Below are positions 1 through 64,000 of a stretch of DNA of 64,000 nucleotides, piece by piece. The position numbers and the translations under genes are program-made. The DNA is from Beta vulgaris subsp. vulgaris (taxonomy: Eukaryota; Streptophyta; Magnoliopsida; Caryophyllales; Amaranthaceae). The notes beneath the pieces are model-generated. The model did not search any database, had not been told where the DNA came from, and saw only the letters and a list, made by a program, of their open reading frames with translations. The DNA lies in the NCBI RefSeq assembly GCF_026745355.1, contig NC_079203.1, positions 41,668,992-41,732,991 of the forward strand, written 5' to 3'. How positions within the stretch are numbered: the first letter of the stretch is position 1; each line of letters starts with the position of its first letter.

Positions 1-1
1 T

Positions 2-2357
2 GAAATAAGTAGGGCCTTGAGATTTGGGGCAGGTTTGTCTCTAGCCTATTGGGGAGATTGTGTGGTTACAGCAGCTCAAATAATAAATAGACTACCAACA
101 CCTATCCTCAAAAACAAAACTCCTTATGAAGTAATGTTTGGCAAGGAACCTGATTACTCTCATTTAAAGGCCTTTGGGTGTTTTGCTATGGCATATAACC
201 CTGAGAGAAAGAAAGATAAATTTGCTACCAAAGCTGTTCCTTGCATCTTCTTGGGTTATCCTGATACCCAGCAGGGATACAAGATGGAAAACCTTCTCAC
301 AAAAAGACAATTTGTTTCAAGAGATGTTCAATTCTATGAACATATCTTCCCTCACCTTAAATCTAAAACCTACACCTTCATGAATCCTATGCCCATTGAT
401 ATACCTAACTTTGTATGTAGTGATGTTGATCCTAATGTGACACATGTACCTGAACCTACACAAGTTGAAGCTGCTTCTCATGACTACATGTCACCTGAAC
501 CTACTTCATCTGATCAGACTCACATCCAAGCACCTCAAATACCAACCTCTCAACCTTCTTTCACTGAGCCTACACAAACACAACCACCTGTTCCCTCACC
601 TACACCTACTAGAAAATCTACAAGAATCTCAAAAACACCTACCTGGCTTAAAGACTTTGTTACTACCTCACAAAGAAGCATTGCTTCTAATGAACAAGCT
701 GAAGCAGTAACCTCAATAGTGCCAACATCTGTAAATGAGCACTTTGTAAACATGTTGAGAAAAGTAGTAGAGACTACTGAACCAAAAACCTACTATGAAG
801 CTGCTGCATAATCTGAGTGGGTATCAGCTATGAAACAAGAGCTTGCAGCCCTTGAGAAAAATGAAACCTGGGAGATAACCAGGCTTCCACCTGGAAGAAA
901 AGCAATAGGGTGTAAATGGGTGTATAATACAAAGTATAGAGCTGATGGCAGTGTAGAAAGGAAGAAGGCAAGGTTGGTTATTCAGGGTTGTAATCAGAAG
1001 AAGGGAGTTGAGTATACAGAAACATATGCTCCAGTAGCAAAAATGAGTACTATAAGGGCCTTATTGGCTGTTGCAGCTATGAATAAATGGCATACTTGTC
1101 AAATGGATGTGCAAAATGCATTCCTTCATGGAGACTTGAAGGAAGAAATCTTTATGCACATACCACTAGGATATCATCCACTTGATGATTGTGCAATGCA
1201 GAGGGAGAAAGAATTTCAAGTGTGTAGACTTAAAAAGGCTCTCTATGGCCTGAAACAGGCCCCTAGACAGTGGTTTGCTAAACTGTCTAGTGCCTTGCTG
1301 ACATTTGGTTTTGTTCAGTCACAAGCTTATCATTCTTTGTTTGTTCAAGCAGAAGATGATAACTTCACAGCTGTGTTAATATATGTTGATGACCTGATTA
1401 TTACTGGCAACAGTCTTGGTGCTATAAACAAGCTGAAGAGTCTCCTTAGCACTAGTTTTCATATGAAGGATTTGGGCAACCTAAGTTACTTCTTAGGTAT
1501 GGAATTCACTAGTTCTTCACAAGGGATCTTCATTTCACAAAGGAAGTACGCTCTTGATCTCTTGAAGGAATATGGCATTGACAAACTGAAATCTCTCAAG
1601 CTCCCTCTTGACACTCACATCAAGTTGGATGTTCAGAAGGGTACTCCTTTGCCTAATCCAGAGACCTACAGAAGGATGGTGGGGCAATTAATTTATCTTA
1701 CTCTCTCCAGGCCTGATATAAGTTTCTCAGTTCAATTACTCAGTCAGTTTATGCAAGCTCCTACATCAATTCACATGCAAGCAGCTAGAAGAGTTTTGAG
1801 GTACATTAAACAAGCACCTGAACAAGGCATCCTACTAGCTAGTAATACCGCAGCTAAGCTCACAGCTTATTGTGATTCAGATTGGGCATCATGTCCCTTC
1901 TCCAGGAGATCTACTACTGGCTATTGTATACTTCTAGGATCCTCTCCAATATCTTGGAAGAGTAAAAAAGCAAAGTGTAGTTGCTCGATCCTCAGCTGAA
2001 GCTGAATACAGGGCTATGGCCTTCACTACCTGTGAAGTCACCTGGTTTATGTCCTTATTGAAGGATCTGGGACTAAGGAATTTGCATCCAGCTGCTCTCA
2101 AGTGTGACAATCAAGCAGCATTGTCTATAGCTGCTAATCCTGTCTACCATGAAAGGACAAAGCATATTGAAGTGGATTGCCACTTCATTAGAGAGAAGAT
2201 TGCTCAAGGCATCATACATCCTTCCTATGTTCCTTCTAAAGCTCAATTAGCAGATGTTCTGACTAAGGCACTGCCTACCTACCAACACAACAAGCTTCTA
2301 GGCAAGATGGGAGTGCAATCAGCATCACACTCTCATCTTGAGAGGGAGTGTAAATGA
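2..2357 (+). pseudogene. Ty1/copia pol, 3' half (integrase end, RT, RNase H), disrupted
   Basis: The reading frame is open from the window edge, so the element begins upstream. Up to about 810 it encodes the end of the integrase core and the following domain (INRLPTP, GKEPDYSHLKAFGC). A TAA at 809-811 interrupts the frame, which resumes unchanged with SEWVSAMKQELAALEKNETW, the usual start of the copia reverse transcriptase region. The RT block to about 1700 shows KARLVIQG, YAPVAKMSTIRALL, QMDVQNAFLHGDL and the catalytic YVDDLIITG. One extra A in the A6 run at 1964-1969 shifts the frame just before the RNase H motif [11 protein letters not shown]. RNase H then continues to the stop at 2355-2357 ([35 protein letters not shown]). 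Two lesions in 2.4 kb imply a fairly recent but inactive copy. Confidence 0.95.
2338..2348 (+). other. Polypurine tract of the copia element
   Basis: The purine run CTTGAGAGGGAG lies immediately before the TG that opens the LTR, where plus-strand DNA synthesis is primed in LTR retrotransposons. It overlaps the last codons of the RNase H frame, as is common in compact copia elements. Confidence 0.8.
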
Positions 2358-2643
2358 TAAAACATCTAATATCTACTTCATCATGTGCAGCTCACATGTT
2401 CACTTACTAGTTGACACCTAGGCACCTTGGATCACGTGAGAATCATTCTAGGGATTGGTATTGTAATAATACTCTTCCTAGTATAAAAGGCTGCATAGGT
2501 CAGCTTGTAATACTTCAACAAACACATCACTAAATACAAGGAGGGGCCGCCATTTGAGCTACCTACCCTTGCTTCAATCTTCTGCATTTATTCGCATTCA
2601 ATACAGCAGATTTCATCAAACTCTTTCCTTAAAATTGTTTACA
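2349..2643 (+). repeat. 3' LTR of the copia element
   Basis: The 295-bp LTR opens TGTAAA and closes TTTACA, a perfect 6-bp terminal inverted repeat of the TG...CA type. It follows the polypurine tract directly. It contains a TATA box (TATAAAA, 2482-2488). The 5' LTR and the left target duplication lie outside the window, so the LTR pair cannot be compared for dating. Confidence 0.85.
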
Positions 2644-2679
2644 AAGTTGAATGCAGATACACTTAGTACTTACTGAATG

Positions 2680-2843
2680 ACAAGGCTTCTTTACTTCTCA
2701 TTACAGTTACAAGCTGTATTATAATTGATTTCTCTTACAAGAGAATGAACAGGGAGGTTGCCATTGTCAAACAATTTCCTATTTCGTTGCTTCCATAAGG
2801 CATACACAGTTTCAGTGAACAAAATCATCACCAGAACTTGATC
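2680..2843 (-). pseudogene. LINE C-terminal fragment (left part)
   Basis: The minus strand reads ETVYALWKQRNRKLFDNGNL, the conserved segment between the zinc-binding region and RNase H of plant non-LTR retrotransposons (compare the family pattern IWKxRNxxIF). It is separated from its other half (3634 onward) by a hAT insertion with an exact target duplication. The fragment runs up to the copia LTR end, so the copia element probably landed in or beside the same LINE. Confidence 0.75.
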
Positions 2844-2851
2844 ATCACCAA
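2844..2851. repeat. 8-bp target site duplication of hAT element, left copy
   Basis: ATCACCAA at 2844-2851 is repeated exactly at 3626-3633, directly outside the terminal inverted repeats. An 8-bp duplication is diagnostic of the hAT superfamily. Confidence 0.85.
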
Positions 2852-2969
2852 CAATGGCGAATCCAGCATGGGTTCAACTGAACCCACGAGAATCTGAGAA
2901 AGCAACTGGAATTTACAGGAAAACAAAATCAAGATATATAAAAAAGCGCCCAAAATAATATGAATCTTA

Positions 2970-3045
2970 TAAACTTGGCTCAGCGGTGTAGCGTGTTGTC
3001 ATAATGCTTGGGGTGGTCAATGTCGCGGGATCGAATCCCAGGAAG
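2970..3045 (+). repeat. tRNA-like (pol III promoter-like) segment inside the hAT element
   Basis: TTGGCTCAGCGGTG resembles a pol III A box, and GGATCGAATCCC about 50 bases later resembles a B box. The spacing is like that of a tRNA, but no cloverleaf is evident. It may be a captured tRNA or SINE head. Transcription is not shown. Confidence 0.45.
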
Positions 3046-3060
3046 ACCTTGTAATTTTTG

Positions 3061-3274
3061 TTTTACTTTTCTTCCCTCACTTTGTTTTTTTAATTACTAC
3101 AACTTATGTTTTTATTCTTGGTTTTATTTTTCTTTTGATCCTCCATTTTATAGCTAGCCTACCTTGTATTTTTTTTCTTTTTATACTTTTTTGCCTCCCT
3201 TTGTTTTTTATTACTACAACTTATGTTTTTATTCTTGGTTTTATTTTTCTTTTAATCCTCCATTTTCTAGCTTC
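3061..3274. repeat. Direct duplication of a T-rich block
   Basis: A block of about 95 bp (3061-3156) recurs at 3181-3274. Both copies contain TTACTACAACTTATG and TATTCTTGGTTTTATTTTTC, followed by ATCCTCCATTTT. The copies differ by a few substitutions and small indels. The duplication is internal to the hAT element. Confidence 0.8.
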
Positions 3275-3633
3275 CCTTCTTCACAAATATTCCACTCCAC
3301 CAAGCACTAATGTATTACTAGGAAATGAATCTGGTTTAATTTCCCTTTTCTTCCAATTTACTTGCTCAAAAACAATCAATTATTGATAGCATTAATAATT
3401 TATTAGCCAAAATATATTACAAAGACCTTACTGTTGGTGACTCGTTAATTATTAATAGCATTAAGAATTTATTAGTCAAACTTGTATAAGTGTTTTTAAC
3501 GCCTTTAAATATAAGTATTAATAGTAAAATTTAGCTGCACGCTTCGCGTGCATATAAGACTAATTTTTATTTTATGTTTAAACAAATTTGAACCCACGTT
3601 TGTTCAATTCTTGGATCCGCCACTGATCACCAA

Positions 3634-3790
3634 AACATTGCTATTTTGGATCATATGTTGACGTATTGTTACTTCACTATTTTTCCCTTTGCAAGGGACT
3701 GTTCCTCACTATTATAATTCGTGGCTTATTATATTCTTGGTCTCCCACTGAACTCCAAAATCACGAACAACTAATATAGACAGCAACTAC
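3634..3790 (-). pseudogene. LINE fragment (right part, beyond hAT insertion)
   Basis: When the hAT element and one target copy are removed, the minus-strand reading before the insertion (QCFGDD) runs into DQVLVMILFTETVYALWKQ at 2843 downward. At least one stop lies just upstream. The sequence becomes unrecognisable before about 3790. Confidence 0.5.
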
Positions 3791-4550
3791 AAATGAGAAA
3801 TGTACACCATAAAGCTTTCCACTACTTGCCAAGACATGTTATTTCATCTTGAACACACCTTCAAAATCATACTAAACTACGTTGACAAACCTTCACACAT
3901 TAACTTACAAAATAGCCACATACTTACAAAAAAAAAAAAAAATCAGCATACATTAAAATAAAGTATTAACATTTTTTGTAGGAATACATCTTTAACCTCT
4001 CCGATCCTGATCCATAATTGAGCTACGGGGACATAAAGATTGACTTTCCCCTCTTATTCAGACCTTTTTTCATCTCTCAATTATATCATGATGGTCTGAT
4101 GGGAAACTTCAACCTCATTTATTTGTTGCTCAATAATATATAGAAGAGTCATATTGCATTTACAATGATTGTAGTTTTCTTTTACTTGATAAGAGTTTTT
4201 TTTTGTTTGGTTTTTGGAAAACAGTTTTAAGTTTAAACTGATTTAAAAATGTGTTACATTTTCAAACTAACGTATATGTCGTGTGGATTTTTATCAAATT
4301 TAGAATCGAATCAACAATATGTATGTGTGTGCATTAAGGGAGTAAAAATTTTGTTTGGTGGCAAGAAACTGGTAAAATGATCACTAGTAAATAGCCAGAT
4401 GATATCCATTATTCACAATACTAATTAATCCTAGATATAAAAAAATCCAAAACATTGACATAAAATGCTCAATCTAATATGGTATCAAAACTTGATTTGC
4501 ACCACTTCAATGTCATACAATTAGGATTATAACTTGTACAGAGACTAAGA
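3791..4550. other. AT-rich intergenic stretch, no gene seen
   Basis: No coding frame or RNA gene is supported. A poly-A run lies near 3928-3942. A short TGGTATCAAAAC at about 4482 resembles a degenerate initiator-Met primer-binding site, but no LTR was found beside it. Confidence 0.6.
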
Positions 4551-4855
4551 CTCCGTTTGTTTTGAAGGAATACTTTTTACAGGAAAATGATTTTCCTCTT
4601 TCCGTTGTTGTTTGGACAAGGGATTAAAAAGGACAACTACGGTGGAAAAAAGTTTTCCACCCCTTTGTAAACATGCTCCCTTCAAAATTTGAAGGAAAAT
4701 AATTTTCTTACATTTTCTCATTCCCAACATCTCCATTTTCCTCTTCTTAGCTTGATAATTCTCTATCAAATCAGACTAATGAAAAATAATGTCATTTCGA
4801 TTTTCCATTGGAAACTGTTTTTCATGAAAAATGTTTTCCAGCAAAACAAACGTAC
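4551..4855. mobile_element. MITE-like element with GTTTGTTTTG ends
   Basis: A perfect 10-bp inverted repeat, GTTTGTTTTG (4555-4564) and CAAAACAAAC (4842-4851), bounds about 300 bp. The interior is built of inverted GGAAAAT/ATTTTCC words, so the whole can fold extensively. No coding capacity. I could not fix a target duplication, so the superfamily is unassigned. Confidence 0.6.
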
Positions 4856-4926
4856 ACTAACTGATTTGGGACGAAAAAAATACAATGGAAAAACAACGAA
4901 GTAACATTCAAATTGTATAAGAGGTA

Positions 4927-5169
4927 CTCCCTCTTTTTTTTTTATCTTTCTCTCTTTCCTATGCGCGTCTCCTGATACTTGTATTTAAACTTGAATATCT
5001 TTCATAATATATTAGTAAAAATTACAACGTTTGAATATTAATAAAGTATTAATTGATACTATATAAAGAAGACCCCATATGAATATATTTATTCTTCTAA
5101 AATTGAGAAAATTACATATGAGTATGAATAGTGTCAAGATTTCAAGTGAGAAAAAAAAAACAGAGGGAG
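4927..5169. mobile_element. Stowaway (Tc1/mariner) MITE, copy 1
   Basis: CTCCCTCT opens the element, AGAGGGAG closes it, and TA lies on each side (4925-4926 and 5170-5171). This is the Stowaway signature. Length is 243 bp with no ORF. It is the same family as the 59206 element, in opposite orientation: the inner words GCGCGTCTCC and CACTATTCATACT occur in both, inverted. Confidence 0.9.
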
Positions 5170-5171
5170 TA

Positions 5172-8100
5172 TGGGCCAAGAGGGATAAAAAAAATAACAA
5201 TTTCTGACCTAGAATGTAATGAAAGATGGGAGTATGGAGACTGAGGTTTTTAGAGCGAGAAAAGGAAAAAATATTGAAGTATTTTTTTTTTGGGTATGTA
5301 TGACGAAGGATCCTATCAAGCTGGAACATCTCTAACTTAAGTCAACTCAAATTAGATTAACGGGCTAGGCAATTCGGGAGTGGAGGAAAGGTAAGAGGAT
5401 CCCGCCCTTCCCTGAAGTTCCCCACTGACGATTAAAACCTCAACCTCAAAGGTTGCACTATTAGTGGAAAAAACCTTATATGACAAAGTAAAACAGATCC
5501 GATTCTCCCAAAAATCGTTAGGCTAAACTTAGCTTAGTCTGAAGTATTCGTTATTGGTCGTAAATAAGTTTTTCCTTATGCAAATATATATATTTATGTA
5601 AGAAGAGTTGGTTCTTAGAAAAGAAGGGTGTATTCTCTTCACTTGATTTTTAGTAGTTTGATACTTATCTCGACTTATTTGAACTTATTATATGTTTACC
5701 TAATTTATTTGAACTTATAGGCCCCGAGCTTAGTATATCCAAACATATTTAAACTTTTAAGTTGTAAATTCAACTTAGTGTCCCATATATTTAACTTTAA
5801 AATTTATCTAAATTTATTAGCCTTAAACCTAAAGGATAATTGTTAGAAGCTAAAAGTGACAGCATCGACCCTTGATTTTGTCATACAATTTCTAAATTTA
5901 AACCATTTAAATATATATTTGATGTTAATGTTTAGATTTTAGGGTAGTGTATATCAACATAAAAAAAAAAATTGTAGAACGGACTGCACTTACCATTCTT
6001 TTCTTGTGGTGTAGTATTTTGAGGTAGTCAAATTTGGGGATTTCTTAATAGTTAATCCCCTTGTACATTAATTAGAAATTACCACAGCACAGCATATGTT
6101 AAAGCATTCTCTTTACACCCTTAATCTTCGCTTAGTGAAAGGAGTGAAGAAGCTTTTAGATTTATCTCAAAAAAAGGGGAAATAGCTTCTGGACCACTTT
6201 CAACTGTCTTCTTAATCCAAGAGTTAACTACGGCCGGGTGAGGAAAACAAAACCTTTAAATAACGAAAACATGAATACATATGTAGGTTTCATAAGATTA
6301 ATTACAGGTAATTAAGTTCTCTATCCATGGTTCTTTACAAAATGCAAAAAAAAACATTATATAAAATGTTCTAACTATGATTTAGATGTAGTTTCGCAAT
6401 GGCGTAATTGTTACTATAATTATGATTAAAATTAGCTGGTTTTAGAACAAATTCGACCCGCACTGTCTCTTGCTGCTTTGACCGAATCATTTATTACCTA
6501 TTTGGCTTTTCTATTTTGTTAGTCAACAATTAGGGTTTTGCTCATTCTCTAAAAAACCAACATTTTCATTTATATTACACAAAGGAGGATTTACTATATT
6601 GTTTTTCTTTTGTCTCTTACAAGGAGGTGATATAAGTTATTCGGATAAAATTTATATAATGTTAATAGAAATCAATTAACAATTTGAATGGATTTTTTTT
6701 TACCTCGTTTGTTTATTGAAAATTCAAATTATTGGATTGAGGGCTGGGGGCATAGCCCTAAAAGTTTATGTAAACTTTTTTCCAACTTCGAAATTTTAGA
6801 AGTTTGATATATTCGAACTTTAAATGAAACAAGTAATAAACCCTTAATCGATATGTTTTTTGGACAGTTAGTTAGTATTATTAATGGTCATATAATGAAA
6901 TTAATTTCAGGACTTGTTATAAACTTATGTTAATTTTAGAACTTCTCAACCAATATATTGGAAATTTTGATTTAAATTTATAACTTCTATTAACCAATCC
7001 ATGAAAAATAAGGTAAATTAATTATTAGGCCAAACCAATGATCTCATGGATTTTCAAACTAGATTCAAACTATCAAGTTTTAAATTAGATTTGATTGTGT
7101 AGATATTCATATCGGATTTGGACTCAAAACTCAAAAAGCCAATTTTATTTCGGATTAGATTAGACTTGAGTTAAATCTAAATGATAGAATAGTAGATTGA
7201 TCTTATCTTTCTTTAATTTTATCTTTGTATGAAGATGTGAAACATATGTATCCTTAAAGATAAAGTTAAAGCCAACAAGAGAGACACTCCCAAATAAACA
7301 TACATTAAACAGTAAATTAAATTCCAAAACAATAAGGAAAATTTTATTGGTAAGAAAATCAAATCATCTTTATTCCTAATATTCTAAAAAATAAAAACAT
7401 GTATAGGAACAACCCAAATCTTGTTGATTGTAAAACGTCAAACAGTGATACACGAGATCTGGTATCAAATCCCGTTTACACCACTGTACTTTATCGCTCC
7501 CGATAAATAATATAAAAATATCACAACCCTACCAAAGAAGCAATTAATCTCTCACTAATAACATAAGCTAAAGCATTAACCCAGTCCCACCTAAAAGATT
7601 ACACACTTTCTGGGAAAAACAAATTAAACCTCACGCAGAAAACAGATAGGCTCACGGCACACATACAACTGTACAAGTGGTTGCTGGTCCATCACAATTC
7701 TCGTGCTTAGTTTCCTTCTCTTTAGCATGCTTCATTAATTATCACCTGATCCATCCTTCTTTGCTCTTTAATCATCAGATCAACCACAAAACCTGTGAGT
7801 TTATAGTACTAATTGTCATTAGTTTTTTTTTTTTCCTTAAAAAATATAACTTTAGCAAGTGACTTTAAAGCTGCAACATACAACTTTAGACTAATTGAAA
7901 CTTAACCTTTTCTTAAAAACATCAAGAAAAAAAATACTTACCAACATTCACAAGCTAATCTCACCTGGGTTTGAAAACCTGTACAAAAAAAAAAACAAAA
8001 CCATAATAACACAAAATACAAATATAAATCTGATTATATACATAATTATACCCTAATCGTTGAAACAATCCAACAGATTTTTTTTTCTCCTGCTTTTTGG

Positions 8101-8246
8101 GAGAAATTTGCAACAAAAAATGAAACAAAATCATGAAGATCATACAGTATATAATAAGATCATACTAAAAGCATAGTAGAAATTTTCATGCACATATATA
8201 ACAAAAGCAAAAAAAGAAAGTGAGAAGGAGAAAGGGAGAGAAGGGG
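5172..8246. other. Non-coding stretch, 3' side of MIR156
   Basis: I see no supported gene. The sequence is AT-rich, with stop codons in all frames and no recognisable protein words. The part nearest 8.2 kb may be transcribed as the 3' portion of the MIR156 primary transcript, but no poly(A) site is identified. GGTATCAAATCCCG near 7462 resembles a pol III B box without a convincing A box. Confidence 0.5.
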
Positions 8247-8254
8247 ATAGTGGG

Positions 8255-8275
8255 GGTGACAGATAGAGGGTGAGC
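8255..8275 (-). ncRNA. miR156*: miR156 star strand (3p arm)
   Basis: The 3p strand starts GCTCACCCTCTATCTGTCAC on the minus strand and pairs with the 5p mature strand. The C-rich difference from the commoner GCTCACTCTCT form lies at one position and leaves a small mismatch in the duplex. Confidence 0.85.
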
Positions 8276-8320
8276 ACGCATAGCTTCAAGCACATATTTC
8301 ATGCAAGAAAAGCACCATGT

Positions 8321-8340
8321 GTGCTCACTCTCTTCTGTCA
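8321..8340 (-). ncRNA. miR156: Mature miR156 (5p arm)
   Basis: All 20 positions match canonical plant miR156, beginning with the 5' U preferred by AGO1. It lies on the 5' arm of the hairpin, as in all known MIR156 genes. Confidence 0.95.
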
Positions 8341-8519
8341 CCTCCCTCTTACCATATATTTTTTTTGGTAATTTTGAAGGAGAGAGAACCCTAATTAGGG
8401 CATAATTGATGGGAAGAAAAAAAAACCCTAAAGAATAATGAGTAGAGAGGAAGTGTTGAGTAGATTGGAAACAGTGTTTTGCTGTGTTGTGGTGAAGACA
8501 TGGCATGATGGTTGAGCTC

Positions 8520-8527
8520 TTTATATA
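8520..8527 (-). promoter_or_regulatory. Probable TATA box of MIR156
   Basis: Read on the minus strand, TATATAAA occurs within CTCCTCTATATAAAGAGC. At the usual distance, transcription would start near 8490-8497, about 150 nt upstream of the hairpin, a typical layout for plant MIR156 genes. A (GA)n tract on the same strand (8596-8611) lies further upstream and could bind GAGA-type plant factors. That last point is inference. Confidence 0.7.
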
Positions 8528-8595
8528 GAGGAGCTAAGCTAGTGGGTAGCATGACATCTGGAATAAATGTGCCCCCTTCTTCTCCCCCTATCTTT

Positions 8596-8611
8596 CTCTC
8601 TCTCTCTCCTT
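8596..8611 (-). repeat. (CT)n / (GA)n tract upstream of MIR156
   Basis: TTTCTCTCTCTCTCTCC on the plus strand is a GA-repeat on the MIR156 strand, about 70-90 bp upstream of the TATA box. Such tracts are common in plant core promoters. Confidence 0.6.
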
Positions 8612-8711
8612 TTAATTATTTTATTTACTATTTTATCTTCCTCCAACAAGTGGTGGGAGCCTAGGAGGATAAGTCATCAAATTCTCCACGACAAAATATA
8701 ACAATTTTAAT

Positions 8712-9236
8712 TAGAGGTGAAAGTTATTTAGATAAAATTCAAAATTCAATTCAAATTGAATTAGTAATTTAGCAGATCGGATTCGAACTGTGTTTGGATT
8801 GGATAAATTGCGATTTTTTGAAAAATTGGATTTTCGGATCGGATTGGATTGAAGGTATTTGGATAAAATAAGAATATAACTGAATAACAATATGTCTTGT
8901 ATTAAGTATCTGGACTGGACTTAAGTACTAACCTGATTTTTTTAGAAAAGCCTGGTACATAGCTCAATAGGCGTATCACTTCAACCCTTTCCCTAAAACT
9001 CTAACAGCACTTAATTCCTCATTTCTTAAATCTATTAGTCTGTTGTTGTGCTTAATTTATTTCATCGAAAAACTAGAGCATAAAAAAAATGAATTTTCGG
9101 ATCGGATCCAATCTAGTGTATGAAAATTCGGATTGGATTGATCGAATTCAAACTCTAGTCGGTTTAGATTTGGATTGCAAAATTAAAATTCAAATTTTGT
9201 TCGAATCGGATTGGATTAGGGCCTAATCCAAATTGT
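8712..9236. repeat. GGATTGGATT-rich hAT-like MITE, copy 1
   Basis: The block starts TAGAGGTGAAAGTTATT and is filled with variants of CGGATTGGATT and AATCCAAT. A diverged relative of the same design lies at 63070-63540 (shared GATGAAAGTTATT-like start, AAAATTAAAATTCAAATTTT-like end). The right end runs into a Stowaway-like CTCCCTCC word at about 9240 and looks truncated. No coding capacity. Confidence 0.65.
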
Positions 9237-9341
9237 AATACTCCCTCCCTCCAGGTATATTAGTACTTTCTTCGTTCTTATTAACTTATATTTGGAGAAT
9301 TTGGGGTGTTTGTTGGTATTTAGGTGAGTGTCCAGTGCAAG

Positions 9342-9782
9342 GATAGTTAGAGGATAATTTTTCTCACCATGAGGTTCCCGAAAATTGTGAAAGCCTTCTT
9401 TCATTCAGGCTGTATTCTTAGTGAGATTAATTATATATTTATTTCTTTAATTCCCAAGATTAAAAATCCTTCTAATGCAAATCACTTTAGACTTATTAGT
9501 CTATTTTCGACCATTTATAAAATGATCTCAAATGTTATAATGAATAGAAAAGATCTTACTCCAAAGGATTATTCATCCCCTCCAAGAAGCTTTTGTCCCG
9601 GATCGAATGATTCAAGATAATACTTTGATTGTGCATGAACTTTTTCATTTACTTAGTAGGAAATTTGGTTAAGAAGGTTGGATTGCTATTGAGTTGGATA
9701 TGGAGAAGCATATGATATATTAAAATGGAATTTTATTTTTATTACTCTCCAAAAGCTAGCTTTTTGTGAAAAATGGATTTAA
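9342..9782 (+). pseudogene. LINE reverse transcriptase fragment
   Basis: In order, three plus-strand frames give FFHSGCILSEINYIFISLIP, HFRLISLFSTIYKMISN, then AFVPDRMIQDNTLIVHEL and IAIELDMEK. This matches the N-terminal half of plant LINE reverse transcriptases (family words: IPK, RPISL, FVPGR, KLDMSKAYD). It needs at least two frameshifts and holds a stop. There is no poly-A or target duplication, so this is a scrap. Confidence 0.85.
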
Positions 9783-9926
9783 TTCCAACTTTAATCCAAC
9801 CTTCCTCTATTTGTTGAACCTAGCCAACATCCAACCAACCTTTCAAAGATCTAAAATATCAACTTACCAATTAAGACCATCGGTCCTTATGAAGTAGTGA
9901 AATAATAAAAAGAGAATAACATGATT

Positions 9927-9928
<2 letters not shown>

Positions 9929-9999
<71 letters not shown>
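9929..9999. repeat. (AT)n microsatellite
   Basis: About 35 uninterrupted AT units. Perfect purity over 71 bp implies a recently expanded, length-variable tract. Confidence 0.98.
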
Positions 10000-10002
<3 letters not shown>

Positions 10003-10799
10003 CTCATATGAATTAATACAATAAAGTTCCCAAATTCCATATGCTTGCATCAATCTTCCATACAAACATAGTATAAATCTCATAATCAACATGTTTCACA
10101 CAACGGCATAAAACATGCAAATCTAACATAATAGAAATCATTATGAACTAAAAATAGTTCATATACATGATGCTACATAATTCTCATCCTTAGAATCATG
10201 ATACTAATCCAATCAACACATAGGTATGTATGTACCTTGTGTAGACAAATTGAGTGGGCACTTTAATTCACAGCCTTAAAAGTCGCCTAAAGAGAATTTT
10301 CCGCCTAAACAACCAATATAAATTCACAATCAATTCTTTATGAATTTACAACAATAATAAAATACTTTAAACCCTTCTTAAAAGTGTTTAAAAACCTTCC
10401 CATCATTAAAACTTAAGTATTGAAGCCTCCTACTATAGTACTACTATACTAGTTGTCAAAAACACTCAAAACTCATGTTTTAAATCATAAATCTCCATCA
10501 ACAATACTCTTTTCAAATTTCCAACAACATATTATATATTAAAACTCTTTTTAAACACATTTAAACATATTTAAAATCATAAGAACAATCAGTCTCATAA
10601 ACTATAACATAATGATTTTTCAACCTTTAAAACCCTAAAAATTCATACTTTGATAATTAAAAATTCAATTCCAATATAATAAGTAAATATGAATTTTTAT
10701 TTTTTCAATACATAAATTATATAATCTTATTAGATTCATAATCAAATCATCAAATTATAACTTTTAAACATAATCATATTGAACAAATCTTAAAAACAT
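10000..10799. other. AT-rich stretch, no gene seen
   Basis: No frame or RNA feature is supported. It may be the 3' part of the LTR-like block that follows (which reads on the minus strand), but no closing TG...CA boundary or duplication was found. Confidence 0.45.
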
Positions 10800-11377
10800 A
10801 GACTTTGCATTGAAAATAACTTGAGTAAGAAACTAACCAAAGCAAGAAGAGGAGGGATGCCGACGGGGGAGGCAGCGCGACGACAGTTGGCTGTCGGCGT
10901 ATGGGACATCAACATCCGGCGAGGAAAGGGAGTGAAGGTCGAAGGAGAGGAAGAAATAAAAAGAAAAGAAAGAGAGAGAAAGAATAGGGCCGAAATTTGT
11001 GGGAAAAAAGGAGGAGAGAGAAAATTAAGTTTGTGAAAAATGGGATTTATGGGATTTTTATAGTTTCCCCTTGCGGGCTTAGGAAAAGGTGATTGGACTC
11101 AAATAGTATTTAGTGATTAATAAAATTAGAGTTTGGGTTCCCCATACCCCATTAGGAGTCCTTTTCCTAATCCAAAAAATGTCTTAAACTTTTCAAATAT
11201 TTTTCAAAGCATGCCCAGACAAAAATTTAACTTCCTTAATTCATCAAAATAATTCCTTTGACTTTTAGATAGGCAACCTTCGAAGAAATAAATCATTTAA
11301 ATACTAAAATATATTTAAATATAAATAACTATACATTAAAATATATTTATAAAATTTATAAATTTACGGGGATTACA
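10800..11377 (-). repeat. Candidate gypsy-type LTR (5' part), minus strand
   Basis: Read on the minus strand the block opens TGTAATCCCCGTAAATTT at 11377, a start typical of Del/Tekay chromovirus LTRs. About 330 bp on there is a TATA-like CTATAAAAATCCC, then a pyrimidine-rich leader with a CCGACAGCCAACTGTCG-type GC-rich patch near 10855-10925. No coding region accompanies it, so it would be a solo or truncated LTR. A host promoter plus 5' UTR is the main alternative. Confidence 0.45.
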
Positions 11378-11615
11378 CTTATAGGCCAATAAATGCTTGT
11401 AAAGATTTCAAGATTAAATTTTATATTTGTATAAAGGCCTAGCATTGAAAATTAAAGTTTATGACATTTGGCCAAAATAAAGTTCAAATAAGAGCAGATT
11501 AGATTAGACTTGTTAAAGTTTTAAATCGGATAATATCCAGATTCAAATGGCTTCTAATATTAATCGACTTGGACCTATTTGAACCCAAGTATCCAACTGA
11601 AAACCAAACTCTCAC

Positions 11616-12112
11616 CTAGGAGTGCTTATCCATCGAGCAGAGCTCAAACTCTTGTTAGCTCGATCGGTTGGTGTTCATTTAAGTTTATTCAAACTCGAGC
11701 CGAGCTTGAAACTTGACGAACCAAGCTGGGATCAAGCCAAGCTTTGACCAACCGTAATTAAGCCGTTATGGAGGTGTTCATTAACAAGGTTGACCTATCA
11801 TTATCTTTAATTTACTCGTCATTTTTATATTTCTTTCTTGAATATTTTTATTTTTGGAGTTTATTCTTTATTAACAAAACAATTAACTTAGTTTTATGAA
11901 ATATATAGAATACATATATTTATATATACTTATATAATACCTTATTTTTATGTATAAAAAAGTAATTGAACCTGTTCACTAGCTTTTTCATCCGAGCTTG
12001 TCATAACTTAGCTTGGCTCGTGAAGGTCTCGAACCGAGCCACAACGAGCCGAACTTTCACCGAGCCCATCTCGAATCGTTCACGAGCACGTCGGGTTCAT
12101 TATCATCCCTAC
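11616..12112. mobile_element. CGAGC-rich hAT-like MITE
   Basis: The ends CTAGGAGTG and CATCCCTAC are imperfect inverted repeats. The flanks ACTCTCAC and CGTCTCAC are a degenerate 8-bp duplication (6 of 8 matching). Between them GAGCTCGA, CGAGCCGAGC and GCTCGTGAA words recur on both strands around an AT-rich middle. No ORF. Confidence 0.65.
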
Positions 12113-12726
12113 CGTCTCACCTTCACACCATTTTTATATTATTTTCTTTTTTGATGTTTAATGACATAATTTGAAATTTGATAGATTGTGGGAAGTCTTC
12201 GGTCGTGCTGTTTTATCTGTTTAGTGAGATCCCCTTCGGTTTCGCTAGACGATCATTTATTGAAATTTAAGTTACCAATGCATCTTGTGCTTCTAAAAAA
12301 AAATTCAAAGCTCGAATCCCTTATCAACTGCAGGCCATGCATATCAAACGGAATCCTCAGATTCTTGTTTTTATCCTCATCCTTGTTTTATTCATCCACC
12401 TTTTCCTTCTTTCTTTCCTTTTGATCTAACGCCTGGGGAGAGAGCAAATACGGAGACATGGAATTTAAGAGATTAACATGCCATGTCAATTCTTATGGTT
12501 TGTTGGTCGGTGAGCACTTTCCCACCAGATAATAACTCACCTGTATACGGGTAATATTTATATCACGAGTTGTTTGACATAATATGATCAAGCGTATGAT
12601 AAATTTTGATAGAATATAAAGACGAATCTTAGGCCTCTAACCACTAGCTTATAATTTTCTCTAAGGATATATGAGATTCGAGGGTAGGATTATAGGATGA
12701 AATGAATTAGTGAATAAAAGCTCAGA
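12113..12726. other. No gene seen
   Basis: Mixed-composition sequence with no supported frame. It is the left flank of the full-length LINE insertion. Confidence 0.55.
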
Positions 12727-12742
12727 GAATTATGTTATTAGT
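12727..12742. repeat. Target site duplication of the 12743-17527 LINE, left copy
   Basis: GAATTATGTTATTAGT, matching 17528-17543 at 15 of 16 bases. Confidence 0.85.
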
Positions 12743-12849
12743 TTTTTTTAATAAGTGAGCATAGCATTAATCACCAAACCATAACAACTTAGCCAACATT
12801 CTAAGGAAGACAAGCCAACTAGGTTGGACCCCCTCCCAAAGAGCAGGCA

Positions 12850-15800
12850 AACAGCTATACAACCAGATTATAGACTAGAGAACCACTCTAAGTCTGACCT
12901 CGTAACTTTCTTTGGCATTGCATACATGATTCTCATTTTAACAACATGCTTCAAGTGTCTAAGCGTAAACTGAACAGTAGGAACAACTTGATGCTAGAAG
13001 CTCTAATTCCTACTATGGCATATCATATATGTCAGGGCAGCAACCGTCACAAAAATCACTTGTTTTTTGAACTTGGAAATTCTTCTGTTCTTGCTCTAGT
13101 TGACAATCTGCATCAGTGTAACAGCTGTAAAGTTGATGGTAAGCCATCTCTTCACTTCCACAAGGCAAGCTTCACTATAACAACATCTAAAGAAAAGATG
13201 TTCATGATCTTCAGCACCATTAACACATAACAAACATATTATAGCAGTAGGACATATGCCTATATGAGCCAATCTAGCTGAAGTTTGCAATCTAGCCTAA
13301 ATTGCTAGACATCAAATGAAATTATATGTGGGTGTATTAAGTCTATTCCAGACTAGCCTATCTCATTACAATAGCTTTTACACCTACAATTTTTTCATAA
13401 ACTGCTTTCACCGAATACTTAGTCATAGTGCACATTTCAGCTTGACTATAATATTGCTTCAGAAACTCTTTGGTGGAACAAACATTCCTCCAGTATCAGC
13501 TTGCACTAGACTGAGGATGATAGTTTTACCACTCCTCATTATGCAGATAAACAGATCCACTTAATCCAAACATCATCCTGTTTGGTAGCCACAACCCAAA
13601 CATATTTACCCATATTAGCAATATTCCACATAACCACATTCCTGATTACAAGCCCTCCATGATGTTTGCTAGCACACAAATTCTCCCAAGCTATGTTTCC
13701 AAGGTCTGTTGCTGTAAGCTTGCCCACTCCAAAAACATACCCTGCAGATCTTGGCAACCTCCTTAAGAAAACTCTGAGGCAAAATATAAATCTGGGACTA
13801 GTACATATGAAGGCTTATAAGCAAACGGTTAATGAGTTGGGCTCTAGCTGTGTAAGAGAGATGTCTAGAGCTCCAAATTCTGATTCTTGCAATCATTTTG
13901 TCCACCAACACATCGCTCTAAGCTTGAGAAAGTCTTTAGAACAAATAGAGACACCTAAGTACTTAAATGGTAAAGTACTTTGTTTAAAACCAAAGGCCAT
14001 AACAAGCCTTTGCACATCAGTATCCAGCATACCATAGCAATAGATAGAAGACTTCTATCTGTTTGCTTGCAAACCAAAAGTATTAGAGAATAGCTTAAAT
14101 GCTTGCAACATGAGGTATATAGTAGCATATTCTCCCTTGCAACAGAGAATAAGATCATCCACAAAACACATATGTGTAAGCTTGATTTCTTTACTTCTTG
14201 GATGCAAATGAAATTGAGGGAGCTCACTCAATTTGTTCAAGATGCGAGATAGATATTCCATATAAATTACAAAGAGGAGATGAGATATGGATCACCTTGT
14301 CTCAATCCTCTTTGAGATTTGAAGAAGCCATACATTGAGCCATTGATCATCAGGGAAAAAATAGGAGTAGTAACACACTCCATGATTAGATGCAAAAATT
14401 TCCTAGGGAAGTTCAGATACTCTAACATCTCTCTAGAAAAACACTAATCCACAGTGTCATATGCCTTTTGAAGATCCAATTTCATCATGCAACTTGGCTG
14501 GATAGATTTTCTTCCATAGTGTCCGATTAAGTCTTGGACAACCATAACATTATGCATTATGAATCTTCCTTGAACAAAACCACCTTGATTCTCAAGGATT
14601 AAATCAGGTAGAATCTGACCAAGTCTACCACTAAGGACTTTTGTTATATATTTGTACAATGTATTGCAGCAAGAGATAGGACGAAATTCACTTACATTCT
14701 TGGGACATTTAGTCTTAGGAATGAGAGTGACAATTGTATGATTAAGCTCTTTTAGCAATCTATCATTTTGGAGGACATCTAGAACCACATCTATTACATC
14801 ATTGCCAATAACACCCCAACTTTCCTTGTAAAAAGAGGACCCAAATCCATCTAGGTCAGGAACCTTTAAACCTGGAATAGAGAAGACAACCTTCTGAATT
14901 TCATCTCTGGTTTAGGGGCATTCAAAATATCTCTGTGATGATCATTAACTAAAGGCCCTTTCTGAATTATCTTCTCGATTGCCTGAGTTCTATTGGGAAA
15001 AGCAGACCCCAATAGTTCATTATAGAATGATAGAAAAGCATCAGGAACCTCCTCAAGGTTATCTATCCAGTTACCTTGAGTATCATGAATACTGTACACC
15101 TAATTGTGGCTAATTCGAGCTTTAATACTCTGATGAAATAAGGCTGTGTTTTCATCACTAACTCTTATCCAATCAGATTTAGATTTTTGCCTCAAAAAAT
15201 CTATGTAAATCCCATGCTTAACATGATATTGATGTACTGCTTTAATTTCAGCATCAGCTAAAGCAGTATCTTCAGGACTATTATACATTTGAGTCTAAGC
15301 ATCACTCATTTCTTGGAAAGCCTTCACTTCTGCACCTTGCACATCTGTGAACCCTGACTTATTAATTTCTTTCAGAGCAAACTTAATTCTCTTCAGCTTC
15401 TGACAAATTAAATACATCTTTGTCCCCCTGATCTCTTCCCTCCAATGACTAGCAATTATCTCACTAAATTATGGAGAGGTTTTCCACATTGTGAAATAAT
15501 TGAAGGGCTTCTTCCCTAAAATTTTATCTGGGATAGGATCTAATCAAGCCACTTGAGTGATCAAATTCACCTTCATTCATATAACAAGCTTCCGCAGAAT
15601 TATAGATTCCTTGCCAAGCATTATATGTCATCACTCTATCTAGCTTAAAGTAAACTATAGCCACTCCTTTCTGCTTGTTATTCCAAGTTTACCAGTCCGT
15701 GTACTCTTAATGTCGTCCATCTAACAATCCTGCGTACAAGCTATTATATTTTCCATCTCTGCCTGCCTTACCACTGCACCAATGCACTCATCAAAAGCCA

Positions 15801-16200
15801 TAACACAATTGAAATCTCCACACATGATATAAGGATCTTGAGTATATAAGGATCTCCATTCCTTCTATAACTCCTTTAACAATAAAACCCACTCATTCCA
15901 CTGACAGGTTCAATATAGTGGTGCATAAATTTAACTAGATGCAGCTATTATATTGACATGAAAGCAATTAGATTTCCAAGCAATAATTATTCTACACCCT
16001 TTATGATAACTAGTACTAGATGAAAAACACCAATCAACAAACATTCTTTATTTGATGAAGATCACCAAGCTTAGTAATCTTTACCTTATGCTCCAGGATT
16101 CCCACAGCCCTACTGTGTATATCTGCAGAAACATCTTCATATCATTCTGCTTCTTGGCTGTGTTGAGGCCCTTGACATTCCAACTCAAAATTCTATCCAT
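12850..16200 (-). pseudogene. LINE ORF2 (endonuclease, RT, zinc-binding), broken
   Basis: From about 16195 downward the minus strand gives ILSWNVKGLNTAKKQ (start of the endonuclease). Near 15820 comes DPYIMCGDFNCV (catalytic GDFN motif), then SDWIRVSDENTALFHQSIK near 15180. The reverse transcriptase follows: NHTIVTLIPKTKCPKN and KLDLQKAYDTVD (14444-14788), with FVDDLIL for the YxDD catalytic box near 14160. Next are AWENLCASKHHGGLVIRN near 13690 and the zinc-binding stretch ICLLCVNGAEDHEHLFFRC near 13220. Many stops and shifts separate the blocks. In an active element this protein nicks DNA and copies the RNA. Confidence 0.9.
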
Positions 16201-17483
16201 TAGGAGTGAGAGAGTCCTCTCCCTCCAATAATTCAGATCCATTTTCCACCAAATGTCGTCCCAGTTGTTGCAACTCCCCAGTCTCATGATCCTCTACCCC
16301 ATTAAGTACATTAAACCCATTTGCAGTTTGTGTTGGTTGTACTTGGGATACTCTAACCTTGATAGGCTTAAGAGCTCGTTGAAATCCTTCCTGATCAACC
16401 TCAGCAGCTTTCTGAACAGGCATTACACTAGGCTTTTCAATAATCACTAGATCAATTAAATTTGCAACCCACTTTTTCTTGGTTTTAAGTTTCCTACAAT
16501 CAGTAGAAACATGACCAACCATTCTACAATTATCACAATATTCAAGCTTCCATTCATAATGGATCCCTACATCATTCATTTCTCCATGTTCATTCAACAA
16601 TTGAAGTTGATCAGGCAACTTTTGCTTCATATTATATTCAACCAATACTCTTGCATACTGCAATTTATCACGATTCTTTGTGGCATCATCTCTCTTTAGA
16701 GGCTAGCCTATTTGCCTTACAATCTTAAACAACGCTCTTTCATCCTAATATTTAAAATTCAATCTGAGTTGAATCCAAACAGGCAAATAAGGAAGTTCTT
16801 CGTTCTCCATATTCATTTCTGCATCCCATGGTTTCATGATTAGATGCTTATTATCAAAAAAATAATAGCCCTCGAGCACTTTATCTCTTATGTCCATCGC
16901 CATAAATCTCTCTTCACCATTACAACTTTATCAACATTAAATCCTTTCCAAATTCGACGAATGTAGCCTTCCATCACCAGAGTAAGTGGATTAGCTCCAA
17001 TCACATAGCATACTATAGCTGAGTTCCAGAAATCCACCTTTCCCTGAATGTCTTCTAAGTCAATACTAATAGGATCAAATTGCTTAGTTCTATTCGAGTT
17101 TAATAAAATTTCATTCTCAACATCAGAGTCCTCCTCAACGTCCTCATTTGCAACATCGTCAAATTATTGTAAAATTGGTACAATTAACGTACCTATTTCT
17201 ATGTTTGATGTTCGAGGTCGAGAAATCATTGTTGATGATTTATGAATTGATTGCGTCCAATCATTGAAAGTATGTCTAACTTCCTATTGAACCTTCAAGT
17301 GCTTAATGAAGTTTTTGGGGTTAGAATTTCATTCTCAATCCTAAAATCCAGAGGTTCAACCCCCATAATTTCATTAATCGATCTTGTTCGAAGTGCTTGA
17401 GAATTGGAATTAGGTCCTCTAGCTTTACTCCTACCATCTCCATAATTTTTTCCTTGAGATTTAGCTCCTGTTTTCCTTGCCAT
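16193..17483 (-). pseudogene. LINE ORF1 (DUF4283 plus zinc knuckle), broken
   Basis: The ATG at 17483 follows a short leader and starts MARKTGAKSQGKNYGDGRSK. After a stop near 17295 the downstream frames give WNSAIVCYVIGANPLTLVME and GYIRRIWKGFNVDKVV, characteristic of DUF4283 in plant LINE ORF1. Then come YARVLVEYNMKQKLP and a CCHC knuckle, CDNCRMVGHVSTDC (C-x2-C-x4-H-x4-C). In the family the protein binds LINE RNA. Several stops and shifts interrupt the first 600 bp, while the last 470 bp remain open. Confidence 0.85.
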
Positions 17484-17543
17484 GGCGTGGGTGCACGATA
17501 AGCCGAGAGAAAACGAGAGAGCTTACTGAATTATGTTATGAGT

Positions 17544-19057
17544 TATTACTTCAATCATGAATTGGTGAATAAAACCAAAAGCATTATCACGACTCCCAGT
17601 ACATGCTACCTTAATAATTTTCGTTGGAATTGAGGCATCAACACTGTTTGCAAATCCTATTTTCTCCTCATAATCCTTGGTGTTAAGTGCAGTTCTGAAT
17701 CGCTTATTGATAAGGTCCTTTTACTCCTCATTTTTGCTTATTGTTCCTCTTTCTTCTTCCTTTCTCCCTTCTATTTCCCTTATTTGATCCACCTTCATAA
17801 TTTTGTTATTTTCATAGATTCTAGGTCACTTTTAACCGATTTTCTAATAAAAACTACTTTAACTATTTTGCGTATTTTTAGTGTAAGTGAGACACCCTAA
17901 TATGATTGCAAGTCAGAAAGGGAAGCAATAAGCAATAAAGAGCTCAAGTCATGTTTGGGCGCTCCTAAACAATCTTCCTCTTCCACCCGTACAAGTAGGC
18001 TCCAAAATAAGCTTAAGGTAGTCTTTGAGGTGCGCCATAACCTATTTCTTAGGTAAACTCGCACCCGAGCTTAGTGCACCGCACCACTTCGACGAGGGTC
18101 AACTTTCACTAGGTTGGGGCAAAGGTGCGCCGACACCACTTTATATGGTGCGATCTTTCGAATATCTAAATATATTTGTAAGAGCTTGATCTCGTTTTCA
18201 AACACTATTTTTATTCTTTTTCGATTATTAAGTATAAGAAGATTTCTAGGGTTAAGAACTTAGAGTGAACACTCTAGATATTTTTGATTTTGTGCTTTTA
18301 GGATTGAAGGTTACTTTGATTCTCTACAATATCGAGGTACTTTAATTATATACTTTGCAATTTTCAGTTTATATTTGTTCTCTTGTGATTGTTCTTCACT
18401 CTCAAATTCAAGTTAAGTCAAGTTTATTCTAGTTCTCTAATTAGTTTCTAATCTTTTGTTAATTCCTCTCTAATCCTATCTAGCATTAAACTACTCTTTC
18501 ATTCTAATTCTGCTCTGAAACCATGATTAGCGAGTAGTTCATAATCTAGGGATTGGGTGAAACTATGAATTAAGGCTTTTCTTTGGTCATTAGTGCAATT
18601 AAGATATGTTATTAATAATTATGCATCGATCTTGGTGTTTTGGACCCAAGAATAGATATTTGTCCTTTAGTATTTTGTTTACAATTATCTTTAATCAAAT
18701 TTTGAATGTTATATATTCTCATCCCCATGTATCAAGTTAATTTTTAGACCAAGATATTGGGTAGAAAATTAAGATGATCATTTTATATGAGAGGATTTTT
18801 TGTGTTTATCTTGATCTCTTAATCGATTAATGAAACATCATTCGAGAGAGGATTAATATTTAATTGGTTGATTACACGTTGAGCCTCGAGGGTCATTCGA
18901 AGTACTTCAGAAAATTTGACGAAAGCTAATCCTAACATGATGATTGATTTTATTCCCACTTAGTATTATTAGCTAGTTTTGCCAATAATTTTATATTAGT
19001 AGCCTTGAGTTTGACCTAGTGTTTTAATTATTAAATTATTATTCCTTATTTCTTTCA
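17544..19057. other. Non-coding stretch, possibly old LTR material
   Basis: No supported gene. From about 18,230 the plus strand has a sequence style seen in long gypsy LTRs (T-rich leader, CATGATTAGCGAGTAGTTC), but I found no matching second LTR, primer-binding site or coding domain. The assignment stays open. Confidence 0.4.
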
Positions 19058-20436
19058 CACTAGTAGAATAATTGCTTATTGTTATGGTGATATTACTGCG
19101 GTTTTACCCATACGCAACAATATATCACGTAAAAAGAAAATCAAAAATATAAAATAACCATACTATTGCGGTTTCGGCCAAAAACCGCAGCAATATGGTG
19201 TCAACGGATATTTTTTGAAAATGTTGATCCTTTGGCCAGGATATATTGCTGCGGTTTCTGGCAAGAACTACAACAATATATTATAAAAATATTATTTTAA
19301 TATATTGATGCGGTTCTTGCATCTGCCAGATCTATAAAAAAAAGCATGGCAGTTTCCTTTTCACTCTTTTAATTTCTCGACCCTCTCTACTCTCAAACAC
19401 TCTCTCTCTACTCTCTCACAGAATTTACGACGAGATACGTTGATTTTTCGTCGTTTGGGTTCTAATTTTCCGGCGAGGAGTGAAAGAGGGTTCAACTTTC
19501 CTCCGCTTCGCCCCTTTTCGATTTTCCTTCACCGGCGCCGGCAGTGTTGTACTTCATCACCGCCACTGTTGTACTTCATCACCGCCAACGCCATCCTCTC
19601 CTTGTCATATTAGGTTAGTTTTCCATGAATTTTTCTTAATTAATAGTGTTTTAATGGAAAATTTGGCTTAAATAGTAGTTTAAAATGCTTATTATAAAGT
19701 ATACATATGATTAGTTATAAGATTTGAGGATTAAAAACTGATTTTGTGATGATTTTGATTAAGTTTTTGTGTGCCCTAAAATGTTATACGAGATTGTTTT
19801 TGCTTAAGTTCTTGTGATGTTTTTGCAATTCTCTATTTCAAGTGATATGCAATGCCTTTATATTGATAGACTCACCAATGGGAGGGGAAGGAAAAACTAA
19901 GGAATGGTTTGGTACTTGTTGTTTGGTGATAACTTGAAATCGCTTGAATGCGATTATTGTTTGGTACATGATGACTTGGAATCGCTTGAATGCGATTGTT
20001 TTTATGTAATCATATTGCCCAGATACTCGTTCAAGACTTACTCATTAGGAGTAAGTTTTGAATACTCTCCGTTTTGGGACTGTTCTTAAATGTCACATAT
20101 CACTTAGGTAGTTAATGTGTGTTGATTATTTGATTCTAAGTAAAATACAATTAGTCATTCCCTAATTTGTTCTCCGAATACATATTAGATAGACAATTAT
20201 ATTTATCGTGTACTTGGAGAACTGAAGGGAAATGCTGTCGAATTTTACTTAGAATCAAATATGATACATGCATTCACTAGTGGGATTGGACGTTTAAGGA
20301 TGGGTTAGATTGGAGTGATAAAGACCCAATGGAAGCATGCATTGAATATTAGCTTGTTGTGTTATATTTATGTGAATTTTTTAATTGATAATAATTTTTT
20401 ATGTATGTATGTATGTATGTGTGGGGGTTTTTAGAA

Positions 20437-22454
20437 ATGGATCGAAGTTGGATGTATGTAAAGCGGAATACCTTGGAGTTCGTACAAGGTGTGAATGAGT
20501 TTTGTAAAACGTGTTGTAGAACATCAACAACTTACTTGCGAGGATGAGATTTATTGTCCATGTGTTGATTTCTACAATGTAAATATGATTTCTGATATTA
20601 TGACCATAAGGGATCATATTATTCGTCGTGGATTTAGGGCTGAGTATTATATTTGGTTATGGCATGGTGAGAAGGGAAAATATACTCAGGATAGGGTTAG
20701 TGTTGATGTTGGCACTAGTAACTCATTAGAGATTGATATGTCGAATGTTGTGGTTGAGATTTTTTTTTTTTTTTTTTGATTGGGAAATTAAGTTAACCCA
20801 AGGGCTAACCCCTACCAAGGCTACTAGCCTTGTAGGAACTACCAGCACATTAGTTGGTAAATCATGCAAAGCATGCTAAGAAAATACCCCAACATAATGC
20901 TGGGGGTAAGGATCGAACCCCTGACCTCAAGAATCAGAGGGGAGTGCTCTACCACATGAGCTAGCTCCTCATCCTTAAATTTGGGTTGAGAATGAAGTTG
21001 TGATTATTGAAGATCACGTTAGGATTGAAGGTGATGATGTCGTAGGTGATGAAAATGACCATGAAGATAATAGTGACTCTAAGGACGAAAAGTTTGGTGA
21101 TGATCGATTAGGTGAGATGTTGGAAAGGACTCGTGACCATTTTAAGGAGCGCCCACGAGTGTTTGACAGTTTGTTTAAAGCAGCTAAGAAACCCCTTTAT
21201 CTAGGGTGTACAAAGTACACTCAATTGAGCGGGGTTTTAACTCTTTTCAACATGAAAACGAAACATAATTTGACTGATGTAGGCTTCATAGAACTCTTAG
21301 AAGCTTTACAAGATATGTTTCATGGGGGTAATTATTACCAAAATCGACCTACTATGCTAAAAAATTAATGTGTCTTTTGGGTTTAGAATATGAACGGGTT
21401 GATGCATGTCCGAATGATTGCTTGTTGTATCGAAAAGAGTATGCGGGGACCTTTATGAATGCCCGAGGTGTCGTAAGTCCAACTACAAATTGCTGGATGG
21501 GGTTGAGCCTGGGCCGGGCAATACGGGTCCTTCTGCAAAAGTGTTGTGGTATCTTCCAATTATGCCAAAGTTCAGGAGGCTCTTTTCTATCAAAGAAGAT
21601 GCAAATAACCTAAGATGGCATGTTGATCGCATCCAGCAGATTCTCCTCAATGGAAGGTTATCGATTCCAGATATGGAGAATTTGGTCATGAAGCTAGGAA
21701 CTTGAGACTTGCATTGTGTATGGACGGAATGAACACTTATGATACTTTAGTAGTCAACATAGTACTTGGTCTCTTCTTTTAATGATATACAATCTTCCTC
21801 CACGGTTGTAAATGAAGCGGAAATATATTATGTTGTCTCTCTTAATTTCTGGGCCTAAGCAACCGAAAAATGATATAGACATCTATCTTGCACCTTGCAT
21901 CGAAGATCTCAAAAAGATGTGGGACGAAGGTGTTATGGTGTTTGATGTGTATTCTAATGAAGATTTCAGGCTTCGTGCTATGCTATTCAGTACTATAAAT
22001 GATTATCTTGCTTATGGCAATTTATCAGGGTATAAGGTCAAAGGAAAAAAGGCATGTCCCATTTGTGAGAATTGTATGGAGGCTACACATTTGCCACAGT
22101 GCGGGAAACATGTATATACTGTTAATAGGCAATTCCCACATAGGTCTCATCCATATCGAAAGAAAAAAGCACCATTTAACGGGTTAGTTGAAAATGCTCC
22201 AGCTACTAGACCGTTAACCGAAAAAGAAGTTTATAATCGTGTTAAGGGGATGGGCACAATATTTGGTAAGGGGGTCAAACCTTCAGAAGACGGTGGTGTC
22301 ATTTGGAAAAAAATATTCTATATTCTGGAGACTTCCTTATTGGAAATACTTACCAGTTAGACATTGTCTCGACGTAATGCATATTGAAAAAAATGTTTGT
22401 GATGCAATTATCGGTACTCTGTTGAATATGCCGGAAAGACTAAGGATGGTCTGA
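20437..22454 (+). pseudogene. CACTA TNP2-type transposase, broken
   Basis: The start MDRSWMYVKRNTLEFVQGVN is the classic opening of the plant transposase-associated domain. One shift near 20,505 leads into VVEHQQLTCEDEIYCPCVDF. A SINE then interrupts the frame at 20760-20983, after which ENEVVIIEDHVRIEGDD continues. Further blocks are YECPRCRKSNYKLLDG (zinc-finger part, about 21440), PGPGNTGPSAKVLWYLPIMP, NDIDIYLAPCIEDLKKMW and ACPICENCMEATHLPQCGKH (about 22050). The last is LPVRHCLDVMHIEKNVCDAI (about 22350-22410), the conserved TNP2 DVMHIEKNV motif. At least three frameshifts occur besides the insertion, so no functional transposase can be made. Confidence 0.92.
20760..20983 (-). mobile_element. 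tRNA-derived SINE inside the CACTA transposase
   Basis: On the minus strand the 5' head has an A box (TAGCTCATGTGGTAGAG) and a B box (GGGTTCGATCC), and the 3' end is a run of 18 A. GGTTGAGA flanks both sides (20752-20759 and 20984-20991), with partial matching further out. It sits inside the transposase reading frame and is younger than the CACTA element. Confidence 0.88.
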
Positions 22455-23042
22455 AGGTTTGTAGATATATGGAGAAATTGATGATTCGGCCTAATTTATG
22501 GACAAAGGTTAGGAAAAAAGCTAAGAAAAGAATTAAAATTATAACATACAACAATTAAAGTCTAAATCATTTGATGTTGTGTTATGTAGTTCTTTTAGGA
22601 GGTTTCGGTAGAGCGGCAACACAATTCATCGGGAGAAGCTTTTTTGGAAGCGTGTTGAGGTATAATAGACTTGTTTTATTCAATTAAAAGCCTACGTACG
22701 TTATTCTCATTATACGGTAAATTTCCTCATTTTCTTAAAACTTTTGATAAAGTGCGCAAAACAACAAGGAGGCACGGATTGCAATTATTTTGTCATGTGA
22801 TACATTTTTGACGTACTCGCTTCATATTTTTGTTTGGAGGATTTCGATGAGTAAGTTTTTGTTTACTTATAATTATTCATTTCATATATTATATATTTAA
22901 CTATTTGAGGCTAACTTTGGTGAATTATTTTCAGGTTACTCGTACCTTTACCCATGATCCTTATAAGGAAGATCAAATCAATGAGCTGAAAGATAAGTGG
23001 GCAAGATACTTTATTGATAATTGCATTTCGTAGGTTAGTTAG
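22455..23042. other. CACTA downstream remnant, little coding signal
   Basis: A short plus-strand reading near 22935-23030 gives THDPYKEDQINELKDKWARY, which may be a remnant of a second CACTA protein or another transposase. Nothing else is supported. Confidence 0.4.
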
Positions 23043-23965
23043 TTTTTTTTTTGTGAAAAAGAGGGGTAAAGCCCCTAAACAGGAAGAAAAATAAAAATAA
23101 AAGCAAAAACAGCAGGAAATAAAGACACCAGACTACTGAAAAAAAGCTACACTAAGACACCAACTACATTAACACTAACACAACACCAGAACTACTCCGC
23201 TGTAGCAGGAACCAGATGAGCATGAGCTACACCCCCCAGATCCTCCAATAAAACGGCCTGAAAATCCCTCGGGACCGCCTCAAGCAACATCAAACGTTGG
23301 TCCAAAGACACACCAAAGTTGGCTAACCAATCCGCCTCTCTGTTCGCTTCTCTATAACAGTGACTTACTGTAACTTTCCACTCGGACCTACAAATAAGAG
23401 CTTTGCATTTTCGAATGATATGAATATACGGGGAAGTTTAATTTGTGGAGCATCTTCCACTAACAATCGCACCACCACCTCCGAGTCTACAGTCAATTGC
23501 ACTCGCTTATGACCGCCATTCCACGCAATGGCCAAACCACGAAGTACCGCCCATAACTCAGCCTTAGTACACGAACAAACCCCACAGTTGCTAGCAAACA
23601 TTTCAAACAACTCACCTCGATGCCCACGAATCAGCCCACCTGCTCCAGCACTTCCTGGGTTCCCCTTCGAAGCATCATCCGTATTTAACCTTACCCATCC
23701 TTCACGGGGGTATGGCCATCTAATATACTGCTTTACACGCTTTCTCTTATGATCCTTTACCTCCATCAAATTTGAAGACATCGTTTTGATAATCTCCCGC
23801 ACACGAGCATGGATAAACGCACATTGATCTAGTGGAATTTTTAGCTCTCTATTGAAGCAACTTTCATTTCTCCACCGCCATAGCCACCATGTAGTGACAG
23901 CAAACGTAACACTCCACTCCTCTATTCTTTTCGACTGGGCATGACTCAGAAAACCAGAAAAAGTG
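23043..23965 (-). mobile_element. 5'-truncated LINE, RNase H end
   Basis: The poly-A tail appears as a T run from 23043. On the minus strand a frame open from about 23,965 to 23,365 includes TTWWLWRWRNESCFNRELKI and a RNase H domain: WVRLNTDDASKGNPGSAGAG (nucleic-acid-binding start with catalytic D), CTKAELWAVLRGLAIAW, VQLTVDSEVVVRLL. One frameshift near 23,390 precedes the C-terminus (YREANREADWLANFGV, then PRDFQAVLLEDLGG). The host target may be the CACTA relic. A clean target duplication was not resolved. Confidence 0.88.
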
Positions 23966-24700
23966 GTTTTGACTATTTAGTTGGCAGTTTACAAAATCAA
24001 CATGTTCCTAATAAATTTTATTAATTTTTTATTCATTATAAAACATATATCATATGACTTTGAAAATCAAAAAATAGAAAAAACAACAGTATTACTGAAC
24101 GGACCTTAATAATCACTTTTTTCCATAATTAAATTTAAAAAATAAGGTTAAAATGAGTTATGTGAAAGTAAAACAGAATAATGAAAAAAAATACATAAAA
24201 CAGTAGACTTCTTTAAGGAGTTTCAATATTATCCGAATTGGAAATCAACTTCTTTTGGGCTCAATGAAAACTAGTTTATTACTGCATATAAGGTGTAAAC
24301 TCAAACACGTCGTAAGTGGCCCTCGGCAATCGGAAGAATGTGGGGTGACATGATAAAGATGGTCTTAATATAAGTTAATCGACAAAGACCAGCTTCTTTT
24401 AATTTCTTTTCTTTTTCTTAATCAAAGCTAACACAAGCTTTGTAACAGTCTTTCATGTACCTGTCTAGTTGCCCACGCGAAGATCTAATGCGGCGCTAAA
24501 GTAGCATAAAGTATATATGCTTTTATAATATTTACAAAGTTCCTGTCATTATATACTAATCAAAGACACTAATCACTGGTACAATGTTGTAGAATTATTG
24601 ACAGTTATACGAATTGCCAATATAATCACACCATATGCGTGGTATGCGGCCGTAACAGTCCTTTTTCATATTCTCATGCTACAGCTATTAGAATCAAGCT
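23966..24700. other. No gene seen
   Basis: AT-rich sequence without supported frames or RNA genes. Confidence 0.55.
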
Positions 24701-24870
24701 TGCTTGGTGGCCGGAGATGGTGGAGACCTTACCTTGTCACTTTGAGATTACAAGTTCAAACCCTAATTTTACTTGTACTTGGGAGTAGGAATTTCCTTAA
24801 TCTCCACCTACTCTCAAGCGTTACCTCTTCTTCTCACCAAGGGGTTCCAAATGGGGCACCCACAAAAAAA
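24701..24870 (+). mobile_element. tRNA-derived SINE with poly-A tail
   Basis: TGGCCGGAGATGG resembles an A box, and AGTTCAAACCC about 50 nt later is a good B box. The unit ends CACCCAC followed by nine A. No ORF is meaningful here. A target duplication is only weakly visible (CTATTAGAATCA before, CTACTAGAAAATA after). Confidence 0.65.
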
Positions 24871-24877
24871 AATACTC

Positions 24878-24915
24878 CAACTACTAGAAAATAATCTGTG
24901 TAGCTCTCATGTTCT
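24878..24915. repeat. 38-bp direct repeat, left copy
   Basis: A perfect 38-bp segment (begins CAACTACTAGAAAATAATC, ends CTCTCATGTTCT) recurs at 26846-26883 in the same orientation. Both copies are preceded by a poly-A run. They bracket 1.93 kb containing both (TA)n-bounded MITEs. Confidence 0.95.
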
Positions 24916-24937
24916 CATGTGTCTTTCTTAATATTAT

Positions 24938-24944
<7 letters not shown>

Positions 24945-24999
<55 letters not shown>
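24945..24999. repeat. (TA)n tract 1
   Basis: An uninterrupted TA run bordering MITE A on its left. Confidence 0.95.
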
Positions 25000-25002
<3 letters not shown>

Positions 25003-25428
25003 TAAGTTCATATGAGAACCACCCTTATGGTGAGAACCGTGAGAACCACTCATTTTTCCTCATTTTATGAAGATTTTGATCATTTCATAACATTTTTGCT
25101 CATTTTTTATTTCACTTATTTTATTGTTTTGCTCATTTAACAATTTTTTGCTCATTTAACAATTTTGTGCTCATTTATCTACGTTTTTCCTCATTTTACG
25201 TTTTGCTGATTTTACTTTTTTTCTCATTTAACTTTTTTATGCTCATATTACGTTTTTTCTTCTTTTACATTTTTATTCATTTTACGTTTTTGATAACTTA
25301 ATATTTTCTACTCATTTCATGTTTCTGCTCATTTGTTACTTTTTTTTGCTCGTTTTAGGAAGTTTTTGCTTATTTTAAGTGGTTCTCACGGTTCTCACCA
25401 TAAAAGGGTTCTCACTAGAACCCAACCC
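25000..25428. mobile_element. MITE A between (TA)n tracts
   Basis: The ends form a long inverted repeat: ATGGTGAGAACCGTGAGAAC near 25034 and GTTCTCACGGTTCTCACCAT near 25383, with partial pairing outward to the TA tracts. The interior is about twenty loose repeats of TGCTCATTTnAC with T runs. No ORF. TA tracts on both sides suggest insertion into a (TA)n microsatellite, as described for Micron-type elements. The family assignment is inference. Confidence 0.75.
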
Positions 25429-25436
25429 TATATATA

Positions 25437-25479
<43 letters not shown>
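25429..25479. repeat. (TA)n tract 2
   Basis: A TA run with one phase change near 25440, shared as a border by MITE A and MITE B. Confidence 0.95.
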
Positions 25480-25482
<3 letters not shown>

Positions 25483-25509
25483 GTAGGATCCGTTGAAAAC
25501 ACCTCTTAA

Positions 25510-25830
25510 AACAAATGTAACTTTTAACCCCTTTAGGGTAACTTTTAACCCCTTTAGGATAACTTTTAACACTTTTAGGGTAACTTTTTCCAGTTTTGGG
25601 GTAACTTTATTATATTAAGGGTAGTTCTATATATTTCAAGGATAACTTTATTTATTATAAGAGTAACTATTACCATTTTTAGGGTAACTTTTACCATTTT
25701 TAGGGTAACTTGTAGCAATTTTAGAATAATTTTATATATATTTCAAGGGTAACTTTTAGCACTTTTAGGGTAACTTTATATGCTATAAGAGTAACTTCTT
25801 CCACTTCTAAGGTAACTATTAAAAATTATC
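25510..25830. repeat. GGGTAACTTT tandem array
   Basis: Degenerate units of about 24-25 bp with core TTTTAGGGTAACTTTTA, about twelve copies, inside element B. Confidence 0.85.
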
Positions 25831-26424
25831 AAAACAACAATAACTCGATTTATCAACACTTGCAATAACATTCAACGAATTTCGCAACAACAAATGCTTG
25901 ATAAAGAAAAAGCAAATTAACTATCAATAAAAATACATGAAATTAAGAACTGTATATTTCATGTTCGATATGTGATTGTCAAAAAAAAGTTCACGCATGG
26001 ATTCATCATCATTGATATAAACATATCTCTTCATTTTTGTCCAGTGCAATCAAAATATGCTACAAATAATTCAAATAAATACATTAATTATGAAAAATGT
26101 GATAGATCTTTCAAAATCGCAAACCAAACAGATCGAATTTGAACGAAAAATGAAGATCTCTTAGCAATTTCGATCGAAAATTACTCGATTCAAAAATTCA
26201 GTTGAAGATCTGATAATGATGACAAAAATGAGCTCAAAATTATCAGAAAATTAACAATTACTCATCAAATCACATAACTCAAAAAAAATTGTAAATGAAA
26301 ATAAACTAAATTTAAAACCAAAAAACAGAGGAAATCTTACTCTAATTTTGATCTGGAATTCGCTTGATCTGGAATTTTGATCTGGAGTAACTGAAAGAAA
26401 AAGGAAAGAGGAGAAGAGGAGAGA

Positions 26425-26570
26425 GAAAGTTTGATCTGGAATAAACGAAGGAGAAAGGAGAGAGGAGAGAGAAAATTTGATCTGGAATAAACGAAGGAGA
26501 AAGGAGAGAGGAGAGAGAAAATTTCTGAGTTTCAGAAGATAAACGAAGGAGAGAGGAGAAGAGGAGAGAG
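26425..26570. repeat. 46-bp GA-rich tandem repeat
   Basis: Units at 26425-26470 and 26471-26516 are nearly identical (one G/A difference seen). A third unit to about 26569 is altered by an insertion. Confidence 0.9.
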
Positions 26571-26732
26571 AAAGTTTGATATGGAATTTTGCTCTGAGAG
26601 AAAGCACGCTCTCGATTTTTTGCTCAAACTCATCCGTGAATTTCGTCCGTCAGATTATACTATGGATAATCTAACGATTGACATTGCTTGTTTTCAGTTT
26701 TCAAATTAGCTAGTGGTTTTCACAAGATCCCA

Positions 26733-26735
<3 letters not shown>

Positions 26736-26770
<35 letters not shown>
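26736..26770. repeat. (TA)n tract 3
   Basis: A TA run bordering element B on its right. Confidence 0.95.
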
Positions 26771-26773
<3 letters not shown>

Positions 26774-26845
26774 TTCCTCCATATCAAAATATTTGACACA
26801 ATTTGACTTGTACACTAGTCTTTTTGTCCCAAAAAAAAAAAACTA

Positions 26846-26883
26846 CAACTACTAGAAAATAATCTGTGTAGCTCTCATGTTCT
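26846..26883. repeat. 38-bp direct repeat, right copy
   Basis: Identical to 24878-24915. The sequences diverge at once on the 3' side and share only poly-A on the 5' side. Confidence 0.95.
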
Positions 26884-28212
26884 GGACGACAATCAAGACA
26901 TGATGGAGAGGAATCAACTCCTTTCTTTTCTTGTCGGCAATCAACCTGCATCTACAAGCACAATTAGATGACGAACAAACCTTAGTCTTTTCCTTACAAC
27001 GAACTTTACTATCTACCACCCTTTTTCACTTGTGGAAAGGGGCGAGTCTTCATTCTCATTGATGAAATCGAAAGTCATGGACATTGCTTTTCTCTTGAAA
27101 CTCGAGCACACCAAGATAAAGTTCTGATATTCCTCTTGATCTTAGTATAATGACGACGGCTACCTATAACGCTATTTCTGACTCTATTATTATCATCACC
27201 ATTCATGGACTCACCCTTAACCTCGATTGCATATCCCTCTGTACTTTGGCTATTCAACTCCGTCCATATTGAAATTGTAATCACTGACCTCGTTATCCTG
27301 ATTTAAATCGTCAACCACATTAATTCGAAAAATCCACATTCTTATCTTCGCATTCCTCTTTGCTCTTAACTCCACCATGTAAACTCATGACTACTCTTAT
27401 AGCCATTATAATAGAGGCAGGCCTAAAGTTGAAGTACTGAATAGACTTTCGCTTCCTTTATACTTGATAATCTTTCCTTAAAATGAAAATAAAAGATTTC
27501 GGCCTCCTAATGCACCAGATCCCATCACAACCTTATATCTTAAGTTATGGATAAATTATCCATTTAAGGAGATACCAAGTCAAATTAATCTATGGCTTCG
27601 CATTGTTCAACTACTTGAATTGAGCTCAAGAAGATGAGAACCAATATTCCTATTACTAAGTTTTGCTAATATTTTGAAATCCTCATAAGTATTAATCTTT
27701 TTTATTTTTTAATCAGGAGAGAAAAATTAGGACCTTAATGAGGAGGTTCTGCTAAAACATTCCTACGAACAATAGAGGAAAAAGAGGCGGAAAACAGGGA
27801 AAGCAATCCCTTATAAATTATAGAATCCGCTACTTGCTTAGCTTCCCATAAACAATAATGAGCAAATTGAATATGATGGAACCGAGCAGCGTCCTTATTT
27901 GCATGTATCATAAATAAGAAACTTAATAAGTCAAGGAGGGTTTCGGATATTAGATGTAATTAAGTTACACACCTTTCTATTTGACCAAACTTAGCTTATT
28001 ATGACTTAAAATGTATTAAAATAATGAAATACACTGCAATAAAAAAGTAAAGGCACAATATTGTATCTAATATGTGTAATTAAGATAAAAAGATTGATAA
28101 GAAATTAATCATTATGATACAAATCATCTTATTCTCTTTCTCCACCCGCCTTCCTAAAATAAGTAATGGTTAGATTATAAGACCTAAACGTAAAAATACT
28201 ATTAAAGTATAA
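26884..28212. other. Unrecognised, weakly coding-like stretch
   Basis: The minus strand across about 26,900-27,400 has short readings with normal-looking composition (for example MTISIWTELNSQSTEGYAIE), but no family is recognised and stops are frequent. It may be an old gene or transposase fragment. Nothing firm. Confidence 0.35.
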
Positions 28213-28224
28213 TCACCTATTCGA
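28213..28224. repeat. Target site duplication of LINE, left copy
   Basis: TCACCTATTCGA is repeated exactly at 29495-29506, on either side of the truncated LINE. Confidence 0.9.
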
Positions 28225-29494
28225 CAAATCATGTCTATTGCTAATCTGGAACATACTGTCCGTAATGTTATTCTCCCATCTAGGCAATGGAATGTTTCTC
28301 TCCTTAATGAATTAGTTCCACCGAATATTATCCACCTAATTTTGGAAATTCCTATCCCTAGCCATCCCACCGCCGATGTGCCTTGTTGGGGGCTTACTAC
28401 CTCTGGAGAATTTTCTGTTAAAACAGCCACCTGGCTCGCTCATGGAATTACTCCTCAGAATATTCCTTGGTCTTTTAACTGGATATGGAAAATTAATATA
28501 GCCCCAAAAATAAAAAAATTTCTATGGCAATGTTTACAAAATGGTTTGCTTTTAAAATTCAATTTAGCTGATCGTCAAATCACTAATGACGCTCTTTGCC
28601 CTCTTTGTAAAGCTAATAATGAGACCCTTGACCACTTATTTTTCACATGTCCTCTAATCAGTCAATATTGGAAATCAAATTATCTACGACCAAAAATCCG
28701 TTATATAATGCCTCAAGAGCTTGAACAATGCCTAACGAGTCTCCGATCCTACCCTCAGGCCTTACAATTATTCTGCTACAATTTGTGGAGTATTTGGAAG
28801 GAACGCAACTCAATTATCTTTGAGGAAAATGAGCTTAATTTAAATCGAATTTATTACAGAGCCTGGCATTTGTATTTGGAATGGACTATGCGAACTACGA
28901 TGGATTTTTCCTTCACTATCTCTTCACTTTCTCCTTGCAGGTCCCCTACTTCCATCGCAGTTAGCTGGCAGCCTCCGCCTCCCAATTACTTCAAGCTTAA
29001 CTTTGATGGCTCAGTCATTGACTCTTCAGCCGCTGCCGGTGTTGCCATTCGCAACTCCGCTGGTCTTCTTGTGGCGGCTCAAGTTTATCGATTTGGCCAA
29101 ACCTCAGCTCTCGTTGCTGAAGCCTGGGGATTAAGAAATGGATTGATACTTGCCATTCAGCAGCATATTCAAGATCTATATATTGAAGAAGATAATTAAG
29201 TAGTTATAGGAGTACTGCAAGGGCATTACAAATGCCCCTGGACTATCCAAACCCTAATTGATGACATTCGGCATTTGCTTCGACAGTTTAGATTCTACAC
29301 CATCAAGCATATTTTCCAGGAAGCTAATCGGGTAGCAGATCATCTATCAAAAAAAGGTCACAATAGTTCTACTGCTTCTCTAGACGTGGATGTTTCTACG
29401 GAACCTTTGTTAAATAAATTAGCTCTTCTGGATTCGTTAGGAATCTCCCTTGAGAGAAGGGTGTCCTAACTTTCTTTATGTACCCAAAAAAAAT
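28225..29494 (+). mobile_element. 5'-truncated LINE, near-intact C-terminal ORF
   Basis: The insertion is 1,270 bp with a poly-A tail (29485-29493) and an exact 12-bp target duplication, so truncation happened at integration. The frame from 28231 to 29469 is open except for one TAA at 29197-29199. It encodes the zinc-binding region (ALCPLCKANNETLDHLFFTC), the linker LWSIWKERNSIIFEEN and a RNase H domain (NYFKLNFDGSVIDSSAAAGV, ALVAEAWGLRNGLILA, then NRVADHLSKKGHNSS after the stop). A single lesion marks it as the youngest LINE in the window. It cannot move on its own because endonuclease and RT are missing. Confidence 0.93.
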
Positions 29495-29506
29495 TCACCT
29501 ATTCGA

Positions 29507-30229
29507 AATATTAGAAAAATAAGAAAAAGAAGCTAAGCTCTGTATTGTATAATGAGTGGGGATACAAGCATACAGCTAGTTAGACTTTTGCTTTTGATTT
29601 TATAAAAGTCAATAACAGAAAGCTAGTTAGACTTTGATATATTGTACATATTAAATCGTCCAAAATGTTGAAGGTGCCCATAGCTGCTTACAAGTTAAAA
29701 GTAAATAATGGCTCTTTCTTTTCTCCATTTTAAACTTTCCATCCATCTAAAGCTACTTTTAATCTACCAATGATATCAGTAGTTTTAGTTTGTCTAAATA
29801 AATAAACTTACACCAAGTACTGTAAATGGAACAAACTCATTACAATGTTTGTTGTTTAAGTTAGGCTTTTCTGAACAGCTTATATTAGTTTATTTTACAT
29901 AAATTATGATAGTATACTGTATTTCAAAACAAAATAACTAATTAAGAGTGGTCATTTGATATGGTTATCAAATGTTATTTTATTTAAAAAGTAGATGTGA
30001 TAAGAGTTGGTGGGATATTTTCTAATAGATGAGAGAGAAAGTTGGATAACTTTTTATTGATAAAAGGTGTAGAATGTAGGCGGCTTAAGGGATGTAATAG
30101 ATATAATATATTAACAATGGGATCATGTCAAAAATAGAAGTGTTCAAACTCATTTGGGACAAACATAAAAGGAAAGTGTTCAGACTATTCTGATACGGAT
30201 GGAGTAATTGACACTACAAACTAGTACAA
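29507..30229. other. No gene; MITE remnant at its right end
   Basis: From about 29,940 the sequence resembles the inner and right end of a Stowaway-type element (GGGACAAACATAAAAGGAAA, then ACGGATGGAGTA at about 30,210). No matching left end was found. The rest is AT-rich without features. Confidence 0.5.
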
Positions 30230-30246
30230 ACTACTCCCTCTAATTT

Positions 30247-30419
30247 TAATTTTTTTTTTTTGATAAGGAAAGAAAAACTTAAGCAAACCCCTTCAGTCAG
30301 GAGGCTAACCTAAAACATCCTTACGGATGATAAGAGAGAAAATAACATCAAAAGGAGGGAAATAATAAACCAGCGAACAGTTACGATGACCTCCGTTAGC
30401 CATAAAATCCGCCGCCCTG
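30247..30419 (-). mobile_element. Very short LINE 3' tail insertion
   Basis: A 173-bp minus-strand fragment with a poly-A tail (T run at 30247-30261, broken by AA). It reads ADFMANGGHRNCSLVYYFPP and then IIRKDVLG before a stop, matching the last residues of plant LINE RNase H proteins. It is flanked by an exact 17-bp duplication, ACTACTCCCTCTAATTT (30230-30246 and 30420-30436), which contains a Stowaway-like CTCCCTC end. Confidence 0.9.
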
Positions 30420-30420
30420 A

Positions 30421-30620
30421 CTACTCCCTCTAATTTATTTCTTCTAATTTTTATATTTCAGGGGTTTTTTACAATTGGAATATTTCACCCTTTTTTATTA
30501 AATGGAATGTTGGTCCACCATCTCTCTTTACTTTTACCCTTCATTCTTTTCTCTACCAATATTACCTTTTTCTTTCATTTACTCGATCTCTTAAAGTGAG
30601 CCCATTGGATGATCTACAAG
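30421..30620. other. Possible Stowaway left end
   Basis: TACTCCCTCTAATTTATTTC looks like a Stowaway terminus interrupted by the LINE tail. A right terminus was not found. Confidence 0.35.
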
Positions 30621-30632
30621 CTATATCATGAG

Positions 30633-31030
30633 TAGTGCTGTCAGTTTGGTTGAAAACTGATGGTTAAACTGCAAACTGTTGATCAACTGAACTGAATAAA
30701 CTGAACTGAATTGACCCATAACTAAAAAGTTAAAAACCGATAAGTCAATCAGATTAAAGTAAACTGCAATTAACTGAACTGAAACTGAACTGAAACTCAA
30801 CCGAAAACATACCAAACTGAAATTAACTGGACGAAAAACCGATTTAAACTGAACTGAACTGAACTGAAAATGAACTGAATTTAACTGAAAAATGTTTCAA
30901 ACTGTTTTTAACTGAACTGAATCAAACTGTTTTTAACTGAACTGAATCAAACTGTTGTTAACTGAACTGAATCAAACTGTTTTTAACTGAACTGAATCAA
31001 ACTGTTTTTAATCGAACTGTATAAGGTTTG
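30633..31030. repeat. CTGAACTGAA-rich MITE-like repeat, copy 1
   Basis: It begins TAGTGCTGTCAGTTTGG and then consists largely of AACTGAACTGAA words, including four near-identical 28-bp units of AACTGTTTTTAACTGAACTG followed by AATCA (about 30,900-31,010). A second copy at 45045-45329 ends with the inverse of TAGTAGTGTCAATTCAGTT. No coding capacity. Confidence 0.7.
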
Positions 31031-31038
31031 GTCGTAAA

Positions 31039-31300
31039 TAGTGGTGTCAGAAACAGATTTGACCGCTGGATCAACCTGATTCTAACCTGATTTGAACCTG
31101 ATTCGACCTGTGACTAGTGGGGTCAGAAACAGATCTGACCGCTGGGACAACCTGATTCTGACCTGATTTGAACCTGGTTCGACCTGTGAGGGTCAGTCCC
31201 CAGACCTGACCAAAACCTGGCCTGGATTACCCAGACCTGACCGGCACCTGGCAAGATTATATGCTGACCTGACCAGACAAACCTGCATTCAAACTCGAAC
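31039..31300. repeat. ACCTGATT-rich repeat with two 76-bp tandem units
   Basis: Two 76-bp units (31039-31114 and 31115-31190) start TAGTGGTGTCAGAAACAG and TAGTGGGGTCAGAAACAG. They are about 90% identical and full of CCTGATT/ACCTGA words. Degenerate GACCTGACC continues to about 31,300. The start TAGTGGTGTCA resembles that of the neighbouring CTGAACTG repeat, suggesting related ends. Confidence 0.75.
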
Positions 31301-32167
31301 CCGACTGTATTCAATCAAATATTACTAAATCTAGCCTATTAAATCCAATTATTATTTTATATTTAAAAATTATTTAAATATATTAATTTTATCTTTTACT
31401 AAATATACACTATATCATTCCCTTAATAAGTTGATACAATTTATTATTATATTTTTAATAACATGATATTTTATACGTTTATAAAAACTAAATATTATAT
31501 AATTGATATAGTATGAAAGAGAGGCAAGTTATTTTCTTTCACTCTTGCATTATTGACAAGCAAATACTAAACCTATTAGAATTATCACTATCAAATTAAA
31601 ATCAAACCAAAATGATTACTTAAATTCATAAATCTTACTTAAATTAACCAACAAATATCACTTGAATTAACTAACTAAATATCAAAATTACATAAAAATA
31701 ATGATAAAAAACCAAAGAAAACAACATCACAAAAATTAGAAAGAAATTAACATGAAATACAAAAGAAATCTGAATATTAATATAAAAATTAACAACTAAA
31801 TTACAAAAAAAAAATACATAGAAAATAACAAAAATACACACCAAAATCTGCACCAATTTCAGGTATTCTAAAGAAAATATAGACAAACCAAGCATAAATC
31901 TACAAATATCAAAGCAAATAAAAAAATATCACATTCGAACTTTATAAAATAAATGTATAAATCTGGGTAAAATTCAATTACTTCACAATTACATTCGTTC
32001 ATTACAAAAGTATAACAAGATCTAAAAGTTACAAAAAGAAAAAAAAAAGTTTTGTTAACTTTACTAACATCTTAATCGAAGAAGAAAAATAGAATATTAA
32101 ACAAGATGAAGAGAAGAGCAAAGAAGAAGAAAAAAATATATTAACAAGAATCGAAGAAGTGAAGATC
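31301..32167. other. Very AT-rich stretch, no gene
   Basis: More than three quarters A+T with no supported frames or structured repeats. Confidence 0.6.
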
Positions 32168-34488
32168 TAATCTTAGACCTTTTAAAAGTTGGAGTTCAAA
32201 CACTATTCAAATGAATAGTGTTCTGAGTCACAAAATGGTGAAATTCACTATTCCTTTTGGTGTCATGTGCTGCTCACATGACCTGTCTAAGTTGCATGGC
32301 ACGCATCAGGCACGTGATGCACCGCCTTATCTCATCTCCCTCTTCTTCACTTCGTCTCTCTCCTCTCTCATCTTCTTCACGTTTCTTATCTCTCCTCTCT
32401 CATCTTCTTCACGATTCTCTTGATCTGCATCAATTTTTCTCCCAAATTTTCATTGCTAATTCTTTCGTTAATGTTATGTTGATTTCTTTGATGATTTTTT
32501 TGGTTTAGTTGATTTGAAATTGAGTAATTTTATGGTTGCCCTGTGAACTTAGGGTTTCGTTGTTGATTCTTTGCAGATAACTGTGTAATTTTGGAGATGA
32601 ACAAAGATCGACCATCTGCTACTCTTGATTTCTTCATCTGCAATGTTGAGGTGACGATTTAATTTTCACTGTTTATTTTTTTCCGCTCTCAAATTGGCGA
32701 GTTTGGAATTAGCGTTTATGATTTCACGGAAGATGACGAATTGACCGAAACTCTTCAGCAGTAAGATTTCAATTGTTTCATGTTCATTTTAAAGTTTTTT
32801 TTTCTGAGTTTCTTTCAATTTCATGTCAGCTTCTTCCTGATTTTTCTCTCCTCTTTCTCTGTTTTTTTTTTGCCATTGCTATGGAGTTTTCTGTTTCTCC
32901 ATTGTAACTAAGTAATATGCTTGCTCAACTTTCGAGGTTATTCTTCAATTCACCGTTTTATTCAACCTAATTTGTTTCAATCGATTCATTACCGAATTTC
33001 TAACTCTATCTTTCTTTATTTCATTATTCACTTCTTATAAACCCTAATTGCCCTAATTTGCTCTGATTCTTTCTCTATTCTTCAATCAGTTATTGTGTCT
33101 AATCGACAACATCTCCCTTCTTTTCCAGTAGCGGCTTTCGGTTATTGGCGTTATATTCCAAGGGTTAGTCAATTTTATCTCTAATCTTTAATTTCCATGA
33201 AATTTCAATTCTTTTAGTTAGATTATGGGTTTATTTGCTATTTGTTTTGGATCTTGTGATACTTTTTCGAATTTGCTAGAACTAAGATCTAATTTCTCAT
33301 GGATTTTTTTGGGTTTCGTGTTTTTCCCAAGATCTGGTTAATTTGGAGTTTCATCATTATCTGCGTATAAAAAACGAAAACGTAAATTCATTTAGTAATT
33401 CGAATTTTGGTGGTGTTGTTGCCCTGCGTTTCTACTGCTGTTGTTGTGTTATCCTTGCTTGCTGGTTGATTCTATGCTTCATTTGTTTGCGGAAGGGTCT
33501 GTTTTGATTATTAGATGGATGGGAGGTTCATTTGGTGTAGTTTCTCTCTCCTCTGTGACATATTCTCAATGGCAGCGAGCCTCGAGTCACCATTGCAAGC
33601 TTCAGCAGCAACCTCAATTGCCAAGCTAGACACCTCAACCTTACTTCTTCTCGGCTTCCCATCTCCAATTCTTCTGGTATTCCTCTTTTTTTTCCTCCTT
33701 TGATTTCAACAGTACTGTTTTGGAATTAGGGGAAGAACCAAATTACATCTAAAAACGGAAGATTGCGAGAAAAATTGAAAAATTAACTAATTGACAATTG
33801 TGAGAAATTTAACTAATTCGGCTTCCCATCGCTGCTTCTCTCTTTTTTTAATTTGCTTTGCCCCACTTTTCTCTTTCTTTGTGAAACTAGAATAGGATGG
33901 ATGTCACCTTGTAAAACCAGAAAACACAGGCAGTAGGTTTTTTTAACTAATTCAGTTCAGGTTTTGTTGTCACAGCCCGCGATAGGATGTTTATGCAAAG
34001 GAGAGTGTTTGGCTAAGAAAGTGAAAGGTTTTGAATCCCCTTTTGATGAGTTTGATTGCACCTTGAAGAACCGAAAGTGAAGGTAATTCTGCAGACTGTT
34101 ATATGGTCAAAAGTTCTTTTCCCCCGGGAGTTGAGTTCATTATTCCTGATACGTTAGATGCAATGGCAAGAATTGTTGATTTTTAGTAACCCCAATAGTT
34201 CTGTTCCATGGGTTCGACATTCGGGTTTTTCCTATTTTTTCCTATTTATAATATGCATTTTCTTGTTTAATTAATGTTCTTAGGTTATATTATTGATTGA
34301 GTTTCATGCAATCTTAGCTAAACATGCACAAATATCATAATCATAGACCTTTTAAAAGTTGGAGATGTTATGCAAGCCTCTTCTTGAATGGTGTGGGCAT
34401 GTGTCAACTTATGATGCTTCTTTCTCTTAGTTTTGGTAGTTTACTAATTTTTTGTATGTGTTCGATGCATTTTTGGTGACATTTGCAG
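32168..34488 (+). other. Exon/UTR-like pieces of unidentified origin upstream of the ClpP fragment
   Basis: The plus strand resembles a plant 5' UTR and early introns: pyrimidine-rich leader (32,320-32,420), T-rich introns and short exon-like islands. One reads MNKDRPSATLDFFICNVE (about 32,597-32,650) and another reads FGISVYDFTEDDELTETLQ (about 32,700-32,760, followed by GTAAG). I do not recognise either. A 27-bp sequence around TTTTAAAAGTTGGAG occurs at 32168-32194 and again at 34338-34364 with one mismatch. An inverted pair AACACTATTC / GAATAGTGTT lies at 32199-32222. Confidence 0.35.
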
Positions 34489-34703
34489 GATATTGTCATG
34501 AATGTGAATTCTCCGGGAGGGTCAGGTCACTGGTAATCTTTTCTTATTATATTGAGTTTATGTGCTGATAAATGATGGCATCCTTTTTTCCCCTTATCAA
34601 GTTATATGGCTATAATCATCTTCTTGTTAGGTATGGCAATATTTAACACAATGTGGCACATCCGACTTGATGTCTCCACTATATGTCTTGGACTCGCAGC
34701 AAG
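34489..34703 (+). pseudogene. Plastid-type ClpP protease fragment (two exons)
   Basis: Exon 34489-34532 follows a TTTGCAG acceptor, reads DIVMNVNSPGGS and ends at GTAATC. Exon 34631-34703 follows TTGTTAG, reads MAIFNTMWHIRLDVSTICLG then LAA, and ends AG before GTGAC. Known plant nuclear ClpP (best fit CLPP5-like) reads DIVMYVNSPGGS and MAIFDTMRHIRPDVSTVCVG here, so identity is clear. One extra G after GGGTCA shifts the frame. The next exon, with the catalytic serine region, is absent. The introns show the copy came from DNA, not from mRNA. It is not functional. Confidence 0.88.
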
Positions 34704-35150
34704 GTGACTTCAAATTTCTTGATTATTCAGCACTTTTGTTCCTTTGTTTATAGACTTCTTAGTTTTAGTTTACTTTCAGCATTATTTCTTTGCCGTATTT
34801 TCTTTTTCTTCTCTCTATGGTTTCAATCTGATGCATAAATTAAGAATTTTGAAGAGGGTTGAATGGAATGTCGTGTGGTTGTCTGTAACAATATATGTTG
34901 CTGGAGGTCCAAAATGTCAACTTTTTCTGAGGTTCTTCTTTGTTGTAATGAAAGTCTAATTTAAGTCTTGTGTTCTTTTTCTTCACCAAATGTGCTGAAT
35001 CTAGGCTATCTACCTTCTTCATGTTTTGGTTTGTTTTAGGTTTGCCTATTTTTCTCTCTATAAAGTTTCATTTTTACACCTTTAATTTGATTGGGTCACA
35101 ATTTGATGTGGGTTTTGTGATTAATTTGTGTTTAACTCATCTCAACCGCC

Positions 35151-35270
35151 CAACTCTTTTCTCCTCCCTCCTCTTCACTGCCACTCTCTCCAACTCTTTT
35201 CTCCTCCCTCCTCTTCACTGCCACTCTCTCCAACTCTTTTCTCCTCCCTCCTCTTCACTGCCACTCTCTC
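35151..35270. repeat. Three perfect 40-bp tandem repeats
   Basis: Units at 35151-35190, 35191-35230 and 35231-35270 are identical (each begins CAACTCTTTTCTCCTCCCTC and ends TTCACTGCCACTCTCTC). Perfect identity implies recent amplification. It looks like a pyrimidine-rich leader. Confidence 0.97.
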
Positions 35271-35685
35271 CTCTCTGTCTCTCTCTCTCATCTAATCTTC
35301 TATCTTCTAAGCTCGAAAAAGTTAGGGTGCGGTTTTGCCTATGGCTAAGCACGCATAATTGATGACTTGATGTGGATCTTAACCATGCAGAAATAGAAAT
35401 TTGCGACTCTTTGGCAAAATGCCTTGTCGCACCATGGGCTATTGCTTGAGGATCTTAGAGAAAAAGCCGACTGGCTTAACATTGTTGATATTACAAAAGT
35501 AAATGTCGAATATTTACTTTGGTAATATATATTATGTAAAGATATACGCCTATTCATGTTTGGTACATATATTATGTTAAACTAGCTTCTGATTCGGCTT
35601 GGACTCTATCTCTGCTATGTATAATTCAATATACTACAAACCACATTTGGGGACTCTTCTCATGCTCTCAAAATTGTATTTTCAG

Positions 35686-35820
35686 GTTCTTGCGGAAAGA
35701 GCTTATCTTTTGGGTGTGGAGCAAAAGTGTGTTAGAGTGAACTCTTTTGGAATAGAGGAGAATATTGGAGCAACTGGCTGATACAGCAGGGCTTCAAGTT
35801 GTTGGCTCTACTTATCAAAA
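35686..35820 (+). pseudogene. HflX-type GTPase fragment (one exon)
   Basis: The segment follows ATTTTCAG and ends before GTGAGT, so it is a spliceable exon. It reads VLAERAYLLGVEQK, then FGIEENI, then after a 1-base shift EQLADTAGLQVVGSTYQK. The order and words match the N-terminal part of HflX GTP-binding proteins (family pattern: ERAxLVGV, EESLEEL, LADTAGxxVVG), best fit to the organellar plant form. The GTPase domain is not present nearby. The frameshift and lack of other exons make it a fragment. Confidence 0.8.
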
Positions 35821-36937
35821 GTGAGTATGTTGTGGGTTTGACTTCTGCATATTATAGTTACATGCTCAGCTGCATGTTGTTAGGACAGAGCAATTAAGGT
35901 TCTATAATTTTTTTAGGTTCAACTATTCTAAACTTTGTACTTTCACTAATGGTCTTCAATTCAATTAAAGGCTTTAGAATTTCTGTTTTAACTTTATATG
36001 ATACGAGATTGTTAAACGCTCTCACTCTATTCTCATGGATTTAACGGATTTAATATATTACTATAGATTTCAAAATCCGGAAATTCAGATAGGTGATGCT
36101 AGCAGTCCAACTCCCTGCACTATATCTTATCTTTCTATATGTATTCTGGAAGTTCACCTATGATCAGTTGGGAAGTCGCCTAGCTAATACTGCTATGAGA
36201 TGTGGTTGTTGGAATTGGCTTTTTAGCACTTGGTATCCTCATAGTCAGAAAGTTTCATGTCATCCTATTTTAGTAGCATTAACTATATGGATATACTTTC
36301 CTTCAAAAAAAAAACCTATATGGATATACTACTCCTATGGTAGAAGATGCTATGTATGACCATTTCGCTACTTGCAAGATTGGAGTGGTTTGGAAGCAAT
36401 TATTCATTTGAATTCTTCCAATTTTATTTGCCTTTTCTCTAGGTATTGCCTACTTGAGAAAAAATTAAAAACACTCTATTATCAACTATGATGAAGCATA
36501 TTTAGATCTTATTAGTCTTTTTTTTTAACTTGCCAATAATTGGTTGCATTTGTTGCGGGGACACCCTCTCCTGTAGTCATGCATCTAAAGAAATATACTG
36601 GTTTAGCATGACAATAGCAAAGGACGAGATAAAGTGTCTACCTACACCTTGATAGGGGGTGGTCCTTAGGCAGAGTGGTGGTAGTAATCATTTATGATGC
36701 TGCATAGCTTTAGTATCAGAGGAACATGGTTGAGTATGCTGAGCAATCGTTATATCTCATGATGCATACTTCTTTCTGCAGTTGAGTATGCATATTCCTG
36801 TATCTATGTTTAAATTTTTATTTTCAGTCCCCATATTTGAAGCTTTATTGATGTCAAGTTGCATCATCAAGAGACTTGATGTTATGTTGCTATGCTGCTC
36901 AGTGTGAATTGTTCTTTGATGTTCTAAATATGTTTAG

Positions 36938-37913
36938 GTGGTGATCGATAATGACATTGTGCAAATCACAATTGCAAATCCAGAGGACCATCTATTAGGG
37001 GTGCACTATGATGAAGTCAATAACTCTTGACGCTCCTAATAAGGAATCAAATAGAGGGTATACAAGATTTATTATATGATACTTTTCATCTAAAATGTCA
37101 AAATAAAGATTTCTTGAAACAAAATGTTTTATGCTTATGTTAATGCTTTCTTATCTAGGTATTGGGATGTCGTTTGGGATACAAAAGATTACGATGGCAC
37201 TTACTGGTATACTGCTTACTTTCCCTACATTTCTCATTATTTTCAGCTAATTTACATGGAAATTTTATATCTTGACAATCTAACTGCAGGTTATTAGGAT
37301 CAAAGTTTAATTTGACTGTAGAAAATGAAGACCAAGTAGAAGTTTCATTTGCATATAAATGTGATTCAACCACTTGGAACACGTTAGAAGATCATTACTA
37401 GAGAATTCCAGCTAATCTAGACAGGAGGTATAAATCTGCTCCAACAACCCAAAAATAGTACTTCAGTTTCTTAAAATTTCAGTGGATAGGAAATTTGGAA
37501 TAGGTAGATGATATGCATGGTATTGACATTGTATATCATGTATATAATGCTTCTAGAATCTTCTGGATTCTATGCATACATGATATTAGAACTTACGGAA
37601 GAAATGCCTCCAACAAATATCTTCCAAATAAGAACTGTTTACAAGCTTGATGAAAAGCAGTATGAATATGTTTCACCTGCACTGAATCTTGAGGTTTTAA
37701 TTTTTCTTTTTCTGAAGTTGTTTTAAATGAACCATTTGATGAAATTTATTAATTACTTTGGTAAATGTTGTACAGATTTCAATATATGGCTATTTCGGAT
37801 GACAGGCAAAGGATCATGCCTTTGCCACATGATCGCGCGTCAGGCCTTCCGCTTGCCTTCAAAGAAGCTGTTCTTTTGACTAATCAGTAATCCCACTAAT
37901 CCGGATTTGAGAG
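36938..37913 (+). pseudogene. Rhamnogalacturonan lyase fragment (five exons)
   Basis: Exons with matching splice signals lie at 36938-37057 (VVIDNDIVQITIANPEDHLL), 37159-37206 (YWDVVWDTKDYDGTY) and 37290-37427 (LLGSKFNLTVENEDQVEVSF). Two more lie at about 37535-37693 (ESSGFYAYMILELTEEMPPT) and 37776-37913 (FQYMAISDDRQRIMPLPHDR). This is the N-terminal third of plant polysaccharide lyase family 4, enzymes that cleave the rhamnogalacturonan I backbone of pectin in the cell wall. A frameshift in the first exon, a TAG in the third and a stop plus shift near 37,889 disable it. Later exons are missing. Confidence 0.92.
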
Positions 37914-40900
37914 GTGAGGTGTACTAAATTAGACTTTGTTTATGTCATCTTGTTTCCACTTATTTGAACTGAACTTGCCTATTCTTATTTGAACCTATTA
38001 CTCCTGATGTGATATGAACTTGTACGCTTTAATCAGGAAGTAATAGGGGCTGAAGTAAGAAGAACTAAACATAATCTAACTGAATAGATTTTCTGACAAA
38101 TTAATAGTATAAGTTATTAGCAACCGCAAACACCCAAAAACAAAATGTGGTCTATTTTTCTGTACGTGAGGTTTACTAATGTAATATATTCTTATTAGGA
38201 TTAGTAAGAATATGCTTAGGTGAAGAACATGCTTAGGTGGTGTGCCATCCTCGAGTGTATATATGCTCTTTAAAAGATACTATATCATGTAGGTGTTCCC
38301 TTCTTTCTTGTTGTCATTGCTTCAAATTCGCATGCTAGAATTAGGTATCTCAATGAATAGGAATCATGCCGACAACAATTTAATCTGGATTACACAGGTT
38401 TTAATTATGGTGATATTAGTATCCTTCCGCCTACCTTTTAATATTTGGAATTTCATGGTTAGAATCATAATTAGAAAAAGAGATACATGGGTCTATTGTG
38501 TTCTGAAATGATGCTGCAATATTTTGTCCAGTTACATGAAGCATTATTTCCTCTCTTTTAAATTTTAGGACGACCGCAACATCTTTTAGATAACTGCTCA
38601 AATTGTTTTCCATCCTACTAATAGAGTTAGAAGATTACTCTCTATTCTAAAATAAGTTTTTCCTCGACACTTTATTATTATTCTGCACAGTTACATCACA
38701 TGTTATTCCCCCTAATTTATTTTCTTTTATCTTTGTTCATTCTAGGGGATATAGGCCTATTCGAGTTAGATTGTTGGAGGGAAACTTGAATTTTAGGGGA
38801 CCCTAACTTTGTTTATGTTTCATTCTAAAGGATATAGGGCTATGCACAATGTTTCATTCTAGGTGTGTTATGTGTGTCAGATGTTGGACTCGCCTTGGTT
38901 GGATGGCTTTTCATGATGGTGCCTAACTTTCTGTGTGTGAGAGAAAATGATCTGTTTAGTAAGGTATGATGTTCATAAGAAGTCTTTATGGGCATCACCA
39001 AGTACCTAAATGTAGAAATTTTTTAATTTGGTTTGAAGTGAGGTGGTACAAAATTTAGCGTATGAACTCTAAAGGTCAAAATATTGTCTTTCTAAATATT
39101 ATTAGGCTAGGCTTGTTGACAACCTTGGTCTTTTGAGAGGTTAATATTGATTGTAACTCTATTGAGAGATTGATCACTTCAAAGAAATGTTATATTTGTT
39201 GTCTTTTATTATTGACTTTATTTAGTGATAGTCCACTGTCACTTTTTCTAGCATTTTAGAAAGTTACTATCTGAGCATTTGAGCTTCCAAGTATCTTATA
39301 TTCATCATCTTTTTAACTTAAGAAGTAATGGTGTGGCTTTAAAGGTTCAGCTTTGACCTTTATTGCTTGTTCAAATATTTGTTAGGTATGAGAATTTTCG
39401 GTGTTTTTATGATACGTGTTCTGTTGGTTACTATATGTGTCTTGGATGGCAAAATACTCTAAGTGCTATCTGGACCTAATTATTGTTTGATGTATTTGGC
39501 TGCCTGAAGGTCAGTGAAGATAGAGATTTGCCATTTGCTGGCTTAGGGGTAGTAGACACTACTCTAAATAGTCGACTTGAGGAAGCAGTTGACTAATAGT
39601 CTACTTGAGGAAGATTAATAAACAACATTATTCTTACCAAGCTAACTAAGATTTAAGAGTACATTCTTCTGAGGAGGGAGTTAGTCTCAAACTTTCTAGC
39701 ATAGCATTTAGGACATCCTCATACTTTGCTTGTACATTATTATTTCTCATGTAAAGTAGGATGTAAGCAAAAGCCGTCCTGGTGCAAATATTAATAATCA
39801 TGACTAATTGAGTTGATACTTGATATGTAGTTCTAGAACTAAGCTAAAGCGTAGCTTACAATATATGGAATGCAATTGTGCAATTCTTTGAGAAGCATTA
39901 TTTATGAACTTGTATTACATTTATTCTTAATATTTGTGCATACAAAGGAATTCCAATTCCATTACACAACCTACTTAATGTTAGCAGTGGTGTGCCACAA
40001 AAACAACTTAAAAAGTCGAAATGTATTATGTAGAGTTAAAAAAAGGAGTATAACATAAAATCTTAAAAAACATAGTGCTATCCCATAGAAAAACCCATTT
40101 ATTTCACAACAATCATCACATAGCCATGTTACACAATAAACACTTGAGATAACATAGCAATATGTTTTTACCCATAAATACAAAGTAATCTTACATTAAC
40201 TAATAATAATTAAAATACTTCGTCTAAAGTAATAACACTATCAATTTCATAACTAAATTTTAATAATAACCATTATTTGTATGTTTGAAACTCTTTCTTT
40301 TTTTTTTGTCAAACCAACCTTTATTTTGGGAAACAAATTCAAAACGGTATTTTTAAACCTTAAATTGCATATAGACAAAGTACTTTCTATAACTAAATGT
40401 AATGTAGCAATGACATACATAAGAATATAACGTCCAAAAAATTAATATATTGCACCGCAAAAATTATAATGTTTAAATAGACATACAAGGACACTTGTGA
40501 TTATTTTTTTTACGATCACTAAGGTTACCCACCTTCCTGGTGTTGAAGTTGGTTGAAACAAATGCATTGCTTTGACAGTTCTAAAATTATTAGGATTAGT
40601 GCAACAAAAATCATAGTTAGATAAAATGGAAAGAACTAACCAATTTTTTCTTTTACTTCAACATAAAATTGTGTAAGATGTGAACTAATCTTACTGATTT
40701 TGCACATTCAATTAAAAGAAGCCTCTTGCATCATATTGTAGACAGTAAAACCCAGCCAATGTGTAACCAATAGGATTATTAGAAGCCTTCTCAGCTATCC
40801 AAGAGCTGCTTCACACGTCTCATCTCTTCATTGAGGTATGCCCAAAGACAACTTTATGAACAATGCTGCAATGGATAAGTAATGTTTGAAGATGAAATTG

Positions 40901-42198
40901 ATGAAGGTGCTAAGCCCACATGACAAAACTAATGGAGCTAATCCAAAACTCGAGCCTGTCGCTAAGCCCACATATTTTGATGCACATGAGGTTGTCTTTC
41001 GACCTATCACTAAGCCTGTTGCACATCAAGTTGCTTATGCACTTAAACACTGAAGCTGCTGCAAAGCCTAGCAATTAAGCCACTCCATCACCTAGCCAAG
41101 GGACCCTTTTGCTTATTGTTTTGCGGTAAAGTGTAATGCTACAGGTTAACCGTGTGACCATTACAATTAATTATCACTTAATATGAACTAATTCCCTTTT
41201 TTTAATAGACATGATTGAGTTCTTGTAACACATAAACGATATTTTAGAGGATGCCAAAGACCCTTAACTAACACATTTTGTGACCCAAAAATAGATTGCC
41301 CTACCAAGGGCTATATGCATGTATTGCTATGTAATTACTTTATCTTCTTAACTACCAAGTTCACATGATTTGTTTTGCTTAAATCAAATAGGCTAATGCT
41401 TACATTTAGTTATTTATAACCATTTTTGCTACCTTGGGGTGGCCGTGCAATAGCTTATACTACATCAAATTGTATCGAGTTAATCCAAAAAAACATCTAA
41501 GATTAAGATAATTAGGCAATCGATTCACTAATTAGATTTTGCTACCTTGGAGACGGCGCGCATCATTTGTTCTTATCCAAGAATTTGACAAAGAACTAAA
41601 GTAACATGTGTATAAAATGACTATGAAGCCTAAGATCTTTGATGTGTTATGAAAGAGCGGAGTTCAAGTGGCTATTTCACTTAGATCTGATTAAGCAAGT
41701 TGGTACTATTATGGATAGGATTATACACTGGATTCTATTTACATTTACAATCTTTTTTAGTTTACATGAAGAAAAACAAGTGAAAGATGGAGAAAGGACG
41801 AAAGGGGAGGGAGTAAGAAGGCGGACGAGTAGGAGTTGACTTTCAAAAAATTGAAAAATCATAAAGATGAGTAAGAGAGAAAGGGAAAGAGAAAAGAATA
41901 CATTTTTCCTTTTATCATAGAATTATTAATATTAACCTAAATCTTAGATTGCTCAAGACTCCAAGCTCAAATTTCCAACTTCAAATATCTGGAGATAAGG
42001 AAGATACATACAATTACGAAAAAGGTAGAACTACGTTATAAAAAACGCGATATTATCTAGAGCGAGCTTTGGCTTGTATAACTCAAAATTTATGTTTTCG
42101 TATTTAACAATTAAACCATTTGGGAAAACTATGTTTTTTTTGAGTTTGATTTTGGAAAAACAATTTAACCCTTATAATTACGATATTTTGGGGTAGCG
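37914..42198. other. AT-rich stretch between gene fragments and Helitron-like end
   Basis: No further exon is recognised with confidence. Short plus-strand islands exist around 38,270-38,520 and 40,790-41,090, without family identity. If the 42.2-kb hairpin is a true Helitron end, this is Helitron body. Confidence 0.4.
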
Positions 42199-42226
42199 TG
42201 CGCGAAGCGCGCGGTACAACAACTAG
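42199..42226 (+). mobile_element. Helitron-like 3' terminus
   Basis: A short GC hairpin (stem TGCGCG with CGCGCG, loop AAG, 42199-42213) is followed after 9 nt by CTAG and then T (42227). Helitrons end in a hairpin, a spacer of about 10 nt and CTRR, inserted before T. The body would lie to the left. No 5' TC terminus was identified, so only the end is called. Confidence 0.6.
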
Positions 42227-42229
42227 TAC

Positions 42230-42720
42230 AAAAAAAAAAAGGAAAAGAAGAGGAAAAGTAATGGATGAAACGGTGCTTGAACGACCGCAATCGCGAACAC
42301 AACCTTGCGATTCGTGCGATGAGGGCTGGGCGAGCGGTTCGCGCGACGAGGGCTGGGCGAGCAGTTCGCGCGACGAGGCTGTGCGAGCGTGTGTGGTGTG
42401 TGCGGGGGTGCGAAGGCTGGTCGAAGATTTGTGCTAGTGATTTCTGCGAGGGCTTATGCGACGAGCGTCGAGTCGACGCTGCTGGGGGCTGGGCGACGAT
42501 GTTCGAAGGTTGTGGTGCGTGTGTGCGAGAGTTACGTGCGAAGCTTGAACGACCGCAACCGCGAACGAAGCTTGAAGGAGATTTACCATGAGAGGTGCGT
42601 GAGAGAGAAAGTCGAAGGAGATATACCATGAGAGGGAGGAGTATGAGTCGGTTGAGGGAGAAGTGAGAGTGAGGGAGGCTGAGGAATGAGGATGGGAGGG
42701 AAGGGGGAGGGTTTAGGGTT
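42230..42720. repeat. GC-rich island with internal repeats
   Basis: Within AT-rich surroundings, 42260-42600 is rich in CG. GCGACGAGGGCTGGGCGAGC occurs twice in tandem and partly a third time (42315-42380). ACGACCGCAATCGCGAAC near 42280 recurs as ACGACCGCAACCGCGAAC near 42549. GAAGGAGATTTACCATGAGA recurs as GAAGGAGATATACCATGAGA (42573 and 42614). Both strands have long frames, as expected from composition. No protein family is recognised. Confidence 0.7.
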
Positions 42721-43949
42721 AGAAAGGAATTTGATTTAATGGTTGGATTTTGATCTTTATCAAATCAATGGTCTTAATTCATAATCTTTGACATTATTTC
42801 TTGACCAATGAGAATTGAGAGTTGTCAATCACATGGATTGCTAACTTAATCAATGGTTGTATTTTCATCTTACTAAAATCAATGGTTTTTCCCTTAACAA
42901 AAAAAAAAAGAAGCCCAAACTACTAATAAACAAGTATTGTATTTTGATATTATTATGATTTGAGTATTCTAATTTCTAGTTCTAATATTATTAGTTTACA
43001 ACTTTAGAAATTAGTAGTATTACTATAAATTAATAGAAATTAGAAACTTTCGAAACTAAATTAGTATTATTGTTTTTTGAGAAATTATTTTTCTAAATTT
43101 ATAATTTAAAAATATGTGAACATGTTACCTGCGATGATTGGGGATTAATTTAATGCTAACATCTAAGACGTAAGAAACAGTTAGTCGATTATTGTCGATG
43201 GCTCGATATTATGATTTAGGACTTAATGTCTTAATATAATTGCATTTAAATTTGACTTATCTTTTATTGTTGATACTTGTTATTGTGTTAACTTCATAGT
43301 ATCACTAGTACGTTGTCACTTTATCAATTATCAATAAATTAGTATTTTTATACTTAGTATAACAATTAACAAGTTAGTGAATTACTGAGTTAATCGATCT
43401 AATTGAGATACTGACTAAGTTCTAAGTTACTATATGGTTGTTAATAGGTTATTATGTAGTAAGTACTTATTAACTTATTGGTTTATGGTAGATTAACCTT
43501 GTTAACAATTAACTTTTGATTTTGATTTTAAATAAGTTAGAATTTTAGTAAGAACTAAAAAAAGTTGGGATTTTAGAAAAATAAACTTGTAACCGAATGT
43601 TTACACAAATTGATTTCACTTAATCGTTTGATGATTGCTCATTACTCACTTTACATATGTTGTTCAATTATATACTATGTTGGAGTAACACACAAATGGA
43701 ATAAGTCATTAGCCAATAATCTAAGTCTTAGTATAGTAACTTTACTCGTTTATATAAATTATTGTTATGTTTATATTTTATTATTGTAGAACATATGAAC
43801 CCTCGTTATCATAATTTAGGCCTCATATGAATCGTAGTTATAAACATGTGATTGTCATTTGTTATAGTATTATAATATACATAAGTCGTTATACTAATTT
43901 ATAATCAATAGAGTATTAGATTGGTTTTATAATGATTTTAGTACCAAAT
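42721..43949. other. AT-rich, no gene
   Basis: No supported feature. Confidence 0.6.
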
Positions 43950-44128
43950 ATATTATTATTGCTATTGTTACTATTACTATTACTATTACTATTACTATTA
44001 CTATTACTATTACTATTACTATTTCTATTTCTATTGCTATTGCTATTGCTATTGCTATTGCTATTGCTATTGCTATTGCCATTGCCATTGCCATTGCCAT
44101 TGCCATTGCCATTGCTATTACTATTACT
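43950..44128. repeat. Graded hexamer microsatellite
   Basis: The tract passes through (CTATTA)n, then two CTATTT units, then (CTATTG)n, then (CCATTG)n, and back to CTATTA. Variants are clustered, not mixed. Long frames on both strands (poly-Leu, poly-Ala/Met/Ile) come from the repeat and are not genes. Confidence 0.97.
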
Positions 44129-45044
44129 TTTGAAACTATATTTGGATTACTCATTAATAATCAATCTCATATATATTAGTTAGAATGATTCCAATATTAT
44201 TATATCGTACTAAAGTATCTTAAATAAATGATTGTTATCTTAAATTAGTTTATCGACTTACAATGATCTGTTCATTAATCTCATCTGACAACAACTTATT
44301 CTACTTCAATTAGATTTTTTTTAGTTTAAAAATCAGTTGAAATCAAATATGACTAGTTTAAATAGAATATAGCTATATTGAATCAACTTAATGACTTATA
44401 TTGATACATCGTCCATCTAACCCAACAACTACATATTAGTTCAATCATATGTTTTATGTTTCAAAATGCATTTCACATAAAGACGATTAACTCAAATACC
44501 GTATTGTTATCTTGAATTAACTTAGGGGCTACCATTGACACATTCATTATGTACAATAACAAATACTTGGATTATTTAAGTAGATGTTTTTTTTGTTTCA
44601 GATTCCATTATACATTGGAAGATACAATGATTAACCACTTACATTAACTTGATTATAAACTAATTCATCATTATCAATAATTATCTTAATCTTTGACCAC
44701 AACCAATCACCAATTCATTATTGATAGTTACACATTGGAAAACTATAGAATAATGAAGAATTTGAAACTAAAATTCTCAAAATCAGCCGAATGTTGAACC
44801 TTTAATAAAATAAATTTACATAAAATATGGCAACTTCAAAATGCGCTTTCGTAGACAAATATAGATACGTCTCTTGGTGCTATCGTTGTATTCGACAAGT
44901 TTAATCTATGTGACAAAAGTCCAGTTGAGTTGGAATTTCCTACAATGAATAATGACTTGACCCGAAGTGAGACCCGAAGTGAAAAGATGTACACGACATA
45001 ATCGATATCAAGTTTTACCCGAGTCAATGCGGTTTCCTTAAGAA
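44129..45044. other. AT-rich, no gene
   Basis: No supported feature. Confidence 0.6.
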
Positions 45045-45329
45045 ACTGAAATTAACTGAATCCGAACTGAAAATAACTGTTTAACTGATAGTAATCGGTA
45101 AAAAGTCAACTGTTTAAACCAAAACTGCATGGGTTAAACCAAAAGACAACTGTAAACTGAACTGAATTTAACTGAAAATTGAATTAACTATATGGATTGA
45201 AACTGAAACCGAAAAAGTTTAAACTGAATCGGTTAAGATCGAAAAATTAACTGAATTAACTGAACTGAAGTCAACTGAACTGTTTGGTTTGAACCAGAAC
45301 TGAACTGGTTAACTGAATTGACACTACTA
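45045..45329. repeat. CTGAACTGAA-rich MITE-like repeat, copy 2
   Basis: Made of AACTGAATTAACTGAACTG words and ends TTGACACTACTA, the inverse of TAGTAGTGTCAA. It is the same family as 30633-31030. No ORF. Confidence 0.7.
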
Positions 45330-46019
45330 GTCATGAGGATATAGAGAGAAAAATATAATAAACAACTAGGATAGAGGGAGGGATGATCAAATTATTCCAA
45401 TGATTTGATCAAAGTTAGATCAAATCCAAAAGTCATGAAAGAGAATAAATGACAGGCCTTATCAATAGTGAGTTGTAGCCATCTACTGGCTACAAAAAGA
45501 GTAGAAATAATTAAAAAGTAGACCATATATTACAAGTAAAAAAACCATAAAAATAAATACTAGATCATAAGTGAGGTGAAAGAGACTGAAAATATTAATA
45601 TAGTTGATGCTCAATTTTGGATTTAACCATTGGATGCTCTTACTCTCTACCTTTATCTCAATTAGAAAAGTTTGCAAATCTTGAACTTGAGGGGATAACA
45701 TTGTTAAAATCCCTAGGCCCTTGTGCAATGTATAATAACATTTGAATAAGAAAATTAAATGATGTGAAAATTTATATTATGTTGTTATCTTTTCTAAAGT
45801 TTCCATAATATTCTTATGATTTAGAAGTTTCTCAATAATGCTTTTATCATTGTCTTATCATTATATATTTTATTATATTAATATTCATACATTTTGATCT
45901 CATTGGTCCGAATTCAAGTTGATGAATTTGAACTTCCTGTTACAAGTGAAAAAAATGGTTTCCCACTTTATACATAAAAATTAGCTAATTTTAGAGCATA
46001 TAAATCTCACAAAATGAAA
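45330..46019. other. No gene seen
   Basis: AT-rich. The minus frame across 45483-45728 has no recognisable family. Confidence 0.55.
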
Positions 46020-46085
46020 AAAAAAATAACTACTATCTACACTATTAGGGAATAACCGCATCAATAGAATAATTTTCTACTAGTG
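46020..46085 (-). mobile_element. CACTA terminus, right-hand orientation
   Basis: Read on the minus strand from 46085: CACTAGTAGAAAATTATTC, then TATTGATGCGGTTATTCCC. This is the same terminal and subterminal design as the CACTA ends at 19058 and 55508, in the opposite direction. No left end or coding part is adjacent, so it is a remnant or the far end of a deleted element. Confidence 0.75.
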
Positions 46086-46162
46086 CATGAATTAGTTAAG
46101 ACTTAAATTATATACAAGTGTCATATAAAGTATAGACATTCAATAAAACAGGGACGTGAGAG

Positions 46163-46275
46163 TGAGGGATAGCTCAGTTGGTCGAAACTTCCCCTCCCAA
46201 TTTCATTAGATCTTAAGATCAATTCTCACCACTTGTCCTTATAACTCTCTAAACACACCCAAAAATAAACAGGCC
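46163..46275 (+). mobile_element. tRNA-derived SINE-like sequence
   Basis: TAGCTCAGTTGG (46170-46181) is a perfect tRNA A box and AGATCAATTCTC (from 46216) a weak B box. The segment between does not fold as a tRNA, and an A-rich end (CCCAAAAATAAA) follows. A SINE is more likely than a tRNA gene. Confidence 0.6.
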
Positions 46276-47879
46276 GGGATGTGTCATTTAAAAAATCCTA
46301 AAAATCAAACACCTTGTTCAACAGATAACAGCAATGGATCTCAATCTCTCTCTTTTTTTTTTCAAATCTCACATTTTGTTTCAATTTGATTTACAACTTT
46401 TTTTTGGTATGATTTGATGAGATGAATAGTACTGAAAAAGGTCTATATGCACTATGCAGTACGCGTCAACCTCTCCCCCAAGAAAAAAATGCAGTACACG
46501 TTAAAGATAGAATCCAGATTTTTAATCCATATATAATCTTCCATAATACAGGGCTTTACCCTAATGATGACAATTGGTGGGCTGAATGAAAGACACATAA
46601 GCAACCTTCCGTTTCTGGAAGAAGCTTATATTATAGTTAATGAACTTTCCCCTTCTAGAATGAGCATATATACACAAATAATCTTGCATAGTGATTCCCA
46701 GCAGCTTTGTCTTCAAATCTTAGGGTTTCAAAGTTGAATAATAATGAGTGCATGTTTTTCTTTTTTATTATATTTTTGCCATAGAGAGCCTCAAAAGCCA
46801 TGATATATATAATATAGATAAAATCATATAATTACATATTTTAGGTACTATTTTTTGGACTCTATTAGCTTACATATAGGTTAGATTTAAATCAAATAAG
46901 CTATTAAATTTCATTTCTAAATATATTATTTTATGTAAGATAGTATAATCGTCCCGTATGATATATTACCGTATTTAATTTCAGTGTGTTACATTCTTTT
47001 CCTTTTAGCTATGAATCTAATTACATTACTTACATATAATTATATAAACAATCTATTTGCTTCATTTGCCTAAAATTTAGAAATAAGCCAAAACTCGCAT
47101 ATAACATGTAGAATAAAAAAAAAATACTCCAACAAATCTCAATAATGCAAACAGATAAGAACGGAGGGAATATCAAATACATATTCTAAATAGAGTATAT
47201 AACTAAGAATATTATATTTCCTTTTCTCTATTGTATGTTGGGAAGCCTCAAAAGGGATTTAAAGAGATTAGGGGATTGATCTGGCATTTGATAATCCTAT
47301 CTTTTTTCCACTTTCGGCAACCAAAAGAAATGGGCATCATATGTGTAGGCAGGTTGGAGGGACACGTGGAAGATCAGGGTTGGTCTCCTTTAGAGGCTGA
47401 CGACCAACCATAAATGAGAATGACTGAAAGAGAGTGAGAAGATATGTTTGCTTTGTGGAGGTTAAGGGTAGGCCTGGTTTCACTACTTTGGAATTTAGCA
47501 AGGTCAAATCTCTTGCTATCTATAATAGTATAATTGTAGATTTGTAGTAATAGATTAGTTGGAACTTGGAACCCCACAACATCTTCAATTCTTCATTAAG
47601 ACATGGACTTATTTTTTTATTTTAGTTTTTAAAGTGAAGACATGGGCATTTTATAGGCCATGAGTTGTCACTATGTATAATTCATAGTTTTCCCACCACT
47701 AGATTATTAATTATAAAGAGAGTATACATAAATCTCTTTTCACTCAATAAAATTTAATATATTATCATAAAAGTATATATACTTATATATTTATTAAAAT
47801 AAGAAGAAATACTCAGACCTGTTCTAGTAATAATGGCCTTCCATTCAGATGCCCATCATACACCCCCAACCCCTCCCTC
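46276..47879. other. No gene; single Stowaway-like end
   Basis: Mostly AT-rich. GAACGGAGGGAATA near 47,160 looks like one Stowaway terminus without a partner. Otherwise nothing. Confidence 0.5.
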
Positions 47880-47990
47880 CCCCCCCCCCTCCCTCTCTTA
47901 AATCCAAGCAAATGTTTGGGTTACGAATTGAACCCTAGACTTTGTTAAGGAAAATGAGAAAGTTCACCACTTGAACCAACACCAACACCT
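47880..47990 (-). mobile_element. tRNA-derived SINE-like sequence, minus strand
   Basis: Read on the minus strand: A box TGGTTCAAGTGG (47978-47967) and B box TAGGGTTCAATTC (about 47936). It ends near a run of C/T (47867-47898, with eleven consecutive C). No target duplication was resolved. Confidence 0.55.
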
Positions 47991-49478
47991 ATATATACAT
48001 ATATAAAGGTTGGTTCATTAAACAAATCCTTACATGAGAAGATGAAAACACTTTTTAGTAGTCCTTTTTAACAATTAAAACTATCTTTTACCCTACAAGA
48101 CCAAATTTAAAAGGGTTACTCGTACTATGTAATATCTTAAAAAAGATTATATTTTTACCAACTATTCACACATTCTCATATAAAAGTAGTTGGCCTTACA
48201 ACAAAGTAATCTCTTATATTTTCTTAACAAATGTAATCCTTTTTTAAAATTATTACATGATAATCTTTTTTGTGAATGTAATTTTTGTAAAGGTTGATTC
48301 CACAAGGAAAAATTAGTTACGATTGAGCCAAAATGGATTACATATTAGTGAAAAAGTATTACAACAAAGTTTTTTATCATATTATTATATAACTATTTGT
48401 TCCCATAAGAACTATATATATATATAATATAATATATATATATATATATATATATAATTATATATATAATTATCAACTTATTCAAATCAAATTGGACATC
48501 TGAATTTCAGCTCACCAATACATCGATTTCTATATTTTTTCGATATTTGTACAATGATATATTGATTTACTTCTTAGTTTTGAAAAGAAGTTAAATTCTA
48601 ACAAGACAATTTTCAAAACTACAAGTATTTAATAAGTTTTTTTTTTTAATAAGTTGGTTGTAAACATTAGTAAGTTGAAGAAGGTGTTTGATTTTTTCTC
48701 ATTTAATAAACAAGTTTAGAATTTCAATTTGATTAATGATTCACTTGTACAAACAGTTTTGACTAATAGTGTATATGAGTTTATCAGCTCATTTGCAACT
48801 CTAATAAGTACTTAATGGCAATGAGTTCGTGTGGATTCCTCATTAGTTTAGGAGCAATTTTTGGCCACTAGTTATTCTCCTTGTGCTACACACAAGCTAA
48901 GCTCAAAAGAAATTTGAGATAGAGAAATCTTTTTTATGGTTCATCAAATCTTGAATCCCAAAACAGGATATTAAATATGCATACTAGTTATCATATGACC
49001 TTAGATTAACTTTTTTTTTACGGGATCTGGGATAATTAGTGCAGAAGAAGGTGCTAATTACTCTGTCAAAAGAAAGGAATCATTTGGGTAGATTGCTGCC
49101 CATGTGCATTCATCACATGTCTTCCAAACTTGGGAACATGCAATGCAACAAATGACCCAATTGTTATGGTTTTGTGGCCTTAACGTTGCAGTTCACTTGC
49201 ATATATTGCTCAAAGATTTTCATGTGCACTGTTACGGCTACACTCCCACCGCCCTTCAAAGTTCAAACATGTCCAGAAAATTTTGTCGCTTTTCTATTAT
49301 TTCTCTCTCTCTGCCTCTCTCCCTTCATTGCTGGAAAGCTTATAGATCTTACATATATATATATATTGAGGTCAACAAAGCTCTAATGTTGTAGCTTTTG
49401 CCTTCAAATCTCAAGTACAAAAGCACAATCTCTTTTAGTTTTTTCAGTCACATGCATATATTATTTATTATGTCAAAG
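47991..49478. other. AT-rich, no gene; (TA)n at 48414-48475
   Basis: An interrupted TA microsatellite lies at 48414-48475. No frames or RNA genes are supported elsewhere. Confidence 0.55.
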
Positions 49479-49496
49479 ATTTTTTTTTCTATAAGT

Positions 49497-49637
49497 TTTT
49501 TTTTTTTGAAAGGCAAGGAAAAACCTTGATAAGTTCGGGAAATAAAGGGGATTCCAACTTGTCAAGGATGAAAATCGTTCCCATGATCTCCTGAAATCGG
49601 AGGAGAAGCTCTAACCACTAAGATATCACTCATTCTC
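49497..49637 (-). mobile_element. tRNA-derived SINE with 18-bp target duplication
   Basis: A 141-bp minus-strand insertion with a poly-A tail (T run from 49497). The head reads GATATCTTAGTGGTTAGAG (A box) and a decayed B box around GATCATGGGAACG. The exact 18-bp duplication A-T9-CTATAAGT lies at 49479-49496 and 49638-49655. Confidence 0.9.
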
Positions 49638-49775
49638 ATTTTTTTTTCTATAAGTACTAATAATATTTTTAATATGTTACTTGAAGTATTATGAGCCTTT
49701 ATTGTACATATAATCCCTCCTTTATATACTTATAGTGTTTGATCTTGCACAAAACTTTTTCCAATATAGTATTTA

Positions 49776-49863
49776 TTACTAACTAATCTTTAAAAAAGCA
49801 ATATACATGCTAAAAGAAATTACTAACTAATCTTTAAAAAAGCAATACACAGGCTAAAAGAAA
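49776..49863. repeat. 44-bp tandem duplication
   Basis: Two units (49776-49819, 49820-49863), each starting TTACTAACTAATCTTT, differ at two positions. Confidence 0.95.
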
Positions 49864-49907
49864 TAAGACATATCGATTATTGTTTTTATTCACAGAAAAG
49901 AGATAGC

Positions 49908-52525
49908 TTAAATTAAAGAAGTCTTGTCCTGAATGACAAGAGGTAGATCATCAGGTGGCCACTCTTTCATCCATACCAAGTCCTCCACCAAGCATAGTGA
50001 GGCATTGGCTATGAATTGTGCAACTTTATTACAAGAGCTACTAGCAAAATTAGAAACACAAAAATCAAAAGAACTGGCTAACACAACTACATCATTCACT
50101 ATGATTTTAGTAACAGAAGCTTCTTTCCTCTTTTCCTGAAGCATCAAGACCAGACTGAGACAGTCAGACTCTATCTCCCCACTATCTGATACCAAGCATC
50201 ATAAGCATACTTCATTCAAAACGCAACTACCATAGCTTCAACTTTGATTACAGGTCCTTCATCTCTCACACACCCTTTTGTGGCCATATTCACATCCCCG
50301 AGATGATCTCGCACAACCATCCCAAATCCCATTTTCCCCTCTTTCACATCAGTGTCAACATTATTCAATTTCCCCCTATTAGTGTCAGGAGCCTGCCATC
50401 CATGCTCAGTTTGTGTCTCCAAGATTGCTAGGCTCGGACCATTTCGTGCATTAATTTCGTTGGCCTTCTCATAAAACCTTATTGTTCTTTCACACAAGAG
50501 TCTCGCATCAATCTTCTTTTTCTCAAACAGCCACAAATTGCGCATATTCCAGATTTGCCAAACAACCATCATGAGGATTTCCGATGCTATCTTCTCCTTG
50601 TTTGCTTCTGGGAACGAAAGACACCATTCTTGGAAGCTATTTATATCTTGTGTACACTCAAGTCTCAGAGGTGATATTTTCCATAGGAGATGGTTCTCTT
50701 TACGACTTAGCGCCATGTGAGCCATAGTTTTTGATTCCTCTCCACATCTTGGACACACACTTTCAACCATCATCCCTCTTTTTTCCGACGTGACCATGGT
50801 GGGAAGTCCATCCTTTACTTCCCTTCACATTAAATTTTGAACCTTGGGAGGCACTTGGGCTTCCCATAAAGCCTTCTACAGTACTATAGCTTCAGCTCTT
50901 GATGAATCTCCAACATATCCTTTTCTATGTAGTACTTTTCTGTGATATGCACTCCGAACGGAAAAAATTCCATTCTTTGTATGATTGCAAACCAGCAAAT
51001 CAATTTGGTCACTTTATTTTCGCTACATGAACACTCCTTATAGTCTCTACCTCCTCCTCTCTTAGATATCCCTCCAAGTTCTCAAGATTTCATCCATCTC
51101 CCGTTGCATTCCTCCTCTCCGTAATAACCTTATTAGCATTTTCCTCACTCGGTAGGCGAGTGAAAAGCATCCATCTAGGAAGTACACAGAGTCCTTCTCC
51201 CATTCCACCATCCCATGACGAACTATCTTTCACCAGTCTTCGCAGAGAGAATAGACCTCCACGTGAAGCTTGCTTGAGATGGTAATTTTTTTCATCCCAA
51301 ATTGATGTCCTTGAGAAGTACCTCCCCTTTAAAACTCTTTGTTTGTTGCTACTCTCCAAAACTCATATTAAAAGAGCTTAGATCACGCATACCAAGCCCC
51401 CCCCCCTCTTTTTTGGTTTACACATCTTTTCCAAACTTATCAACGTCGATTTCTTTTCATTCTCTTTTTGACCCCACCACAAGTTTTAGCACATAGAATT
51501 CATGGAATCAATAACACATTCAGGTAGTTTAAAGCATTCAATAGCGTAGGTAGGTATGGCTTGAGCAATAGATTTTAAAATTACCTCTCTCCCTACTCTT
51601 GAAAGATACCTTTATTCCATCCCTTTATTTTTTTCATACTCTATCTTGAATAGTTTGGAAAACCACTTTCTTGGATCTTCCAATATAGGTTGGGAGACTA
51701 AGATATTTCTCGTGTTCGTTTACCGCCATGAAGTTCAACTTCGACTGAAGCATGTTCTGCATATTAGTACTAACATTTCGGCTAAATAAAACTTCTGATT
51801 TTTCCATGTTAATTCTCTGACCCGAGGCTATCTCATATGATGTGAGGATGTCCAAAATAGCATCTACTTCAGCTTCACATGCTCGAGTGAATTATAAGCT
51901 GTCATCCGCAAAGAACAAGTGGGATATAAGAGGGACATTCCTAGCAATTTTCACAACGTGATTAACTTGCTTTGTCTCAGAATCTTTGACAAGGGAAGAT
52001 AAACCTTTTACAAATAAGAAAAAGGAAAGGGGAGATGGGGTCCTCTTGCCTAAGTCCCCTAGTAGGGAAGAACCTCAACGAAGGGAAACTGTTATACAAG
52101 ATAGAGTAAGACATTAACGTTATACATCTCATTACAATCTCCACAAACCTCTTTCCACACCCCATTTTCAGCATCGTTGCTTTTACAAAATTCTATTCCA
52201 CTCTATCATATGCTTTACTCATATCTAATTTCATCGTCATACTTCTTTGTACACCCTTTTTTTCTTACTAAGATAATGAAACATTTCATGAGCAACAAGT
52301 ATATCATCAGTTATGAGACGTCCCTACACAAACGCACTTTGAGACTCACTTATAATATATGGCAGTATAGATATGAGTCTGTTTGATAAAACCTTCGAAA
52401 CAATTTTGTATATGACGTTACAAAGGCTAATAGGTCAATAGTCCTTTGTAGTATTACATACTTTTCTCTTAGGAATTAAAACAATGTGAGTGTGGTTTAT
52501 GTGCTCAATAGATGCCCCATTATTC
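49908..52525 (-). pseudogene. LINE ORF2, RT second half to RNase H
   Basis: Blocks in order from 52,525 downward are SIEHINHTHIVLIPKRK, KLDMSKAYDRVEWNF and RGLRQEDPISPFLFLIC (51977-52174). Then come SGQRINMEKSEVLFSRN and LSLPTYIGRSKKVVFQTIQD (51634-51855). The zinc-binding CPRCGEESKTMAH and MVVWQIWNMRNLWLFEKKK (50216-50797) follow. RNase H is degenerate: KMGFGMVVRDHLGDVNMATK, then CNKVAQFIANASLCL. Stops and shifts separate the blocks. The FADD-type catalytic box falls in the decayed part near 51,900. Confidence 0.88.
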
Positions 52526-52529
52526 AATT

Positions 52530-53682
52530 TATAATAGCCCTATTTTTAAGAGCGTTTATTAAATGCTAATTATATTTATTAAATTAATCATGTATCGAAT
52601 TTTGTTATTTTATTTGAGTTAGAGTGTGAATTTTTAATTGCAGTGTTTGTAATGTCTTTATCGATTCAACTACGTGAAGTTATTACTATTTTTTTATATA
52701 TATTGAACCTAAATTACGTATGGAGGACCTATGACATGTGATTTATATAGTTTTCTAAAGTGAAGTCTTCTGGTATGGTTGGTTGTGCAAAAGTTGTTAA
52801 GAATTACTAGTATTATTGGATAGATTGTTGAGGTTGTGTTCATAAAGGAATTTCAGTTTTTTAAGACCATTTGGTTAGTAATTATTTTTATCAGTATTAT
52901 TGAGTTTAAGGATCGTTATGGAATTCAAGAGAATTGATGGAGTTATAAAGCTCTCAAAGTCCTTATATATCGAAGAGAATGGATCGCGTATGAGGTAACT
53001 TTTATGTTCTGTATAATAATTTACTCATGCCGTTCTGTGTGTAGATCTCTTTATTCTATTTTTGATAAATAAGTTCGTATTGTGGCCATAGTTATAAAAG
53101 TGACGTTGTGAGTTGATTCTGGAAATATTATGTGATAATATGAATACGCAATTGTTTTGTTGGCTTAGTTTATGAACTGAAAATAAAAAGTGGGAAAGGT
53201 ATGGGTGGAGGATGGTTACTTCTTTTGACCTGGTATGGTTGGCTACTCTCCATATGAACCTTGGGGGTAGTATTGATGTGCTCCATACGAACTTTGGAGG
53301 CGGTGTTTGTCCAAATCCCATACTTGTCACTGATTTGTTTAAGAGAATGAGTTATGCCAGCGTTGTACAGAAAGAAATGATTTGAAATAAAGATGTTTAT
53401 AACGGGCTGAAGTAAAGGTTACGAGTTTTCCAGTCATTTTGGAATTTTCATTGATTGTATTTCTTCTCTGCATTTGCAGGTTTCGTGTTGTGAGCTTGGA
53501 ATCAGAAGTTGAGCGAGTTTATGATGTCGTCGTAGATTATGGATTGAGTTTGAATCTAGATAGTTAATTAGAGAATAGTTATTGATATTTTTCCGCTGCG
53601 AGTTAATTTAATTAAGAGTTGAGCTCTAGTTTATGGTTGTTGAGTGTGTTCCGCTAGCAGCTCGGAAGAACGGGTTGTTACA
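52530..53682 (+). repeat. Solo LTR-like insert in LINE RT
   Basis: The LINE frame breaks between VLNIF (53,690 side) and NNGASIEH (52,525 side), and about 1.15 kb intervenes. It opens TATAATAGCCCTATTTTT and closes CGGGTTGTTACA, the style of Del/Tekay LTRs (TGTAATACCCC ... TTACA). No internal domain exists, so it would be a solo LTR. The 5-bp duplication is not exact, leaving the boundary uncertain by a few bases. Confidence 0.6.
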
Positions 53683-55402
53683 AAGATATTAAGGACATAT
53701 GAAATTACCTCAGTGCCAACAACCGGCCAGAATGTTTTAAATAAAAGAGTTGGCATGCCATCCGGCCCCGGTGCCTTCGTAGGATGCATCTGCTTTAGTG
53801 CTACCATGACTTCCTCCTCCGTGTAGGTTGCAACCAATAAATCATTTTGTTGCTATGGAACTTTACTATGCATGGCTTCTAGTACCTTCTCCATCTCATC
53901 TCGCCCACTTGAGGAAAACAATGCCTTAAAATAGTCCACAAAAATGGCCTCGACCTCCTCCTCCTTTCACGTCAACTTCCACCATTGTCAAAGACTCCTT
54001 TAATGGTGTTGTGCCTAGGTTGCTGGTTTGCCTTTGTGTGAAAAAGGGAAGTGCTCTTGTCACCATCTTTCAACCAGTTTTGCCTACTCCTTTGGGCCCA
54101 AAACATTTCCTCTCTTCTCAATATTATATCATCAGTTTCGGCATCGAGGCACTTGAGCTCTCGAATAACTTCTTTTGTTGGGTCCAACTACATCGACTCT
54201 CTAATACGTTTTCTTCTCTTCGTTACCTCCTTTATAAAATCAATTCTTCTCTCACAACTCCAACTCCCTAAACTCCCTGCACATGCCATAATTTTTTCCT
54301 TCGCATCATCCCCTTCGATCATCATCCATGTCTCTTCTACAATATTTCGACACTCTTCATCATATAACCATGCCTTCTTAAACCTAAAACCTTTTTCTTC
54401 TAGTCTTTTTCTTGCTGCCAATAATTTGTTCTCTGATGCAAATCTTGATGGGAAGATGATCAGATTTATGACGCGATAAATGTTCAACCATGGAACAAGG
54501 ATATCGACTAAACCACGCACTCATTCGAAGCTAAAGCTCTATCGAAACGTTATTGGATATTTTCCTCCTCCTGATCCTTATCATTTGGCCATGTGAACGG
54601 GAAGCCTTCGAAGTTTAAGTCACGCAGGTAGCATTTGTCCATCACGTTCCAAAACCCATCAATGTCTCTTTGACTTGTAAGGTTTCCACCCTATTCTCAT
54701 CATGGCTAAGAATCCCATTATAATATCCTATGCAAAGCCATGGTGTGTTGTTTCCATCACTCAATTGTTCTGTGAGTCTCCAATCCTAATGTTTTCGGCC
54801 TTCCTCCGAATATCCACGGAAACCCGTTAATCCAAGTTGGTTCCACTGTAGAAGTGACTACAAAATCCATGTAGTGAGTGGATGTTGTATGCAGGGTGGG
54901 ATCAACATTATTATCATCTTAAAACATCGCAAGTCCTCTCCTCCTATGTCTCCCTTCTCCCTCACAATCAACACACCATGTTATTAAGACGCACTTTCCA
55001 CTTGATAGTCTCCCATTCTCTACCTTTCAGCTTCGCCTTCGAAAGAAAGGCGAAGTTGGGGTTTTCAAGTTATAACACTCCCATAAATGCATTTTATGCA
55101 CGGGGTCTCTCCCGGTAGTTCCAAGCAACACCTATCATTTGTTGTTCGCGGGGTTGTATTACAACCTCCGCTACTTCATTGTTTAACTCCATCATTGTTA
55201 CATCATTCACCATCTTGTCTATTATTATGCGAGGCTTCTTGCTCTCCCCTCCCTTGTCTTCGCTCATTACTTCCATTTCTATATTCTCCTCCTTTCTTTT
55301 CCCACATATGTTCCTCTCATCCCCTCCATCACTTACATACTTCATCCCCTTCTGAGCTAGTTTTTGCATTACTCCTCTTGGTCCACCCAATTTCCCCCTC
55401 AT
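53631..55402 (-). pseudogene. LINE ORF1 end, endonuclease and RT start
   Basis: Near 55,110 the minus strand reads MIGVAWNYRERPRA, the endonuclease start (family: WNCRGLG). Then come CYLRDLNFEGFPFTWPND and RFDRALASNEW (about 54,500-54,650), RSRQNWLKDGDKSTSLFH (53972-54187) and VMVALKQMHPTKAPGPDGMP (53631-53837), the conserved entry to reverse transcriptase. Several stops and shifts occur. Upstream of 55,110 lies an acidic-basic linker of unknown function. Confidence 0.85.
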
Positions 55403-55507
55403 GATATGGTTCTTTTGACAGTGTTTCGGTGGTCTATCATAATCCTTCCCGCTGCAGAGACAAAACTAGTGGTTGATTATTCTATCAATGTTTTTGGTCA
55501 TATGCAG

Positions 55508-56290
55508 CACTAGTAGAATAATTGCATATTGTTGTGGTCGAATTGTTGCGATTTTGGCAATACACACCACTATACCGCATGAGAAAAAATCATTGTGAAA
55601 AATAGCCTATTATTGCGATTTATGTCATAAACCGCAGCAATAGGTTTAAATAATTTAAAATTAATTATATTTTCATCTATTGTTGCGGTTTCTGACAAAA
55701 ACCTCGAAAATAGGTTCATTATAATAATACATAAACTGCCTTAGGGTTTGCTTGTTCTTCTATTCATTTGTTCTTGACACAGTAGGCGCCACTTTCACTC
55801 TCGTTCGGTCATCTCTTTCTTCTTCACTATTCACCCTCCTTCACTCTCTCTCCTCTCAAGTTGCGGTCGAGAAATATTCACTCCTTCAACTCTTGAGTCC
55901 TCCTCAAGCCTCCTCTCTCTTCGTCTCTAGTCTCTTTCAAATTCTCTCTTCGTCTCTCACACTCAACACGCCAGAAATATTCGCGAAGGCAACAACCTCA
56001 AAGTGGTCGCGCTCTCTCTCTCGTCCTCTGTCATCCTATTTCTTTGTCTCTTCGTCTTTAGTCTCCTTCAGCCCCTCTCTCTCTCTCTCTCTCTCTCCCT
56101 CTTCTGGTATCCTCTTTCTTCATTGCCAATCACCGGCAGACAAACCTAGTGCTCATTGTTCGCCAATCACCAGCACACGCCCAGCGCTCGTCATTCGCAA
56201 AGCCCAGCGTTGTTGCTCGACCACTCGCGAAGCCTTGCGCTGTCGCTCGATGTTAATGGTTCGAGATTAAGAAGTCTTCCTCGGTGTTAA
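55508..56290 (+). mobile_element. Second CACTA left end and leader
   Basis: CACTAGTAGAATAATTGC starts at 55508. Subterminal words TTGTTGCGGTTT and AAACCGCAGCAATA follow to about 55,700, then a pyrimidine-rich leader (55,750-56,200) like that of the 19058 copy. No transposase follows; gypsy sequence starts by 56,330, so the element is chimeric or truncated. Confidence 0.8.
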
Positions 56291-56329
56291 TGGTTCTTAT
56301 TTTAATTTTTTTTGCTTTTTTCTATTGTA

Positions 56330-57560
56330 GTTAGTTTGTGTTTTTCGTTATCTGATGAATATCCACAGTGGTTGGCCAATGTGATCATGGTGAAAAAGGC
56401 TAATGGCCAGTGGCGAATGTGCATAGATTTCTCGAATTTGAACAGAGCTTGCCACAAAGATTGTTATCCCTTTCCAAGAATAGATCAGCTGGTAGATTCT
56501 ACAAGTGGTCATGCATTATTGAGTTTCATAAATGCATTATATTCTTGGGTTACCATCAGATCAACCTGTTGGAAGCCGATGGCGAAAGGCCACAAGATTG
56601 TAGTGTTTACAATTACAAGGCAATGCAATTTGGGCTCCGCAATGCGGGGGTAACATATTAGAAGTTGGTCAATAAAGTGTTCGCGGACTAGAAGGGAAGA
56701 AATATAGAAGTATACATTGACAATTCCATTGTCAAAAGTAAAACTGATCGCGAGCACCTAAGCGACCTTGAAGAAACCTTCAGCAGTCTAAGAAGATACA
56801 AGATGAAGCTCAATCCAATAAGTGTGTCTTTGGAGTAAGAGTTGGTAAATTTCTGGGATTCATGGTAAGTAAAATAGGAATGGACGCAAATCCTGATAAG
56901 GTTTGCCCCATTATGGACATGCCTAAACCAAAGAATGTTAAGGACATTCAAAGGCTGATAGGAAGGAATGCGGCTCTCACTCGATTCATCTCCAAGTAAG
57001 CAGACAAGACCTTGCCCTTCTTTGCGCTGCTAAGAGAAACAAAAAGTTCGAGTGGGGAGAGGAGCAAAGTAAAGCTTTCTTATCGGTCAAAGAGCATTTG
57101 AAAAGTTTGCCAACCATCATGAGGCCTGAAACGGAGGACATATTGCTATTATACATCTCGGCCTCGGCCAAAACGGTTGTGGCCGTCTTGCTGGTGGATC
57201 AAGAGAAGAGGTAGCAGCCAATGTACTTTGTCAGTCACATCCTTAACGGTCCTGAAAGCCGTTATCAGTTGGTTGAGAAAATGACATTAGCTGTGATAAT
57301 TGCAGCGAGAAAGCTAAGACCTTATTTCGACTGTCACCCTATTAAGTTCTACAAATCGACCACTACATAAAGCCTTGCAGAAAATGGATAATTCCGGTCG
57401 TTTTCTTAAGTGAATCGTTGGATTGTCGGAATATGATATTCAGTACAAGCCTAGAACCGCCATCAAGGCACATGCCCTAGCAGATTTCATTGTTGAAGCT
57501 TCATATGAAGAAGAAGAAGAAGAGGTGAAAGAAAAAGAAACCTAATTTCTGGAAGTTGAT
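56330..57560 (+). pseudogene. Ty3/gypsy pol fragment (RT to RNase H), Tat-like
   Basis: Plus-strand blocks are WLANVIMVKKANGQWRMCID and KDCYPFPRIDQLVDSTSGHA (56,350-56,510), then QFGLRNAGVTY (56,630), EVYIDNSIVKSKTDREHL (56,710) and FEWGEEQSKAFLSVKEHLKS (57,045). RNase H words follow: LLLYISASAKTVVAVLLVDQ and PMYFVSHILNGPESRYQLVE (57,140-57,280). The words fit the Tat branch of plant gypsy elements. The catalytic YVDD box reads YIDN, so the second aspartate is lost. At least three stops and two shifts occur. No LTRs were found around it. Confidence 0.9.
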
Positions 57561-58202
57561 GGCTCTTCTGTTGTTAGCGGATCTAGAGCCGGAATAACAA
57601 AAAAATTTAGAGATTACCTTCGAGTACTAGGTTAAGCCAAAAACAGAACATTAGCCAATTTCATAGAGTTGTTGTAGATGTAAATATGACCGTTGATTGA
57701 GTAAAATGGTTGGTTATGGTTGAATAATTAAAATCAACTTTTATTTATTATTTGAAAATCAAAGAGAATGAATATGAAACATAAACTAATATCACAAACA
57801 TCTATTTTTTCCTCTTTGAAAATTGGAGATTAGAGTTGTAATTGAGAACATGATAATATTTTTGGAGTTGAGTGTCTGGAGAATAGGAAGAGACGGAGGA
57901 GACAAGGAGCCACTAATGGGGTTTTGGAAATTAAAAGGGAGTGGCCTCTGTCAAACGCATGAAAGCAACTAATTAAGTAATTAGATTTTTTTTTACTCTG
58001 CGCGGACAGCATATAAGTGGACCCTTATATTTTGGAGTTTTATCAGTTGCTCACCCTGTATAAGGCCTTAGTCAGTCCTGAATATAATTGACAGTTCTTG
58101 TAATATTATATTCCTTCTTGCAATAAACTTTTCATTGTTATATGCTCCAATAGTCTAATATGGTTATTGATGCAAATTTTATGTTTTATTGCACTTGGTT
58201 AA
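57561..58202. other. No gene seen
   Basis: AT-rich sequence. GAAGAAGAAGAAGAGG at 57,510-57,525 belongs to the gypsy linker. No other feature. Confidence 0.55.
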
Positions 58203-58456
58203 GGGCCTTTTCTCTTCGGCATAAAACAGCTGAACTGAACTGAATTGAACGGAACTGAATTGAGTTGAACAGGACTGAATTAAGTTGAACTGAACTGAAT
58301 TGAGTTGAACTGAACTGAACTGAAATGAATAGTGATATGTGAGAGTAGAAGTATTGTCTAGAGCTGAACTGGATTGAACTAGACTGATCTGAACTGAACT
58401 GAACTGAATTGAACTGAACTGAACTGAACTGGAAATAAGCTGATGAGAACATGCCC
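58203..58456. mobile_element. Tourist-like (PIF/Harbinger) MITE
   Basis: TAA lies on both sides (58200-58202, 58457-58459), matching the 3-bp PIF/Harbinger duplication. The ends GGGCCTTTTCTC and GAGAACATGCCC are an imperfect inverted pair. The middle is largely GAACTGAACTG and GAATTGAGTTG words. 254 bp, no ORF. Confidence 0.8.
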
Positions 58457-58604
58457 TAAGTTTATGTGAAACGGTTCATTTGATGCACATAGTTTAACAA
58501 CTTTTTAATTTATAGTTTATATCTTTCATTATGGTGATAATGGCCCGGCATTCTCTTTCCTTCCTTTCTAACGAGTAATTGTATCGCTAAATCCTCTAGA
58601 GAGT

Positions 58605-58951
58605 TGTTAGAGGTTAATCTAGAAAAATCTAGATGTGTAATGAAACATGAAGTGATGTATCTAGAAACATCTTGTACAAATCAAAGATATTAGACAAGTG
58701 TAGAGAAATCTAGAAAGTAGAACTACAACAACTATAAATATGTGTTGTATGTGCATGAGTGAAAAAAGGAGCCAAACAAGTGAGCTCCACACAAGATATT
58801 AGGAAAGGTATAAACAAAGGGTTCTACCAAGGTGAATGAGAGACATGAGCTCTCACAAACACACTTGTATCATTAATTATCAATAAAAATGCAATTTTTA
58901 TGATACTATTCGGGTTCATCAAAACTTCCGCGTGCGCCACAAATTCTATCA
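58605..58951 (+). repeat. 5' LTR of non-coding LTR retrotransposon
   Basis: The 347-bp LTR opens TGTTAGAGG and ends TCTATCA, directly before the primer-binding site. It holds a TATA box (TATAAATA, 58733-58740), four TCTAGA palindromes and an AATAAA signal (58882-58887). The 3' LTR is the same sequence lacking about 35 bp (near 58650-58684). Confidence 0.93.
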
Positions 58952-58966
58952 TGGTATCAGAGCCGG
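58952..58966 (+). other. Primer-binding site (initiator Met tRNA)
   Basis: TGGTATCAGAGCCGG immediately after the 5' LTR. TGGTATCAGAGC is complementary to the 3' end of plant initiator methionine tRNA, the usual primer for copia and many other plant elements. Confidence 0.93.
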
Positions 58967-59205
58967 AACGTGATAACGCCAACATCCAAGTAGCAAAAAG
59001 ACGATAGAAGATGCAAATTATCAAGTTGAAGGTTGAAGCAAGGTAAAAGAAGTTGAGGTAAGTGTCAAATTCAAAATATGTGGAAGAATTCAAATTAAAG
59101 GTGAAGATAAAAAAAAATGGTGAAGATGCATTAAGGATAAAAGCTTGAGGAGAAATTTAAAATGAAAAGGTATGTGAAGGAAAGATTAAAAAGAATTGAG
59201 AAATA

Positions 59206-59462
59206 CTCCCTCTGTTTTTTTTTATTTTTCTCACTTAGAATCTTGGCACTATTCATACTTAGAGGGAATCTTCTCAATTGTTTTAAATCTATAAGAAAAC
59301 ATATAGTCATGTGGGGTCTTGTTTGATTCGTCTCAATTAATACATTATTAATATTCAATCGTTATGATTTTTACTAATATATAATGAAAGATATTTAAGT
59401 TCAAAGAAGTGCATTGGGAGACGCGCACAGAGAAAGTGAGAATGATAAAAAAACAGAGGGAG
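59206..59462. mobile_element. Stowaway MITE, copy 2 (inside the LTR retrotransposon)
   Basis: CTCCCTCTG and CAGAGGGAG termini are flanked by TA (59204-59205 and 59463-59464). 257 bp. It is the same family as 4927-5169, inverted relative to it. It inserted into the retrotransposon interior. Confidence 0.92.
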
Positions 59463-59469
59463 TAGTTTA

Positions 59470-59914
59470 GTTAGTGACATGAGCACTAACAAAAAAATAT
59501 TTGAAAATGGAAAAATTTTATTAAATGTTGGAGAAAAAAAGATTTGAAGAAGAAAGTGTTTAAAGGATGCTAATGACAAGGACATTAGCAGAGTATATTG
59601 GTGACAAGAGCATCAAGAGTTTGAAAATATTCACAAAAAGAAGATTTTAGAGTTTGCTAATAACGTGGGCATTAGCAGAGATGATTGGTGACATGACCAT
59701 CAATGAAAGAATGAAATTGGATAAAGATATGTGAAGAAGAAAAAATGAAAAAGTTCAGACAAGGGAGAGTAAGTTGGTAACATGGGTACCAACACAAGAC
59801 ATTGAAAATCAAGAAGATGTGAAGAGAAAGCAAAACTGAGGATAGTTGGTGACATGGACACTAACAAAAGCAATTTCAATGCATGGTCGAGTTGTTGATG
59901 ACAAGTGCATCAAC
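59470..59914 (+). other. Array of eight covarying short hairpins
   Basis: Eight inverted repeats start at 59470, 59569, 59598, 59656, 59684, 59773, 59845 and 59894. Stems: GTTAGTG/CACTAAC, GCTAATG/CATTAGC, TTGGTG/CATCAA, GCTAAT/ATTAGC, ATTGGTG/CATCAAT, GTTGGTA/TACCAAC, GTTGGTG/CACTAAC, GTTGATG/CATCAAC. Loops are 7 nt in seven of them: ACATGAG, ACAAGGA, ACAAGAG, ACATGAC, ACATGGG, ACATGGA and ACAAGTG. The fourth has ACGTGGG enclosed by an A.C mismatch. Unpaired exceptions are otherwise G.U pairs. Stems vary while pairing holds and the loop start ACA is fixed. Purine-rich spacers separate them. Confidence 0.85.
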
Positions 59915-59960
59915 AGGTTTAAGATTTTTACAGTACAGATTTTTCAAGATTAAGGGGGAG

Positions 59961-60272
59961 TGTTAGAGGTTAATCTAGAAAAATCTAGATGTGTAATGAA
60001 ATCAAAGATATTAGACAAGTGTAGAGAAATCTAGAAACTAGAACTACAACAACTATAAGTATGTGTTGTATGTGCATGAGTGGAAAAGGGAGCCAAACAA
60101 GTGAGCTCCACACAAGATATTAGGAAAGGTAGAAACAAAGGGTTCTACCAAGGTGAATGAGAGATATGAGCTCTCACAAACACACTTGTATTATTAATTA
60201 CCAATAAATATGCAATTTTTATGATACTATTCGGGTTCATCAAAACTTCCGCGTGCACCATAAGTTCTGTCA
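59961..60272 (+). repeat. 3' LTR of non-coding LTR retrotransposon
   Basis: 312 bp, from TGTTAGAGG after the polypurine tract to TCTGTCA. It matches the 5' LTR with scattered substitutions (for example TATAAATA is TATAAGTA) and lacks one 35-bp segment. The LTR divergence implies insertion was not very recent. Confidence 0.93.
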
Positions 60273-60938
60273 AGAGCTTGCCTGGAGGCAAGAGGACCTA
60301 ATCCAAGTACTGCCTAATATGTATTTTAACTATTTTTTTATTTTAATCATCTACAAAAGTGTGTAGTACTAAAACAATTAGCCACAATTTCAATCCTAAA
60401 CTCACTAAGATCCACTGGATTTGTGTATGAAGTATAGATTTTTCAAGCGTGAGATTGGGTCCGTAATATTTTAGTGGATTGGGTTCAGGTTTTATTGAAC
60501 TCAACCCAAATTCTACTCATCCTCTTCATTAGCTAGTAGATAGATTATTACATTACTATTGGTTTGTTCTATGTACTTATTAGTAGCTTTCGCGCCAATT
60601 TGCTTTTGTCACTATAAAAACTCTTAGGCAAGGCGATTCAACGTCCCCCTTCTTTGATGTACGTATGGAAGACCTAAGTAGATGACTAAATCATACGGTG
60701 ACAAATCATAATTTAATCTTTCGTCCACGATGTGAAAATCTATATATCCTTTGTAGATGTTTACAAATAACTTATTAGAGTTTGCTAAGGACGGGTGAGA
60801 TTTATGTGAACTTTTTATTTCAAATTTTCATATGAAAGCTAATTTAGGATGGGGTATTATGTATTTTTGTGGTATCTTCCTTGTATTGTCTGGTGATGGT
60901 TGTTTCAAGTTCCTAAGGGCTAAGGGTAATCTTCCACT
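60273..60938. other. No gene seen
   Basis: No supported frame or RNA gene. Confidence 0.55.
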
Positions 60939-61307
60939 TAGAGGTGTGCATGGGCCGGGCCAGCACGCGGGCCGGGCCGGCAAGAGCCGCCTTGAAATCT
61001 GTTCCAGCCCGTTATCCGCTACGTGGGCCGCGGGCTTGTCACGGTCAAGAAATTTTATTTCAGGCCTGCACTGGCACGAGCCCGCGTGGGCCGGACCGCG
61101 AGCCAAACGCTCCTTTCCTTTGTTTTTTAGACTAAAACTGTCAAAAATACAAAAAAAAAAAAAAAAACATAGAACACGGATCAGGCTAGCAGGAGGCACG
61201 AGCCCGGGCCGTAGACAAAATCTGAAATTTCAAGCCCAGCCCGCCATTTCCCTAAGCCCGCGAGCCGAGCCCGTGAACAGTCCCGACCCTACCCATGCCT
61301 AGGTCTA
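60939..61307. mobile_element. GGGCCGGGCC-rich hAT MITE
   Basis: An exact 8-bp duplication CTTCCACT (60931-60938 and 61308-61315) flanks a 369-bp element. It starts TAGAGGTGTGCATGGG and ends with the inverse of TAGACCTAGGCATGGG. GC-rich words (GGGCCGGGCC, CGAGCCCG) fill both halves around a poly-A run. Long frames on both strands reflect GC content only. Confidence 0.88.
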
Positions 61308-61824
61308 CTTCCACTCATATATGAATATCTAGGGGAATCTTTGGCCTCTAGTTATTCTCAGTGCAAACCTCTTGTATAGAATTTTTTCTAGAGCTAAAAC
61401 TTGGACGTAGAGTAAGACATTATTTCCTAACATAGCAACTTTTTAGTTATTAACTAGGTTGATTTTGTTCAACTTCCAGACATTTTCATGAAAAAGATTG
61501 AGAGATATTGTACCCTCTTTCTCTCCCCTAAACAGAGGACATCAACCCTTTCACGAAAGCTCTTGTAGTATGAAAGTAATTGTGTTATCCTAAGTGCAGT
61601 CTGCAGATGGATGCAACTTACAAAATCTTTTACTTTGGACTAAGGTTGTAGTGACAAAATAGCTTTGGGCTTTGTCTCATAAAATAGTGTCATGTGGGTG
61701 AATGATAGGCGAGTTAATATTACATTGAATATTAAAGTTTTGCAAATGAGACGGTCTCAAATTTATGTTTAAGAGATGATTTTTGAATTGCGCTATTTTT
61801 TTAGTGACTTTTTCCTCTCTAATA
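61308..61824. other. No gene seen
   Basis: No supported feature. Confidence 0.55.
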
Positions 61825-62139
61825 CTCCCTTCATTCCAAAATATAGTTTTCATTTTCATATTTAGTTCCACATTTTCCCGTAAATTGTCTAGAAAAACCG
61901 TGTCCCATTATTTATTTACTTCTTGAATTTTGTTTTTTCCTTTGTTTATTCAACTAAAATGTTACAATTAATGTTCTTTTACCAATTATTCTCCATTCTC
62001 TTTCCTAAAATCATTTTTTCCCATACAACATTCATTTAATTAAACAAAAAAATCTTTACTAACCCTCTTAGATTCCACTTGCATAAATTAACTTGAAAAA
62101 AAGAGAAATGAGAACTATATTTTAGGACGGTGGGAATAG
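61825..62139. mobile_element. Stowaway MITE, second family
   Basis: TA-flanked (61823-61824 and 62140-62141). Left end CTCCCTTCATTCCAAAATAT; the right end is the inverse of CTATTCCCACCGTCCTAAAA. The shared inner word AAAATATAGTT pairs across. About 315 bp, no ORF. Confidence 0.85.
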
Positions 62140-62254
62140 TAAGGTATAAGAGTCTATTTATTTTGTTTAGTTTATTTGACATCAAAAGTCTCAATTCAGT
62201 CGTCTTACTAAAAAAAACTCTAAATTATGCATTGATATGCGTGAATGTTAAGAT

Positions 62255-62426
62255 TTTCTTTTTTTTGGTTAAGAAGAAGTGGCCCGAACCCCGCTCGGGT
62301 CTTTAAGGGCTAGGAACTTGATAGTAAGGGAAATCCCTACCCTCAGAGTCTCTCTAGTGGGGATTGAACCCCCAACCTTGAAGTTGGAAGGATGCTCTCC
62401 TTATCACTAGATTAAGTACTACTTGG
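62255..62426 (-). mobile_element. tRNA-derived SINE with 17-bp target duplication
   Basis: A 172-bp minus-strand insertion with an A-rich tail (plus-strand T run 62255-62265). A box TAATCTAGTGATAAGG, B box GGTTCAATCCC. The exact duplication TGCGTGAATGTTAAGAT lies at 62238-62254 and 62427-62443. Confidence 0.93.
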
Positions 62427-62443
62427 TGCGTGAATGTTAAGAT

Positions 62444-63069
62444 ATCTCAAAACATGAAAGTATCAAATACTACCATAAATAACGATGGACCACACTTCCT
62501 AGCTCAAATCAATGAATAGAAAGAACCTAACTTCACATTCGATTTGCATTTGCTAAATTCTTATTTGTAGATCCAATCAAAATCACATAAATATAAAAAT
62601 GACTAGGTCAAACTAGGGACATATATTCTCGAATAAAATCAGTCGACCTTCACCAAATCAAGGATATAAATTGCCCCAATAATATTCTGAATTCTGAAAG
62701 AAATGGGTTTATTCTATTAAAGCAAAATATGCCTAAGCCTTAACACCATCCGTGAAGCTAAGACTAACCCCATCCACATAAATTCATGGAATCAACTTTA
62801 GAATAAATGAGGTCCACTCTCTCATATATACAGTATATATCTTAGAAAAGGAAATCCCTAAATCGGGCACCATTTTTTAAATCTTTTAAGACTTATGATC
62901 ACCTTTTTCTCGTGCTTAATAGTCAAAGATAAAATGGAAAAATACACTATCTATCATATTCATTTATGCTCGAGGGCCAGTCAACGTTCCGCCAGGTATT
63001 CTAGGGAGGGATGAACAAATGATACGTAGCTTGTAATGTTCGAACATATATTATGTTATGGTTCTCTTA
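62444..63069. other. No gene seen
   Basis: No supported feature. Confidence 0.55.
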
Positions 63070-63540
63070 GGAGTGGGGATGAAAGTTATTCGTAAAAATC
63101 GAAATCCAATTCAATTAAATCCAAACTAAATTAGTAGTTTGAATTGTACTCGAATAATGTTCGGATTGAGTTTTTCTAAAAAATTGGATTTTTGGATTGG
63201 TTGCATGCTGCAACTTTATATAATTTGTATATTTGGGATTGTATTAAGTGTTTTCAGTAAAATTTATGGATTTATATGGATTATTAGTTGTTATTAATGA
63301 ATTTTTATGGAATTTTCAATGAATTATTTGTATTATTGAACATTTTGTTTCGATGTTCGTGCCTAAATTATTTTATCAAAATACTAGAGTTTAAATTTTT
63401 GGATATTTTGGATTACATCCAACCAATTTTCTGAAAATTCGAATTGGACTCGAATTCTAATTGGTTTGGGTTGGAAAATTAAAATCAAAATTTTATTCTA
63501 ATTGGATTAGAAGAGACCTAACTCCAAACCATCCCTACTC
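63070..63540. repeat. GGATTGG-rich hAT-like MITE, copy 2
   Basis: It begins GGAGTGGGGATGAAAGTTATT and ends CCATCCCTACTC (imperfect inverted pair GAGTGGGGATG / CATCCCTACTC). It shares layout and words with 8712-9236. No clean duplication. Confidence 0.65.
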
Positions 63541-64000
63541 GGGTGTATGATGTGCAATTGTTCACAGTGCAATATACATAGTTTAATTTGCAATATACTA
63601 TGTTCATACATCACGTTATGAGACCATAGGCTATAACCAACAGCTATATCAAACACTCAAGACTCAAGAGTACGATTTGCAATATGCTCCTAGTTAGCAT
63701 TTTTGGTATACCATTATTGAATTTTTTTACTTGTATAGTTGTATGTTACTTCATTGTGAAAGATAAACTCTGGAGACTAGTGACTCTAGCTACTCTTTCT
63801 TTCCCAAATTGGCAAGTTTTGCCCTGTAAAATAACCAACTTACTCTTACTTATTACAATTAAGAAAAACGAAACCCACGTAATCTATCCTATTAAAACAA
63901 AACCTAATCTAATTAGATGTTAACTATTCCTACCAAATTATAAACCCCCCAACTCTTGGGGTAAAATAACTCTCACAATGATGGAAAATCATTTTCCCTT
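63541..64000. other. No gene seen
   Basis: AT-rich sequence. The 79-residue frame at 63684-63923 has no recognisable family. Confidence 0.5.

Follow-up and report, generated by a model that had tools for sequence, protein, structure and literature searches.

A row of hairpins with a common loop and largely kept pairing in a small non-coding LTR retrotransposon family of Beta vulgaris

We identified a row of short hairpins with a common loop motif in a small non-coding LTR retrotransposon of Beta vulgaris. The hairpins lie on one strand, recur in many copies of the element and in divergent sublineages, and have largely kept their pairing. We propose that they act in cis as RNA hairpins in the transcript of this non-autonomous element, and that the array may be a multivalent recognition signal, which the Gag of a helper would read and which would mark the RNA for packaging. 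We give this reading somewhat less than an even chance.

The window, that is, the whole stretch of 64,000 nucleotides that was analysed, carries the TRIM-like element at 58605-60272. The 5′ LTR (TGTTAG...ATCA, 58605..58951, plus strand, 347 bp) is preceded by the target-site duplication AGAGT (58600..58604), which matches the 3′ copy AGAGC at 60273-60277 in 4/5 letters. The 3′ LTR (59961..60272, plus strand, 312 bp) is 35 bp shorter; the two LTRs are 95.3% identical over 274 bp and share identical first 41 bp. Directly after the 5′ LTR follows the primer-binding site TGGTATCAGAGCC (58952..58964, plus strand), which we take to be of the initiator-Met type, and the polypurine tract TTAAGGGGGAG (59950..59960, plus strand) adjoins the 3′ LTR. 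The interior is interrupted by a MITE at approximately 59203..59467, presumably Stowaway-like as the preliminary description also labelled it, with a related copy (80%) in the window at 4925-5172. That the retrotransposon encodes nothing was confirmed: the interior is non-coding, and the longest plus-strand ATG open reading frame in the interior is 26-65 aa across 29 copies. Like a TRIM, the element occurs in many copies, has two short direct LTRs and a target-site duplication, and contains a primer-binding site, a polypurine tract and a short interior that is non-coding. It differs from one in that 7-7-7 hairpins sharing a loop motif are lined up in this interior; its LTRs are also longer than the 100-250 bp of classic TRIMs. 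The U3 part of the LTR (58605-58720) contains TCTAGA/CTAGAA repeats, which we take to resemble heat-shock elements. A further LTR stem-loop, GGAGC-CAAACAAGTGA-GCTCC, lies at 58768-58788, and the form GGAGC-N(9-12)-GCTCC occurs 28 times in the 39 sequences described below. At the left end of the window (17-1999), two open reading frames of 264 and 389 aa look by eye like a copia-type polyprotein.

Eight 7-7-7 hairpins lie in 445 bp at 59470-59914, all on the plus strand, as had been described from the letters alone. They are hairpin 1 (GTTAGTG ACATGAG CACTAAC, 59470..59490, scoring 34.7 bits with the covariance model), hairpin 2 (GCTAATG ACAAGGA CATTAGC, 59569..59589, 26.5 bits), hairpin 3 (ATTGGTG ACAAGAG CATCAAG, 59597..59617, 27.8 bits), the outer pair of which is broken, hairpin 4 (GCTAATA ACGTGGG CATTAGC, 59656..59676, 18.8 bits), with an inner A.C, hairpin 5 (ATTGGTG ACATGAC CATCAAT, 59684..59704, 23.9 bits), hairpin 6 (GTTGGTA ACATGGG TACCAAC, 59773..59793, 33.0 bits), hairpin 7 (GTTGGTG ACATGGA CACTAAC, 59845..59865, 30.1 bits) and hairpin 8 (GTTGATG ACAAGTG CATCAAC, 59894..59914, 29.8 bits). 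Among their 56 stem positions, 51 are Watson-Crick, three are G.U, one is A.C (hairpin 4) and one is A.G (hairpin 3), so that most exceptions (3/5) are indeed G.U pairs. CATG is present in four of the eight loops, also as described, and the proposed loop consensus ACA-W-G holds in seven but not in hairpin 4 (loop ACGTGGG). Hairpins 2+3 and 4+5 are contained in an imperfect duplication; part of the array is thus duplicated, but as a whole it is not a single recent tandem array.

Simple chance as the origin of the array was ruled out by dinucleotide shuffles. The 445 bp gave 8 stem-6/loop-7 hits against 1.39 in shuffles, with 1/2000 shuffles reaching 8. One of the 8 hits was read out of register close to hairpin 4, and the true hairpin 4 is missed through its A.C; when only Watson-Crick pairs were allowed, there were 4 hits against 0.14, and 0/2000 shuffles were as high. 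Other 445-bp stretches of the window contain up to 10 stem-6 loop-7 hits of any sequence; the array stands apart by its common loop motif and single strand, and the local hit count by itself is not unique. A covariance model built from the relatives matched the element at ten places, 8 of them in the interior and 2 in the LTRs, at E up to 0.0069, and three further matches up to E 10 had E values of 0.093, 0.29 and 0.68. The folding energy of the array differed from shuffles on the plus strand (z -3.4) and on the reverse strand (z -3.7), and it does not pick the strand, because the reverse strand of palindromes folds equally well against shuffles. The strand was instead assigned from the loop motif, since 267 motif hairpins were on the element strand (a few of them stray matches outside the element) and one on the opposite strand in 39 sequences.

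Other identities were considered for the array and rejected. A hammerhead or other Rfam RNA was excluded, as no Rfam family reached its gathering score in the element (best E 0.44), and a tRNA gene was likewise tried and discarded. Binding of a protein to a specific DNA palindrome was rejected, as the arm letters vary while the pairing stays. The array had no match in plasmid records, and the LTR end had 0 matches in viral contigs. The hairpin pattern gave one exact match each in 47 viral contigs; in these 47 pre-picked contigs (387,661 bases), a second, weaker match was found in 4/47, and none had more at E up to 0.5.

Hairpins of the same kind, which the preliminary description had missed, are present in the LTRs (TGAGAG-ACATGAG-CTCTCA type). 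The 5′ copy (ATGAGAG ACATGAG CTCTCAC, 58836..58856, plus strand) has 6 pairs and scores 27.8 bits, and the 3′ copy (ATGAGAG ATATGAG CTCTCAC, 60157..60177, plus strand) scores 20.8 bits. In the window, the LTR hairpin lies about 104 nt 3′ of a TATA box and 45 nt 5′ of AATAAA; judged from this placing, it is probably located in R and hence would stand at both ends of the RNA. A 20-mer of the LTR hairpin has 112 exact copies in the genome, against 0 for the reversed control.

The same genome (569 Mb, 20 contigs) contains many relatives. A search with the array gave at least 52 matches (40 of 1047 first-look candidates scored), and 38 loci were fetched besides the window, making 39 sequences. The covariance model R1, built from 22 hairpin forms, matched the 38 loci 323 times at E up to 0.01 (300 of these matches listed). 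An LTR pair was found in 29 of 38 sequences examined (L037 was skipped), with a total element length of 1376-1884 bp by automatic limits, which cut or extend some LTRs (274 bp for the window element). LTR identity within these 29 copies ranges from 88.4 to 99.8%, and pairs as alike as 99.8% indicate recent activity of the family; the 5-bp target-site duplication is exact in several full copies. The hairpins fall into recognisable classes, which recur at aligned places across copies, and four to eight interior hairpins are alignable in most of them. As to arrangement, L037 carries a hairpin element in head-to-tail LTR-interior-LTR-interior-LTR order, L009 (about 1050-1590) has its leader with the primer-binding site doubled inside one element, and a tandem arrangement at C2:34.699-34.719 Mb, which repeats about every 2.8 kb, contains the hairpin element L116 (C2:34698900-34702900), which has an insertion in the LTR region.

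We then assessed pairing in an alignment of 35/39 copies, from which L031, L037, L041 and L044 had been left out beforehand; a hairpin block required at least 3 copies in which the hairpin was intact, and gapped hairpins were excluded from the counts of pairs, loops and private changes. Across nine hairpin blocks, 1613/1659 pair cells are standard, and single copies show a low level of independent mutation of the arms, with 46 pairs broken. When the arms of 11 different arm pairs, made up of the common forms and the LTR form, were permuted, the observed 71/77 Watson-Crick pairs compared with a mean of 52.5, and 0/20,000 permutations reached 71; without the LTR form, 65/70 were Watson-Crick against a mean of 50.9, with 1/20,000 as high. 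In the 22 hairpin forms, which were chosen for at least 6/7 paired positions, all 7 pairs vary on both sides, and covariation was 0.643 against 0.300 (0/500). Blocks 2, 3, 7 and 8 mix paralogous modules, and many arm switches in close copies sit in different modules, so the apparent subfamily switches are not all orthologous, and much of the covariation is between paralogous hairpins. In block 7, a common form, TACCACC, carries a fixed T.C mismatch; 8/30 full-length rows have it exactly, and variants of it are also present. In L042, the copy with the most alike LTRs (99.8%), 2/49 pairs are broken.

Judged from sequence, the strongest test of kept pairing is the projection of hairpin positions onto three divergent relatives (L115-L117). 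These were found through the LTR hairpin and are 66-82% identical in aligned parts, and the LTRs of L117 are 98.9% identical. Hairpin positions were taken from close copies only, gapped projections were excluded, and 21 of 31 projected hairpins were counted (interior, at least 4 references). At these positions 140/147 pairs are standard, and 0/10,000 permutations were as high, although the choice of the best reference can also mix paralogues here. In L115-L117, both letters of a pair were replaced by another Watson-Crick pair in 10 cases, 9 changes led to G.U, 4 turned G.U into Watson-Crick, and 6 broke the pair. Further relatives bring new arm pairs, for example TTTGGTG/CACCAAA and GTTGACA/TGTCAAC. 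The earlier claim of selection on RNA structure is thus well supported by relatives in the beet genome itself, with the restriction that many compensations are between paralogous hairpins.

The loop is mostly ACAWGRN and 7 nt long, and, when each loop is compared with the nearest common form in its block, 62/1659 loop letters are changed. In hairpins pre-picked by pattern (A, C/T, A/G, A/T, A/G, so that A at position 1 is by construction) and at least 6/7 pairs, CATG occurs in 131/258 interior and 49/52 LTR hairpins, 95/258 interior loops have A instead of T at position 4, and several hairpin classes keep ACAAG.

A family without hairpins provides a comparison. The 20-nt junction between the LTR and the primer site has 61 occurrences in the genome, of which 18 were fetched, chosen as not among the copies already seen; 5 of these carry hairpins, 12 belong to another family and 1 has a copia-type gag. 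Members of the contrast family (L118, L120-L124, L126-L129, L131 and L135) are 76-96% identical to each other over aligned parts, and in 10/12 of them the junction is followed, after about 770 bp, by a polypurine-tract end like that of the hairpin family. Their interior is unrelated to that of the hairpin family. Perfect 7-bp hairpins (loops 3-12) within the first 760 bp of the interior number 0-3 in the 12 contrast copies and 4-10 in six copies that carry the hairpins, and the hairpin model had no match in the contrast copies at E up to 1. Because this family shares the junction and has no hairpins, the array is a property of one lineage and not of the LTR type, and not every element of this LTR type needs the hairpins.

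We also searched for an autonomous helper. None was found among 21 LTR copies with 0.6-1.5 kb of flank, of which 7 lie in hairpin elements (including L108) and 14 look isolated, 8 of the latter with exact 5-bp duplications. Same-strand LTR-hairpin neighbours 4-7 kb apart were absent among 100 listed of 112 exact sites, a search that a helper with a changed hairpin would escape. Three candidates were rejected. L115 and L116 (2.8-kb-spaced) proved to be small elements whose LTR region carries an insertion. At L108/L020 (L137), where the LTR copies are separated by about 8.9 kb, a nested element interrupts a hairpin element. L125/L136 shares the 20-nt junction but has no LTR or leader similarity to the 8 sequences compared. 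The nested LTR element in L137 (C6:14745800-14755300) spans 802-8403, with direct ends of about 1.4 kb that are 97% identical and a 362-aa open frame. Behind the junction 20-mer, L136 (C6:25208100-25214500) carries a remnant of copia-type gag (PF14244, E 1.2e-5). The stem-loop model, for which a search in autonomous relatives with gag had been suggested, did not find an array in L125/L136, where one weak match had a long insertion (E 0.0075).

Based on the above results, we propose the following model. The element would be transcribed through the hairpins. Stems of about 7 bp appear free in their letters as long as they are paired, and the loop letters are kept, which argues that the loop, borne on a generic stem, is read by a protein (or an RNA). 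Since each RNA carries many hairpin copies, multivalent binding is suggested, and many weak sites may act together. The likeliest reader would be the Gag (nucleocapsid) of a putative autonomous helper, because the element is non-coding yet has recently moved; the array would then mark the non-coding RNA for packaging and reverse transcription. The packaging or protein-recruiting signal that had been suggested earlier is thus plausible. A more far-reaching version, in which the array is a packaging code common to several sublineages that lets the RNA out-compete the helper for Gag, is possible but doubtful; if it were true, a natural contrast would be offered by the family that shares the LTR-primer-site junction and has no hairpins. 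How the RNA of a gene-less retrotransposon is chosen by the particle of another element is, to our knowledge, an open question in plants. A compact, repeated and covarying motif in a recently active family, together with a family that has no hairpins, makes this question testable with short RNAs and purified Gag. Parasitic packaging has a precedent in BARE2 RNA in BARE1 particles (PMC3735527), and many dispersed stem-loops with a common coat-protein motif have also been described (PMC6281560).

A host RNA-binding protein, acting in export, stability, localisation or escape from silencing, could bind the hairpins instead of a helper Gag. The structural evidence is equal for both, an export or stability element would also fit the spread of the array and the presence of a hairpin in every LTR, and no helper with hairpins was found; however, no such protein is indicated, and no Rfam hit gives a lead to one. 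We consider this explanation unlikely, although it ranks next after a helper Gag. An improbable reading is that there was no structural selection, and that one palindrome was duplicated, while templated (strand-switch) repair or gene conversion preserved the complementarity of the arms. The imperfect duplication of hairpins 2+3 and 4+5 and the large share of covariation between paralogues in different modules are consistent with it. So is the relation of pairing to LTR age, where the decay expected after insertion shows no trend (rho 0.06, p 0.75). Conservation points the same way: hairpins are modestly more conserved in sequence than spacers,.929/.910 against.820 over the whole alignment (columns labelled by intact hairpins), but this depends on the reference copy, being.933/.900 against.813 with L042 and.748/.749 against.725 with the window. 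On the other hand, private changes within copies are mostly one-sided (by cells, 33 to G.U, 13 to A.C, 19 other and 2 double Watson-Crick); the excess of G.U over A.C among them is 33:13 in cells (p 0.0045) but weaker in events, at 23:11 (p 0.058). Because changes inside single copies are mostly independent, arm copying is not frequent. Double changes at the projected positions in divergent relatives also speak against this reading, which does not predict the fixed loop length, loop letters and strand.

Two further explanations concern RNA-RNA contacts of the loops. Kissing between the self-complementary CATG loops of two RNAs would provide a dimerisation signal, in line with the frequency of CATG in interior and, above all, LTR hairpins, and the dimerisation of Ty1 RNA has been proposed to start by kissing loops (PMC5454406). 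However, the retained ACAAG classes are not self-complementary, A at position 4 is common in interior loops, and the kept letters extend beyond CATG. The suggested CATG loop-loop dimerisation was therefore not supported as a general function, and we regard it as quite improbable. It is very improbable that the loops pair with a tRNA anticodon loop, either of the initiator Met tRNA, the presumed primer, or, for ACAAGAG, of Lys-CUU. AUGAG within ACAUGAG is the complement of CUCAU in the initiator Met tRNA, and the primer-binding site is presumably of this type. This pairing is of 5 bp only, and the loops ACAUGAA, ACAAGUG and ACGUAGG fit worse. Ty1 RNA does make extra contacts with its primer tRNA, but these involve the T and D arms (PMC5454406). 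Moreover, the family with the common primer-site junction has no hairpins.

We compared the element and its array with known systems. Retrozymes have a small LTR form; they carry hammerhead ribozymes, whereas the beet element has no hammerhead match up to E 5. Both are non-autonomous plant retrotransposons (PMC4918200). Cassandra is a TRIM with a conserved predicted RNA fold, but its LTRs contain 5S rRNA sequence and pair with each other (PMC7215508), and no 5S rRNA match was found in the beet element up to E 5. BARE2 of barley, a parasite packaged by the Gag of BARE1, has conserved signals for dimerisation and packaging (PMC3735527), and conserved RNA folds are also attributed to LARDs (PMC7215508); the passages of these papers cited here mention no multi-hairpin array for either. 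In a literature search that lay largely outside subscription journals, no comparable hairpin array was found. BeetRepeats catalogues 60 beet TRIMs (PMC11603912), and the hairpin family may already be named there. The array also resembles dispersed packaging signals of the MS2 type, which likewise consist of many stem-loops with a common recognition motif and varying sequences (PMC6281560). Those signals are known for the coat proteins of RNA viruses, whereas any protein partner of the beet array is putative. Several stem-loops with a common loop motif and variable stems, a feature of dispersed packaging-signal arrays, are present in the beet family.
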